A program made the translations under genes and the position numbers. A DNA stretch of 64,000 nucleotides from Branchiostoma lanceolatum (Eukaryota; Chordata; Leptocardii; Amphioxiformes; Branchiostomatidae): positions 14,061,464 to 14,125,463 of the forward strand of contig NC_089729.1 in the NCBI RefSeq assembly GCF_035083965.1, written 5' to 3'. The notes below the pieces were generated by a model. It searched no databases. It saw only the letters and a list, made by a program, of their open reading frames with translations, and had not been told where the DNA came from. Numbering within the stretch: the stretch's first letter is position 1; the number at the start of each line of letters is the position of its first letter. This document shows, in pieces, positions 1 through 64,000 of the stretch.

Positions 1-63
1 ACGTAGAAATGCAAAATAAAAGCATAAAAATGCAAATCATCTAACGGACATACAGTCACTCTC

Positions 64-123
64 TCATTGGGCGAACCGATAATTGTCATACTATCATTGG
101 TCGAACTGCTAATCGTGATGGAC
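64..123 (+). repeat. 30-bp imperfect tandem duplication at ZAR1 start
   Basis: Two copies of a ~30-bp unit, each beginning TCATTGG (64 and 94), lie just before and over the ZAR1 ATG. The second copy contributes the ATG at 118. Confidence 0.55.
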
Positions 124-2512
124 AGTAAGGATCGGTCGATTACAACATCTGTATTCGGGTCTGTCGTGGAAGCCGCCATGCCGGAGAGAGGCACGCAGTT
201 CCCCCTGCCAGAAAAAGGGGTGCAAACTCCGGCCCACTGGCCCCCTCCTGCACCAAAGTCGGTGGTGCTTTGGGGGACAAGATACAAACATCCTCAGCGG
301 CCAACTTTGCGGGTATCCGCGCTTTCCCCTGTGCAAGAATGTTCCGAGACAGAGGCACGCGACGAGACTCCAGGCCGGGCGGGTGGTGGTCGACGGCGTC
401 GCCGCAGACGGCGTAACTCGGCCGCCGAGAGAGGACCCAACGAGCAGAGTCAAGAAAAGACCCGCCCGCGACGCCGTAAAGAGAAACCCGACCTGCAAGC
501 GCCTTTAGATGAAACGTACGAAACCGTGCCTTTTGACGAAACGTATTCCGTCGCCAGCGAGTCCGGAACCGAGCAGTTTGGAACGACAGTCGGCGATGAA
601 GAAAATGTGAAGGAAGCAAAGGCGCCCTCTACCGACCATCAGGTTGAGCGCTCCATGCCTAAACCCCAGAGAACGCGCACTCGACGAGCAAGACAGAAGA
701 AAGGAGAAGACACCGCCGAAAATCTCGAAGACGGTATGAAAGATACGAAGGTGAAAGAAGAGGCAAGGAGAGAAGAGACGCCCACGGCATCACCCGAGGA
801 CGTGAAAGGGGTTGTTGGAGACACCGCACGTACGGAGAGGTCTGGGCGCCGCTTGTTCTCAGAATCCTCCACTGGATCCACAGAACATCAGGTAGGTTAA
901 TACCCATAATGATGATGAGGCTATGTTTATACAGGCTTTTCATTTAACGTCATTTGCGTCATTATAGTATGCGTCGATGTGCTACTTCTTGATCCAATTA
1001 CCAAACAAATTTGAAAGCCTCTATAGTAGCATACACATACACATACACATCACACATTCACATGTTATGAAATGGCTGTCAATGTCAATGATGCTCTAAT
1101 CGTCGAAATTTGAATCCTACATAGTTGTCTTAGCGATGGATAATTACTTTTATTTGGAAGTTCTTATAATATATTTACTGGCGAATGTAGTGACGTGCAT
1201 AACTTACTTATTTTACCAGGGGGATACATATCGCCTAAAGGCCTTTTTTCAATGTTCCCTGGGTTAACATTAACTCAAAGATACAACAAAGTTATGCAAA
1301 TTATTAAATTATACAAAAACAAAATGATATATACTGTAGATAAAGTCATACTACCAAATGAATAAAACAACATGATATCATATAACGTAGAATGTAACAG
1401 AATTAAATCAGGATGGAATTTGCATATTGAAATCCATTATTAGGATGACTGTACCAGTCAAGATGAGGACGCCTCCGGGGAGAACAAGAAGTCGCGGAAG
1501 GATCGCAAACGGCTGTTCTTCGAGCAGAAGTACGGGTACTTCCACTGCCACAGCTGTGACTGGCGGTGGGAGAGTGCTTACGTCTGGTGCGTGGCAGGGA
1601 CTGATAAGGTAATTATGAAGTCGGTCCATAAAACTGCGTCATCTTAATTGTTATTACAATCAAAAAGCCTTAACAGCGAATGCGCAGAAAAATGCATGAA
1701 TTTTGGTAATATGTCAACGATGAAGGCCCCCAACATAATATATTACTCATGAAAATCTAAGCCCACTCGTAGATTCGAGTGCGCATGTGCAGTGTCAAAG
1801 GTGAAGGCCCCTGACTTGCAAACAGTGCTTGTCTCGACATTGTCTCGATTTGCATAACAATGCCCAGACGGGTTTTGTTTATGTCTCAGGGACCTTTACC
1901 TTTGACACTGCACATGCGTACTCGACTCTACGAGCTGGCTTATTTTTGCCGATCGAATTATCAGTAAGTTTTGACTGCACAGAAAAATGCATGTTTTGGG
2001 GTAATATGTTAAAGATGAAGGCCCCACAACATAGTACATTACACATAGACTATATGCATTTCCCTAGATGGTCATGATTCGTATTTCCCTCTTCATAAGA
2101 CCACATTTCATTTAAAAACAGCGAAGTCGAACAATTCCATCCGCTAATTATGCACTAAATCATTTCTGATGATAGACATCGTTTTTTCAGGTTTGACTTT
2201 TAAAACGTTCTTTTGTGGTTCTGATGTTTGTTTTTTATTTGAAAATCACCTCCATATGCACAGGTATATTTCAAACAGGACTGCCGACTATGCCAGAACG
2301 CCATCAACCCCTATTTCGTTGAGGGCCTCTACTGTGGTCGCTGCCACGGGTCTCCCTGCAAGTGTCCGCAGCGCCCCCGGGCGGACATGACCATGCAGTA
2401 CAACCAAGGCGAGTCCAACGCACGAAAGCTACATCGCCGTGAGCTGTGCCACCGTTGTAGAGACAAACCCATCCCCTGTAACGCTATTCCGAGCTTTAAG
2501 TACCAAGTCTAG
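118..2512 (+). CDS. ZAR1: Zygote arrest protein 1-like (3CxxC zinc finger)
   Basis: Three exons: 118-891, 1444-1608 and 2264-2512 (TAG), all joined at phase 0, giving 395 aa, close to the roughly 420 aa of vertebrate ZAR1. The conserved part is the last ~120 residues, spread over exons 2-3. It is Cys-rich with paired CxxC motifs: YFHCHSCDWRW, YFKQDCRLCQ, YCGRCHGSPCKC and LCHRCRDKPIPC, ending in the family-typical SFKYQV tail. The N-terminal ~255 residues are low-complexity, with an Arg run near residues 91-100 and acidic/basic Lys-Glu stretches. The first in-frame ATG is at 118; the open frame extends upstream only through non-ATG codons. ZAR1-family proteins bind maternal mRNAs through this zinc finger and act in oocyte-to-embryo transition. 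The family assignment is firm. Orthology to ZAR1 rather than ZAR1L is inferred, and a further 5' exon left of the window is possible. Confidence 0.9.
1681..2047. repeat. Foldback with flanking direct repeats in ZAR1 intron 2
   Basis: Inverted arms at 1768-1815 and 1883-1932 share GCATGTGCAGTGTCAAAGGT read in opposite orientation. Outside them, 1681-1750 and 1976-2047 are direct repeats (GCAGAAAAATGCATG, then TAATATGT and GATGAAGGCCCC). No coding frame. It looks like a MITE-type insertion. Confidence 0.6.
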
Positions 2513-2662
2513 AGAAACGTCCCTCTGTGAAATGTGAAGCCATTGATATGGTATGAATCGAAGAAAAGTTCTCAGTACTCCCTGATAAAAAGAAAAACGC
2601 AGTATGAATTGAAGAAAAGGGCAATAATGCATTAATTATCAAATGATCCTTTTTTTGTATTC

Positions 2663-2668
2663 AATAAA
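2663..2668 (+). terminator. Poly(A) signal of ZAR1
   Basis: AATAAA, 151 bp after the ZAR1 stop codon. Confidence 0.7.
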
Positions 2669-4652
2669 AAAAACTTATATGGTGGTCTTGACATTTTTGA
2701 TTCACTAAGACTACATATCTGCTGTTCTTTGAATAACTTCTTAATTTGTTTTTATCATTTACGTTCGATAAAATTGTAAGCCTTGACTTGACTTTGACTT
2801 GACACCGAGGAATTGATTAATTAATGTTCTATATTGTGTCTCAAGATTAAAATGAACAACGCAGAAGGGTAAGATATCATGATTTACCTCGCCAAATTAG
2901 TGGTCAGTACAGTAACTACTTTGACCAGAAATACAATTTTTCTATCATTTTGATTAATTTTATTTCATTCATCAAGTGGCAGTAAAAGAAAATGCAGGGA
3001 TATGTACTGAAATTGGAGCAAGTCATCTGTGGTCAAGTGTGTATATCTTGAAACAATTGACTATTAAATGCTGCAAAAACCTAATACTGGTGTCATTAAT
3101 ATTTTCGTTAGCGTATGAAAACAAAATCAATGAAATATTACGCCACCTATAGGCCGACACATAGCACCAGCAAGCAATTAATAAAGAGCTAACTTTAATT
3201 TCGAGTTTAAGACGTTTTAAGACGTCACATTAACAGTTTAACAAAACGCTCAGAAGCAGGTATTTGACATATGTTTTCTTTAATTTAAGCTACTGAATAA
3301 AATATACAAAGATCTTTTTAATCAGTTGCGATACTGCATTGCAACTATAAAGCCTATTGTCTAACACATAGAATACATAAAATACCCAGGCCCTTCGCCA
3401 GACTAATCCAATTTGCTAAAACATTGATTATTCAACTGGCAAGAAACAATTCATGAGTAGCAAACTCATATTGTATTCAATTTGTTTTGAAATATATGCT
3501 GACCTACATATAACACATTTAGACACTGTACAGACAGTATGAACAAATCGAATTAACAAAATATTACCTAGTATGCACCTGTTGTAAGACATTTTTCCAA
3601 AGTCTTGTCCAACAATCATTTTCTGAAAAAACAATTCCAAGTTACCAAACGAAAGACACGAACAAAAATGGTACATTGAGGACAGCTTTTTTCGGCAGGA
3701 TGAATGCATGTACGTTTTTATAAAAAATCTATTTTGTTCTTAAGACTTTGTCAACATTGACGTTTGGTTATAAGTCTTAAAAAGCCACCATGGCAGCTTG
3801 TATGTTGTGACAATAACGTTTTCAAATTTGTCTAATGCTTAAGACATCTACAGCACAAGACTGCATGGCGTTGTAGAGAAATGGGAAATAAAGTCTTTGG
3901 CAAAGAACATTTTCAAGTCTTGATATGAAGGGGTTTTTTCTCCTGTTTTTTTTTCAAATATTATTTTGATCATCGTTCCTGCCCACATAGATTTCATAAT
4001 GATGGCAGCTTTTTTATTCGCACGCTCGCACCAGTTTTGGGGTTCCCATAGGATGTCATCAGTATAATCAAATCAACATGACCTAACGACATATTATCAA
4101 ATCAGCATGGTCTAATGTAAAAGCGGTATACCCGGACTTTCAGTTCTTTATCCAGATGGGTCGTACGAAAAGGAGGCCCGCCGGACCAGTAGATGTGTTA
4201 AACCAGACTAGTTACCAAATTCATAATTATAATCACCTGCCCCACAGGCCAATTATCTAAAGTGGGACGTCGTGTTATTCTATTTTCTTCTACGGACAAA
4301 CTAATATGTGTAATAACAAGAGCTGGGTCAGAAGATTTGATTGTCTCGGCCTATTTCTCAAAATATGATTTGAGAAAAAGTCAGTCTACGAATGAAATAC
4401 ATAAGAAATTTGGCTATACTTTCTGATAGAAGCAACACTTCTCAGTGTGACATGTGCTGAAGTCACTAAGATGATAATGTTGCATTTTATTGTAAAATTA
4501 TAATACAATACTGAGGAGAATTTGCTCAACTTTGCTGTCTTTTGTTTGGAATTGGCTTATTTGTATTCCAATCAATTGCATGGCTAGTAAGATGAGGGTC
4601 TTTTGGATAACCATTTTTTTACTTCTAATTTTTTATTCAGTTATTCCATTGA

Positions 4653-4692
4653 TTTGTTTGTTTGTTTGTTTGTTTGTTTGTTTGTTTGTTTG
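4653..4692. repeat. (TTTG)n microsatellite
   Basis: About ten uninterrupted TTTG units. Confidence 0.9.
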
Positions 4693-4707
4693 ATGACTCG
4701 CTGTTTC

Positions 4708-4713
4708 TTTATT
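4708..4713 (-). terminator. Candidate poly(A) signal of the membrane-protein gene
   Basis: AATAAA on the minus strand, about 310 bp past the predicted stop at 5023. Confidence 0.4.
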
Positions 4714-5022
4714 TCCTGAGCGCTTGGTACCAGTAAAGAGTAGCTGAATTTTTAATCAGCAATATAAAGATTTTTCTCTCAAAAGAACTTTTAAAGAATG
4801 TGTTCTGTTATACACATGTGTGATATTACGCATAGATTATGCTTTGTAGCTTTTATAGAAATGTCATAATATGTACATCAATAGACAAATTACATAAATA
4901 TTGACCATCGTCATATGTTCAGATATTCTGATGAAAATAAGCACAAGCTACGTTGATTTATCAAACCCAATGAGAACTTGTCTTTTTTCATAGTCTTCTC
5001 AAAGTACAATTTATCTCTAGAT

Positions 5023-8000
5023 TTAGTTGCTAAATGATGCTACGTTGCTGTCCGTACCATGAGTCGTTTCTCCGGAAGGGCTTGTTGAAAGCAGCGTTGT
5101 AATCTTTGTGTTCGACTTGGGCCAAACCTTCAAGAAAGAAAATAGTAAATTGGTTAAGTCATTTTTGTACATATGCAGACTTGATTTGATAAACCTATCA
5201 AATGGTATGTAATGGTAAATGTCTTTTTAAGATATCATTTACATCAAAGTCCGTTGCCTCTGGCTCTGTGGTTGTTCGCCAGCTCAGATCATCAGTCGGT
5301 GATCGGGTAGCAGTTGTGTCAGCTGGTCCATGCTGTAAGGTACGTTTAGGTGGCTGTAGAAAATATAGACATAGGGACGTTTATGGGGGTGAATGTCGTA
5401 ACTTTTCTTATGTTTCATTCGCTCAATATCTGATATAGAATTATACTATTACCTACATGAAAATTTGTGAAAAATTGTTTTTGGTCTGTCTGTCTTTCGT
5501 CTTTCTGGATCTTTTGGCTAGGAGTGTGGCAATTTTTAATGTGACTAGTTTTAGACAAACCAGTCTTGGATTTGAATTGCAGTGAATTTGGTAATCGTTG
5601 CGTTCAATATTCTTTGTGAATGACAGTGCCATTAGAACCTGTATTATGTACTACGTATACTTAGACAATAATTTCTCCCTTTTTGGCTTTTTACAGCCCC
5701 AAATGGTATTCTTTGGTCCTTTTGTCAATTCATGACAACTGACACGAAATTTTGCATGTGGCTGTAAATATATAGGGCATATGTGCATGTGTCTTTTACA
5801 CATTTTGTAACTTCACCCCTTAAAGACAATTTTAGGAGTTTGGTTGCTTTTCCAAAAAAATGTATGTAAATGCATGTCTTAGCGTTTAATGTGGTGACAG
5901 CAGACTTACATATACTACAACATAGAAATGCTAATGTGACAGTTACCTTCTTCACCCCAAAGGGATGTACACCAATGACCATCAACAGACCCACGATGAC
6001 CATGACTGATACGATGAGAGCGACGACAACATAGCAGACATGTCGGAAACGGCAGACCTGGAATTTTGCTGCAAAAAATGAGGCAACCAAACACAGCTTA
6101 GCCCATCTAGCTACTTAACTTGTGTACGACTTTTTTGGTAGCCAAAGTATCTTTGGATAACAATAGAAGTGGCCCCAATTTATACGACACGTACAACTTA
6201 GATGCTGATTACTGGATATAAAGAACAATAATCCCCAAAACATGCACGCTAAAGCCGTTATATCCATTTGACGCGATGTATACCATTTCAAAGACCATCT
6301 GCAATGCTAAACATGTTAAACATATTTGCTACATTTTTGTCACGTATTAAAGGACAGTAGGAATGCGAGTAGGAGACACAGCAGTATGTGTGGAGGGTTT
6401 TCAAAAAAATTGCAAGTGATATGAGTACAATTGGCGAAAATCATATATTCACCTCCTTGGTTCCCTTGGCGTGGCACGTTATTAGACACGTACATTGGAT
6501 TTTGTAGCAGAGGTTCGGCTCTACTTCTCACGGATGGATCCTGTCTGTCTGATGTAACAGAGCGAGACCCTCGGTCTTCTGCTGTAGCTTGTCTGCCATC
6601 AACTGACGTCTCGTCGGTATAGGTATACACATGATCTTCTGTAGACGTATCTGGGATATACGTATACTCATGGTCTTCTTTATCTGGGATATACGTATAC
6701 TCATGGTCTTCTTTATCTGGGATATACGTATACTTGTGGTCTTCTGTATCTGGGATATACGTATACTCATGATCTGTTTGGTCTTGAGAAACCTCATCTT
6801 TACCGGTGTCGTGTGCCTCTTTGTCATGTGGGCTGTCGATGGTGTGACTTTGGCTGGTATTCTTTGTGGGCGGATCTATATGAAATAAGACATCATTAAG
6901 GCCGTTAACAGTTTCGTGATTTTGTTCTTGGTGAAACTTGCATGATTCCAGTTGGTGTGATTCAACTGAATTCTATCGTTTTCATATTACACGTATCAAT
7001 TTCATCTGAAACAATGACGGAGTATGATCGCATATGTTCAAATGTATCTAATTTTCATTGCACCATGCCATATACATAGCGATCGTCGACATGGTAAGCA
7101 GTGAAATATAGTTTGATGAAGACGTCATCAGTTTTATCTACTCAACAAGAAATCCCAATGCAATATTAATTACAACCTTATTGTAAATATGATTGCTAGA
7201 TTCCGTAATTTTCCATAACTGCAGCTGGCGCTGTCTATATGCAGCCTTTCATCTGATCTATTTTCTTGTTTCTACTCGTGAAAGCGCATGACTATTATCT
7301 GAATGATCATGATAGACCAATGTTGCAAGTCCACCTACACAAAGACAAATAAGTATTTAGAATACATAGATTGATTATATAGATATTACAATTCAGATCC
7401 AGGAAAAAGTTACCATTTAGAGATCAGATTAAAAAAAAGATATCTAGAACATAACATATCCCAACACAGAGCAGTTAATGTCCATTAGAATTTCGAAAGG
7501 AAAAATATCGCTGGAAAAGTGTTTACCTGGATTTTCTGTGGTTAGTATCTCCAAATTATAAGCGGTGAGATATGGTTCGATGTTGCTATCAGGATCATCA
7601 TCTTGTGTGTGGAACATAAAAAAAGGTCAGTTACTTCCCTGGTCACATTCCATTGTAGTAACTAACCTATTTGCCCAGAAACAGATGTGAAAACAACAAT
7701 TCGTAGGACACAAATATCCGTGAAGTAAGTATGGTGGTTAGCGGTGAAGGTTTAGGTGTTTGATACAATGTATGTACAGGTAGCTAGCTGTTTATGTAGT
7801 AAGCCGGGGCCTAACCTCTGCTTGGAGTGTAGCTAATTGGCTTCAGCTTGCGTATAAAACAGGCCAATCTTAGGCAAACGACAGCTGATTTAATGGACTG
7901 TATCATACTATTTCAAGCTAAGATTGACATGGAGTCTCGATCTATTATTCTCCAAACCTGAAGAAAATACTGCTACGGTGCCCCAGATCGACATTTTTCA

Positions 8001-8458
8001 TCGGGACCTCAATGACTAGTAACATGCCAAAATTAAAACAGATCTATAAAAAGGATCTTGAGTTATATCTGCGAACACACACTGAACACAAAACAGTACC
8101 TCTGTCGAAGGTGACTAACCCCCTTCCCGGGGGTAATAACATCCTTTACAGTTACACTAAGAGAGAACTAGAATTATCGCTGCTTCGCTTGAAGCTTTTG
8201 CGATTAGCTTGTTATTTATGTACATAACTTACCGCTCCACCATTCGTCTTCTGGTTGAGGGCGTATGATGTCGTCTGTCTTCTCAATGTCGTTGTTAGTT
8301 GAGCCTGTGTTTAGATTTTCTGAATGAACAGTTTCCAGATGATACGTGACGAGGTATGGTTCAATGGGGTCGTCTTCCTTCTCGTCGTCGCTACGGTTAC
8401 CAGCAATGACAGTGCTTTCTCTCCTTGACCTGCCATCTGCTTCAGACATCGCTGGCAA
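5023..8458 (-). CDS. Single-pass membrane protein with Tyr-rich tandem repeats
   Basis: Six minus-strand exons chain without a break: 8458-8233, 7601-7527, 6875-6453, 6068-5947, 5332-5243 and 5127-5023 (junction phases 1,1,1,0,0), giving 346 aa. Residues 1-241 are acidic and hydrophilic and carry two copies of an EPYL.(T)xYxLE..(T/S)EN module (exons 1 and 2), then near-identical 11-residue repeats built on EYTYIPDKEDH (exon 3), then an NPMYVSN motif. One hydrophobic segment (about 252-275, CYVVVALIVSVMVIVGLL...) follows basic residues, suggesting a cytoplasmic N-terminus (type II). The remaining ~70 residues are Thr/Ser-rich and resemble a short mucin-like ectodomain. I do not recognise the family. 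The tyrosines could be phosphorylation sites (inference). The last exon is also open in another frame (see findings), so the C-terminus is less certain. A 5' untranslated exon is likely but was not identified. Confidence 0.65.
6632..6774 (-). repeat. 33-bp coding tandem repeat
   Basis: Four consecutive units of about 33 bp encode (E/K)YTYIPD(K/T)EDH in exon 3 of the membrane-protein gene, plus a degenerate fifth (VYTYTDETS). The repeat is a whole number of codons, so copy-number change keeps the frame. Confidence 0.9.
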
Positions 8459-9696
8459 TGTCCTTAATCTTAGATAACTAAGCAGAGACAGCGTCTCAAT
8501 GGAACGTCGTGACGTATTTCAACTAGAGCTATTGAAGAGTGGAACTCGTTACCACTGAGTGCATCCTCACTAGATACCTTTGAATAACGCTTGCAACTAG
8601 ATTTGCAAAGGTTCGGTGTGACAGGTCTTTTGTTGTAATAAAACCAGCTGCTGCTGCGCCGCGCGCCTGCGAAGCTGGTGTGTTACGCCGAAGGGTGGTT
8701 ATACTGGCTATACACTCAGATACAGATCTGCCGTACAACATGCAACATGCAAAACCTATCAATAGAAGGTGTTATGAATGCATGCAGTGATATATAGGGC
8801 TTGTCGTATATTTCTAGCCAGGAGTTTTGTTAGAAGTGGGTCCTTCCAAAAAGAGGCCAAGGGGACACGCGTGGGCAGTAGGAAAATAACCAGTACATGT
8901 GTTGAGACAGACATATCAGCTTGAGTGTAATTGTATTCCCTTTAAATACCATCGAATAAAAGCCGACAGGTGGCTCATGTCACTAGACATGATGCGAAAT
9001 GTCTCACCGCTACTGCTGAGTGTTTTGCCTACCAAAACTAAGGTAGACAATAATCTGATTGTCTGCACATTTAATTTGAAGTAAATATTAGGCTACTGAA
9101 TGCGTTAGAATTTTTAGTTCCTCTTTTAGCTCCAACGACAACCAATACTTCAAGGCGTGTTTAAGTTGTATGGTTCATTCTGTTCTCTTGAGAAAAAATC
9201 TTTAAACTTTCCTCAAGTATCAAGACGTCATGATATACAAACAGATAGAAAACTAGAAAACAATTTCACTATATACATGTTCTTTCTGTCATTCAGGTGG
9301 TTCACTTTTGACTTGAAAACTTTTGCAAGCGGACTCTAAGTTGAGACACATGCACCATGCGATACAAATTTGCTGTTTAGTTATCTTAAACTGTGCATTT
9401 TTTCATGAAATAGGGCATACAGTATGTAATCCCTTTTTCAATACAAGATTATCTTTTGACCATCATATACTTTTTCAATTTTACTATAACCCCGGGCGAC
9501 TAAATACATGCAGCATTAGTAACGTTCGTGTCTCTTTGGAATTTCTTTGATGTGTTAGCAAATAAATGATAAATCTTAGGTGTCTAGTGCTTATAAATGC
9601 GTGCAAACGTGTTTCAGCTCACTCTGCCAGACAAGTCCAAGCCGGTGGCAGTTATACTTTCTCTGGTAAAAAGTAGGATCACAAGGTTTGTAAAAT
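8459..9696. other. Divergent spacer, no gene seen
   Basis: Lies between the membrane-protein start (-) and the CAP-protein start (+). No frame with recognisable content or flanking splice signals. It should hold the promoters of both genes; no clear TATA or CpG-rich core was identified. Confidence 0.5.
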
Positions 9697-12600
9697 ATGA
9701 AAGTTGTGTTACTTTTTGTCTGCGTGTGGCTTGCTCTGGGCTGGACGGACGCGGCGACAAATGTTACTGCCCAGGAGGCTGCGGAAATCTTGAACCATCA
9801 CAACTTTCTCCGCAGGACTACGGTTCCAACCCCGGCAAACATGCTTCCACTGGTAAGTATTATTGTTCAATCGACTTTTTAAGGAAAAATGTTGTAACCC
9901 TAGCCGCAAGCTTTAAGTTGTATTGTGATAGGCCCCATGCAAAAAGTTTAGACCTCATGACAGAAGATATTGGCTAAACCGCAACATGTTTATCCAACCA
10001 GATAACCATGTATCAACGGTAATAATTTTATACATTTTCAAACATTTGTATAACTGATCCAGTATTATATCATATCTGGCCGGGATAACGTTCCTTACGG
10101 GTGTTCCAGACCGGTCTATATGTTACGGTGCTGCTCGGGCTTTCATCAAATTATTCGAACGTGCTTTACGTGCGCCTGGGCGCCGCGGACGTTGGAATTG
10201 ATGTTGTTACAATTTTTTGTTCGAGGACGCAACATTTTCTGAACTTCTGGTGCATTTCGCCTATGTTTTGTTTTTGCCTGTGTTTTTTTCAGGTGGGTAT
10301 GGCATAAATAAAATGCAACACGGTGTATTCCGCATCACCCTCGGTCCCAGCCCACCGTATGCATGGGATCCGCGGCATACGGTTGATCCGACCCGCGGCC
10401 GGACTGGTACCTCCGGTGATACGGACTACATCATCTTGCATTCTATATTAATAATTAACCGCCATTCGGTGTAAAACACCAACTTCACAGGGACACGGCA
10501 AAGCAACAAGATACGCATGTCAATCAATTTTGACCACAACGGCAGAACGTTTGTCTGTGGCAAAGTGCGTGTTTTGGCTTAAAACTCTTCTTTTGTGACT
10601 TGTGCAAATTGTGCCAAAAAACTTTGTTGATGCTTAGAATAGTTCAAATCATGGCACCAAAGCCTTGTGACTTTATCCGAAAGAATCAGAAGGCCTGTGT
10701 TTAAGACAACGAGCCTTTTTTGGAGGTACTGATAGAAGCACGAACCGATCCCTAGGTTTTGTTTGTCGTACGGCCGGTTTAGCAGTATATTGAGGGCATT
10801 TTGGAGACAGTTATGGATGTGTTGTATATGATTCACATGTCTTCTGACAGCAAAAGCTGTCGTAAATACTTATCGCTAGTCTTTCCCGCGGCCCGTCAAA
10901 GCCCATGTGACAATCAAGTCGTGCGATGAACTAGTTACCGCGTTCGACAATGGAGAATAGTCGGGTTCAAATGTCAAAAATAAGTCTCAGAATGTTATGG
11001 TTGTTGCAGTATAATGTAGTGCTTTTCTGACATATTTTTCCGTAGGTTTGGAATGAAGATTTGGCAGACCAGGCTCAAGAGTGGGCGCTGAATTGTTCAA
11101 TCGAGAATGGGTTTCCCTTCAACCCCAACGTGTCCCTTACATTTGGTACATCTGTAGGTAGGTGCTGTATTAATCCACCTTTTCCTTAGTTTATCTTTAC
11201 CACAAATCGTTCCTTAAATGGGTGATTTGTGTTTATTCCTCCGTGAATGCGTTCCACATCCCATTGCAACGTGGCCGCACAACAATTGTCCGGGGGGTCT
11301 ATACGTGCTGTTTTTAAAGACGACATTCATAATAGGTGGATTTAGCTACCGCACGTTCAAACTCGATGGATATAGCTACATAGCAATTTGTCATATCGCC
11401 CCCCCCCCAACTCCCATACGTCTAATAACCATGGTGACAATGTGATCTTGTGGTTAGGCCTGTTGACTTACAATCTAAAGGTTCTGGGTTCGAGTCCCCA
11501 GCAGGCCCGACATGGTGTGCCCAGTTGGGAAAAGCACTATACATCTATTTCCTCACTCGACTTGGTCAATTAGGGACGTACTCTCGAAATCCGGAAGTCC
11601 CATGTTGGAGGAAAGCCAGCTGCAGACCTCGAGCATGTCAAATAAATGCACCACATTTATCGAAAAGATTAAGGGGCCTGATCCCGATGCGAGTCAAACA
11701 TATCAGTCCTATATCTAATACACAGCCTGTACATTGCTAGTCTGCGAAGCAAACAAATCGCGTATACTGTCTTGCTTATAGGGCAAAACATCTGGCTCAG
11801 TTCAATGCACAAAATCAACTTCACCGATGTGATCCAGAGCTGGTACGACGAGATCGACTTCTACAACTGGGAGGAGACCAGGTGTGAACCGCCACCTGGC
11901 GGAATGTGCACGCACTACCTCCAGGTGAGGCCTCAGAAAAAAAACAATTTTGCATCAATAGCAGCTAAGTACTTTAGAGTAGCTACAGCGTTTCTATCAT
12001 TGTAGAAGAGAGAGAAAGACTATTGGATGCGTTTTCTTTCGAATCATGATATTGCTCGGGGATTCCCAAAATGTCAGCTTTTGAAGCCATATTCAATAGC
12101 ATTTATCTTAATGTTATCTTATAATGTACCAGTGGATGCCATACTTTGTACCTTGTGCAATTGTTGTGCAATAAAGTTATTATTATTGTTACTATATTAG
12201 TAGCTATGCACATAAGCACATGTAACACAAATAGTGCTCTGCACACATTGTTGTGTCTTGTCCGCTGTAGGTTGTATCGGCCAGTACAACTGATGTAGGA
12301 TGTGGCTACTACCATTGTCCGAACGGGAATGCTGCCGTAGTTTGCAACTACAGTCCTAAGTAAGACTTATCATTTATCAAGAGCTTCCTTAGTTAATGAT
12401 TAAGTGGTCACTACAATTGGTGCATTAGGTGTTTTCCAAACATTGACTTCATACCGTTGTCACCATGTATGAAATCTCGGTATGGTCAAATCGACTTATA
12501 TCGCTGGGTTTACACACGCATTTTCATTAACACTCGGAGCACACTCAGCTGAAGTCGACGTCCGACTCAAGAGCGGTCTGTTTACACACGAGGCGACGAA

Positions 12601-15600
12601 GTGACTTGGGACGCCCAGATGCGCCCGCGGTGTGACGACCGCAGTATTGTCTCGCTTTGAATCATATGACCATATTGCACCACAGAGTGCACAAATTAAG
12701 AAATAGACACCAAAAAAAAATATGGCAGAAAGAGTAAGAAACAAATTTGGGTTCCAAGTTCCTACGCTGATTTTCATATGACCCCTGACCTGAGCATTGC
12801 AGTTGACACACAAGTCAACGCGACATGAGTCCTGACTTGAGTCACTGATTCCAAATAAGGTATGTATCTGTGTCTGTGTCAGAGTAATGTTCATTATATG
12901 GATATGGCATTCTTCTAATTCTAGTGATACCCAAGTCTTTGTTATTACTACAGAGGACACTGGGCCATTGGCTTTCGGCCCTACCTGGCGGGCCCTCCCT
13001 GCTCTCAGTGCCCCAGCACGGAAGGCTGGTGCGACCAGGGAATGTGTGGTGAGTGCTCAACATAATGAATAAACTCATGCAATAATTTTAAGAGACACGA
13101 ACCTACCAATCTACATATCAAATGGCGACAGTGGAGCTATTGAAGTGTATTAAGTGATCATAGGTCATTGACAGTTCCATAACAAAAGGCCTTTGCATAC
13201 TCTGTTTATGAACGTATGGCATGTTCTGAGTGACAAAGATTATAGTGTTTTATGAAAGTAAAATGTTTTGAAATCACGAATGAAGCATGTATAAGTATTT
13301 CTTTTAACCAACAACTTATATTTTTTTGTTTCTCCAGTTGACTGCCCTGCACAAAATTGTGGTAAGTCTTCGCGTTAATGTTATACAAAGTGTTAATAAC
13401 ATATTGTATTTTTGTTTCAAGAGTAAATGATATCTTATATGTCTTAAAGTCAGGAGACATATTTTCAACGTTATAGCGCCAACATCCGACAGTTCGTGTC
13501 ATTTGTCAGAGTCATTGTCAGTGATAGAAGTGAACAAGATATGCGTATAATGTAAAATATATCACAAGCATAAACTAACTACGTGAGACCAAACTCTGAA
13601 CGAATTAGTTACGAATCTATGTGCAACACTGTAATATGTTGAAGTTTCTCTTTCTAGATTGTCCGCTTCAGTGTAAGAACTGTGGAGTGCTCGACACGAC
13701 TACCTGCACATGTAGCTGTAAGGACGGCTGGGACAGTCCTGACTGCTCAGGTATATGTATTCACTTTGTTTTAAAAACTTACATAACTCAGAGACCAACG
13801 CAGTGCATTTAGACATGCAGAGCTTTTGCTGATTTGAATTAAAATGTTCGTCAAAGGTGCAATCATTAAAGCATTATCGATATCGAAAATATCTATTGAT
13901 CATATCGTACTTGATTGTCACGTGTGTGTTGTGTATAGATATTTGCAGTATTGACTCACATCGAATGATCCCGGAACTGTTTCTTGTGATGGTTTTGAAG
14001 ACATTTTTTCATTTCTAGTGCCGTGCGGAAACAACCATCAATACTGTGGCTCGAACCCCGGATGGCCGATTGCAGCATACTGCACCATGGACGGATTTGC
14101 TGTTGTAAACGACTACTGCAGGGAGATGTGTGGACATTGTGGTAAGACTATTGATTAATTACGATAACTTGTCGCACTTTTTTTCAAAATTATGTGTTCG
14201 ATTGTTATATTCATGGAAAGGGTAGCAAGTGAGAACAAAAATAGACAGCAATTTAAGGTACTCATACTTATTGCTCTGTTAAAAGCTACACGTGATGTGG
14301 TTGTATTAAAAGTAATTCTGTCGATGCGTCACATCTATATACAGTCATGTAGATTTTAGAGTACGATATTGATATTCATCAACATCTTAATCGTTGTTTG
14401 AATCATGTTCACTATCTCCCGTTTGCCTAGATTTCATCATGAACGGCAAATAAAAGTTTTTCTAACTTCTTTTTTCAGACTTTGCAACTCCCGGTGACCC
14501 GAATGCTTGCTGTGATGGAAAGATATGCTACAATGGCGGCTACCTCGATACAACAACCTGCCTCTGTGTCTGTCCACAGGGGTTTTGGGGCCGAGATTGC
14601 ACCAGTACTGGTAGGGCTTTTCTACTGAAATTATAAATGGTCAAATTTCTCTATTTGACTCAGTGTGCAAACCATTGCATATATGCATAACAATCCCTGG
14701 CATCAGGTCCACGATATAGAATGAAACTTTCTACCCCTTTGCTGCAGAAGTTGATGGAGTCACAGTTTACTATAGCTAATTAAGTGATATCTTAAAGATA
14801 TTATCTTTTTTTCTCTTTTGTCTCTTTTCAACCCATTTTCGATTCACTATGCGCAGTTACAGTTAAACCTTGCATTTGCATAATTTTACATCAGGTCAAG
14901 ACAACAGCACAAAGAACACTCCTCTGCTAAAAGTATATTTAGCGAATGGCACATGATAGATTAAATGAATTTGTGCGCCCATGCATGGTCCAGCATATAG
15001 AAATTAGGCTGGGTGCTACACTAGCAAGTTTACGGGGAATCTCATACTACCCCCTCGACTGAGGCTATATAACGATGTCAGTATCTGTGTAACGTCAAAC
15101 CTTTGTTCTACAGGGAATCCCTGCCTGTTCGGAGGGATACATGTGGAGCATGCACAGAACAATGACTTCAGCTGCGTCTGCCCAGAAGGTGTTAATGGAA
15201 AACAATGCGACACAGGTACATATGCCCACTACTAGTTATCTGGGAGCAAGTCTATGCTTGTTTGGGGCAAGGGTGATGGTGGTTTCTTGTGCATACTGGC
15301 TCATATGAAGGGATAGCAAGTTTTCTGTCGCAAAACGTCGGCGGTGTAAGAGATGGGTAGGGTTAGGGTCCGACTGTATATTGCTCGTGAGCTCAGAAAA
15401 CGAACGTCACATCCTCAAGTTCGGCCCCAAATTAGATATACAGGATCGCAGTGTTCCCAATGAATCAGAAACCAATTTAAAATACATGTATAATGATTAA
15501 GATTCATCAGAAAGAGATTTGCAGCGATCACGCCTGTTGGCGACTAGTTCATTTTTCATTAAAAAAAATCAATTTCAGGCAAATTGGAGCCGATTGGCAC

Positions 15601-18600
15601 CTGTTTGCAATCAGTTGGCAAATGTGTGCAGTCTAGTCCAGTGACTTAGACTTAGAGGCTCTCACGTCGTGCGACGCATGAGGCGGCCCAGTGAGATACT
15701 CGCTTAAGCGTGGTGTGATCTTAAACGTGCCACTCAATGACTGTAAATGATAATGTGTTCTTGTCTCCAACCGTCTTGGCGTTCACAGTGTCTTTTCCCG
15801 GGGGATGCTACCAGTTCTCTTCAGACACTGTCTCCTACTCTGATGCCGAGCGGGCCTGCAGTACCAAGAACGGCCACTTGGCGGACGTGAAGGCCGAACA
15901 CCAGCAAAACATCATCGCCAATGGCATCGCGGCTACCACTAACGCCTCTAACTGGCTCGGGCTGAAGCTGCAGGCAGTGTATACTCTTACGTACAGTGAT
16001 GGCTTGGCCGCTCCAGGTTTCCCTACACCTCCTTTTACAACCTGATTTGTTGTAACTCTTTTACTCCATACTCGGTCGTTTCGCTACCTTGTCAGGTCGT
16101 TTCGCTACATTGTCTTTTGGCATGTCATTTCACTACATTTGGAAAAGCCGTTTCGCTACATTTTCGGAGCGAAACGACTTTTCCGATGACATGTCAATGA
16201 GTTCACGGATGAAAGTAAGATTCATACATATTACTATGGTCCAACCAGTGTCACTGAACAAACATTTGCAATGATCCCAAAAGTTGGTGCAAAATAGGAC
16301 TAATTAACTATATTTCAATGTATAAGATGTCCTCCAGTTTACAAGCCAACGTCCAAGCCACTGCGACCTGTGTGTCTTCATGGACAGCTCGCACAGCTCG
16401 AACAACAGTCTGATAAATACAGCGTCATGCATGGAAGAACACAACTACGTCTGCGAGTCAGGTAACCATTTTGTAAAAAAAAAGTATCATACCAACCTGA
16501 AAATTTCTCCAAGTGTAGTAGAGTACTAGTGTTAGATGTGTAATGAGAATGGTACATTGCCGTCAGTTGTTCTTAGAAAAGGCACATTAAGTCATGATGA
16601 ATTCGGATTTGCGCTTAATTCTGTCTGTACAAAGACAGAAAAAGACCAGATTGTACTTGAAAATACTAGCTAGTATGATAATTTTAAGAACAATAACTTA
16701 AAAGTTACTGACAGTAGTAGAGGTTGTCTTCCAGAATTGTTATATTTTCACAGACTCCAAACCTTGCGAACCGAATGTCTGTCAGAACGGTGGGAACTGC
16801 ACCTCCTGTTTCGATGCGTCTATCTGCGAGTGTTCTGATGGATTCGAGGGGAAGCTGTGTGAGATCAGTAAGTTTCTTGTTATCTATTTATTAGTAATCT
16901 AATAGACCCGTTTAAATTACAAGCGCCATTTTGAAATGTTGTCTCGCGAGAGCACATCCTGACGAGAACGCGCGTGAGCGGGCACCATAGCGAGGACGGA
17001 GATGGCACATGTTGCCTTAAGTTCCAAACCATTAATGCATTACGTCTCGGCACACAGACGGCAAAAGCCTGACTATCACAGTCTGCGTCCAAACGACGTA
17101 GCCGCTTACTTTAGTCAGTCCCTTATGAAAGCTCATAGCCTTTAAAATAATTTATTCTCTCTCACTTGCTCTTCAAGTTGCTATTTTATCATTTGCGATT
17201 GATGTCATTAGAAAGTTCAATTTCCAATTAGAAAGCCACACATGATTATAATGTTGCAGTTTGGAAGATTTGGAATAAACAGTGGGTCATTTTCTTCCTG
17301 AACAGACGTTGACGAATGTGCTTCGAGCCCTTGCCAGCACGGCGGCACCTGCCATGATCGCACCAACTCGTACATCTGCCACTGTCAGCCGGGTTATGCC
17401 GGGGACAGCTGCCAAACGGGTAAGTGTGTGACTTTTCTGTATTTGTCGTTTTCCTGAATTTGAATATATAATCAGATTTGATTCTATTTGATTCTATTTG
17501 GCTTTAGAAATAGTACAATTCAGGGCTACCCAACTAGTCGAAGGTAACTGATGAACAATATTCAAAATTCAATGCAAAATTTCACAAAGCACATTGAGAC
17601 GTTTACGACTAAGATACATTATGAAGGCGTACCCAAAACACAAGATAAAGATATAGAAAAAATTACAAAAGAACAAGTACAAAGCAAGACATTTGCTGAC
17701 GAAAAATTAAGGAACCTTCGTTGCCTTTGAAACAACTACATGCTTTGCTCCACCAGACCTAGATTGGTGTTCCCTTGTGAGCTGCCCGTTCCACTGGACT
17801 TGTCAGGATGACGGCACCCACTTCACCTGTCTGGGTAAGAAGTAACGTGTGGACAGCGCTAACACATATATTTTGTCTAGTCTATTATACATTATTATCT
17901 TCTGAAGGTCGAAGACTTTTATGATTCCACATACGTCGTTGAATATCAACGGACGCATTGTGTAGTAGACACATGGACTAAAATACATACTATCATAGCT
18001 CTAACAGCTACCCAACAAGGAGCATTTCCTTCATTTGGAAATTCTATTAAAGTTCATAATGTTCATACAAATACTCAGACTTCTTGAATATCATGATCAA
18101 TTTTCTGTCTGTTGGGTCAAGACGCACCCATATAACCAAGTAATCAAAAGAATCTATGACTGTATTTTCTAGTTATCGTATTCACAAATTAACAAGACAA
18201 CAGACCTATTGGCATTATCTTGACAAAGGAGGTATATATAGAGTGTTTTATTGAATACGTAAGTCTTTAGAGGAGAGCGGGTTTGCTTTCTTATGGCATC
18301 TTCCAATTTCACATAATACAAATACGTTACAAATTGTTAGTTCCATTGGCCATCGGATAAAAGACATTTACTTCCAAACGTATATTGCTTCCTTTATTGC
18401 ACATACTTGTCTCACAGTGCACATAGCAAAGAACGATATGTTTTTCTTTTCCTTGGGTATATATAGCCAATGACTCAAACTTTACAAGACGTATTTGTGA
18501 AAACTCGTTAGTTCTGTTCATGAATCAAAAGATGTGAATAAGAACAAGAAAATACTTTGTTTTGTGCACCTAGCTCCGCCACCAATTCTGCGCGTACTTG

Positions 18601-18692
18601 GACCCTATGGGTGCAGCAGCGCCTCCTGTCCAGATGACATGCACTGCAGGGAGGTCGACGAGGGCGGATCGTTCTCGTGCTGGGCCGACTAA
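9697..18692 (+). CDS. Secreted CAP / EGF / ShK / C-type lectin mosaic protein
   Basis: Sixteen exons: 9697-9852, 11046-11157, 11782-11924, 12271-12359, 12954-13048, 13338-13361, 13658-13750, 14019-14141, 14479-14610, 15114-15215, 15789-16016, 16327-16461, 16754-16867, 17306-17419, 17757-17834 and 18574-18692 (TAA). Total 618 aa. Order: signal peptide (1-19, [16 protein letters not shown]); CAP/SCP domain (~25-175: [26 protein letters not shown]...[18 protein letters not shown]) with a Cys-rich tail; EGF-like (~207-237); ShK-like six-Cys module (~238-278); two EGF-like (279-356); C-type lectin domain (~357-477, ending [10 protein letters not shown]); EGF (478-515); EGF with an NVDEC start typical of calcium-binding EGF (516-553); two short Cys-rich modules. 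Module borders are phase-1 introns, the classic exon-shuffling pattern. The CTLD lacks a visible EPN/QPD or WND motif, so calcium-dependent sugar binding is doubtful. The CAP signature has Ser where Trp is usual. The role is unknown; adhesion or immune recognition is only a guess. Confidence 0.87.
10323..10430. repeat. Small foldback element in CAP-gene intron 1
   Basis: Inverted arms 10323-10357 and 10394-10430 (TGTATTCCGCATCACC versus GGTGATACGGACTACA). A related end, GGTGATACGGAATACC, recurs at 60456-60471, so this is a dispersed family. Confidence 0.55.
11443..11580 (+). mobile_element. tRNA-derived SINE copy
   Basis: tRNA-like head with A-box (TTGTGGTTAGGCC) and B-box (GGTTCGAGTCC), followed by a SINE body (GGGAAAAGCAC...TTTCCTCACTCGAC). 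Lies in intron 2 of the CAP gene. The head does not close into a proper acceptor stem, so it is not a functional tRNA gene. Confidence 0.65.
16074..16193. repeat. GTTTCGCTAC repeats and hairpin in CTLD intron
   Basis: The motif GTTTCGCTAC occurs three times (from 16078, 16099 and 16150). Arms 16141-16157 and 16168-16184 pair over 17 bp with one mismatch, nested in CATGTCAT / ATGACATG (16121 and 16186). Confidence 0.7.
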
Positions 18693-18717
18693 TAACATGA
18701 CGTCATGACCGATGTGC

Positions 18718-18747
18718 TTGTTTGTTTGTTTGTTTGTTTGTTTGTTT
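18718..18747. repeat. (TTTG)n microsatellite
   Basis: About seven TTTG units in the CAP gene 3' UTR. Confidence 0.85.
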
Positions 18748-18979
18748 TGAAGCTTTCAAACTATGATCTAGTTAATTGACATCATGCTTGCGGAAAGATT
18801 TTAGTAGAAGATAGAACAGTAAAACGAAACTACCACAGCCAACAGTCATAATATTTCACAATGTTGACATAAAACTGAATTCTGGGCGTACAATATACAC
18901 CTATATCTTTTCTGTTCTTTGCATACTTCTGATGAACAGAGCTTTACTTTCCTTTAACTTTGATATTCAGGATTCATTC

Positions 18980-18985
18980 AATAAA
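18980..18985 (+). terminator. Poly(A) signal of the CAP/CTLD gene
   Basis: AATAAA about 290 bp after the stop. The next minus-strand gene ends at 19125, so the two genes converge within ~150 bp. Confidence 0.7.
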
Positions 18986-19124
18986 AGAGCTGCACAGTAA
19001 CTTCACTTGTTGTGATTATTCTAAAAGGAAATCCAGTGTGGAGTAGGAATATTCTGTGACAACCTGAAGTGTAAAGTATAACCCCTTACATTTTGAAATG
19101 AAAATGATAATGTTGATTAACTTA

Positions 19125-22100
19125 TCAGTTGATTTGGGTGTAGCCTTTCTTAGAGGGGTGTGAGGTAGACATCCATTCAACCTATGTCGTGAAAAAAAAT
19201 CAGTTAGCCTGGAATGAACTCAATGACCATCATTGCACATTTTATACATAATGGCTATCTTCACTTTCAATTGGTCCAGAAGAATGAAAAATCATAGATA
19301 TCAGATGTCCAATGTATTCCATGTCTTCACTGAATAACCAACTTTAGTAAGCGGATTTGCTGTCTGAAACGTCTGACTATTTCAAAATTTAATTCCGCGG
19401 TGCTTGAGTAACAGTCATTTGGCGTACCTTTTTACCTGGATGTGTAGCCTTCATCAATGCATTAGCTGCATCCTCTGGCATGGGTTAGTTGACGACTATT
19501 CATAGTCTTGCGGTACATCCATATGAGACGACCTTAAGGATGAAAAGTGATTTTATTTTGACTATAATTTGTATCAAAGGTGGACTGTGTTTTTACCTGA
19601 AAGAAGGTCAGTGTCCCCGCTACACAGAAGACGACCACTATGAGCAGCTGCCACTGTAGGAGTAGGTACGTGCTGTAGAAGAACCCAGCCGCAGCGGTCA
19701 TGGACTGAGAAAACAGAAGAAAGAGAATAGCTGAAATCTGAATGACCCTCGTCAAAGACATTATCTATTGTTGCGAGGATAAATCTCCCTTTAGAATACA
19801 TCCATCCGTGAGTAAATTCATCAGGCTGGTAAATTACTGGGTAATAAATGCTGTTTGGGTCAGAAAATCTTCTCCAGTCATGAACCGTGATGAGAGGAGA
19901 TATAAACTCAGTCACGTTTGGAACCGCATTCTTCACACTGCAGCAGCGACACCTAGCAGCAGGGTGAGGTAGAGACAGCCCTGAGGAAGGTTACAGACGG
20001 TCACCAAAACGTCCACTAGGTTTGATAACCATCCCAATACATATGTATCGATATCAGCCACAGATTATAGGTTTTTGTACAAAGCTGCTAATAGAATAAA
20101 GGAATAAAAAAGGGACAGCAGGGCAGAGCTTACTTCAGTACTCATACTTTGTTCTTACCAACAGGTCATGGGTCATGAGTGAGTGAGTGAGTGAGTGAGT
20201 GAGTGAGTGAGTGAGTGAGTGAGTGAGTGAGTGAGTGAGTGAGTGAGTGAGTGAGTGAGTGAGTGACAGGTCCAGGTTGATTAATTGAGTATGTAAATAC
20301 CGTGTAACGTTAACCTATAAAGGCATTTTCAGCGTGGAACAGGTAAGGCTCCAGCTTTTATTGACTCGATGTATTTAATGTTACCTGAGTGAAGAAGAAT
20401 AGAGCGAACGCCGGCGCGCTGTCTTCTGAGAACAGAGAGCCGAGGAGGGAGTACACCTGGGTGTTGTAACAGCTGTCCCCTAGCCCCAACAGGAAACCAC
20501 ATAGAACAGCCACGTACTTACTACAGAAGAATAACGTCATTATTATCATATCATTGGTGTAACAGCTTGTACGACAAAAAGAATTCTGTACAAGGTATAA
20601 AGAACTTTATAGCTATTACCTCATGATTTTAGTCTTATTCTTGCTACAATGAAAAAGTGAACGAAATATTTATAATGTGTAGATACATGCACGTTAAAAT
20701 CAATGTGTACTTACATGCACGTTAATGTATCATCTTTAGTGTGCATGCGTTTAACCGGCAAGTTGATTCTGTTATGAATATTTACAAGCAACAACAATAT
20801 AATCATACACTCGTATACCAATGAAATATTCAATGAGGCTTTGAACATTAAAGTGACACGGTGTTCTTTGTAGCTATACGCTTTAGAAATATACCCTTTT
20901 AGAAAAATACATTTATCTATTTGGATTTTTTTCATTTTGGAAAAGACAATGACATTTTGGCGCTGCAATTAAGTTGACAAATTATTTTAACAGTGACACA
21001 TACCAAAACAAGTAATATACACATCAATCTTGACAATAAAGAAAAATTCATTCACCATTAATTCAAGTCCTAAACGTAACGTGTCACCCTCCTATTACCA
21101 TAGGTCATAATAAACTACGCATTAATTGTATATCTTTATCCATCTATTTATTTCGGACGTACTTGGAGTCTATAAGTACAGGATAGTAGGTAGCATCAGT
21201 GACAATCTCAGTGATAGGTGAGGACTGCGGCAGGTTGATATAGATGAGGTAAAACGCCGTCATGTGGACGATGAAACCGAGCAGGATGATCGGGTCCCGT
21301 CCGTGTCGGTTGGCTAACTTTCCACTCAGGCCAAACGCTGCCCCACCTGGTGTGGAAAGAAAAGTTCGCGGGCAAGAGCACCACCTAGCAGTTAATGATA
21401 AAACTTCACCTTTCTTCCTCGCCTGTAAAAAGAACATGAACTTCACACCCTGTCAAATCAACGCCAACCCCTGTCACGATAGTAGGTCATAGCATACCCA
21501 ATTGATTGTGGTAACGGTCAGTTTTCACAAATTAGAGGAATGGTTAGTAGAGATACCCTGTATCTTAAACACACTACATTCTAGTATAAAACTCGGAACA
21601 ACGTTTCTGCTATATTTGCATCATTAGTATTGTAACCAGTGGGTGTGATTTTGACTGTTTGTTTGCTTGTCTTGGTGTGTGACCATAGTATGCGAAAGTT
21701 GCAGAGTTGCATGATATAAAGCGGAAGTGGTGTAATAGGGTGCTTGGAGAACTGGGTGTGTGGGTTGGTTGTTTTACTTTGTTCATTTCGGTTGGTTAAT
21801 GTATCTATATAATAAGTCAATGTTCAGTCAATGTCCATCATTCTACGTTTGATTGTAGTTTTTAGTAAGAAGTTAACTCTTTTGTAACTCTTCTTCAAGT
21901 ACATTTTCTGACAGTAGTGTGACCTTACCTATAATTTCTCCAGCTCCAAGGAAAGCTCCCGAGATGCCGATGAGAGACTTGGCCTCTTCGCCAAAGGCCT
22001 TCGTGTTACCGATGCAGGTACCGTACACACCGCTGTACAAATTCAGCTCCAATCCTGAAAAAAAGTAGAATGTAATTTCATACAGATTTCATTGTATTTT

Positions 22101-25100
22101 GTGACACTAGGCAACGTGTAACAACGGCAGACGAAACTAGGTGTAATATACGTTACGGGTTACGGTTGTTATAAAATACGTCTTTCTATCGTCTTCAGAT
22201 TGATGTTTATGCAAATGTTATCTTACCTGTGTATGCAAAACACACCCCGAGCAAAAGCATCTCTTTTGTCTTAAAAAGTTGGATGGAACGTTCTGTAAAC
22301 AAAATATTCAAAGTTTGATCGCAAGACTATTGACGAATTCCTGCGGTTTGTAAGATACAATGTAAGTACTTGTCAGAGTGACAACAAAGTTTCAAGACTT
22401 GCGCATGGATTTCAAAGGGTCTTGGTACATAAAAAATGCAGTGAGAAAAACTAGAACTGAAAATAAATTTCAACTTACTGAATGCTTGCAGTGGCCCCTC
22501 ATTAGACTTGTTTCCACTGTTTAACAGAACAAACATTTTGTTTAGTATATCTTGGTACAATATAAGGCAGTTCTTGTACGAGACTGAACTTTGTGATTGA
22601 AATAAGGTTTATCTATTATAAATTCATTGTCCGAACCTGTTGTCATCTTGAGAGACTGAGCGATCCTCTGATGGTTTCTTGTTTCTCAGTAAAAGCAACA
22701 TGAGTGTTCCCACGCAGGACACCACCAGTAGCACCACATACACTTGGATTCGGGTTTTCGCTGGAGGTAAAAGGTGGAAACATGTGTAAGAGCACCACCT
22801 AGCAGGCCATGACAAAACTGCACTCATCTGTACGAAGTTCTTTCCCATAATGAAAAGTGTACGGCTCACCATCAATGATCTCCTTCCCAGTGAACTCCTG
22901 CCAGACGAAAAGGTTCCCAAACAGTAGACTGGAGGAAAAGGAAAAAAAAAGAATCCAACCATCGTGTATTGAACGAGACAAATACCTAATTCATGATCAT
23001 ATAACCAGATGACGTCGACCAATAGGAAGGCTCTATTTGGCAAAAACCACTGGTCGTTATTACTCATTGTTGACCACTTTTTGCGAGGATTCAATTGGAT
23101 GACTTTTCACTTCAGTTGAGTTTAAATGTTTTTCACTTCGCTCACTCGGTGATTTATTCAGTGGTTATAGGACCTGACCAAGCCTATAACGTTTCTCCTA
23201 AGTAGGGTTTATATGGTGTCAGGTTGTGGCTTTGTAATAACTATTGTCAATCATGAGTTCTACGATACTCGAATTTGTTCAAAGATAACTTTTGACCCGC
23301 ACGATGATGTGTTTAAAAAGACGAACATTCAGAAATCGGCATCAGCCTTTAGAATGCAAAGCACGAAGAAAGATGGCACTAATGTGTAAAAAATTGTTAG
23401 GAAAGCTGACTTCACCTGCTTGCCTGTAGTGCCCAAAAGATGCCGCTGTTTCTTCCGATGGTTTCTGGTGTGGAGTTCAGCGTTAAAAATGAACCTTCTC
23501 CAGTCCACAGAACTGTTACAGAATGAGTATGTAGAATACAACACTGTCAAATCTTGCTATAATTGTCATATAATTTGAGATACTATTACTAGAACCAGTA
23601 TATTCTATACCGATAGAAAGGTGAAGCACTGAAAAGTTCGAATTCATCAGTAGATTTCATAATCAAAATCATCTAGTCTTGTACTTACTCTAGTAGTAGA
23701 ATATGATCAACACGAGTTTATATAATTAGGCGAAAAACCAATATACAATATCTGTGATCACGTACACTTCAACCTGAACAGATATATAGCTGCAGTATAT
23801 GTGGTTTATCATCCTTACTTGCCGCGGCCAGTCCTAGTAACACAGAACCCACGTACAGAGCCCAAACCATTGGGTAGATGAAGACGGCTATGAAGAGGCT
23901 GCAAAATGATGAAATAGATAAGCGTTACGTTAAACATATCAGCTAAGCCACCGACAACTTCAATAAACAAGAAATCGAAGAGATCGGTCAAAGATTTTCA
24001 GTTTTGTGAATTTCTCGTTTTATTCAGCCTTGTGAATTTTTTGCTACTTTTTATCAACATTCATTTTTGATGCGGCTAAGCTTTATTCAATTGAATATGA
24101 AATGCAAAACAGCGTTTTAAAGACTAAAAACATATACGATGAAACCATAATCTTGACGCATGTAAGATAACAGAAAAAAATGTACAGTCGTGTTGTATCC
24201 GTGTCTCTCTCACCAGTATATGACTGCTCCGATGACCATGGAGTTCCGAGGACCACACACGCTCACTACTGACGGAGCTCCCCAGTTCGCCACAGCAAAC
24301 ACGGTGTAGATGATAGCCAGACTGTATTGGAAGTAGGAATATAAAAGCATAACGTTACAGTATAATATGTGAGTCACTTTGTACAGTCACCTACTGTCTG
24401 AGTTATTGAGGTCCCGTAAAAGGTGGGGTTGGCTAGTGGGGTGGTCTACTTCAGCAGGCTACCCTTTCTGTCTTCCCTTCAGCCTATCCAAAGCTTGAAC
24501 ATGGGGCTCAGAAAGGGTAGCCTCCTGAGGTAGCCCACCCCACTAGGCTAGCCCTGAAGGAGTCCGCCTTTTCCGGAAAGCCATATGCATCAGGCACATG
24601 TTCTTCTTTGTTACCTGATATAGCCACTGCCTCCGTCGAACTTCCCCTCTTCCTGAACACTTTGTATGACGGTTTCCTGCAAAGAAATAAAAGCAGCCAG
24701 TTACCCAGGTTGTGTTGGTGGTCATCAGCATACCACCATAGTTAATTCAAATTTTAACATTCAACATTCACAGGAACACGTATAAAAGTTATACGTTATT
24801 CACTGTGTCTAGAGCACGCTATTGGAAGGCGAAGCCAAATCCTTTCCTTCCACCGCCTTTTACCTCCGGCAACCGAATTCAGTTACCCATGTTTGCATTT
24901 GGATGGAGTGGGGATCTAGGAGTGTCTTGTAGAGTGCCTAATTCCCAAGAGCACTACGTCTAGCCACAGGAATGCCAGAAATCGAACTTGTGACCTCTCG
25001 ATCTCGCGTGCGCTATGTACTTTGTATCTAAGGCCTTGTCAGCAACACCGAAACACGTTATAAGAAGCAAGAACACTGAGAATGCAAGCCTATAAATTGA

Positions 25101-27010
25101 AAAAACACGTGGAAGATCTTATAGGATATCCAGTAGGATCATCGTTTTGCTTCGGTATTCCAATGAAAACTGTGACAGTGCTCTTTTAATGTTTTTTTTG
25201 CGTTCGGCGCCTTCGCGCCGGAACGCAATGTCCTGGCTTTTACCTTCGATGCATGCATGCATCAAGGAGGCATGCTGTTTGGTTCAACACTGTGTCGCAC
25301 ACCAGAAGACCTTATATGGCAATACGTTCCCAAATCCTTGTATAGCCGTTGCCTTATATGGCAAGGGAGCACGAAAAGGCAGGCAGGCTAGATTTGCATG
25401 ACACACAGGAGGGCGACCGCATGTAACTGCTACAACTGTTCGGAAATATCATTGCATTGTGGTTTCGGACTTTGATATCCTGAAAAATGACCATATTACA
25501 TCTATTCCACAAGATTGCAGAAGAAAAAAAATGATTTCGTCAAGAAAACGACCAAAAATCGACATAAATGATACCATATAGTGAGGGTATAGCATTACGT
25601 ACAGAGAGTCGGGTTACGTACCGCAGCTTAGCCCATCTGGCAACGCGAAGCACTTCGGACCCAGAAGATCCGGGTTCGTGTCCGTGCATGGTTTTTTTAT
25701 TTTCTTTTTAGATATTGAATATCAAAAATATATATTGATATTATATTAATCTATCAATATCATATTTATGAATATCAATTTTTCATTTTTTCATTAATAA
25801 ATAAAGAAATATTTTATATTTGTTATTTTTAAATATTCATTTAATATATACAAGGCCTTTGTCTTATGAACAGGACTTCATAGATTCCAAACCCGGCATT
25901 CGAATTTTTCTGTTCATTGTAATGGAAAATACCGTGCAGCGGCTCCTATGCGCGGTAAGATGATTCTTGCAAAACACTCGCCACTAAACTTCTATCCCCG
26001 ATGTAAACAGAGGCTCTTGATGTTGTTTGCAAAACAGCGATCCTTTGTTACAGTAGCAAATGCTCCATTGTTCAGTATCGACTTCATTCAGACAACACGG
26101 ACGTGGAAAGTGGCGCCGCTCGGCACAAAACTATGGGAATTTTCATGAATTTTAGCAAAATTACCCAGGAAAATAAGGAAGAAATGTTGTAAATGCGGAA
26201 ACCAGAATAATACGGATGAGGTAGCTGTTGATTTGTTTGACATTTGGTAGTCATTTTAGATAGAACCTTAGCTGTTATGAATTTCTATTTCACTTAATTA
26301 CCATAGTGCTGATGATTCAATGGTGCTTTTTCAAATTTTATGTTTTATTGCGTGCCATGTACATAATTACATTGATAGCTTTTATAATGAGCCTATTGTA
26401 CATTTTACAAATAAGTACAAGTTGTAGGCCAAGACCAGCTTTTTCAAAAGCACTTAAGTTAAGTGACGTAACTTCAAAATTGCTTTCCCCAATCTGCCTT
26501 TCTCTATTAAAACAGTACTCATTTCCCAAAATGACAATTTTTCTTATAGACTGAACAGCCCTTGAGTGACTTTCTCTGGCAGATTTTACTTCAAGTAAAG
26601 GGAAAAGACAATTCACACTCATAAACGTAGCCGAAACGCCAGCTTTTTTGAAAAGCTCTTGTTTTCTTCTCACGAATGGATTCGTCAGACAAAAATATAA
26701 GGCTCCGTAAACATCAAATGTGTTAAGCATCATGCTCGTAGAGACATACATTGAGAAATCTAGAAAAGGCATACAGAAGAATGTAGTATTTAGCAACGCC
26801 ACATATCGTTCTATATACATTTAGTTTCCTTGAGGTTGAATCCAATGTTGACACACCACCGTTGTTTCCAAGAGTGTTCTATCAAAAGTCTTTCAATGAA
26901 TAAAGTCTTTAATTACTTACCTCAATCATACCAGCCGTGTTGAAAGCGGTAAAAATGAACATAAACGATAAACCCAAAATAACAACATTGATGGTCGATC
27001 TGTCCGCCAT
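19125..27010 (-). CDS. MFSD11: MFSD11/UNC93-like transporter, copy A
   Basis: Fourteen minus-strand exons: 27010-26921, 24676-24615, 24321-24214, 23898-23819, 23512-23416, 22928-22870, 22760-22637, 22516-22479, 22292-22227, 22054-21929, 21346-21163, 20520-20385, 19704-19597 and 19181-19125. This gives 444 aa, against about 449 for human MFSD11. The signature segments match the family: IILGLSF-type TM1, GYISLAIIYTVFAVANW, LNSTPETIGRNSGIFWAL, YSGVYGTCIGNTKAFG, GRDPIILLGFIVHMTAFY, FLLGLGDSCYNTQVYSLLG, SEDSAPAFALF and the terminal VEW...GYTQIN. MFSD11 is a multi-pass major-facilitator membrane protein whose substrate is not established. The donor of exon 7 (GTTCGG) is weak. The start ATG lies in an AAAATGGCGG context. 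The copy is full length with no disabling change and is a tandem paralogue of the gene at 29693-41791. Confidence 0.92.
19985..20022 (+). repeat. Dispersed-repeat tail motif
   Basis: CTGAGGAAGGTTACAGACGG then TCACCAAAACGTCC resembles 30344-30384 (GAAGAAGGTGTCTGACAGAC, ACCAAAATGTC). This looks like the end of a dispersed element family. Confidence 0.4.
20175..20265. repeat. (GAGT)n microsatellite
   Basis: More than 20 pure GAGT units in intron 12 of MFSD11 copy A. Confidence 0.95.
24431..24553. repeat. Foldback element in MFSD11-A intron 2
   Basis: Arms 24431-24470 and 24509-24553 are inverted copies (CTAGTGGGGTGG..., GGCTACCCTTTCTG) with about 38 bp between them. Confidence 0.75.
24895..25015 (-). 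mobile_element. tRNA-derived SINE copy (minus)
   Basis: On the minus strand a B-box-like GTTCGATTTC follows GAGAGGTCACAA and precedes a SINE-body motif, GTGCTCTTGGGAATTAGGCA, similar to the body motif at 63403-63420. Confidence 0.5.
25618..25692 (+). mobile_element. tRNA-like head with T-run
   Basis: TTAGCCCATCTGG (A-box-like) and GGGTTCGTGTCC (B-box) are spaced as in a tRNA, followed by T7. The anticodon arm and acceptor stem do not fold canonically, so this is a SINE head or pseudo-tRNA. Confidence 0.45.
26338..26820 (-). other. Unassigned 160-codon open frame
   Basis: The longest open frame outside the recognised genes, ATG to stop, minus strand, inside intron 1 of MFSD11-A. The product has hydrophobic stretches at both ends and no motif I recognise. 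Two related FxKAG(V/L) segments occur. There are no splice signals tying it to the host gene. It could be chance or a transposon remnant. Confidence 0.2.
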
Positions 27011-29692
27011 TTTGGGAGAGTTTACAGTAACTGTTCCTGTAGACTGAATTACGGCACACGAGTCCAAAGTCCATGTTTACTTATAATCCAATCACGAGGC
27101 AGCTCTGAATAGGCAAGTTGGACTTAATTGATAAGTCCGTGCCCTTTCTGAGGCAACCCTGGCCATGTTGGTTCGTAAAAAGCTGAATACGTCATCACAG
27201 ACTTCATTGGTAGTTCTTGGGAAAATGACAGCGGAGACTGGTATTCGACCGGTTTCGACAGTCATCACAGACGTATTACCTTCGCCAAAAAGGTTATGAT
27301 TATGTTTTAGGGTGCGTGTGTGTGTGTGTATGTGTGTCTGTCTGTGAACACGATAACACCTGGGTGGATTGTCTTCGTATTTGGTAGGTCTTGATGGTAC
27401 CTGAAAATGATTCAATTGTGGGCGCCCAGCGACTTTCTAACGTACTGCAATGGAACGTCCGGTTTTGATATCTCGTGTTCTGAACGTGGTCATGGTTTTC
27501 AGTGGCAAATAGCTCTTCCGGAGGGAAATTAAGTCGTGTAGGTTTGGGCCCCAAAGCGGCTTCTTTGGAACTACATGGGGCCGAGTTTGTTTCAGAGTTT
27601 GATAGAATAACGCAAGGTGCTGTTGGATCGTCATGATTTTTGGTTTGTAGATAGCTTAAGTGATGATTTACATAATCATATGCTAATTATGCAAATCAGA
27701 ATCTAATTTGAATAATCAATGAGTAACGTTTATAGATCCGTTGCTTTGCATGATAGTACTCTTAAAACACGAGGCAGATGTCAATTGACACACTGGGGAA
27801 ATATTTCCCTGCTGTCAGGGCCTGTCTCCAGGGGCCCTACAGTGGTTAAAAAACAAAGGGATAATAAGGGAAGGACTTTCACTTGGAGTTGTCTAGGTAT
27901 GTGTTGTCTGAACGACCTCTCACCACCAGCAGCATTGAACAACATGACGATTTATATTTTGGCGAAAGTATGGGTTCGTGGAACTCTAGTATTCTTTATT
28001 CTTTGCTGTCGATCATAATTACAAGAAAACTACACAAATATAACAATCTCATACATTAAATACTGTTACATTAATCTTCATAACAGCTATTTACACCTTT
28101 TAGGTGGACAACCAATTGACTCATTACATGTAAATGTACATTAGCCAGTTTACGTCCATACAAAAAACAACAACTTTCATTTCATATCATGATTCGATAT
28201 ACTTGTACAACTATAGAATGACACATTTACCAGCAAGTATATTTCACTGAGGTAAAACATAGGTTCACAGCCCTATCATTTCTATCAAGGAGGTTTAAAC
28301 CTACCTGTTTCTACTAAGGAAAAAACAAAACGGCCAGACGTCTAAATCCAAACCAACAAGTTTAGAACTGTGCTATTTGGTAACTATAAACGAAGTCTTC
28401 ATTGTTTTTGTTAGGTATACACAATTGACACCTATAGCTTTGTAAGGCATTTTCTCTTGAGACATTGGCCCCTTGTTTTAGATTGGAGGCATTTCTAGGG
28501 GGTAGCCTACTAGGGATATATTGCAGTTTTTACACCACTTTTCGGTAAGTACTGTAAGTTCATCTGTTTTCGATGGGGTCTAATTTTGCAGTTGGGGTGG
28601 ATGGACTTTAAGTTTGTGGTCAAATATGACATTTGGTATAGCAACACATACTATTCCAGTTTCTGTACACAAGTGAATATTAAAGATTTCACATAGTTGA
28701 AATATTACCTACAAAACTATTATGCTTTTTTGGTATTCAACTGATGATTTTGGTTGCTAATACCATCAACTTTCAATTATCTTTAAGAAGATTACAGTGT
28801 CCGAGAATTCATAGAAATAGGTTGCGAAGAAACATCATTTATGATAATCTAATTGTAAAAGACACTGACTACAATGCCATTGTTCTCCTCTACAGTGTAC
28901 AATGCATATGTAGGGGTAAAGCAAAAATGCATATGCTTTAAACATCTGTGAGCAAGGACTATATCAATGTTCTTGCCAACTATGCAGTCACTAAGTGGAC
29001 ATCTGGATCCATAAATTGCATACATTTAAAAGAAACAAGAAGCAGAAGTCCTGAATTTCACATGGAAAAACATAATTCTCGATATACAACAGCAGCATAC
29101 CAATCTCCATTTTCCACTGATAGTTTTTTCTTTACATACTAATATTTTGTGCAATTTCAAACCATACATTACAAGCTCTGTACATCTCATTTCACAGATC
29201 TATACTCATTCTTTCCAAAACACTGCCTAAATAATTGTATCTTCATTTCAAGAAAGATAATAAACATTTTGGGGACAGAGCAGGAAAGTGTGTAGGGGGA
29301 GGGGGGGTGAACATGAGCGTGACAACGGATCTTTAAGTACAAGTACTGTAAATTTGTCTATTTTTGTGCAGACTTTAGTCGTAAAAGAAGGGGAAAGGAG
29401 GTCTTCATTGTGTTTTTAGTTCCCAATTGACACAATACTGTAGAACAGTAACTTGCATTGGAAATGCATAATCTCGGTGTGAACAGGTGTTAAACAGTCA
29501 CTAAGAAAATAAAAGTACAGCGAAAATTTCAAAATTCACAGTAGACCCCTCCCCCCACCACATTCATTCATGATCTGTCCCCTACACCACTGTTGTCATC
29601 AGTCCCTGTGAGAACCCTGCTGGCTCAAGTTCAAGTTCATCTTCCTCCTCAGACAGTAGCCTGTCCTGATCCTCCCCTCTCAGTTTATCTAG
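27011..29692. other. Spacer between MFSD11 copies, incl. copy B 3' UTR
   Basis: Lies between the copy A start (27010) and the copy B stop (29693). A short (GT)n run sits at 27309-27340. A minus-strand AATAAA at 27995-28000 could end copy B, implying a ~1.7-kb 3' UTR. No other coding exon found. Confidence 0.5.
27995..28000 (-). terminator. Candidate poly(A) signal of MFSD11 copy B
   Basis: Minus-strand AATAAA about 1.7 kb downstream of the copy B stop. Closer signals may have been missed. Confidence 0.3.
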
Positions 29693-32600
29693 TCACCCTA
29701 TCTGGGTATAGCCTTTCCTGGAGGCACTGGCTGTCTTCCACTCAACCTGTAGTTAAAGATAAATGATTTAATGTTTTTTTGTTGCAAATCTCCAAGCCAT
29801 TGCAACACCACTACTGACATAGTGGTGCGTACTTAAACCCGAGTTTAGGTTTAGGTTCGGACTCGAGTCCAGAGGTTAAGGTTCAGGTTCGGACTTGAAA
29901 GTCCGGACTTGAACCAGTGGAATATGTGTGCTACGAATATCTTTTTCCTGTTTCATGTAAAATTGCATATCTGCATATATTTTACATGCAATTTGAAAAC
30001 TATGATATGCGGAATTATATACAGTCAGTAATTAATGCAGAAGTTCAGTTATTAACACAAAACAGCAATGTTTTCATATTTTTCCAGTGCAAATTTCACG
30101 ATCTAAGGAAGCTTTAAGATGGTTTAAATCAAAAAGGAGTGTAAAAGCAAGAGATTTTTTTTCAAGTCTTGACTTGATTCCTGATGTTTAGGTTTTTTTG
30201 GACTTGAACCTAAAGGTTAGGAGCAGGTCCGGAACAGGTCCGGGGTTTAGGTACGCACCACTATACTGACATGCCACATTTTTGTAAGGTCATATGACAC
30301 AAGTGAATGGATCTACGGTGAGAAGCAGTGCTCCAGTCAGAAGCTCTGAAGAAGGTGTCTGACAGACACCAAAATGTCAGCAGGTGAGATTACCTGGTTG
30401 TGTAAAAAGAAAACTCCAATATCCTGTGTTCTACCAACCTGATGAAATCATTTTTTAATGGATCAGTGTTTTGGAAGTAGGGAAAAGTCACCTTTGAAAA
30501 CTCTGTGTGTACCGCAGTTGTTACATTTTTTATTGTGCAATCAATATTGACAAATTCACTGATAGAATTACTGTAGCATACACACGTATAAACAATTAGA
30601 TATCTATTGTTTGGCAAAACTTATCATAATAAGTAAAAAATCAATAAATGTAAATATTCTACTCCAAGGCCAACCATAATATAGATAGAACTTGCTGATA
30701 AACAATACTAACCAAACTGTACTGCTAATGGAATAGATTCAAAATTACTTCAAAAAAAATTGTACAAGGTAAATTTCAATAAATGTAAATCTTCTACTCC
30801 AAGGCCAACCATAATATAGATAGAACTTACTCAATAAACAATGCTTACCAAACAGTGTACTGCTCACAGAATAGAAAAATGTCTTACTTCAAAGAATGCC
30901 AAAGTCCCTGCCACTCCGAAGACCACCAGGATGAGCAACTGCCACTGCAGCAGGAGGTACGTACTGTAGAAGAACCCAGCTGCAGCTGTCAAGGACTGCA
31001 AGATAAAAAATTGAGAATCAGAAACAAGTATGAGACAACAGCTGTACTACCGTTGTATTACTTGAATGTTTAAAATCCTTGAATAGCTATAAACTTTGGG
31101 TTCATTCTAAAAACTTTAAAACCTTGTTGGCTGGTTGTCTAAGGACATACATCTGGGCTCGAAATACTGGGTGCATGTGCACCTTTGTGCACCTAAAATT
31201 GGTGCTGTGCACCTAATTTCTTAATGTGGGTACACCCGAGCACCTAGATATATTTGCAGGCTATAGGGTAAAGGTACTTTAACTGTACCCTAGTATGCAA
31301 AATATTCCTGAAAGATAAGTATAAAAAATACTTTGATGCTTTACTTTCAAGTTAGCTATAGAATTTCAGGTTGATGTTCTTAAGAGAGGCAGTAGAGTTT
31401 GTAAACATGTCTTGCTGATATTCTACTTCATTTCATGTTGTGCACCCAATTTTTATTTTCTGTGCACCTAAATTTCTAGGTTAGGTGCACCAGTTTCCAC
31501 AAATGAATTTCCAGCTATGTTGTGTATCAAGCAATACTCACCTGGACGAATTTGAAGAGGGCGAACGCAGGTGCGCTGTCCTCTGGGAACATGAACCCCA
31601 GGATTGAGTACACCTGTGTGTTAAAACTACTGTCTCCCAGGCCCAGCAGGAAACTGCACAGGATGGCAAGATACTTACTGCGGAGGGGAAAGATAAAGTG
31701 ATTTTAGAGACAAAATAATAAGATATAAAAACATTTGGTAACTAAGAAAACAGTTATGATAAATGCCATATTTTATTGATATGCAAACTAACATGTGTTA
31801 AAGGATGAATGAATGAACAAATGAATGAAGGGATGGCTGAACAGATGAATGAATGAATGAATGAATATATGGATGGCTGAGATAACTGAATGGATAAATG
31901 AGTGGCTTATTTGAACAATTTGTGAAACCAGTTGTTTATAAATAATGAGCACAAAGTATTCTACAGCAGGCAAAATGAATGAAAGAATGAATGGATGGAA
32001 AATTGTACAAAAAATATATACGAAAATATGATCGGTATAAAACCTTTACACACTGGTTAACATTTATAATGTAGGTTTAATTTACAGTGCTTAAAATAAT
32101 TCCAAATATAAAGAATACAGATAGTGTGTAAACATACAAATCAAACACTACATAATATTAAATCCGACTTCTGTCAACTTGAATGCTTGGACTGTCACAG
32201 TAATAGTGAAAGAGTACTGTATCAACAGTTAGTTACAGTTCTCGTCTGTTATCTGAGTTGTAAGTTTGAAACAAGTTTTGTACGGTTCTTGGAGGCAAAT
32301 GTGTAGATGTTGGCATATTGGCGCAACAAATCTGTGTGTGTCTTTTGGCACACTTTTGACAGATTAGCCAAAGAGGCTCAATGGGCATCACTCAAACGCC
32401 AAGGAAGGTCGTGTAAAGACATGGTGAGCATCGAACCTGGGACCTTGACAAAGACTGGAGCTGATCAGTCGAAAATTTGGGTAAGTCCAATTTTTGTGTT
32501 GGCATTTACAGTTTAAACTCCATTCAGAACCTGGGACCTATTGGTTTAGAGTCCAATGCTCTACCGTCGCTACACCGACACCACAATAATAAACAATAAT

Positions 32601-35600
32601 GTCACATAATCGCTATTTTTGTGAAGGCACGTACTTGGAGTCTATAAGTACGGGATAGTAGCTGGCATCATTGACAATGTCCGATATCGGTGAGGACTGC
32701 GGCAGGTTGATATAGATGAGGTAATACGCCGTCATGTGGACGATGAAACCGAACAGGATGATCGGGTCCCGTCCGTGTCGGTTGGTCAGTTTCCCGCCAA
32801 GGCCAAACGCGGCGCCACCTGTGAAATGGGATAATCATATTAGTCTGATCACCCCTTTGATAGCCTGTATTGACAACTTGGACTGGTCCAAAAACATAGG
32901 AATAGAGGACACTAGAACAAACCACTATGGAGCAGAGGTAACTTCAAAAATACAAAACTTGAAAGAAAAAAGGTAGCCTAAAACTCGAACTGTTATAGTA
33001 ACAAAATGAAAAAAAATTGAAAGAAATTGCTGGTTATATTTCTGATACATCAAGTTCTATAGCACAAAGGATTTAATTGATACTGTATCATATAAACATC
33101 ATATAAACTCTCTTCTGATTGGTTCTATGGCTCACCTAAGATTTCCCCGGCACCAATGAAAGCGCCCGAGATGCCGATAAGTGACTTGGCCTGGTCACCA
33201 AAGGCTTTAGTGTTCCCAATACAGGTACCGTACACACCGCTGAAGAACGTCAGCTCAAATCCTGAAAGAAAAACCAAGATTTAAACTAAACGTATTGTAG
33301 TTTTTCTAAGGCCTCTATAGCTAAACCACTGGCTGGTATACATCTAACAATCATGTTTTACTTATGCCTTATACTATTTACATTTGTTGCATCTCAAGAA
33401 AACACAGAAAATGTATACTCTCCAAGCAGAGGAGTGGGTCCGGCTGGTTTTTGACGTGATTTTAGGTGTTTTTGTCGGGCTTCCTACTTAAGTTTTAGTT
33501 TACTTTGTCATGTTTTTTGTCTCACTAGCCAGACCCACTCCTCTGCTTGGAGAGTAGAAAATGTAAAGATTGAAAATATTATAAATCGTCTATGAAAAGA
33601 GAGTCATTTTTTAAAATGTTATGCTTGCACTCAACAAGTGCAATTAGAATATCAGAAAGTATCATATTTCAGGTGGTGGCCATATGAAGTTGGTTTGTGT
33701 ACATACATATGGCTGTATTCTCACCTGTGTATGCAAAACACAATCCCAGAAGGAGCATCTCTTTTGTCTTGAGAAGTTGGATGGAACGTTCTACAAGACG
33801 ACAGGAAAAAAAACATGCTGTATGAAAATCACCATAATATCAACCTGATGAACAAATCTAACAATTTTCAGAATAGAAAGGTTTAAAGTTACATCAAAAA
33901 AACCTTTCTATTCAGAAAATTCACAATGCAATCCATATCACTGAAAATCTACAATGTAGCCATTGAACAGATTTGAATTGCACTACTAACAGTGAGAGAA
34001 AGAAGAATACAGTTTCTACTCACTGAATGCTTGTAGTGGTCCTTCCCCTGCCTGGTCTCCGCTGTTAAGAACAAAACATCTTTTGCTGTATTTTAGCTTT
34101 TTTAACAGCAAAAATTATAATTCCAGTATTTTGGGCACTGTAGCAGAAACTTCTTCAGGTTCTGGAGAATTACAGATTGAGACACCTATCTTGAAGGTAG
34201 TGTGGTACAGTAAATGATATCAGCTGTTGTTGCTTGCCTACTGGAAGCTCTAGTTGCCAGGGGCTAGAATTAGCTTACACTGTTGCATGTCCAAATTAAA
34301 TGAAGGAGTGTTAAAGTTTAAACTGATTAAATGCTTCTTGGTCAAAATGTAATGTTACGAAGAAGCAAGGCATTGCACTAACCTGTTGACATTTAGAAGG
34401 TCGGATCGATCTTCTGGTCTCCTGTTTCTCAGTACAAACAACATGAGTGTCCCCACACAGCACACCACCAGTAGCACCACATACACCTGGATACGGGTTT
34501 TGGCTGGAGGTAAAAGGTGGAAACATGTGTAGGAGCACCATCTAGCAGTTAATGATAAAACTGCACCCCTGCTTTTCAGTAAAAACAACATGAGTGTTCC
34601 CACACAGCACACCACAAGCGTACACCTGGAGACAGGTTTTGGCTGGAAGTAAAATGTGGAAACATGTGTAAGAGCACCTAGCAGATCATGATAAAACTGC
34701 ACTATCAAAACATGAATGTTTTCACACAGCATACTATAGGTAAAAGCCCCACCACACTCAAACACTGGCTTTGTCTGACCAGGGACATTATATATTCTAT
34801 ATAATGTCCTTGGTCTGACCAAAGAGGTTTTAACCTCCTTGGTCTGAAAAGAAAAACTTGGCAACTTATGTATGCACACCACCTAGCAGGTTATGTGAAA
34901 ACTGCAGAGTGCTCAAAGAATTGTTACATTTCATGTTATATGGATACAAAGAGTTATGGAGGATTAAGATGTACAGTCAAACCTGTCTATAGCGGTCACT
35001 CAAGGGACTGGCCAAAACTGGCCGCTAAGGACAGGTGGCCGCTATGGAGAAAATGTCGATTAATTGACCAAGAGTGACACATATTTTCAGTACCCACTGA
35101 GATACATTTATTCACCGTACAGTACACATGTAAACATTGCATAGGTAAGTCACATTTTAGAAGTCGATTGTTGTTCTTTTACTTCTATTATGGGCTTGAA
35201 AAACGAATTATTGTATCTGCCAACTCCAAAATCCATGGCTTGCTCGGGCTTCATGTCTGTACAGACCAGCATCGCCATACTCTACTCTTGATCCTTCGCG
35301 ACTGCTTCGCCGTAGGCACACGCGTCACCAACGAGTTTTAATCATATGAAACAAAGTCCTTCGCAGCAAAATGCCACCTAGTTAGTTAAGAACAAAATAC
35401 ATGATGCTCAGTTGCCACTTACTGTTCGTTTTCGACCGTTTTGAAACATAAAATCGTGGCGATAGTTTTCCTTAGTCTGTTGTTGTTTCCCTTCCCGCTT
35501 GTCATCATCAGCTTCTACCATTATGCTAATAGGGTACTCAGAAGAAGGTCGCTCTTTTGATGGCTTTTTTCTTTTCAGAAATGTGCAATAGCCCAAATTT

Positions 35601-38600
35601 TACATCATCTTAATGTTTTTCATATTTCTTTTGAAGCTTTTGGTAGAGTAATTATCCTCAGTGATACTTTGCAGCAAAATAAATTTAGCGCATTATACCT
35701 CCGAAACAGTGGTGTCTTCCGTTGACCTTTTTGTTGCTGACTATCAGCGCCACTTTTGAAAATTGCGCGAAACACGTTTTGACTTTGAGCACCGGGGAAA
35801 ACGGATATTGGGCCGGCATTCAAACATTTTCCGAACTTACCGCATCAGCTACATGTGCGAGTTGTATTTTCCAAAAAGCTGCCGTAATATTTGTCCAGTC
35901 GAAATGCACAGAAATGGTCAATTTTGCTACGATGTACAAACGCAAGCCATGTGAAGAAAATTATACTGTCAACTTCGCGTCAGACCATGGATTTTCTAAC
36001 AAAGATAAAACATTCTGGTTTTCTTTATTATCATCCAATCCAGTTGAGTCCACATAAATTTGATAACTGCGTGAAAAAATGAAGATTTTGAACCCAGCGT
36101 GCGGTGGCGATGCGGCTTCTACCGGCGCGCCATGACCGTTACCGACAGTGTTACTGTACTCGCGGGACTGAAAATCGTCTGGCCGCGACCGCGTTGGACA
36201 GGTGGCCGCTATAGCCTAATTCTTAATGCTTATGTCAATGGGAAAAATCCAAGGGACCGACAAAAAGTGACCACTATGGGCAGGTGGCCGCTATGCAAAG
36301 GTGACCGCTAATACAGGTTTGACTGTATTTATCAAACATGTCAGTACTGAGTACTTACAATCAATGGTTTCCTTCCCACTGAACTCTTTCCATACAAAGA
36401 GGTTCCCAAAAAGCAGACTAGAAAACAATAAAACAGTTAAAATCATCAAAACCAAATTTCAGACTAAAATTTCATAGGATTGTACAATTATACCTTATTT
36501 CAGAATTGCATTTTAGAGCAATTTGAAGTAGGGAAACCTTTACCTGCATTGTAGCAGTGCCCAAAATATGCCGCTGTTTCGTCCAATAGTTTCTTGAGTG
36601 GAGTTGGTGGTAAGGAAGCTTCCCTGTGCTGTCCATATCACTGAAAACAATCATACCATACAATGATACACAATGATTATCATAACCCTTCTGCCATACT
36701 TGCACATCATGAATTAATAGTATAAAATCATTGAATAAATTCTCAGATTTTTAAAATGTTCATGTTTGTAATGATATGATAAAAGCTCAAGTAAGATTCT
36801 TATGACAAGCTTAATATTCTTAAACAATGTAAAATGTATACCAAATAGTAGTTACTAATTAAAAGCAACTGGATATGATTTTGGAAACGGTCAGATGTTT
36901 CAAGTAGCATCTACTACTTTTCGGCAGTGGCACTGAGCAAGATTTTTTGATCAGCAGGTTTTTAACCAACAGGGCTCGAAATTCATTTTTGGAAACAGGT
37001 GCACTGGTGCACCCAACCAAGAGAATTAGGTGCACAGAAAGAAATTTGGGTGCACCACATAAGATAAAGTTGAATGTCAGCAAAACATTACAGTTTAATG
37101 CTCTTATAAATCTAATCAAGAACTTCACAATCTGTAATCAAATTTCAAACAAGTGATACATCAAATAAAGTGCAACAAAGGGTTCTATTGCTTTTTCTGA
37201 TACTGTTTACTGTTTACTAGTGTACAATGGTACCTTTACCCAAGGACGTTATATAGCTATATAATATAATGTCCTTGCTTTACCCTATAACCTACAAAAA
37301 TATCTAGGTGCACCAGTGCACCCACGGTCAAAAATTAGGTGCACAGCTCCAATTTTGGGTGCACACGCACCCAGTATTTCGAGCCCGAACCACGAATTAC
37401 ATTTGTATGAGTACCCCCTCAAACAGTGCACAGAGCCTACAGCCAGGAGTTTGCTAGCCCCAGACCCCGGGGAAGACCTCCGAAGAGATGGAAGGACCAA
37501 ATTGTGAAGGACACGGGCTTAAACAGTCGGGAAGCAGAGGCTAGGGCAAGGGACAGGACTGCTTGGAGGATCCTCCTGGAAAGCAAGGGGCCAGTTTCTG
37601 GCCTGAGCACGTAGGCAGGCAGGCAGAATATGCAAATAAAGTGAAGACAATTTGTAAAAGTGAAATGTAATATTCATACCTGCTGCACCCAGTCCAATAA
37701 GTACAGAGCCCAAATATAATGCCCACACCATAGGGTAGATGAACACAGCAATGAACAGGCTGGAAACAAAAACATACATCATGAGCATTCAATATCAAAT
37801 TGCTACTTTATTCTTAAATCTAGTATGCATAAATATATTCCGTAGGCATTCAATCATTTTGAGTATACATACTTTTCTTGGCAATTTCATAGAAAGACTT
37901 GCCAGACAAGACTAAAATCTATACTTTACTCATAATGATAATTTCTATGACAAGCAGTATATTCTCATGATAATAATGTTATTTTCCCTATACTTTACCC
38001 ATAGTAAAAAGTAAAGTAAAACAGTCCTCCTCAATTGAGGTGAAGCACAATCATTTTTCAAGTAGCTACAGTGGTAGTGCAATGTGGCTTTGCTATGGCT
38101 CACGTTTTTGGCCAAGCACACCGGGTCATCCCTTCTCATAAGTTTGTTGGATTCTTTTACGTCAGAGGCTTGATGCTCGAGGCTTATGCCAGAAGCTCCC
38201 TCATACACGGGGCCGCCAGCTTTACCTCCCCATCCAAAACAACATGTACGAGCTGGAGGCCACCCTAGGATTGAACTCAGGTGCAAAAGGAGCTCTATAA
38301 AACTAGAGAATCTAATTATGAATGATGAATTTTTCCTCACCAGTACATGACCGCACCAATGACCATGGATGTGCGAGGACCGCACACGCTCACCACGGAC
38401 GGGGCTCCCCAGTTCGCCACCGCAAACACCGAGTAGATGATCGCCAAACTGCAAGAGGAGATATTCAAGATTTGTTTCACAAAACCTTACATATACATTT
38501 GTATAACAGTATACAGTAATTGATGTACATTTGCCTAAACCTTAAAAGGATTACTTGTTGCATACTAATAGTAATAGCATACGCTTACTTCCTTTGGACT

Positions 38601-41600
38601 TTGGTCAAGCCATCATTAAGTTGAGTTGGTTTTATCTAACTTGGTCAAGTTGGTGTCCATACAATGTCATATTGAGATTGTATTTTACAATACATGCATG
38701 GAACCATATTATAGACAAATTCAGACCCACAAAAAGTGCTTGCATACACACATCATTTCGGTAAACAAACTGATCGCATCTATAAATGATATATGTTATA
38801 TAGGTCAATCCATAAATGTATTTCAATGTCGATGGAAATAATGTCAATGGAAATAATGGCTAAGTTCACCTCCTGTGATACAAGTGCATAGTTCAAGTTC
38901 TTGTGAGTCTGAAATTGGAATTTATCCATATTCCCTAATATTCAATACGCACCACATGGAAAAATTCTGGCGTGGGAGAGTATACCTCCAAGAAATCTAA
39001 GATATTTCAACTACTAGTGTACATGTATTTTGTTATTTTATGGAAGGTAACTGGGATATTAAGGCAACCAAAGCAATATCAATGCCCAAAGATGGAAATA
39101 GAATAATGCTGAAATCTTTACAGTACGGTAGTGACATTTACTAACACTGTTAAGCACATTTGAGCATTTTAAAACCGCAAAAAAAACTGCCGTACGATGA
39201 TCCCCTTAGTTTCCCGAGCCTACAAAAAGTCTGGCAATGATTTTCAGTGAGTTCTCACATCACAGCGACATAATTTTTTTGCATAATGGACGTTGCTATA
39301 CATTGATAATGCTATTTGAACTGATCATGTATAGAAATGACTAAATACATTGACTTTCAACATCCAATTTTCTGGCCCTAATATTGCTTGGGTTTCCTTT
39401 AAGCATAGGCATACTCCCACATATAAACCAAAGCTCACCTGTTATAACCACTGGCACCGATAAACAGTCCCTCTTGTTGAACACTTTGGATGACAGTTTG
39501 CTAGCAAGAGGGGGGGCGGCATTCACGGAACAATTACATACAAAGCAAGGTGTCTTATGATATTATAAGCCTTGATATGCACCTCTTTTGGGGCAGACAT
39601 TTCAACCATTGACCTCTATCAACACTGAAGAGATACAAAATGTTTGTCAATTATAATAATTTCTGAAAAATGCTTCACATGCATATACTAGTATACGTAG
39701 CCTGGAATCCATTCTATTCTAGCTCTAGTCTAGTACTAGTATTAGTACATGTACAAAAAATATATATCCTTCATAGGATAGTCTGGCACCCTGTATAGTA
39801 TACTCAAAGTCAAATGTTTGGCTAAAAAATTACATTTATTTATTAAAGGATTTAGTGAATGATTTCGAATATCGAGTACTTCATAGAAGCAGCGTCATGG
39901 GTATGCAACCTCCAAATGTCAATCTCTGTTACCATGGTAACAGAGATTGTTCTGAAGACCGTGTGACTTGGTGCCGATCAGAGCTCTCGTTTTTATTTCA
40001 GGAAAATGATTTACAAATGATCGTCTTCCAGACTATTCAGCGGAAGAAAGCGATCGGAGGAGCAGACTAGAACAGAATGGAATCCCGGCTACATGACGTT
40101 ACATTGTGTATATGATAAGGCCTCCAGAATATACTAAAGAAACAATAGAGGTCAATGGTTGAGAAGTGCCCACACTTCATCTTGAGGTTTGAAGGTCATG
40201 TCATCTCCACCTTACCTGGTATAACCACTGCCTCCTTGGAAGGTACCTTCCTTAAGGACACTTTGGATGACAGTTTGCTGTCAAGTGAGCAGAACTCGCA
40301 TGTTAAAAACAAGCGAATAGCATGTTAATTCTACATTTATGACAGTTATGTGTAACTTAGATTTTAGTTAATTAAATACTATGCCCCAAGCTGCCATGTG
40401 GGATCTTGTCTAGTATAGATGTACTAATTGATGTAGATGAACATACTGCTACCAGTAATTTCTATGTATACAACTGAATACAATGTATACAATGCCTACT
40501 ACTAGTAATATTGATTGTTGTTAATATAAAGACAATGAAAAGAATACAATAACCCATGAGATGAGTGGAAAACTTATGCTGCCAGCTCTCATAGGAATGA
40601 GCAGGGTTTTTCTAAAGAGGGTTACATGGGCGCTGCACCCCCCATGCCCTGACCATGCGCCCCCTTAGCCTGGTTTCAACCAAGCCCCGTGTCCGCTCGC
40701 CGCCTGTAACGGCTATCCAGGGGAGAGAAACCCCCGGACAGCTGGAGTTTGCGTTATACAGACTAGCGCCCCCTTACCCAGGGGAGCAGATCCTCTGTCA
40801 AGCAAAAATTCTAATTGACAAGGAATGCTACTTAGTAACCTAAGGTCACATGTGGCCACAGTCTTCAACTGTGACCTGCCTGGCTATAATTTCCTCCCCC
40901 AATTGCAAGAAGACTTAGAATGCCTTCCTCTAGAACCCATAAGCAATTTTTTTCCTGAAATAGTTAAACAGCCTCATTACCCTACACATTGGGTACCTAC
41001 CTGTGGCACTGGCTGCAAATACACCTGATATTATTATTATTATTATTATTAAATGAATGTTGCACTAAACCAGCGATAGCTGTTTATGTTATCGTCGACT
41101 GGTTGGCCAAATGACATTAGCAAATTAGATTACTTATTGATACCTAAATCAGCTGATCAAATTTTCTATTTATCTGCTAATTGTATGCATCATCATGACA
41201 AGTTTGTGATTATTCACACTTTATAACAAATGAGGAAAAGTAACAGAAGTAACACTCCTGCAAACGATATTGAATAGAAATAATCTAAGGTATAGACACT
41301 GAAAAATTATATCACTGAAAAATAATAATCAACTTTGCATTGCTCTTCTCTGCACGAATTAAACTTCTTAATTCGTGCAGATGAGAGCAAATTATGCAAA
41401 TTTGATATGTACAGTATCATCAAGAAGTTACATGAATGTATCAAATATATCAATACAACTTCTTGATGACACTGTATTCATGTGTAACACTACAAGACAT
41501 GTTGCAAAAGTTAACCTCGTGGCTTCGTGGATTTATTTATAGACCTACATAGACTTTGGTTCCTCAAATATAAAAGTTCATAAACAAATTTTTATGGGAT

Positions 41601-41791
41601 TGGAGTGTTTTCACTTTCAGCGGAGGGACAGTACGCGCATATCATCCTTTTGTCTCTTAAGATTGTCGTGAGAGCTGCCAAGACGGATAGTTAACACTTA
41701 CCTCTATCATACCACCCGTTTGAAAGGCGGTGAAGATGAACATAAAGGAAAAACCGAGAACCACAACATTGAATGTCCTCATGTCCGCCAT
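29693..41791 (-). CDS. MFSD11: MFSD11/UNC93-like transporter, copy B
   Basis: Fourteen coding exons: 41791-41702; exon 2 as either 40277-40216 or 39500-39439; 38448-38341, 37759-37680, 36640-36544, 36417-36359, 34503-34383, 34061-34024, 33790-33725, 33261-33136, 32818-32635, 31677-31542, 30995-30888 and 29746-29693. This gives 442 aa. Key segments: NVVVLGFSFMFIFTAFQTGG, VIWTAQGSFLTTNSTQETIG, GIFWALLQ, FFSGVYGTCIGNTKAFG, GRDPIILFGFIVHMTAYY, FLLGLGDSSFNTQVYSILGF, PEDSAPAFALFKFVQ and the terminal VEWKTASASRKGYTQIG. Every exon length matches copy A except exon 7 (121 vs 124) and exon 14 (54 vs 57). Copy B looks closer to vertebrate MFSD11 (VIWTAQG, ALLQ, FKFVQ, VEW) and sits head-to-head with SRSF2, so it is probably the positional orthologue. 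Predicted 12-TM major-facilitator protein; substrate unknown. Confidence 0.93.
29820..30263. mobile_element. hAT-type MITE with 8-bp target duplication
   Basis: Terminal inverted repeats TAGTGGTGCGTACTTAAAC and its complement (...GTACGCACCACTA), flanked on both sides by TACTGACA (29812-29819 and 30264-30271). 444 bp, non-coding, in the last intron of MFSD11 copy B. An 8-bp duplication is the hallmark of hAT transposition. Confidence 0.85.
30641..30876. repeat. ~135-bp tandem duplication in MFSD11-B intron 13
   Basis: Copies 30641-30740 and 30776-30876 share CTACTCCAAGGCCAACCATA and ATATAGATAGAACTT, with few differences. They abut exon 13. Confidence 0.85.
31154..31511. mobile_element. GTGCACC-rich dispersed element, copy 1
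   Basis: Begins GGGCTCGAAATACTGGGTGC and is rich in GTGCACC motifs. Related to 36972-37386 in opposite orientation. Confidence 0.6.
32385..32585 (-). mobile_element. Degenerate tRNA-SINE region (minus)
   Basis: On the minus strand GGTAGAGCATTGGACTC (tRNA-like) and GGTCCCAGGTTCGATGC (B-box) are present. GAACCTGGGACC occurs twice on the plus strand (from 32434 and from 32527). No intact tRNA. Confidence 0.45.
33416..33556. mobile_element. Hairpin element, CTCCAAGCAGA family
   Basis: Arms 33416-33447 and 33525-33556 (32 bp each, nearly perfect; CTCTCCAAGCAGAGGAGTGG) in intron 9 of MFSD11 copy B. Confidence 0.85.
34578..34745 (-). pseudogene. Two decayed copies of MFSD11-B exon 7
   Basis: Upstream of exon 7 (34383-34503), 34578-34643 repeats it (GTGTGCTGTGTGGGAACACT) with an internal deletion that breaks the frame. 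A shorter third remnant lies at 34704-34745. The flanking intron motif (AAAGGTGGAAACATGTGTA, AGCACC) is also repeated, so exon and intron duplicated together. Confidence 0.7.
34786..34820. repeat. Short AT-rich hairpin
   Basis: GGGACATTATATA and TATATAATGTCC form an inverted repeat; similar ATAATGTCCTTG occurs near 37266. Confidence 0.5.
34974..36325. mobile_element. pogo/Tigger-like non-autonomous DNA transposon
   Basis: Ends CAGTCAAACCTGTCTATAGC and (complement) GTGACCGCTAATACAGGTTTGACTG form terminal inverted repeats, flanked by TA on both sides (34972-34973, 36326-36327). Subterminal ACAGGTGGCCGCTAT repeats occur near each end. 1.35 kb; the internal 111-codon frame (35722-36057) shows no transposase motif. 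Lies in intron 6 of MFSD11 copy B. Confidence 0.75.
36864..36960. repeat. Dispersed repeat, partner at 52357-52452
   Basis: GCAACTGGATATGATTTTGG begins this copy; the partner holds the reverse complement of the whole ~95-bp unit. Confidence 0.75.
36972..37386. mobile_element. GTGCACC-rich element with GGGCTCGAAAT inverted ends
   Basis: Starts GGGCTCGAAATTC and ends ATTTCGAGCCC, about 415 bp, with many GTGCACC motifs. Intron 4 of MFSD11 copy B. Confidence 0.7.
37436..37640 (+). mobile_element. LINE 3' tail (5'-truncated non-LTR retrotransposon)
   Basis: A plus-strand frame encodes RGRPPKRWKDQIVKDTG, then AEARARDRTAWR, a C-terminal pattern common in non-LTR reverse transcriptase ORFs. It ends in a stop at 37612-37614. 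Only the end is present. Clade not determined. Confidence 0.65.
38078..38250. repeat. Dispersed repeat shared with 63566-63720
   Basis: Both copies contain TTTTGGCCAAGCACACC, TTGGRTTCTTTTAC and CCTCATACACGGGGC. Confidence 0.65.
39439..39500 (-). CDS. MFSD11: Alternative exon 2b of MFSD11 copy B
   Basis: 62 nt with AG before and GTGAGC after. Encodes QTVIQSVQQEGLFIGASGYN, equivalent to exon 2a. It starts at phase 0 and ends at phase 2. Confidence 0.85.
39697..40092. mobile_element. MITE with 26-bp inverted ends and internal palindrome
   Basis: Arms 39697-39722 and 40067-40092 (TGGAATCCATTCTATTCTAG versus CTAGAACAGAATGGAATCCC). A perfect 30-bp palindrome lies inside at 39920-39949 (half-site CAATCTCTGTTACCA). 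It sits between alternative exons 2a and 2b. Confidence 0.75.
40216..40277 (-). CDS. MFSD11: Alternative exon 2a of MFSD11 copy B
   Basis: 62 nt with AG before and GTAAGG after. Encodes QTVIQSVLKEGTFQGGSGYT. Same phases as exon 2b; joining both would shift the frame, so only one can be used per mRNA. Confidence 0.85.
40977..41050 (+). mobile_element. Retroelement tail ending in (TTA)n
   Basis: CTGTGGCACTGGCTGCAAAT, then ACACCTGATA and a (TTA)n tail. The reverse complement recurs at 45399-45473. A shared end with a variable simple-repeat tail fits LINE/SINE 3' ends. Confidence 0.7.
41334..41476. repeat. Two adjacent hairpins in MFSD11-B intron 1
   Basis: Hairpin 1: 41334-41362 pairs with 41370-41400 (CTGCACGAATTAA / TTAATTCGTGCAG core). 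Hairpin 2: 41410-41429 pairs with 41457-41476 (ATCATCAAGAAGTT / AACTTCTTGATGA). Confidence 0.8.
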
Positions 41792-42107
41792 GTTGACTGT
41801 CATGTGACAACAATGTGAATGCCCGATGTCTTCCGGAGAGTGCCGAATTAACTTCGGCTATATTCGGTTAACCTCGGTATTCTCCGGTGGTTTACGAGAC
41901 TTAATGAGTAGTGAATCGGAGAAGCTCGGTATTCTCCGGTGGTTTACGAGACTTAATGAGCGTCAGTGACGTAGCATTTGGAGGAGAAGGCACGCCACAG
42001 AAGGAGAGAGCTCTTGCGAACTGTAGTTTGTATCCGTTTTCATCGTCTTTTCTTCGCACACCCTTTGGCAATATTCCGTCAATATAGGGTCCAGAACGGT
42101 TGCCGAC
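41792..42107. promoter_or_regulatory. Bidirectional promoter of MFSD11-B and SRSF2
   Basis: 316 bp between the two ATGs. Contains two identical 36-bp copies (41873-41908 and 41925-41960, starting CTCGGTATTCTCCGGTGG), the motif TGACGTAG at 41968-41975, and an ATGGCGGAC context at the MFSD11 start. No TATA box seen. Confidence 0.7.
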
Positions 42108-43747
42108 ATGTCCTACGGGCCTCCGCCGCCGGATATCGAGCGGATGTACTCCTTGAAGGTCGACAACCTGACCTACAGGACAACGCCGGAGGACCTTCGA
42201 CGCGTCTTTGAGAAATATGGCGACGTCGGGGACTGCTACATTCCCCGCGACCGCTTCACGAGAGAGAGCCGTGGCTTCGCCTTCGTCCGTTTCTACGATA
42301 AGAGGGATGCCGAAGACGCCCTAGATGCGCTGGACGGGACGATCTTAGACGGCCGAGAGGTACGGGTTCAGATGGCGCGTTACGGGCGGCCCACTGACCC
42401 TTACCGCCGAGCACCACCCCAGCGGTCCCGGTAAGTTATCGCCCTCAAACAATCGTTATTTGTGGACAGAGTTCCTTTATTTTCCTCAAATTGTGTACTT
42501 TACAAGTCATACCCCCTTTGTAACGATGCAAAACGTTGCTGGGGTGTGTTGTGAGCTTGTAGTTTGCACGAGAAATGTGTTGAAAAAATCGAAAATGTTG
42601 TTTGAGCTAGAAGAAACATGGCGGCCGTGCGCGTGGTGATACGTCATCACCCCTCACAGTATGTTCCCGCCACAAGAACCCGGATGTACTTTGCTTGGCT
42701 GTACACGTGCTCACTTGCCATTGTTCTTTGTTCTTCGTTTGTGGTTGTAGCTTTCAGTGGGCAGCTAGGAAATAAAATAGGTTTGAAGTAATTGTAGAGA
42801 AGTAGCTGTAAACGCACACGGCTATGTATCCACTGTACAAAAGCATGAACTTGCAGCATAAATTTTGCTTGTTCCCTAGTATCTCAAGCCAAATTGAATG
42901 CAACTCATTATATTTATAGTACCATACCCAAGCCATGATCCTAAACCATGTGCTTTAAATGTTTTCATGATAATCTAGGTTGATTCATATACCCTCCCTG
43001 AAAATTTGTACCTTGCAAACTTTACAGTTAAACTTGCAATCTTGAGAGTTTATTTTTTGCAAATGAATGATGAACGTTTTTGTAACGTCTGATACATACA
43101 TGTGTCAAATTTTTATCGCTTTACTCGATAGATTAAGACATTAGGAAGTAAACTTAATAACTGTGTTCAGAGTATTATTGCTTCCAGAATTGTTTTTGAT
43201 AAATTTCTCACTGCAGGAAAATGGTTGTGTTGTGAGAATTGTCTCAAGCATTGTCTTAATTGCTAAAGCCAAAATTTGGTTGCTATGAATGTGGCATACA
43301 GTGATGCAAGCAGGACACATAGGTTCAATCATACACTTTTGTGCCATGTGAGAATTATGTTCTAAATCTCTTTGGCTCTGTCCCATTCTCCACAGTTACA
43401 GAGGATCTGGAGGCCGTTACAACAGTCGTTCCCGTTCACGCAGCAGGAGTCGGTCCCGCTCTCATCGCAGGTACAGCCGGAGTCGCTCCCACAGCCGCTC
43501 CCGAAGCAGAGGTCGCCGCTACAGGCAGCGCTCCTACTCTCGCAGTCCCAACCGAAGGTCCCGCTCCAAATCCCGCAGCCGTAGTCGCCACCGCGGCTCC
43601 CGTAGCAGGTCCCGCAGTAGACCCAGCCGCTCCAAGTCTCGCTCCAGGTCTGGGACGCCCAACAAGTCACGCAGCCACACCCCGGTCGAACAGCAGCAGG
43701 AGGAGAACCACGCCGCATCACGTTCCCGCTCTAGGTCTAAGTCGTGA
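42108..43747 (+). CDS. SRSF2: Serine/arginine-rich splicing factor 2
   Basis: Two exons, 42108-42430 and 43396-43747 (TGA), giving 224 aa (human SRSF2 is 221). One RRM (residues ~14-92) has RNP2 LKVDNL (16-21) and RNP1 RGFAFVRF (55-62). The hinge YGRPTDP keeps Pro95, the residue altered in human myeloid disease. An RS domain of Arg-Ser dipeptides follows from about 108 to the end (...SRSRSRSKS). SR proteins bind exonic enhancers and recruit U1 and U2AF in the nucleus. The single intron follows the RRM, as expected. The ATG is the first in the frame, in CCGACATGTCC context. Divergent from MFSD11. Confidence 0.97.
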
Positions 43748-44306
43748 AGCCTGGACCCAGGGCGGGTGACACCCCCAAGGAGTCAACTGACCAACTACTG
43801 AGACTGAGAGACAAACATACAACATGACGTTCCTGGTTTCCTGACCAGTAACTGATGGCCAGTTTATGAAAAGGTTATTGAATGTTTTTCACTGGCATTC
43901 TAACTGTTCCATTCCTGTTTCACCCATGCTTTTCACCCAAGGATTGTAAGCAAAGAATGTAGTGTGTAAACTGGTGTAGAATTGCAAATTGGAGAAGTCT
44001 TTCCTTGATGAAGTGAAAAGAAAACGAATGTGATTTCCCATATGTACGTGAATAAGTGTCAAAGTCTTGGTTTAACCACTCTTGTCAACAGGACATTTTA
44101 GAAGCATTCTTAATGTGATGTTTTAGTTTTGGGATGATGATGATGTTAGGTGGGTTAAGGTATAATAATCATAGTAGTGTAATTTTTCTGTAGTCTTCCC
44201 AACACATGTAAAAATGTTAACTCTAAAACTTAAAGGAGATAAGTGGATTTGTTAACCAGTATTTCAGCATGTCAACCTGTATCCCTTCTTACTATTTCTG
44301 TGATTG

Positions 44307-44312
44307 AATAAA
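44307..44312 (+). terminator. Poly(A) signal of SRSF2
   Basis: AATAAA about 560 bp after the stop codon. Confidence 0.75.
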
Positions 44313-45398
44313 ACCATGTTAACATTTATACCTGTTATTTTTCATGTCATAGGAGCAGTTAGAAATGCATTGGTGTGGTGAAATGGTGCTCTCGAGGCGG
44401 AAATTAGCAGAAATTGGGGTGACGGGCTGCTGGCACTGCCATGCAGTCGAGTGCAGAGCAGTCTTGGCAGAGAGAGTGGAGAGAGAGTCAGGGCGGGCAG
44501 TGAGCTGCTGTAGGAGATAGCAGACAGAGAGCTGCAAACACGAAATGCAGAGCAAATCAAGGCTTGCAGTACAGCAGCACCCCTTGCAGTTTCGACTCCT
44601 TGCAAATGGGATGCAGTTTGGAGAGAGTGCCAAAAGCAGTCAGCACGTTTGGAGACTAAGGGGATGGCAGCCCTCCCGCACAAGAAGCCCCAACTCCAGA
44701 ATTTCAACCATTGAAAACCATTTGCTGTTTGGCTTTCACCAAAAATTATGACAGAAAATTCATATTTGGTACTGGGGTTCAAAAATGGAAAAGTACATCC
44801 TCAAAATAGATTCATGGTAAAAATGAAACTTGCAAGTTTTCTAAGATGGCCATAGTGTCAAAATGGTAACATAACAAATTTTTTTTCTTCTTTAAGATTG
44901 AAGAAGAAAATGTTCATGGATGCTTTTTCGAGATGTCTTTGACTGTGAAAAGCAAATTGATTTGGACAAAACTTGTTGCTGAAAAGAGTGAAAGGGGGAA
45001 ATATTCCACCATCTGAAAACTGAGTGCCACAAAACCCAATCTTTAACCATATCCTGTGCCATATTTTCTGGCTTTCGATACCATCCAAATTCTAAACAAA
45101 TTAGGCCAAAGTATGACTTGTTCCAGCTCAAGTTTAACAGCGGATTCAACGACAGAGTCAGCGCATCACTTAACCGCATTTGTTGTGGTCGTTTTCACCC
45201 AGTAGCTGGTTTCATCCTTATGTTAATTTGCGTAAAATGTAAGAAGCAACCCACAATCCTCCACTCACCTGCTTTTGTTTTGTTTCACATGCACCGCCAG
45301 GGTTCTCAGCCGTAGTGGTTATTTTTTTCCACCCTAGCTGCCAGGAAACTAAGTTTCAGAGGGATGGGGAGGGCAATAATCCTTATTTGCAGAGCATT

Positions 45399-45473
45399 AT
45401 AATAATAATAATAATAATATCAGGTGTATTTGCAGCCAGTGCCACAGGCAGGTACCCAATGTGTAGGGTAAGC
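45399..45473 (-). mobile_element. Retroelement tail, inverse copy of 40977-41050
   Basis: (AAT)n then ATCAGGTGTATTTGCAGCCA, the reverse complement of the other tail. Confidence 0.7.
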
Positions 45474-46599
45474 ATTAGGTTATAAGTTTTTCCCAGAAGA
45501 CTACCACTGAAGATTGGCAGCCGTTCTAAAGAACATTTTATTTGGAAAGATGAACAGATTTTTACCAGGAAGTCATTAGAAGCAGTCAAGACGGAGCGAC
45601 TATTAGATTAAAAAAATTAAACAAGCACTTTCAGGTATTTGCCACAAACAATAACAGTTGGCAATCGTGATGTTATACATCAAGGTAAAATTTCAGATTA
45701 CTTGGCTTCACACAATATAGTGCAAGTGGCTGTGAGCATAGGTCAATTTACGATAGGAAGACTCATTTAAATAGTGGGAGGAAAGAAAGGTTCTTTTTAT
45801 TTTGTTGCACATCATTTCTTTACACACAACATAGATGGGAGAGGGAGGACAACTCTAGTGTTTGGTTTAAAGGAGAGGTGTAAGATTTAATTTACAAGTT
45901 TTTCTCCCATTTACTTGCATTTTGACACACAAATCATGATCTCCCCACTAACCAAAAGGGAAAGGCATGAAGACCACTGAAGAATTAATGCAGATAATGG
46001 TAAGTTTTTGATATTTTTAAGTTCTTTTTAGTCAGGATGTGAGTAAACAGGAACTTATTTGGGCTGGTGATAAGGTAGGTCTTTTGGTATTTTTCCAAGG
46101 TAAAGCACCAAGGTTGCTGTTGACGAAAGAGCTACCTGATGGAAGAGTTGCCTGGAAAAGATCAGTCCTCCGATGCAATTGTGTCATGGAGAAATCACCG
46201 CCACAGACGGCTCAAGGTTTCAGATGTTTTCAAATAAAATCCAAGTTAATCATCAAAACCTGTCATGTCGTATTTTCTGTATGGGTTACATGCTTAGATC
46301 AAAGTATACACCTACAGCAGACATGTAGGCCCAAGGCTCTGTGAATGTACCTGACAAGGACATTTAAAACAACAGTAGTTTCCCCTCCATGAGTAACTAT
46401 TTGTCCCTCTATTCTAGCTTCCAAGTTAAAGGTGCCAATGTTGACAAAATGGTAGTTGTCGAAAGACAGCAGTACTTACGACACATTAGGGCATTTTAGT
46501 AGTGATCATTTTACACCTGTCATATTGCATTGAATAGAGCCAATAAACATTGCATCATTCAAAAAAGGTCACCCTAGAATCCACCCCCCCTACCTTGCC

Positions 46600-46783
46600 T
46601 TTGATAACAGTTTGCCCTTATTCATGCCCTTCTTTATACTGTCCAATTAGAACAAAACCTGAAGTTAGAAACAAGAATACACAATGCTCAGCTCTCCACA
46701 CATACATGTTCTATGACTTCAGGTTTTGTACCAATTGGACAGTAAAAGTGCCAGGACTTGAATTAGGGCAAACTATTATCAAA
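46600..46783. mobile_element. Long-arm foldback element
   Basis: Arms 46600-46668 and 46714-46783 are inverted copies with some divergence (TTTGATAACAGTTTGCCCT; CAAAACCTGAAGT). Confidence 0.8.
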
Positions 46784-48559
46784 AGCAAATTCGGTTTGAT
46801 TCTCTGGTAATCCTGTTTTGAATAATTCAATGCTCAGGCCGAAAATCAAATAGAGTGAGAAGGGGGAAATGTAAATGGGCAGTTAAATTTTGCGTAGGAA
46901 AAATTGAATCTTCATGCTGTTTCAGAGCTGTAAAACTGTCATGCAGGGTTTTACCATCAACCAGTGGAAAAGGGATAATGTTGGCAAAATAGGGTGGGGT
47001 CACTGGGGTGTAATCAATGATGCATCACACAAGGTGCACCATTCTGTGGAACCGCAATAAACTTGCAAGTTGCATTGACTTGCCTGTTGTCATCAAATTT
47101 TATAACTGAGTAGAGACCAGGGGGAAGTGTACCCAGGACAAGGATCCAAAGCCATTTTCAAGGAATACCATAGTTCAGAAAACCGGGAAATATTCACTGG
47201 TTTTATGTTTGCCGTGAAAAAGGAAAATTATTAAACCACAGCGAAAATGTTCTCTTATGTGCGTCTGCTCGTTTCAATCTTGAACACAGCGAAAACTCAA
47301 TTTTCTATCTACTACGAAATGAAAACTACGCGAACATTTCCCCTTCTACTGTAAGAAAGCTATGAAAAAGATGTGGTAGACTGTATTTGTGTGACTGCAT
47401 GCATGGTCATATTTTACCGTTTTTCTTTCAAAGTCAGAGGTGTTATAACTTTGTTTCATACTGGTATTAATGTAACTGAGTTGACTTGCAAAACTATTCT
47501 CAACTTGATCAGGTTTTATTTTTGAATTTCATGGACAGAAAACATTCAGTCATGGAAGAGCAAATGAAAGAGATAAAAAGGAATGATCTTGGCCTTACAT
47601 CACATAATTCAACAACACAACATTAACAAAATGTAAGAAAAATTTGTGTGCTTTGTTGTACAAAACTCACTTGAGTCTGAAGGCTATCATACTGAATAGA
47701 AAAGATAGTTAAGAATGGAAATGGGTTTTCACGAATTAAATTACCAAAGACATGGTGCAAGAACCTTTGTACACAACTGCATCCTTCACTTGCACATTAA
47801 CTAATATCTACCTAAATGCTGAGTCACCATCATACACAGATGAAAATCTAATGACTCTACAGTCTACACATATCCCGTAGTTCTATCCTTAGCAGATTCT
47901 ATGTTTGAACAAAAGCAGGTTTTGAATTTCCACAGTGGATTGTATTAACCCACTGAACAACTAAACACTGCACAGAGCAATGGCAAAACCAGCCTGGTTG
48001 AAAGTGTGGCAACGTTAGCGTCCTGAGTTCTTGAAAAAAGCACAGTGTTTTGGTTAAAACATTTACTAGATCAGTAAATAAGAAATTCTTTCAATGCAAA
48101 CTCTACATTTCCTTTGTTCACATACACTAGCCACACTTTCAATAAGGAGTCTTCCAAGATGTCGATGTATCTTAGGAATTCCCTCACAAAATAGCCACAC
48201 TACACCAGACTGACACTGCTGTTGCTTTGTACAGTTTAACCAGGTTATTACTTGACAACTATTTCTGACTATACATGGCACATTGTTCGTTCAATTGTGT
48301 GTTTTTAGCTGCAAAGCCAGATTCTAAGACTACTGATCATATAACAACACTTCCTTGTTGTGTAGACCTTTGTTTTAAAAGCCAGAGACTTTTTTTGTTA
48401 AATACATTAAACAGTAGACATGACGCCCCGTATCATCATACGGTAGTTCATGTACAATGTCTCTTTTCCAGCTGATCTTTGAACATTGTAGATAGCCTGT
48501 TTGGAAAGGTAGAGTGTCTACCAGTTGGTTTCTTGGGTTGGTTGAATGGTTCTTGGTTG

Positions 48560-51500
48560 TCAGAAGTATTGCCACTTTCCCAGGATGGCGTCTTTGATGG
48601 CTTCCACATACTGAGAAGGTACCCAGTACACCCAGTACCTGGAGGCTTCAGTAGGGCCCAGTTGTAAACCCTGAGGAACACAATGCAAAACAAACATTTT
48701 GTCTAACACAAAATGTACCAATATATTTGCATCATCTGCTCATATACTTTGGATGTGTTTTTTGTAAAAAATACTGTTGAAAATCACTTAACCAATTTTT
48801 TAAAGAAAAAATTATAATTCAGTGTAATAAATATATGTATGATGTATATAACTCACCATCATGCTGTATTCTTCCTGCCCATCTATCTTCTCACTGACAA
48901 CAGCTTTGATAGAGCCCAATGGTAGTTTGTCTGTCCTGTCTGAAAACAACAGAGGGCAAGAAATAAAAAGACCTCGTACCTCCATGAAATCTTTTATCCT
49001 AAGAGTTTTTGTAAATTTCTTGTTTGCCGCTGGCTCCCATGGAACAAAGACTGAAACTGAGAAAACCTTTGATAACCTATTCTGGGACTTTTGACCTAAC
49101 TTCCTGTGAGTCTCCGTGGAAATAAGTGTGGAAACACACACAGAGAAACACAGACATACCAAAAACTACCTCTCGTATCAAGGAGGTACTGTATCAATTG
49201 ACACATTACAGGGGTTTTTCTAGAAAAACTAAACAAGAGGGAGCACACACAAGCGAGGGAGAGAATTCTATGTATTTATGAAGAATCGATCGCTGAGGGA
49301 AGTCTGTATGCCGGGGATTGGTAAGCTAAAATCTGAATTTGACAAGGGGGCGCTGGGCTGAAACAAGAGGGCGCAGCGCTCCTGTTTCCCAATTTAGATG
49401 AATCCCTGTCTCAAGATGATAGTCATAAATCTTAGGTAGTGAGTCCATATACCTAAATTATATGCCCCCCTCCCCACACTTACCTTTTGTACCTATCCAG
49501 ACTTGGTCTAGTTCCAGTTTGAAGGTCAGACGAACCTTTCCCCCAGACTTGTTCAGCATACCAGACAGTGGAACTGTGGGGAGTTTCTGAAAATAAAATT
49601 CCAAAACTATAAATATAATTGAAAGACATATTATGTAAACTTAAATGGAATGTTCTAGCTTAACCTTTAGCACACTGAAGTAGCTGTTTGGTTACAGAGT
49701 CAGGCAGCAGGGAGAAGGTTAAGTTTTATTTAGTAAAAGAAAAAAGCACTAACCTCTTTTCCCTTGTGTCCAGGCATTACATCATCTGGCTTTCCTTTGT
49801 CAAGAATTTTCTTGTGGAGCTGAAAAGAAACAAGTGACACTAGACTGTAAAATAGTCAAGCCTGTACAGGTGACCACTTCTACATAAGGACCACTTGGTT
49901 AATGAATATGACACCTTTTTGGTGGTCCCTTAGAGAATGTTTCCCATTGACACAAGCATTAAGAGTCCTGTCTATTAAGTGACCATCTGTCTACATACTG
50001 TAATTCTTGATTTGTTAACGGTAACGTAACCAGTCAACCGCTGATATTTCATCATCGCAAATATTTGATTACTATTGAGAGTTGAGACGGTGATGTTTGT
50101 TCCCACCTCTGAAATTAAATGCTGTGAACTACTCCCTTTTAACCCAACCGCTAAAATTACAAACTGCAATGGATCAAATGGATTTACTGTAGACCAGATC
50201 TTATTGATCCCGTGAGTTGTCTTCTTGGGCAGTTACAGACTACTATTTCCAGATAGATGTAAGCAGTTGGGAGTTGATCTAATAAAAAAATTAACCAGTA
50301 AATAAGCCCACCTTTTGGCCTGAGAATGACTCTTTCTGTGACTCTGGAAGAAAAAAAGTAGATTTTGAGTAAAGAAATTTGCTTGTAGAATGAGGTTTAT
50401 TTTTGGCTTCTTCGATTCATTACATGTACTGATCTAAACAATGTAGTCTCCTTTGCAGACCCTCCAGGTGCGGACGCTGTTTATTTATGGAGAATGTGAG
50501 TGGATCAAACCTTACACTACTTACAGCCCAGTCTTACACAGCTTGTACGTACTGTACAAAACTGGCGATTGAAAGAAAGTTTTCGGGCCATACTGTAAAT
50601 CATAAAAATCAGCTGCAAAGAGAGAAAATACATGCAACAAAATATATAGGAAAAGGGATACTAATGTCGTTGAATGCTAAAGTCAATTCCAAAGTCAAAA
50701 AAGAAGTTTTGGAAGAACAAAAATGAAGAACCTATATTGAAGTCAACCATACTCTACAATTTTAGTTTTGTTCATCCTTCTTGACCAGTTGATTTCTTTT
50801 TTGCTAGGATGTCATCAAATATGTATATCTTAGAAGCTCTCTACCTAAAGGCAAAATAATCTGTCTGCACAATGTAAGCAATGAACCATTAGATTGATAA
50901 ATAACTTACTCTCTTTCTTTTCCTCCTCTTTGATAGCTTCCTTGTCGACTGTCGTAGCTGCAACCACGTCATCTAACGTCGAGCCCACCACCATCATTTT
51001 TGCCCCTTTTGTTACTTTCAACTCTCTCAATGTCTTCTGGTCTTGAGCTAACCCTGGAACAAACAAAAAAAACAGTTACAAAAAGCTCACAAGTATTAGT
51101 GTTTTTCTTTTGCCTTCTATACAGACATTACTTAGCTGAGTTAGCATAAAAGCAAAATGTGGGCAATGACTTATATTTTAGTTATAAAAACATTACTTCA
51201 ATAGCATAAACATATCTATCTATATGGAGTGATAGATTTAGGGAGCTTACCTTTGTACATTAATTTTTGCATAGCTGGGGGAATCCCTGAAAAACACAGC
51301 GCAAAGATTTACTACGGAGAATATTCTTAGTTACATCTAAACTAGGTTTCCTACAAACATAAAGCCACCTATGCATATACTAGTGAAACACAACAAATAC
51401 AAATCTAGTTCAGTAGTCTCTTGAGGCTTTTTCTGTGTTTTTATTTTCTGAGTGACCTCTCCACTTGGAATTCATGAAACCCAAATATCTCCTTGTACAT

Positions 51501-52282
51501 TTGTACATGTATTGCCACTGCACAACAAAATCGCTTCAGCCATGAATTTTAAACAAAGTGAAAACCTCTTTCCCCTCCTGCAACGAAATAAAACCACAGC
51601 CAAAGTAAATAAATCTTAAGTATGTATCTACATGTACATATAAAAAATTCAATAAATATGACTTAAAATGCTGTAAATGCAGAAATATTCGCAGTGGTTT
51701 TATGTCCACGGTTTTCGCGGTGTACTTGACTGCGAACTTAAAACCACCACGAAAAGCCATTCCATTGTGTGACTAGTGCTACTATTGTCTCAAATGTGAA
51801 CTAAAAACCACAGCAAACATTCCATTGTCTCCTTACAGCGAAATTAAAGCCCCGCAAACATTTCTGCATTTAGAGTAATCTAGCTAGCAGTACAGTATAC
51901 ATTGTGCCTTTACTTAGTATGCATGACTATGGAAATCTTTAAGATGTGTATGTCTCACAGTATAGATATAGGGTGATTAGATGAACAGATATAGGGAGCA
52001 CTTACCTGTAAGACTATGAATATGTTTCTTCAGCATCTCTACTGTGTCGTCTAACGGAAAGGTAATGTCATATTTCTTCTTATTCCACATAACCTTGAAG
52101 TCTATGGTTTCTTTGGGTTCACTTAAAACCTCCTGTAACGTCGTCTCTTCTTGACTCTGCGGTTGAGGGGACCCGTCCACTGCGTCTGACGTTTGCTTGG
52201 TTTGCGAGTCTGTTTGTGAGTTTGTTTCCACTTGTGTCGCGGGCGTCTCCGCTTCCTCTTTTGTCGGAGGGTCAGCCATCAT
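48560..52282 (-). CDS. UBFD1: Ubiquitin domain-containing protein UBFD1
   Basis: Eight exons: 52282-52006, 51286-51251, 51053-50910, 50343-50312, 49819-49754, 49586-49484, 48939-48857 and 48670-48560, giving 283 aa. Residues 1-59 are acidic and Gln/Thr/Glu-rich. A ubiquitin-like domain spans ~60-128 (KKKYDITFPLDDTVEMLKKH, PPAMQKLMYKGL, KTLRELKV, GAKMMVVGST). After a charged linker, the conserved C-terminal domain follows: KILDKGKPDDVMPG, KLPTVPLSGMLNKSGGKVRL, LPLGSIKAVVSEKI and YWVYWVPSQYVEAIKDAILG, ending KWQYF. This matches human UBFD1 along its length. The molecular function is poorly defined; human UBFD1 has been linked to NF-kB signalling. An acceptor just upstream of the ATG implies a 5' UTR intron, with a plausible non-coding first exon ending at 54210. 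Two Met codons open the frame. Confidence 0.95.
49660..49722. repeat. Three-copy short element, copy 1
   Basis: TTAACCTTTAGCACACTGAA ... GGCAGCAGGGAGAAGGTTAA, with inverted TTAACCTT ends. Other copies at 54911-54989 and 57533-57611. Confidence 0.75.
51671..51875. mobile_element. MITE with TGTAAATGCAGAAAT ends
   Basis: Terminal inverted repeats CTGTAAATGCAGAAATATTC and (complement) CTCTAAATGCAGAAATGTTT, about 205 bp; UBFD1 intron 1. Confidence 0.7.
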
Positions 52283-52356
52283 TTCGGCGTCTCCTTCTGT
52301 GGATGAACAAGTGAAATAATGTTTAATTGCATATCAATTCATAGCTCGTGGTTAGA

Positions 52357-52452
52357 AACCTGCTGATCGAAAAATCTTGCTCAGTGTCACTGACGAAAAG
52401 AAGTGGATACTACTTGAAATGTCTGACCATTTCCAAAATCATATCCAGTTGC
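52357..52452. repeat. Dispersed repeat, partner of 36864-36960
   Basis: Inverse copy of the repeat in MFSD11-B; ends CATATCCAGTTGC. Confidence 0.75.
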
Positions 52453-52783
52453 TATCCAATTATTTGTCGAGGAATAAGACTAAAGTACAATACAAGAAAG
52501 TGCTCTATCAGTCTATGCTTAAATACTTCAAGGTATAATGTGTAGAATTTACGCTTATATACCACAAGACATATTTGTCTGTTTCAGCAAAAATTTTAAC
52601 GGTATTTCCCTCTTTCAATAATTCCCCGGCTGTCTGACTTACCCAACTAAAGGGGTGTTGCCCAGTATTGAGCCAGAACAGAATAGGAATACACTTGTCA
52701 TAGACTCCTTTATTTCAAGAGCTTGAAAAGGCATACTAGTACCTGTATGATTGCATAATTTTGCTTTTGAAATCAAAGCATGG

Positions 52784-53156
52784 CAGTGTTCTCGCCAGGC
52801 CATTTCAGCATAGGGGCCCCCTATGCTGTGATCTGGACCCCTATGCTGTGTTTCAACCAGCATAGGGGTGTTTCTTTCTAGTACAAACCTTGTGACCCTT
52901 CATAAATCTTATAAAAGTTCATATTTGGCTTTAGAATGAGGCTGTGACAGAGGAAAAACTGTACTTCACAAAATTTACCCCTCAAAATGCATATCTCATT
53001 GGGTTATGAATTTACAAATTTTCCGGGAAACATGCCGGACTCCCTACTCTTGTCATGTCTTCAGCACTCCACGCGTGACTTACAAATGTACACCGCGTAA
53101 AGTTGGCCTTCTGTACCTGACCCCTATGCTGTGAAAAAATTCTGGTGAGAACACTG
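52784..53156. mobile_element. MITE with CAGTGTTCTCGCCAG ends
   Basis: CAGTGTTCTCGCCAG at the left and CTGGTGAGAACACTG at the right; CATGG abuts both ends as a possible target duplication. The motif CCCCTATGCTGTG recurs inside. Confidence 0.7.
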
Positions 53157-53971
53157 CATGGCAATGCATTGAGTCAGCGCACTGTCTAACAAGCTATATA
53201 CCACTATTCCCAAACAATGTATACATGTAACAGCACAAGTGAAGTCCATTTGTTATGCAACCACAATGCAATCATGATCATATATGATAAAGTCATATTA
53301 CATAAAATTTCAATGAAGTCAGTTCAAGTTACTTAATCAATCTTTATACATATACCTATTATGCAAACATGTCTGGGCCTCAGAAGTCTACAATATACGA
53401 GGATCTGCATGGGGGGATCCTGGCAATGCTTAACAATAACAGTAAATTCAGTAGGACTGGTGATTTGTTATTGCGAAAGGCTTCGGGGAACAATTGTATT
53501 GCAATAAAAGGAATGTTTGATATTGTATTCATAGGGTGTCCCGCAAAAACAGTATATATGTAAATGCCAATACAACAGGATACTCTGTTGTGGCTTTTGA
53601 GCAATCTGGTGCTGACTTTGTGAAAAACTTAATATACCAACAACGATTTTCCCATGTCCTAAGCTCAGCAGTAGGGTTTGGGTTGGCGTTACGAAGGGCA
53701 TCCAGCCGTAAAAACTCTTGCTACAAAAAAAGGACTTGCACTTGATGAGGAGACGTTAAATTGGATAGAGAGAGAGAGAGAGAGATTTTCGTTGAATAAG
53801 AGCGGGCCAGCTACGACTTAAAATCAAAGCAGCCCCATATGCTTCAGGGAAAAAGGCATGCAAACCCTAATATATACCGACATTTTTTGGAAGATGATTA
53901 GAAAACGAGTGCGCTACATTATAATCATAATCATGGCTATTCATAACAAAAGCTCATTCGAGCTGATTAAT

Positions 53972-54131
53972 AATATCCAAGCAGATGTTGGGGGTGGACG
54001 ATCGTTAAAAAATTATGGCTGAGCTTCACTGCCAACCAGATGGTTACTAGTAGTGACTATCAGAGAATCCAAGCTACCAGAGAAAAACAAAACGTCACAA
54101 TCTCTCTATCCCAACATCTGCTTGGAGTATT
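53972..54131. mobile_element. Hairpin element, CTCCAAGCAGA family
   Basis: Arms 53972-53992 (AATATCCAAGCAGATGTTGG) and 54110-54131 (CCAACATCTGCTTGGAGTAT). Confidence 0.75.
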
Positions 54132-54209
54132 ATTACACTTGACTTTGCAACTTGATCATACACATACACACATACACACGTCATGGCTTTCACACAAACG
54201 CAAACTCAC

Positions 54210-54300
54210 GGTTACGAACACAACGACAAGGCCGGACTCTAGGCGCCGTAACTGCCTTCCCGTCTTCAGTTTCGAAAGGAAACTGAGACTGAAGCCGTAT
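54210..54300 (-). other. UBFD1: Possible UBFD1 5' non-coding exon
   Basis: A GTGAGT donor lies just below 54210 on the minus strand in a GC-richer stretch. The coding exon at 52282 is preceded by an AG acceptor (CATCCACAG). The upstream end is not defined. Confidence 0.3.
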
Positions 54301-54753
54301 ACGGGCTACCCGCACCTAGATATTACGTAAAGGCGACGTAAGAAGACGTGTTATATAAGATATCGAGGAAAATTCGACGTTACATCAATCACGAACCTTC
54401 TGGGGCAGCCATGTTGTCAGTTACAAGGAATCATGGGAGGTCAACAAAAGGTCAATATCCAAACTTTCGATTTTTTCACAAAATGTCTTACAAAAATCCC
54501 TCTAAGATATTTTCAATAATGCAAAACATTATCTTAACAGGATGAATCGTTCTTATTTGAAGATGAACTTAGATTATGTACTTTTTAGATAGAAAATCAT
54601 GGTGAGGTCAAGGGTTACTTTAGGTTAAAGGTTAAACTACTTCCTTGTGGCAGGATTTTCAGTTGTGTAATCGTTATTCAACAACAAATCTTGGCATTTT
54701 AAAACGACGTGTTTTCCAGTTCTTGCCGACGGTGGATGCTGTCAAATATCAAG

Positions 54754-56508
54754 ATGTCGTTCTGTTCGTTTTTCGGTGGAGAGAAGTTTAAGGATCACTT
54801 CGAAGTCGGTGAGTTTGTGTCCAGAAAAACACATTTTTCGAACTTCTGTCTTGTTTTGACAAAGTATTTTTGTATGGCCGCTTCCTCTTTCACAAGGAAA
54901 TATTTTGTTTTTAACCTTTAGCACTCTGAAGTAGCCGTTTGCACCCAATTCTCTATTGGCTACAGAGTTAGGCAGCAGGGAGAATGTTGAATTTTTTTCT
55001 TATAACTAAGGACCCATGTAATATCATAACTTATAGGAATGTCCTTGATCCTACATAGTGTCAAAATAACATTTTTATAGCTTTAAAAAAGTCTCCATTA
55101 TGACCAGAATTAATCATGCTGTACAAAATAACGTGGAAGGTAAATTGACACTTTTGTACAATCAAGGAGGTTATATAAAACCTCCTTGGTACAATGTTAC
55201 AAATTTTTGTTCATGATTTCGGAAAGTGACAGTGACTCATGTTTGACTATGACACATCACAAATTGTCTGTGACCTCATGAATTATTAATGAAGAAACAA
55301 CTTTTATTTTGTCTTCAACAACTGCAAGAAATCACGATATGGTGTGTATATATATATATATCTATCTTCAAATCAAATCCAGATGCTTGAGTAAATGTTA
55401 TTTTGCGTACCTTAATAACGCTCAGGGGTGGAATGTAATCTCAATTATTTTACATTCCAGGTCACTATGCCTGTTCCCAGTGTGGATATGAGCTGTTCTC
55501 CAGTAAGGCTAAGTACGCCCACTCCTCACCCTGGCCAGCCTTCACCGAGACTATCCACGAGGACAGTCTGTCCAAGAGGCCTGACGGTCGTAACGCCTTA
55601 AAGGTACAATTCTTAACTTTAAAAGAGATTAAGTATGAGATACTCATGAAAATAATCAGCAAATACATGATCATCAATTCTTTAACAAGTTTAAGTGTTA
55701 CAACTTACTACAGTAAAGCAAAGTAAAACAAGGACAGATATTTCAACCAATGATTGTAGGCTTAACATACATGTATTACATGTCAAACTTGAAATAGTTC
55801 TACGCTAAATTAAGATAGGCATGTATTATGTTTGATTCAGTGAGTTGGCTTTGCTTTACGCTAAATTCAGGCGCCAAATATGCTATATCATATTTGTAGA
55901 ATGCACCGATTATGTTGAATTTGAGCAGTCTGGCTATGAATATCGCATGGAATCAAAATGGCTGATTACGATTTACATTAAAGGGCATGTTGGCCTACCT
56001 CTTAGTCTATCTGACATAACCATGTTGGTTTTCTTCAGGTCTCCTGTAACAAGTGCGGCAATGGGCTGGGTCACGAGTTTCTTGGAGACGGTCCGAAGGG
56101 AAAGTCACGCTTTTGAATATTCTCGGACTCCCTGAAGTTCGTAGCCAACAAAAGTGAGTCGTTAACTCCTACAGTATGGGACTTTACTTGCATAATATTT
56201 ACATAAGACATTTCTGAAATGCTATGTATGCTGTGTAAGTATTACACTGTGTGCACGTTATGAAATGATACTCTTTATGTAATGATGAAGACTTGTATGA
56301 AATTTAAGGTAAAATGTGCCATGAACATATCTCACATATTGCATTTTTCTATAGATCTTGCTATAATTGGTCTTTGAGGTCTTCTGATTTAAACTTTATG
56401 TGATAAGCGTAAATATATAAGCTGTTAATGTTGAGGACAATGGGTGCTAATAATCTTTCTTTTTTTTCAGATCAGGCCAATGGGCCTCAAACTAACGGTC
56501 AGGCATAA
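54754..56508 (+). CDS. MSRB1: Methionine-R-sulfoxide reductase B1 (selenoprotein)
   Basis: Four exons: 54754-54808, 55461-55603, 56039-56153 and 56471-56508 (TAA), giving 116 aa, the same length as human MSRB1, when the in-frame TGA at 56114-56116 is read as selenocysteine (residue 92). Sequence: MSFCSFFGG start, zinc-binding CSQC (23-26) and CNKC (69-72), [27 protein letters not shown], then GKSRF[11 protein letters not shown]. The Sec is the catalytic nucleophile reducing Met-R-sulfoxide. The conserved codons after TGA ([12 protein letters not shown]) and a clean donor show read-through rather than truncation. An in-frame stop would be missed by ordinary gene callers. A SECIS element is required in the 3' UTR; candidates are listed separately. 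Confidence 0.95.
54911..54989. repeat. Three-copy short element, copy 2
   Basis: TTAACCTTTAGCACTCTGAA ... GGCAGCAGGGAGAATGTTGA, in MSRB1 intron 1. Confidence 0.75.
56114..56116 (+). other. MSRB1: UGA selenocysteine codon
   Basis: TGA between KSRF and IFSDSLKF, exactly where MSRB1 has Sec. Confidence 0.93.
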
Positions 56509-56621
56509 CTGGTTTATGTCTACCACAAATGGGCACTGCTTTATCAACAAGTAGAACACAAACACCTGTGCAGTCTTCTTTCTTTCTTAAATTATTAGTA
56601 GAAATCTTACAACATTTTTAA

Positions 56622-56696
56622 ATGATACCAAAGAATTTCAGTGTAGTCATTCAACAAGTGTATAAATGCATATATTTTTTTCTTCGAAGTATTGAT
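56622..56696 (+). promoter_or_regulatory. Candidate SECIS element (weak)
   Basis: ATGA at 56622 and TGAT at 56693 could form the non-Watson-Crick quartet. ATAC/GTAT and AAGAA/TTCTT can pair between them. The position ~115 nt after the stop suits MSRB1. The apical AA is not convincing. Confidence 0.25.
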
Positions 56697-56758
56697 TGTG
56701 TCAGTCACCAACAAAAAGGAGCAAGATGGAATTTGAAAATCAAGGCTGGAATAATATG

Positions 56759-57015
56759 AGCCTGGTAACCATATCATTAAGCTCCCCGGTATATCTCTAC
56801 GATGCTAGGAGTATTGCCCGCCCACGTTGTTCATTTGTGCACAGCGTGGGATTTCTACGGGGTTGGTTTCAATTGCTATCACGGAAGGACAGCAATAATC
56901 TGAAAAGCAGGCTGGAATTTAGCTATGCTGTCAGAAAAAGGCCTATGCTTAATTAGAAGGGCTAGAGCAAGTTAAGGACCCCTTGCAGCATCCCCGTGAG
57001 AACGGTTACCAGGCT
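56759..57015. mobile_element. Foldback/MITE with AGCCTGGTAACC ends
   Basis: AGCCTGGTAACC at the left, GGTTACCAGGCT at the right, 257 bp. Confidence 0.55.
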
Positions 57016-57532
57016 ATTTATCTGATATCCTTTAGCTGAAATCCACTACCAAGTAGCCTCCATTGCAGACGCTTTCCGCCAGTTTTCTTTTTCAAGTTAC
57101 CATTTTATTACTCCATTTTTTTCTTATTGCTGCCTGAGAATAAGAAGAATATAATAAGAAAACGGTAACTTAAAAAAAAGCCGAAGAAGTCTGCAAGGGA
57201 GGCTAACCAAGAAGAGTGCACAGGTTGGATACGGCAGTGCCCATTTGACCAGGATGCAGCTGCATGATTGCCCAGTTGGGGCCAGCGAATGAAGCGTCCC
57301 TGCCAAACCCTCCCCAGGACAGCAGGGACAGCAGACACCAACATGGCCTGCTGGGAAATCATCCACCTCCATTCACCCCCCTCCCACCTTTTCAAGAACC
57401 ATGGATTGTTATTATTCAACTCCTTGAAAAAGAAATTTAAAACAATTCAGTTCCCTTTGAACAACCAGGAATGTTGCAAGAGATTCCGGGGTTTTTTCTT
57501 GTAAGTTAGTGAATGTGAACATTCTCCTATTT

Positions 57533-57611
57533 TTAACCTTTAGAACACTGAAGCAGCCATTTGGTACCTAATTCTCTATTGGTTACAGAGTTAGGCAGCA
57601 GGGAGAAGGTT
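57533..57611. repeat. Three-copy short element, copy 3
   Basis: TTAACCTTTAGAACACTGAA ... GGCAGCAGGGAGAAGGTTTA. Confidence 0.75.
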
Positions 57612-58267
57612 TATAACATATAAGACACACTTCAACTAAGTTCTAGCAGATGTATTTCAGCCAAAAATATATGGACATAACCAATTCTACAGGACAATTA
57701 TAAAAAATATGTCCAGTATTCTTTTCTATTTTTCTGCTACATTATGGTATGGTGTAAGGTAACAAAAGAATATGGTGATTGTTATACTCTAAATTGATTT
57801 ACTTTTACCTCAGGTTAGAATGTTATCTGAAACTGGCTGCTCTCTAAAAATTTTATCTGTATCAATATTCGGTGGTACTTCTCTTTATAATAGGTATGTA
57901 ATAATGAAAAAGGCTGGGCATATGACTATAGCATAGTTAACGTTTGTAGTTTTGCAGCAATTTAAATTAACCTTGATGACAAGCCAGCTTAGGTAAATGA
58001 CATAAAAATCTGTAACCTGAATTTTTCTGTAATTTTGTTTTACTCAAGAAGTCTAGATTGATCCTGACAAAATGTTTTCAACTGGAAATTCTATACAATG
58101 TACACACATTGACAAAGCACCAACATGCAGTCTTCAATTGGATCCAAGTTAAAATAATTAAAACTCTTTCCAGTGGAATGTTTATTATCAGTCTGTGTCT
58201 TTATTTCAAAGAATGGGTAGTGAGAAGCTTGTGGCAAGTGTTAACTTCATGATTCATGGAAAGGCCT

Positions 58268-58372
58268 AATCTCCAAGCAGATCTAATGGTGGGAAGACTT
58301 TGGATAGTCTAGTACTGATACTGTTTGGCCCTTTGGGTACTGTCTTGCCACCAGTACATCTGCTTGAAGATT
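58268..58372. mobile_element. Hairpin element, CTCCAAGCAGA family
   Basis: AATCTCCAAGCAGATCTAAT and (complement) AATCTTCAAGCAGATGTACT arms, about 25 bp each. Confidence 0.75.
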
Positions 58373-58390
58373 AGAAAAAATAAGCCATGC

Positions 58391-58396
58391 TTTATT
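58391..58396 (-). terminator. Candidate poly(A) signal of RPP21
   Basis: Minus-strand AATAAA about 420 bp past the RPP21 stop. Confidence 0.4.
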
Positions 58397-58815
58397 ATTA
58401 AGTTTATAGCAAGACATTTGAGATAGGCCTGTTGTTACATGGAAAAACCTACTTATGTCACATGTATTACATTATACAAGTGTACAACACCCTGTATTAC
58501 ATGTACAATCTGTTCTTTAAATACATTTCAATCAAAGAATATTGATTGTTTTATGTGTTTTGTATATACTGGTTCCCTTTGAATAGCCTGGTATACAAAC
58601 CTATTACAGTTTTCAAGCCTCTTTTGTCCTCTCTATTTGTTGGTACGAGAAGAGAGACTCCGCAGTTATAATGAGTTTGAATACTATACCCTACCCCTTG
58701 AAAAACAAGTTTGCAGTTGAACGATGCTGTCCGGCTGTTTGAAAATTCAATCGATAAATAAACCAAAAAAATATTCAGAACAAGCAATAATGTATGATCC
58801 ATTGCAGCATTGTTT

Positions 58816-61241
58816 CTATTGGTCTGCTTTTCCTTCTGTGCTTGAACTGATAGTTTCAGAATGATTCTTCTTGTCAGCAATTCTTTCGGAGACATCTTTT
58901 TTGTCAGTTGCTCCGGTTGTTTTACGCTGTGACCCCAGTGACGTTGGCAGTTCTGTCCATAACTGGTAGTCCTTCCTCGCGAGAAAACGTCTCACCATGC
59001 GGCACTCCAGGCAGGTCACCACCACATGCTTCTCGCGCTTTGCTGGGGAAAACGAAAAAGGGATCAAAGTTAGAACTGTTAAGCCCTTTATTTGCACAGC
59101 CGACCCGGACTGGGATCACAAAGGATTTCCTGTTTCCCTCTGTCCGTTTACACCTTGATGTAATAAAGCTGAAATAAATAAATAAACCAGCTTCATATTT
59201 GCTGATTGCCAGAAAGTTAACAATTGAAAATTTCCAGAGACTCCATCATATTTTTCACCAGAACATCTATCCCATTACATGAGATGGGGCTCAGGGACAT
59301 GTGTACATCGGGCAATCTTAAAAATCACAATGATAGAGAGAACACCAAGCGTATTACTGTCAAAAATGTAATTTAGAGCTTGCAGACTCGTCGGTTGGTC
59401 GATTTTTGTGCTGAGATATTGTCATGCAAATTGAGACTGGTCGATATGAGAACTGTTCACAAGCCAGGGGTTTGCACCTTTTACACATAATCCACACTTC
59501 CTGTCGCCTTGCATGTTTACTTGGAAGTGTGAAAGAGCTTATTACATGGTTTAGAGCATGAAAGAGCAATAAAGTTTCTCCCTGTTGCCTTGCCAAATAC
59601 AATATATAAGACAGCTATAGAAAGTTTACCTCTTATTCTGACAGTGGCTGTGACTCCAGGAATTAGTAGAGAATCACATCTCTTACAGATGGTCCTCTTA
59701 ACACTAGGGTCCCTGTGAAAACATACATACATTCTTAAGTCACAAGCTAACAGTCAACTATGCAAAACGCAATCAGTTCTTTTGCATCTCAAAGTTGGTA
59801 ACACAAACAGTCAATAGGTCTATATTTCAAGCAAGCAAAAGCCACATGACCCTGTAACTCAAACTTGACTTGCATGGAACAGTGCAGTTTAGGTAACAGT
59901 AACACTTCACCTGTTACCTAACCTGTTACAGTATTACTAACAGAAATACCTGTACACCTCCAATTTTAAGTGCACCGACATGCATATACATGTATAAGTA
60001 AGTTTATTGATTCGTTCATTCATTCATCTTAGATACATGGCAGCGTCCTCAGCAGAGAATGCTGAATTGTGTACTTTAGGCGTACATGTATTACATATAA
60101 CAAAATCTAAATTAAATCTAAACAACTAGCACTATTCAAAATCTACATACAAAGCTGCAGGGCCCTTCCAGCTGCTTAGATCTAGAGAGACATTAATGTC
60201 ATACCTGGGCCGCGAAAACGTTTGATACGGGCGTTTGATACTTGCGTTATCACATACACGGGCTTCTACTTTTATCACACAGGCTTCCGTAAATCATTTC
60301 AAGCCGTGACTTGCCATGCGCCGATTGCCTGTCAAAAATTCGAATACAGTATTCAGATGTTGGAACTGCTGTTGTAACGGGTACAATTTTTTGTTAAAGG
60401 TCACCAACTTCTACGGCCGGAGGGCGATCTGACCTGCGGTCGGGCTGGAACCTCGGGTGATACGGAATACCCCGTGTTGTACATGTATTCTACATGTACT
60501 AGTATATATGATGTAGGCATGTAGCTATCAAATTACATGAATAGTATGTATACTCACTGTCTCTGTACACAGTTTTTGGAGATCCTCTTGAGTGTGCTGG
60601 TGTAGTATCTGGCCAGCTGGGCATTGTTGGGGTTTACGGACATCACTGTGTGGGCCATCTAGGGGTTTAACAGAAACAGAGATTAACCAGTGATTTTTTT
60701 TCTTCAAGTGATAGAACTGTACATGTATAGCTCATAGAAATATAGAACAAGGTCTTTAGATTGTCCCTATATAATTCATTATAAACGCATTTACTGTGAA
60801 ACATGAAAGCAGAAAAATTTCTGCTCTTCATGTTTCACAGTAAGTAAATGCCTGTAGTGGCTATACACTGTACATTCACATGATATGTGCACATGTTACA
60901 GTGTATAGTTACAAATTGTGATTAATGACATGAGTGTGTTGTTTATTAAATGTTAGTATAATATATTAACATGGTCATATATACATAAATTTCAGGTAAC
61001 TGCAATGGTACGTAAGTTGGTTTTTGAAATGTAAGGAAAACTTCTCAACAAATAGAATGAAGATTTATTGAGTTACATGTCCTAAATTGTTGATATATTG
61101 ATTCATAAGAAACCAATGAGGTTTAAAAGCTTTTATTTAAACCTCCTTGAACAAACTCACCTGATAGAGAAAGTTCATCCTCTGAAAGTTGTCTTTCCCA
61201 GCTATCTGTCCCACTGTATCTGATTTCTTCCTTTTCCCCAT
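58816..61241 (-). CDS. RPP21: Ribonuclease P/MRP protein subunit p21
   Basis: Four exons: 61241-61161, 60658-60558, 59712-59630 and 59042-58816 (TAG), giving 163 aa (human RPP21 is about 154). Matches: basic N-terminus MGKRKKSD, DNFQRMNFLYQMAHTVMS, the highly conserved QDPSVKRTICKRCDSLLIPG with the first CxxC, and HVVVTCLECRMVRRF with the second. Together the four cysteines form the Rpr2-type zinc site. The C-terminal ~40 residues are Lys/Ser/Thr-rich and variable. RPP21 binds pre-tRNA and helps RNase P process tRNA 5' ends in the nucleus. Start at the first ATG after the promoter; every junction keeps the frame. Confidence 0.94.
60787..60851. repeat. Near-perfect 65-nt hairpin in RPP21 intron 1
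   Basis: GCATTTACTGTGAAACATGA pairs with TCATGTTTCACAGTA...AATGC; about 28 bp of stem around a short AT loop. Its size resembles a pre-miRNA, but a MITE hairpin is equally possible. Confidence 0.7.
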
Positions 61242-61600
61242 AACGTTAAATCAGCAATAAACTTGACTGAATGTTTAAAAATGTCTTAATATTCTACAAA
61301 AAGCACAAAGAAAAGATGAGGTAGACATATACACACGTTGTCTCTCTCTGCCAAACATCTGCTTGAACTTTGGACTATACCATTCAGCTAAATGGATCTG
61401 AGGTCAGCTAAAGATTTTTGTCACAGTGATTTGAAACATTTTGACAACATTAAAACGTCTTGAGTTATTATTTTAATTTTTGAATAACATAAAGTGAAAA
61501 GACGATCGAATTGTATCCATTTTGTATACATAATAATATTTAATCTTTAGTTTGTCGCTCCGAAAAGCGCAGTGGTAGATTCTTTTACGCAAGATGGCGG
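61242..61600. promoter_or_regulatory. RPP21 upstream region, probably bidirectional
   Basis: AAGATGGCGGC at 61591-61601 matches the YY1 promoter motif. A short ATG frame (5 codons) begins inside it, then a plus-strand stretch ends in a GTAAGA donor at 61822. This suggests divergent transcription; the exact start sites are not visible. Confidence 0.4.
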
Positions 61601-63231
61601 CCTTGGCGTAAAACTCACGAAGGAAGATGACCAATTTTTACAAGCAAGAAGAGCAAAGTCTACCAAAGAAGGACAGAAAAGTGTCCATTGAAGAAACGAG
61701 TTCTTCATGACCGATCATCTTACAAACTGAAGGAATCGCAAGAGCTGAAAGCTGAGAAAGCAAGCCTTTTTCAAGATACAAGAAAACAACCACACATGCG
61801 GCATGCGTTCGGCAGTTTACAGTAAGATTTTACATTATTTTTACGTTTCTAAGATACGAATAAGAGGTTGAGAAGACGTCTGTGTTCGTAAGTAAGGGTT
61901 GAGAGAATTTTCTTGTCGCCATATTGAAGTAGAACCTGGGAAATCAGCTTCTGCTTCTGTGGTAAAAATATCGTGTCCTTGCCAGGACATGATGCTGATC
62001 TCCAAGCAGATGTGGGGTTTTATATAACCCGAGCAGTCTATAGCTAATTGAGGACTTTGGGCTGTGAGAAACCTTTGCCAGTTTTGGCAATAACTAACAA
62101 TAACCTACATGAATAAACATGAATGATGTGCCAACTTTCATTTTGAGATTGCTTTGATTATGCTTATAGGAGGGTCTGCATGGGGGGTCCCGACAATGCT
62201 TTACGCTAAATTCAGAAGAACCCCCTACGTATTACGCTAAAATCAAGGAAGGCAACTACACAAAAGTTGGTCTCCTCGCTACGAATTACATGACTTAAAT
62301 AGCTTTCCCTACGAATAATGGGAAATAGATATAGGCTGCTTATGCCTAATTACGGAAAGTATCATGCAGGCCCCATTAATAATAAAATAATGCTTGATAA
62401 GTTTTATGGCATACCTGTTATTTTCTCCAGTGTTACAACAGAGAGCAGGGGTTGCAGCACTAAGGGTTGTGGTGTTACAACAAGGAAGCAGAACCACCTG
62501 TGTATGGAGAACAGGTGATGCACCTGCCAGGTGCCTCAACAAACCATGGGCCAGGAGAGGACAGCTACAGGCATCAGGTGTTAGATGGGTAAGGCAAGGT
62601 TTCAAAATTGTTTTAACTTTAAGTCCAAAATAGACGAATTTGAATCACACAAACTGGTTTTGTCATAGACATACATAGAGAAGATTTTGCTCACAAACTG
62701 TCCATGTCATCGTGCACATCCTTAGATAATAGAACTCATTTGAACAATACTCCCAGAACCTGGAGGAAGCAGGCATTTGATTACAATCTGAATAATTTAG
62801 GACAGATATTAGATAATAATCTGTTTTTCTCAATATTTTGTGCCAGTGAGGAAGGTGAATAGCCACAGACATTATTTAGCAATATCCAGAAACTTGTGGG
62901 AAGATAATACTAACAGTAGTATCCACGAGACGCAGGGTGCACCAGTGCACCTATTCCCAAAATTGATTTGGAGCCCCGTGCATCTACATGTGTATAAGTT
63001 TCCTTTCTGGCTGTAATAACTTGACTCTTTTTACAGTACACCTCCAAGGCTCCCTCTAGTGTCACACCAACACGCTCGTACAAGGCTGTTTCGAGAAAGG
63101 AAATTGGACCTGACCACAGCAGAATCCTGCCCACCTCAGCTAGTGTGCTGACCAGTAGTACAGAACCACTACAGGGGAACAGTAGACAGGAAACTGACCA
63201 CAACAAACCTACCACCATAGCTGAAGATGGG
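61591..63231 (+). other. Possible exons of an unidentified plus-strand transcript
   Basis: Three stretches look exon-like. 61591-61821 ends at ACA|GTAAGA and holds a 26-codon ATG frame plus a longer frame without ATG (KKRVLHDRSSYKLKESQELK). 62431-62588 has a TTTTCTCCAG acceptor and GTAAGG donor and ends in phase 0. 63037-63231 has a CTTTTTACAG acceptor and GTAAGG donor, 65 open codons, phase 0 on both sides. The last two are phase-compatible, but the first does not join the second in frame. I recognise no family. Repeats flank 62160-62400. Could be a spliced non-coding RNA or an incomplete gene. Confidence 0.3.
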
Positions 63232-63334
63232 GTAAGGATGGAGTTTTTCTACATGATTGTTGTTGAGTCAAAAGGATCAACTGTGGACGAAACCAAGAAC
63301 AGAAATGATAATATTGGCATCGGTAGCATATAAT

Positions 63335-63465
63335 GGTAGGGTGTTTGGCCCAGATCTATAACCCAGACGTCCTGGGTTTGAATCCCCTGACTTGCTCTGA
63401 TGTTGTGCTCTTAGGAAATGCAAATTTCCTCACTTTGCTCAGGCGAAAATGAGTACAAGTACCTA
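63335..63465 (+). mobile_element. tRNA-derived SINE copy
   Basis: B-box GGGTTTGAATCCCC followed by GTTGTGCTCTTAGGAAATGC and TTTCCTCACTTTGCTCAGG, the same body type as 11443-11580. Confidence 0.6.
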
Positions 63466-63565
63466 GCACCCCATCACTATATTGCATGGATGCAGTAGGG
63501 TAAAGGTAAAGGCAACGCGGTCGAACCTCAGATTGAGGACGAAGCATTACGCTTTTTCGTTATCA

Positions 63566-63720
63566 GTGCAGTGTGACTTCACGGCTCGCATTCTTTTGGC
63601 CAAGCACACCCGGTCGCCCCTGCTCTTTTTGATAAGTGTGTTGGGTTCTTTTACATGCAGAGGTTTAACGCCCTTATGCTTCCTCATACACGGGGCTGCC
63701 TGCTTTACGTCCCCACCTGA
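63566..63720. repeat. Dispersed repeat, partner of 38078-38250
   Basis: Shares TTTTGGCCAAGCACACC and CCTCATACACGGGGC with the other copy. Confidence 0.65.
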
Positions 63721-63876
63721 TAGAAGTATGCAACTCTTTTCCAGTCTTGTCCAGACCCAGATGAAGTAAGCAGTAAAAAGCGAGTCTACTGGTAATTCTA
63801 GCATGAAAGTTAATCTGAGTTGGTAAAATACATAAAGAGAAATAAACTGTTCTTCAACTCAAATAGTTTCACTCAC

Positions 63877-64000
63877 CAGAATTTCCGACCGAGTTTAATT
63901 GGTCTTCACCAGCTATCTGACCTAAGTGCTGTAGACACGCGATTTTGCACGTGGCGACGTCGGCACTGGTTTGTCGGTATCGCCCTCCGTCTAGGTTGAG
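63877..64000 (-). CDS. Partial exon of an unknown gene (window edge)
   Basis: On the minus strand a single frame is open from the window edge (YRQTSADVATCKIACLQHLG, then QIAGEDQLNS) to a TCTG|GTGAGT donor; the other two frames contain stops. It resembles RPP21 exon 1 locally (QIAGKD, then GTGAGT). No identification is possible from this fragment. Confidence 0.35.

Follow-up and report, generated by a model that had tools for sequence, protein, structure and literature searches.

Exons 2a and 2b of an MFSD11-like gene of Branchiostoma lanceolatum are quite likely a mutually exclusive exon pair that arose by an old duplication and has been kept by selection. The gene, referred to here as copy B, lies on the minus strand (41791 to 29693) of the window, i.e. 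the whole 64,000-nt stretch of contig NC_089729.1 that was analyzed (positions 14,061,464 to 14,125,463). This reading is directly supported by the anatomy of the exons, the logic of the reading frame, signs of constraint and the position of the encoded peptide in a loop, as judged by hydropathy. Beyond this, we infer that both exons are used, that faulty products decay, that the choice may be regulated and that it may affect a partner or substrate.

Gene models and anatomy of the exon 2 pair

Two MFSD11-like genes were modelled on the minus strand of the window. Copy B has 14 exons per transcript with either exon 2 and encodes a protein of 442 aa. Copy A (19125..27010) likewise consists of 14 exons in a matching arrangement, with a single exon 2, and its 444-aa product is 81% identical to that of copy B. 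Every intron of both models is of the GT-AG type. Both proteins match the Pfam UNC-93 family (PF05978; 372.9 and 363.6 bits, cut-off 22.9), the spliced copy B protein with an E-value of 2.6e-111, and on the strength of these matches both copies are clearly classed as UNC-93 family members. Pattern scans for relatives gave zero matches in viral contigs and 13 in prokaryote contigs, 0 of which were confirmed. Intron 12 of copy A contains a perfect tandem repeat of the 4-nt unit TGAG (20176-20266; 22.8 copies).

Copy B is arranged head-to-head with an SRSF2-like gene, an RRM-coding open frame on the plus strand (42108..42434) whose best match among solved structures is SRSF2 (E 1.8e-52). The start codons of the two genes are separated by 316 bp (41792-42107), and a common bidirectional promoter is likely. 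The label MFSD11, taken from an earlier note on this DNA, fits this neighbourhood: human MFSD11 and SRSF2 are neighbours in the same orientation as copy B and the SRSF2-like gene. The function of MFSD11 is described as incompletely understood (PMC8621210). Two further features were noted around the start of copy B. A pair of 73-nt inverted repeats (40977-41049 / 45399-45471), 99% complementary and 4349 nt apart, encloses exon 1 of copy B and the SRSF2-like RRM frame and is interpreted as a mobile element or as what a rearrangement left behind. Intron 1 of copy B contains two adjacent imperfect palindromes (41328-41406 and 41410-41476; together 41328-41476), each matching its own reverse complement at about 77%.

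Exon 1 of copy B (41702..41791), which encodes the first transmembrane segment (TM1) and shares 77% aa identity with exon 1 of copy A, ends in phase 0, and exon 3 (38341..38448), which encodes TM2 and is common to both isoforms, begins in phase 2 at 38448. Exons 4-14 and their introns occupy positions 29693..37759, with the stop codon ending at 29693. Between exons 1 and 3 lie exon 2a (40216..40277; donor CAG/gtaagg) and exon 2b (39439..39500; donor CAG/gtgagc, C-rich acceptor), each 62 nt long and on the minus strand. An earlier note on this DNA had proposed two exons of this length 715 bp apart (40277-40216 and 39500-39439), each running from phase 0 to phase 2 and encoding related 20-residue peptides. 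The coordinates proved exact, the phases agree with those of the flanking exons, and the peptides, QTVIQSVLKEGTFQGGSGYT for 2a and QTVIQSVQQEGLFIGASGYN for 2b, are as written and identical at 14/20 residues (45/62 identical bases at the DNA level). The two exons are adjacent and homologous, with similar lengths and equal phases.

The first 20 bases of 2a and 2b (40258-40277 / 39481-39500) are identical, and the other 42 hold all of the differences. This identity may reflect gene conversion, or else constraint or a shared splicing signal. A 21-mer over the exon start occurs exactly at 2a and 2b and once in copy A with 3 mismatches (mean of 0.00 occurrences in 100 shuffles). That copy A has only one version of the exon was confirmed: its single exon 2 (24615..24676, minus strand; peptide ETVIQSVQEEGKFDGGSGYI) had no second copy in blastn searches at E up to 0.05, and in intron 1 of copy A tblastn at E up to 50 returned only a chance-level match (25993-25955, E 28).

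Inclusion of either 2a or 2b gives copy B a coding sequence of 1329 nt that is open throughout. If both exons (1391 nt) or neither (1267 nt) are included, the frame shifts and early stops follow, i.e. joint inclusion and joint skipping are both incompatible with the frame. The joined exon models thereby bear out the claim that double use breaks the frame. The more general claim, that transcripts must choose one exon, holds for functional transcripts, but not for all transcripts, as judged from joint-inclusion reads at human clusters (PMC5740500).

By hydropathy, TM1 lies near residues 6-25 and TM2 near residues 52-70, and exon 2 encodes residues 31-50; 11 rather than 12 distinct peaks of the profile exceed the cut-off. 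A published model of human MFSD11, built on UNC93B1, shows a 12-TM MFS protein (PMC8621210). The residues that vary between 2a and 2b had been assigned to an extracellular or luminal loop between TM1 and TM2. Hydropathy supports the loop, but its outside or luminal side comes from the UNC93B1 analogy and would hold only if that analogy does. The variable residues are 38, 39, 42, 44, 46 and 50. When the copy A peptide is included the same six positions vary, together with position 31 in copy A, and T32-V37, E40, G41, F43, G45 and S47-Y49 are unchanged in all three peptides. At five of the six sites copy A differs from 2a, and at five it differs from 2b. Residues 31-51 carry a net charge of 0 in the 2a form, -1 in the 2b form and -3 in copy A.

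In UNC93B1 the luminal loop between TM1 and TM2 affects TLR signalling (PMC11116816), and the exon 2 loop likewise lies between TM1 and TM2. The UNC93B1 loop is placed against the ectodomain of a receptor. However, UNC93B1 is a distant relative without a significant E-value match, and MFSD11 has no established receptor partner. A single-sequence search of solved structures at E up to 1 did not find UNC93B1; a three-sequence profile reached it at E 0.35, its N-terminal piece (profile positions 66-126, after exon 2) having an i-Evalue of 35. The sequences are too distant to give a residue-level map of exon 2 onto loop 1 of UNC93B1, and the parallel is one of position only. Proximity-ligation signals between MFSD11 and other atypical carriers have been reported (PMC5627054). 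If the loop swap were regulated, it would point to an important stretch of the protein, with the six variable residues as ready targets for swapping.

Constraint, splice sites and age of the pair

Exons 2a and 2b differ at 17/62 bases, distributed over codon positions 1, 2 and 3 as 3, 5 and 9; 6/20 residues differ, and 5 more codons carry a silent change only. Neutral drift was simulated to the observed divergence (20,000 runs per starting sequence, both copies or one copy drifting), and we counted the runs in which both frames, both pairs of splice dinucleotides and no more than 6 residue differences were kept. All features survived in 0.08-0.125% of runs with both copies drifting and in 0.11-0.145% with one drifting, whereas the weaker requirement of no stops plus intact splice dinucleotides was satisfied in 15-16% and 18-19%, respectively; the low retention of all features is mostly due to the count of residue differences. 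Under a stricter null, with every change confined to nucleotides 21-62 and coding features alone scored, these features survived in 0.9-1.6% of runs. The simulations contained no indels and are to that extent generous to the null. If the 17 differences were spread evenly, identity of the first 20 bases would have a probability of 0.0003 (0.012 for third positions alone). By the NG86 method, dN is 0.228 and dS 1.147 between 2a and 2b (dN/dS about 0.20), and 0.119 and 0.846 between the copy A and copy B genes (dN/dS 0.14). The splice sites and coding potential of both exons show constraint, in a test of modest power, since only 20 codons are available, and with weak acceptors. Both exons look as if they have been maintained by selection.

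The same gene provides an internal control for neutral decay, if a single case may serve as one. Exon 7' (34568..34642, minus strand) is a decayed tandem copy of exon 7 that resembles its first 83 nt, with 8 mismatches over 75 aligned bases; an 8-nt deletion shifts its frame, and the match stops before the donor. It is probably younger than the exon 2 pair, because it is less diverged than 2a and 2b are from each other, and it has decayed at this lower divergence, whereas the exon 2 pair is intact. Copy B would then display two fates of duplicated exons in one gene, exon 7 having decayed and the exon 2 pair having been kept. Around exon 7 (34383-34906) there are remnants of repeated tandem duplication, comprising exon 7' and partial repeats of the upstream intron.

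Both exons had been credited with good splice sites. When scored with a matrix built from the other acceptors or donors of copies A and B (the scored site left out; n=27), the donors of 2a and 2b were the highest and 5th highest of 27, and the GT-AG dinucleotides are present. The acceptors, however, are weak by this scoring: that of 2b is the lowest and that of 2a the 5th lowest, while the acceptor of exon 2 in copy A is the 4th highest. The polypyrimidine tract of 2b is C-rich, which the T-rich matrix penalizes, and another AG lies 17 nt upstream of the 2a acceptor. Strong donors combined with weak acceptors would suit two exons competing for exon 1, as far as so few sites can indicate. Given the low score of the 2b acceptor and the extra AG at 2a, one or other exon might be used rarely.

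Over all 62 bases the differences number 17 between 2a and 2b, 16 between 2a and the exon of copy A, and 15 between 2b and the exon of copy A, counts that give no order of events. Over bases 21-62 (42 nt) they number 17, 13 and 12, respectively, a pattern that could be explained if the exon duplication is at least as old as the gene duplication. In that case copy A would have lost an exon, and both exons are predicted to occur beside SRSF2 in other lancelets.

The intervening intron and the choice between exons

A MITE with a perfect palindrome had been noted between 2a and 2b, and the element is real. The MITE-like sequence (39697..40092) has 26-nt terminal inverted repeats (39697-39722 / 40067-40092; 88%) that enclose a perfect palindrome of 30 nt (39920-39949); inspection by eye showed no target-site duplication. 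More striking than the MITE is an 18-bp perfect inverted repeat (39602-39619 / 40145-40162) whose arms lie outside the MITE and on either side of it. At 91% identity the arms extend to 23 nt, with arm 1 (40145..40167) placed 48 nt after exon 2a and arm 2 (39597..39619) 96 nt upstream of exon 2b. Sixty mononucleotide shuffles of the intron produced inverted repeats of at most 12 nt when a loop of at least 50 nt was required. In the predicted fold the 18 arm pairs have pairing probabilities of 0.91-1.0, and 18/18 are still predicted to form when the MITE is left out; the duplex of the intron flanks without the MITE has an energy of -77.6 kcal/mol, matched by 0/500 dinucleotide shuffles. The whole intron folds better than 20/20 shuffles (z -4.7), a score to which the MITE contributes. 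The MITE seems to have inserted later into an intron that forms a stem. No further copies of the arms or of the palindrome were found in the window at up to 3 mismatches, and Rfam and tRNA scans gave no matches. A hairpin over the 2a acceptor was considered as a regulator and dropped, since 26/200 shuffles fold equally well.

Three mechanisms of exclusivity were considered and rejected. Steric exclusion depends on a branch point within about 50 nt of the donor of the first exon; here the intron measures 715 nt, and 2b is preceded by an AG exclusion zone of 51 nt, which places the predicted branch point hundreds of nucleotides from the 2a donor. Incompatibility of U2 and U12 sites does not apply, the donors of exons 1, 2a and 2b being without the U12 consensus in a donor pattern test. 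For a docker-selector arrangement, an ungapped Watson-Crick search revealed no competing pair between introns, the longest matches being 13 nt between intron 1 and the intervening intron and 10 nt for the other two intron pairs.

We propose that an old tandem exon duplication gave rise to 2a and 2b, which selection has kept, and that a functional transcript would join exon 1 to either 2a or 2b and continue with exon 3. A transcript that includes both of them or lacks both would be frame-shifted and is expected to be destroyed. Exclusivity would most likely result from the removal of such products, together with two weak 3' splice sites competing for the donor of exon 1, a competition that cell-specific splicing factors may bias. 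The choice would swap 6/20 residues in the TM1-TM2 loop and leave the remainder of the UNC93-family protein constant. A fuller scheme, with two protein forms differing in the TM1-TM2 loop only, the exon choice setting the partner, and the choice steered jointly by the intron stem and by SRSF2 from the same divergent promoter region, seems to us very doubtful.

Other readings of the pair have to be weighed against this proposal. The weakness of both acceptors would suit a situation in which a single exon is used and the other is a relic that has yet to decay, and two drifting copies stay stop-free by chance in 44-48% of the simulations. On the other hand, neutral retention of all features is about 0.1%, coding features alone survive the stricter null in only 1-2% of runs, exon 7' has decayed though less diverged, and third-position differences in 9/20 codons indicate that the duplication is not recent; we consider such a relic unlikely. 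Amphioxus genomes are very heterozygous, and two haplotypes of one exon could in principle have been assembled in tandem. This artefact is extremely improbable: 17/62 coding differences, a similarity of 2a and 2b limited to about 75 nt, and the absence of same-strand similarity between the three neighbouring introns at E below 0.7 together lie far above allelic divergence.

The early stops in transcripts with both or neither exon are also what would be seen if the second exon were a poison or regulatory exon, with one exon coding and with joint inclusion or skipping cutting output through decay. The intron stem would shorten the distance between the 2a donor and the 2b acceptor, and the head-to-head neighbour is SRSF2-like; SRSF2 autoregulates through decay. 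A poison exon would have no need of coding constraint, however, and a homologous peptide is kept in each exon, which makes this reading very improbable. The stem across the intervening intron might instead be a switch that directs the choice, an idea compatible with the competition proposed above. Its length compared with the shuffles, its predicted pairing and duplex energy, the closeness of its arms to the two exons and its independence of the MITE all favour such a role. Against it, neither exon is looped out as in docker-selector systems, the arms may derive from the termini of an older mobile element, the whole-intron score includes the MITE, and the hairpin at the 2a acceptor does not stand out from shuffles; on balance we find a switch rather unlikely.

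Comparison with known systems

No paper in the literature searched pairs MFSD11 with amphioxus, and for human MFSD11 an alternate donor and a retained intron are listed, not mutually exclusive exons (PMC7554623). As far as the searched literature goes, the candidate pair is likely new for this gene and of a well-known type, and if the proposal is true, a UNC93-family member would join the transporters with exon-swapped segments.

The copy B stem has a parallel in FGFR2, in which an intronic stem lies between exons IIIb and IIIc. The IIIb and IIIc exons of FGFR genes are tandem-duplicated and mutually exclusive (PMC5703972, PMC9741552), and amphioxus Fgfr is reported to use such exons as well (PMC5703972). 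Like 2a and 2b, exons of this type are adjacent, homologous and of equal phase, and one homologous stretch is swapped; the copy B pair, in contrast, is a candidate predicted from genomic sequence.

Exons Ab and 3 of U2AF1, for which regulators and branch points have been mapped (PMC5224494), resemble 2a and 2b in being duplicated exons with 3' splice sites of unequal strength. The same account places inverted repeats in the upstream introns of U2AF1, and copy B also has an intronic inverted repeat. Exons 4a and 4b of OGDH are likewise two duplicated exons, with exclusive use documented in PMC7969005, where distant branch points are said to restrict intron size and to prevent transposon insertion. 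Copy B differs in its 715-nt intron carrying a MITE and in its short AG exclusion zone.

Clusters governed by docker-selector or bidirectional RNA pairing, such as those of Dscam, 14-3-3zeta and srp (PMC6071210), share with copy B a long intronic inverted repeat close to the exons. In copy B, unlike these clusters, both arms lie in one intron between the exons, and no competing pairings were found.

Among human mutually exclusive clusters, 377/629 are frame-incompatible, and joint-inclusion reads are present in 83/377 of the clusters with exons not divisible by three (PMC5740500). With joint reads at this frequency, rare double transcripts would be compatible with exclusivity in copy B. Like 2a and 2b, exons of the human frame-incompatible clusters have lengths not divisible by three, so that including two of them disrupts the frame; for 2a and 2b, a doubly included product would be expected to decay.
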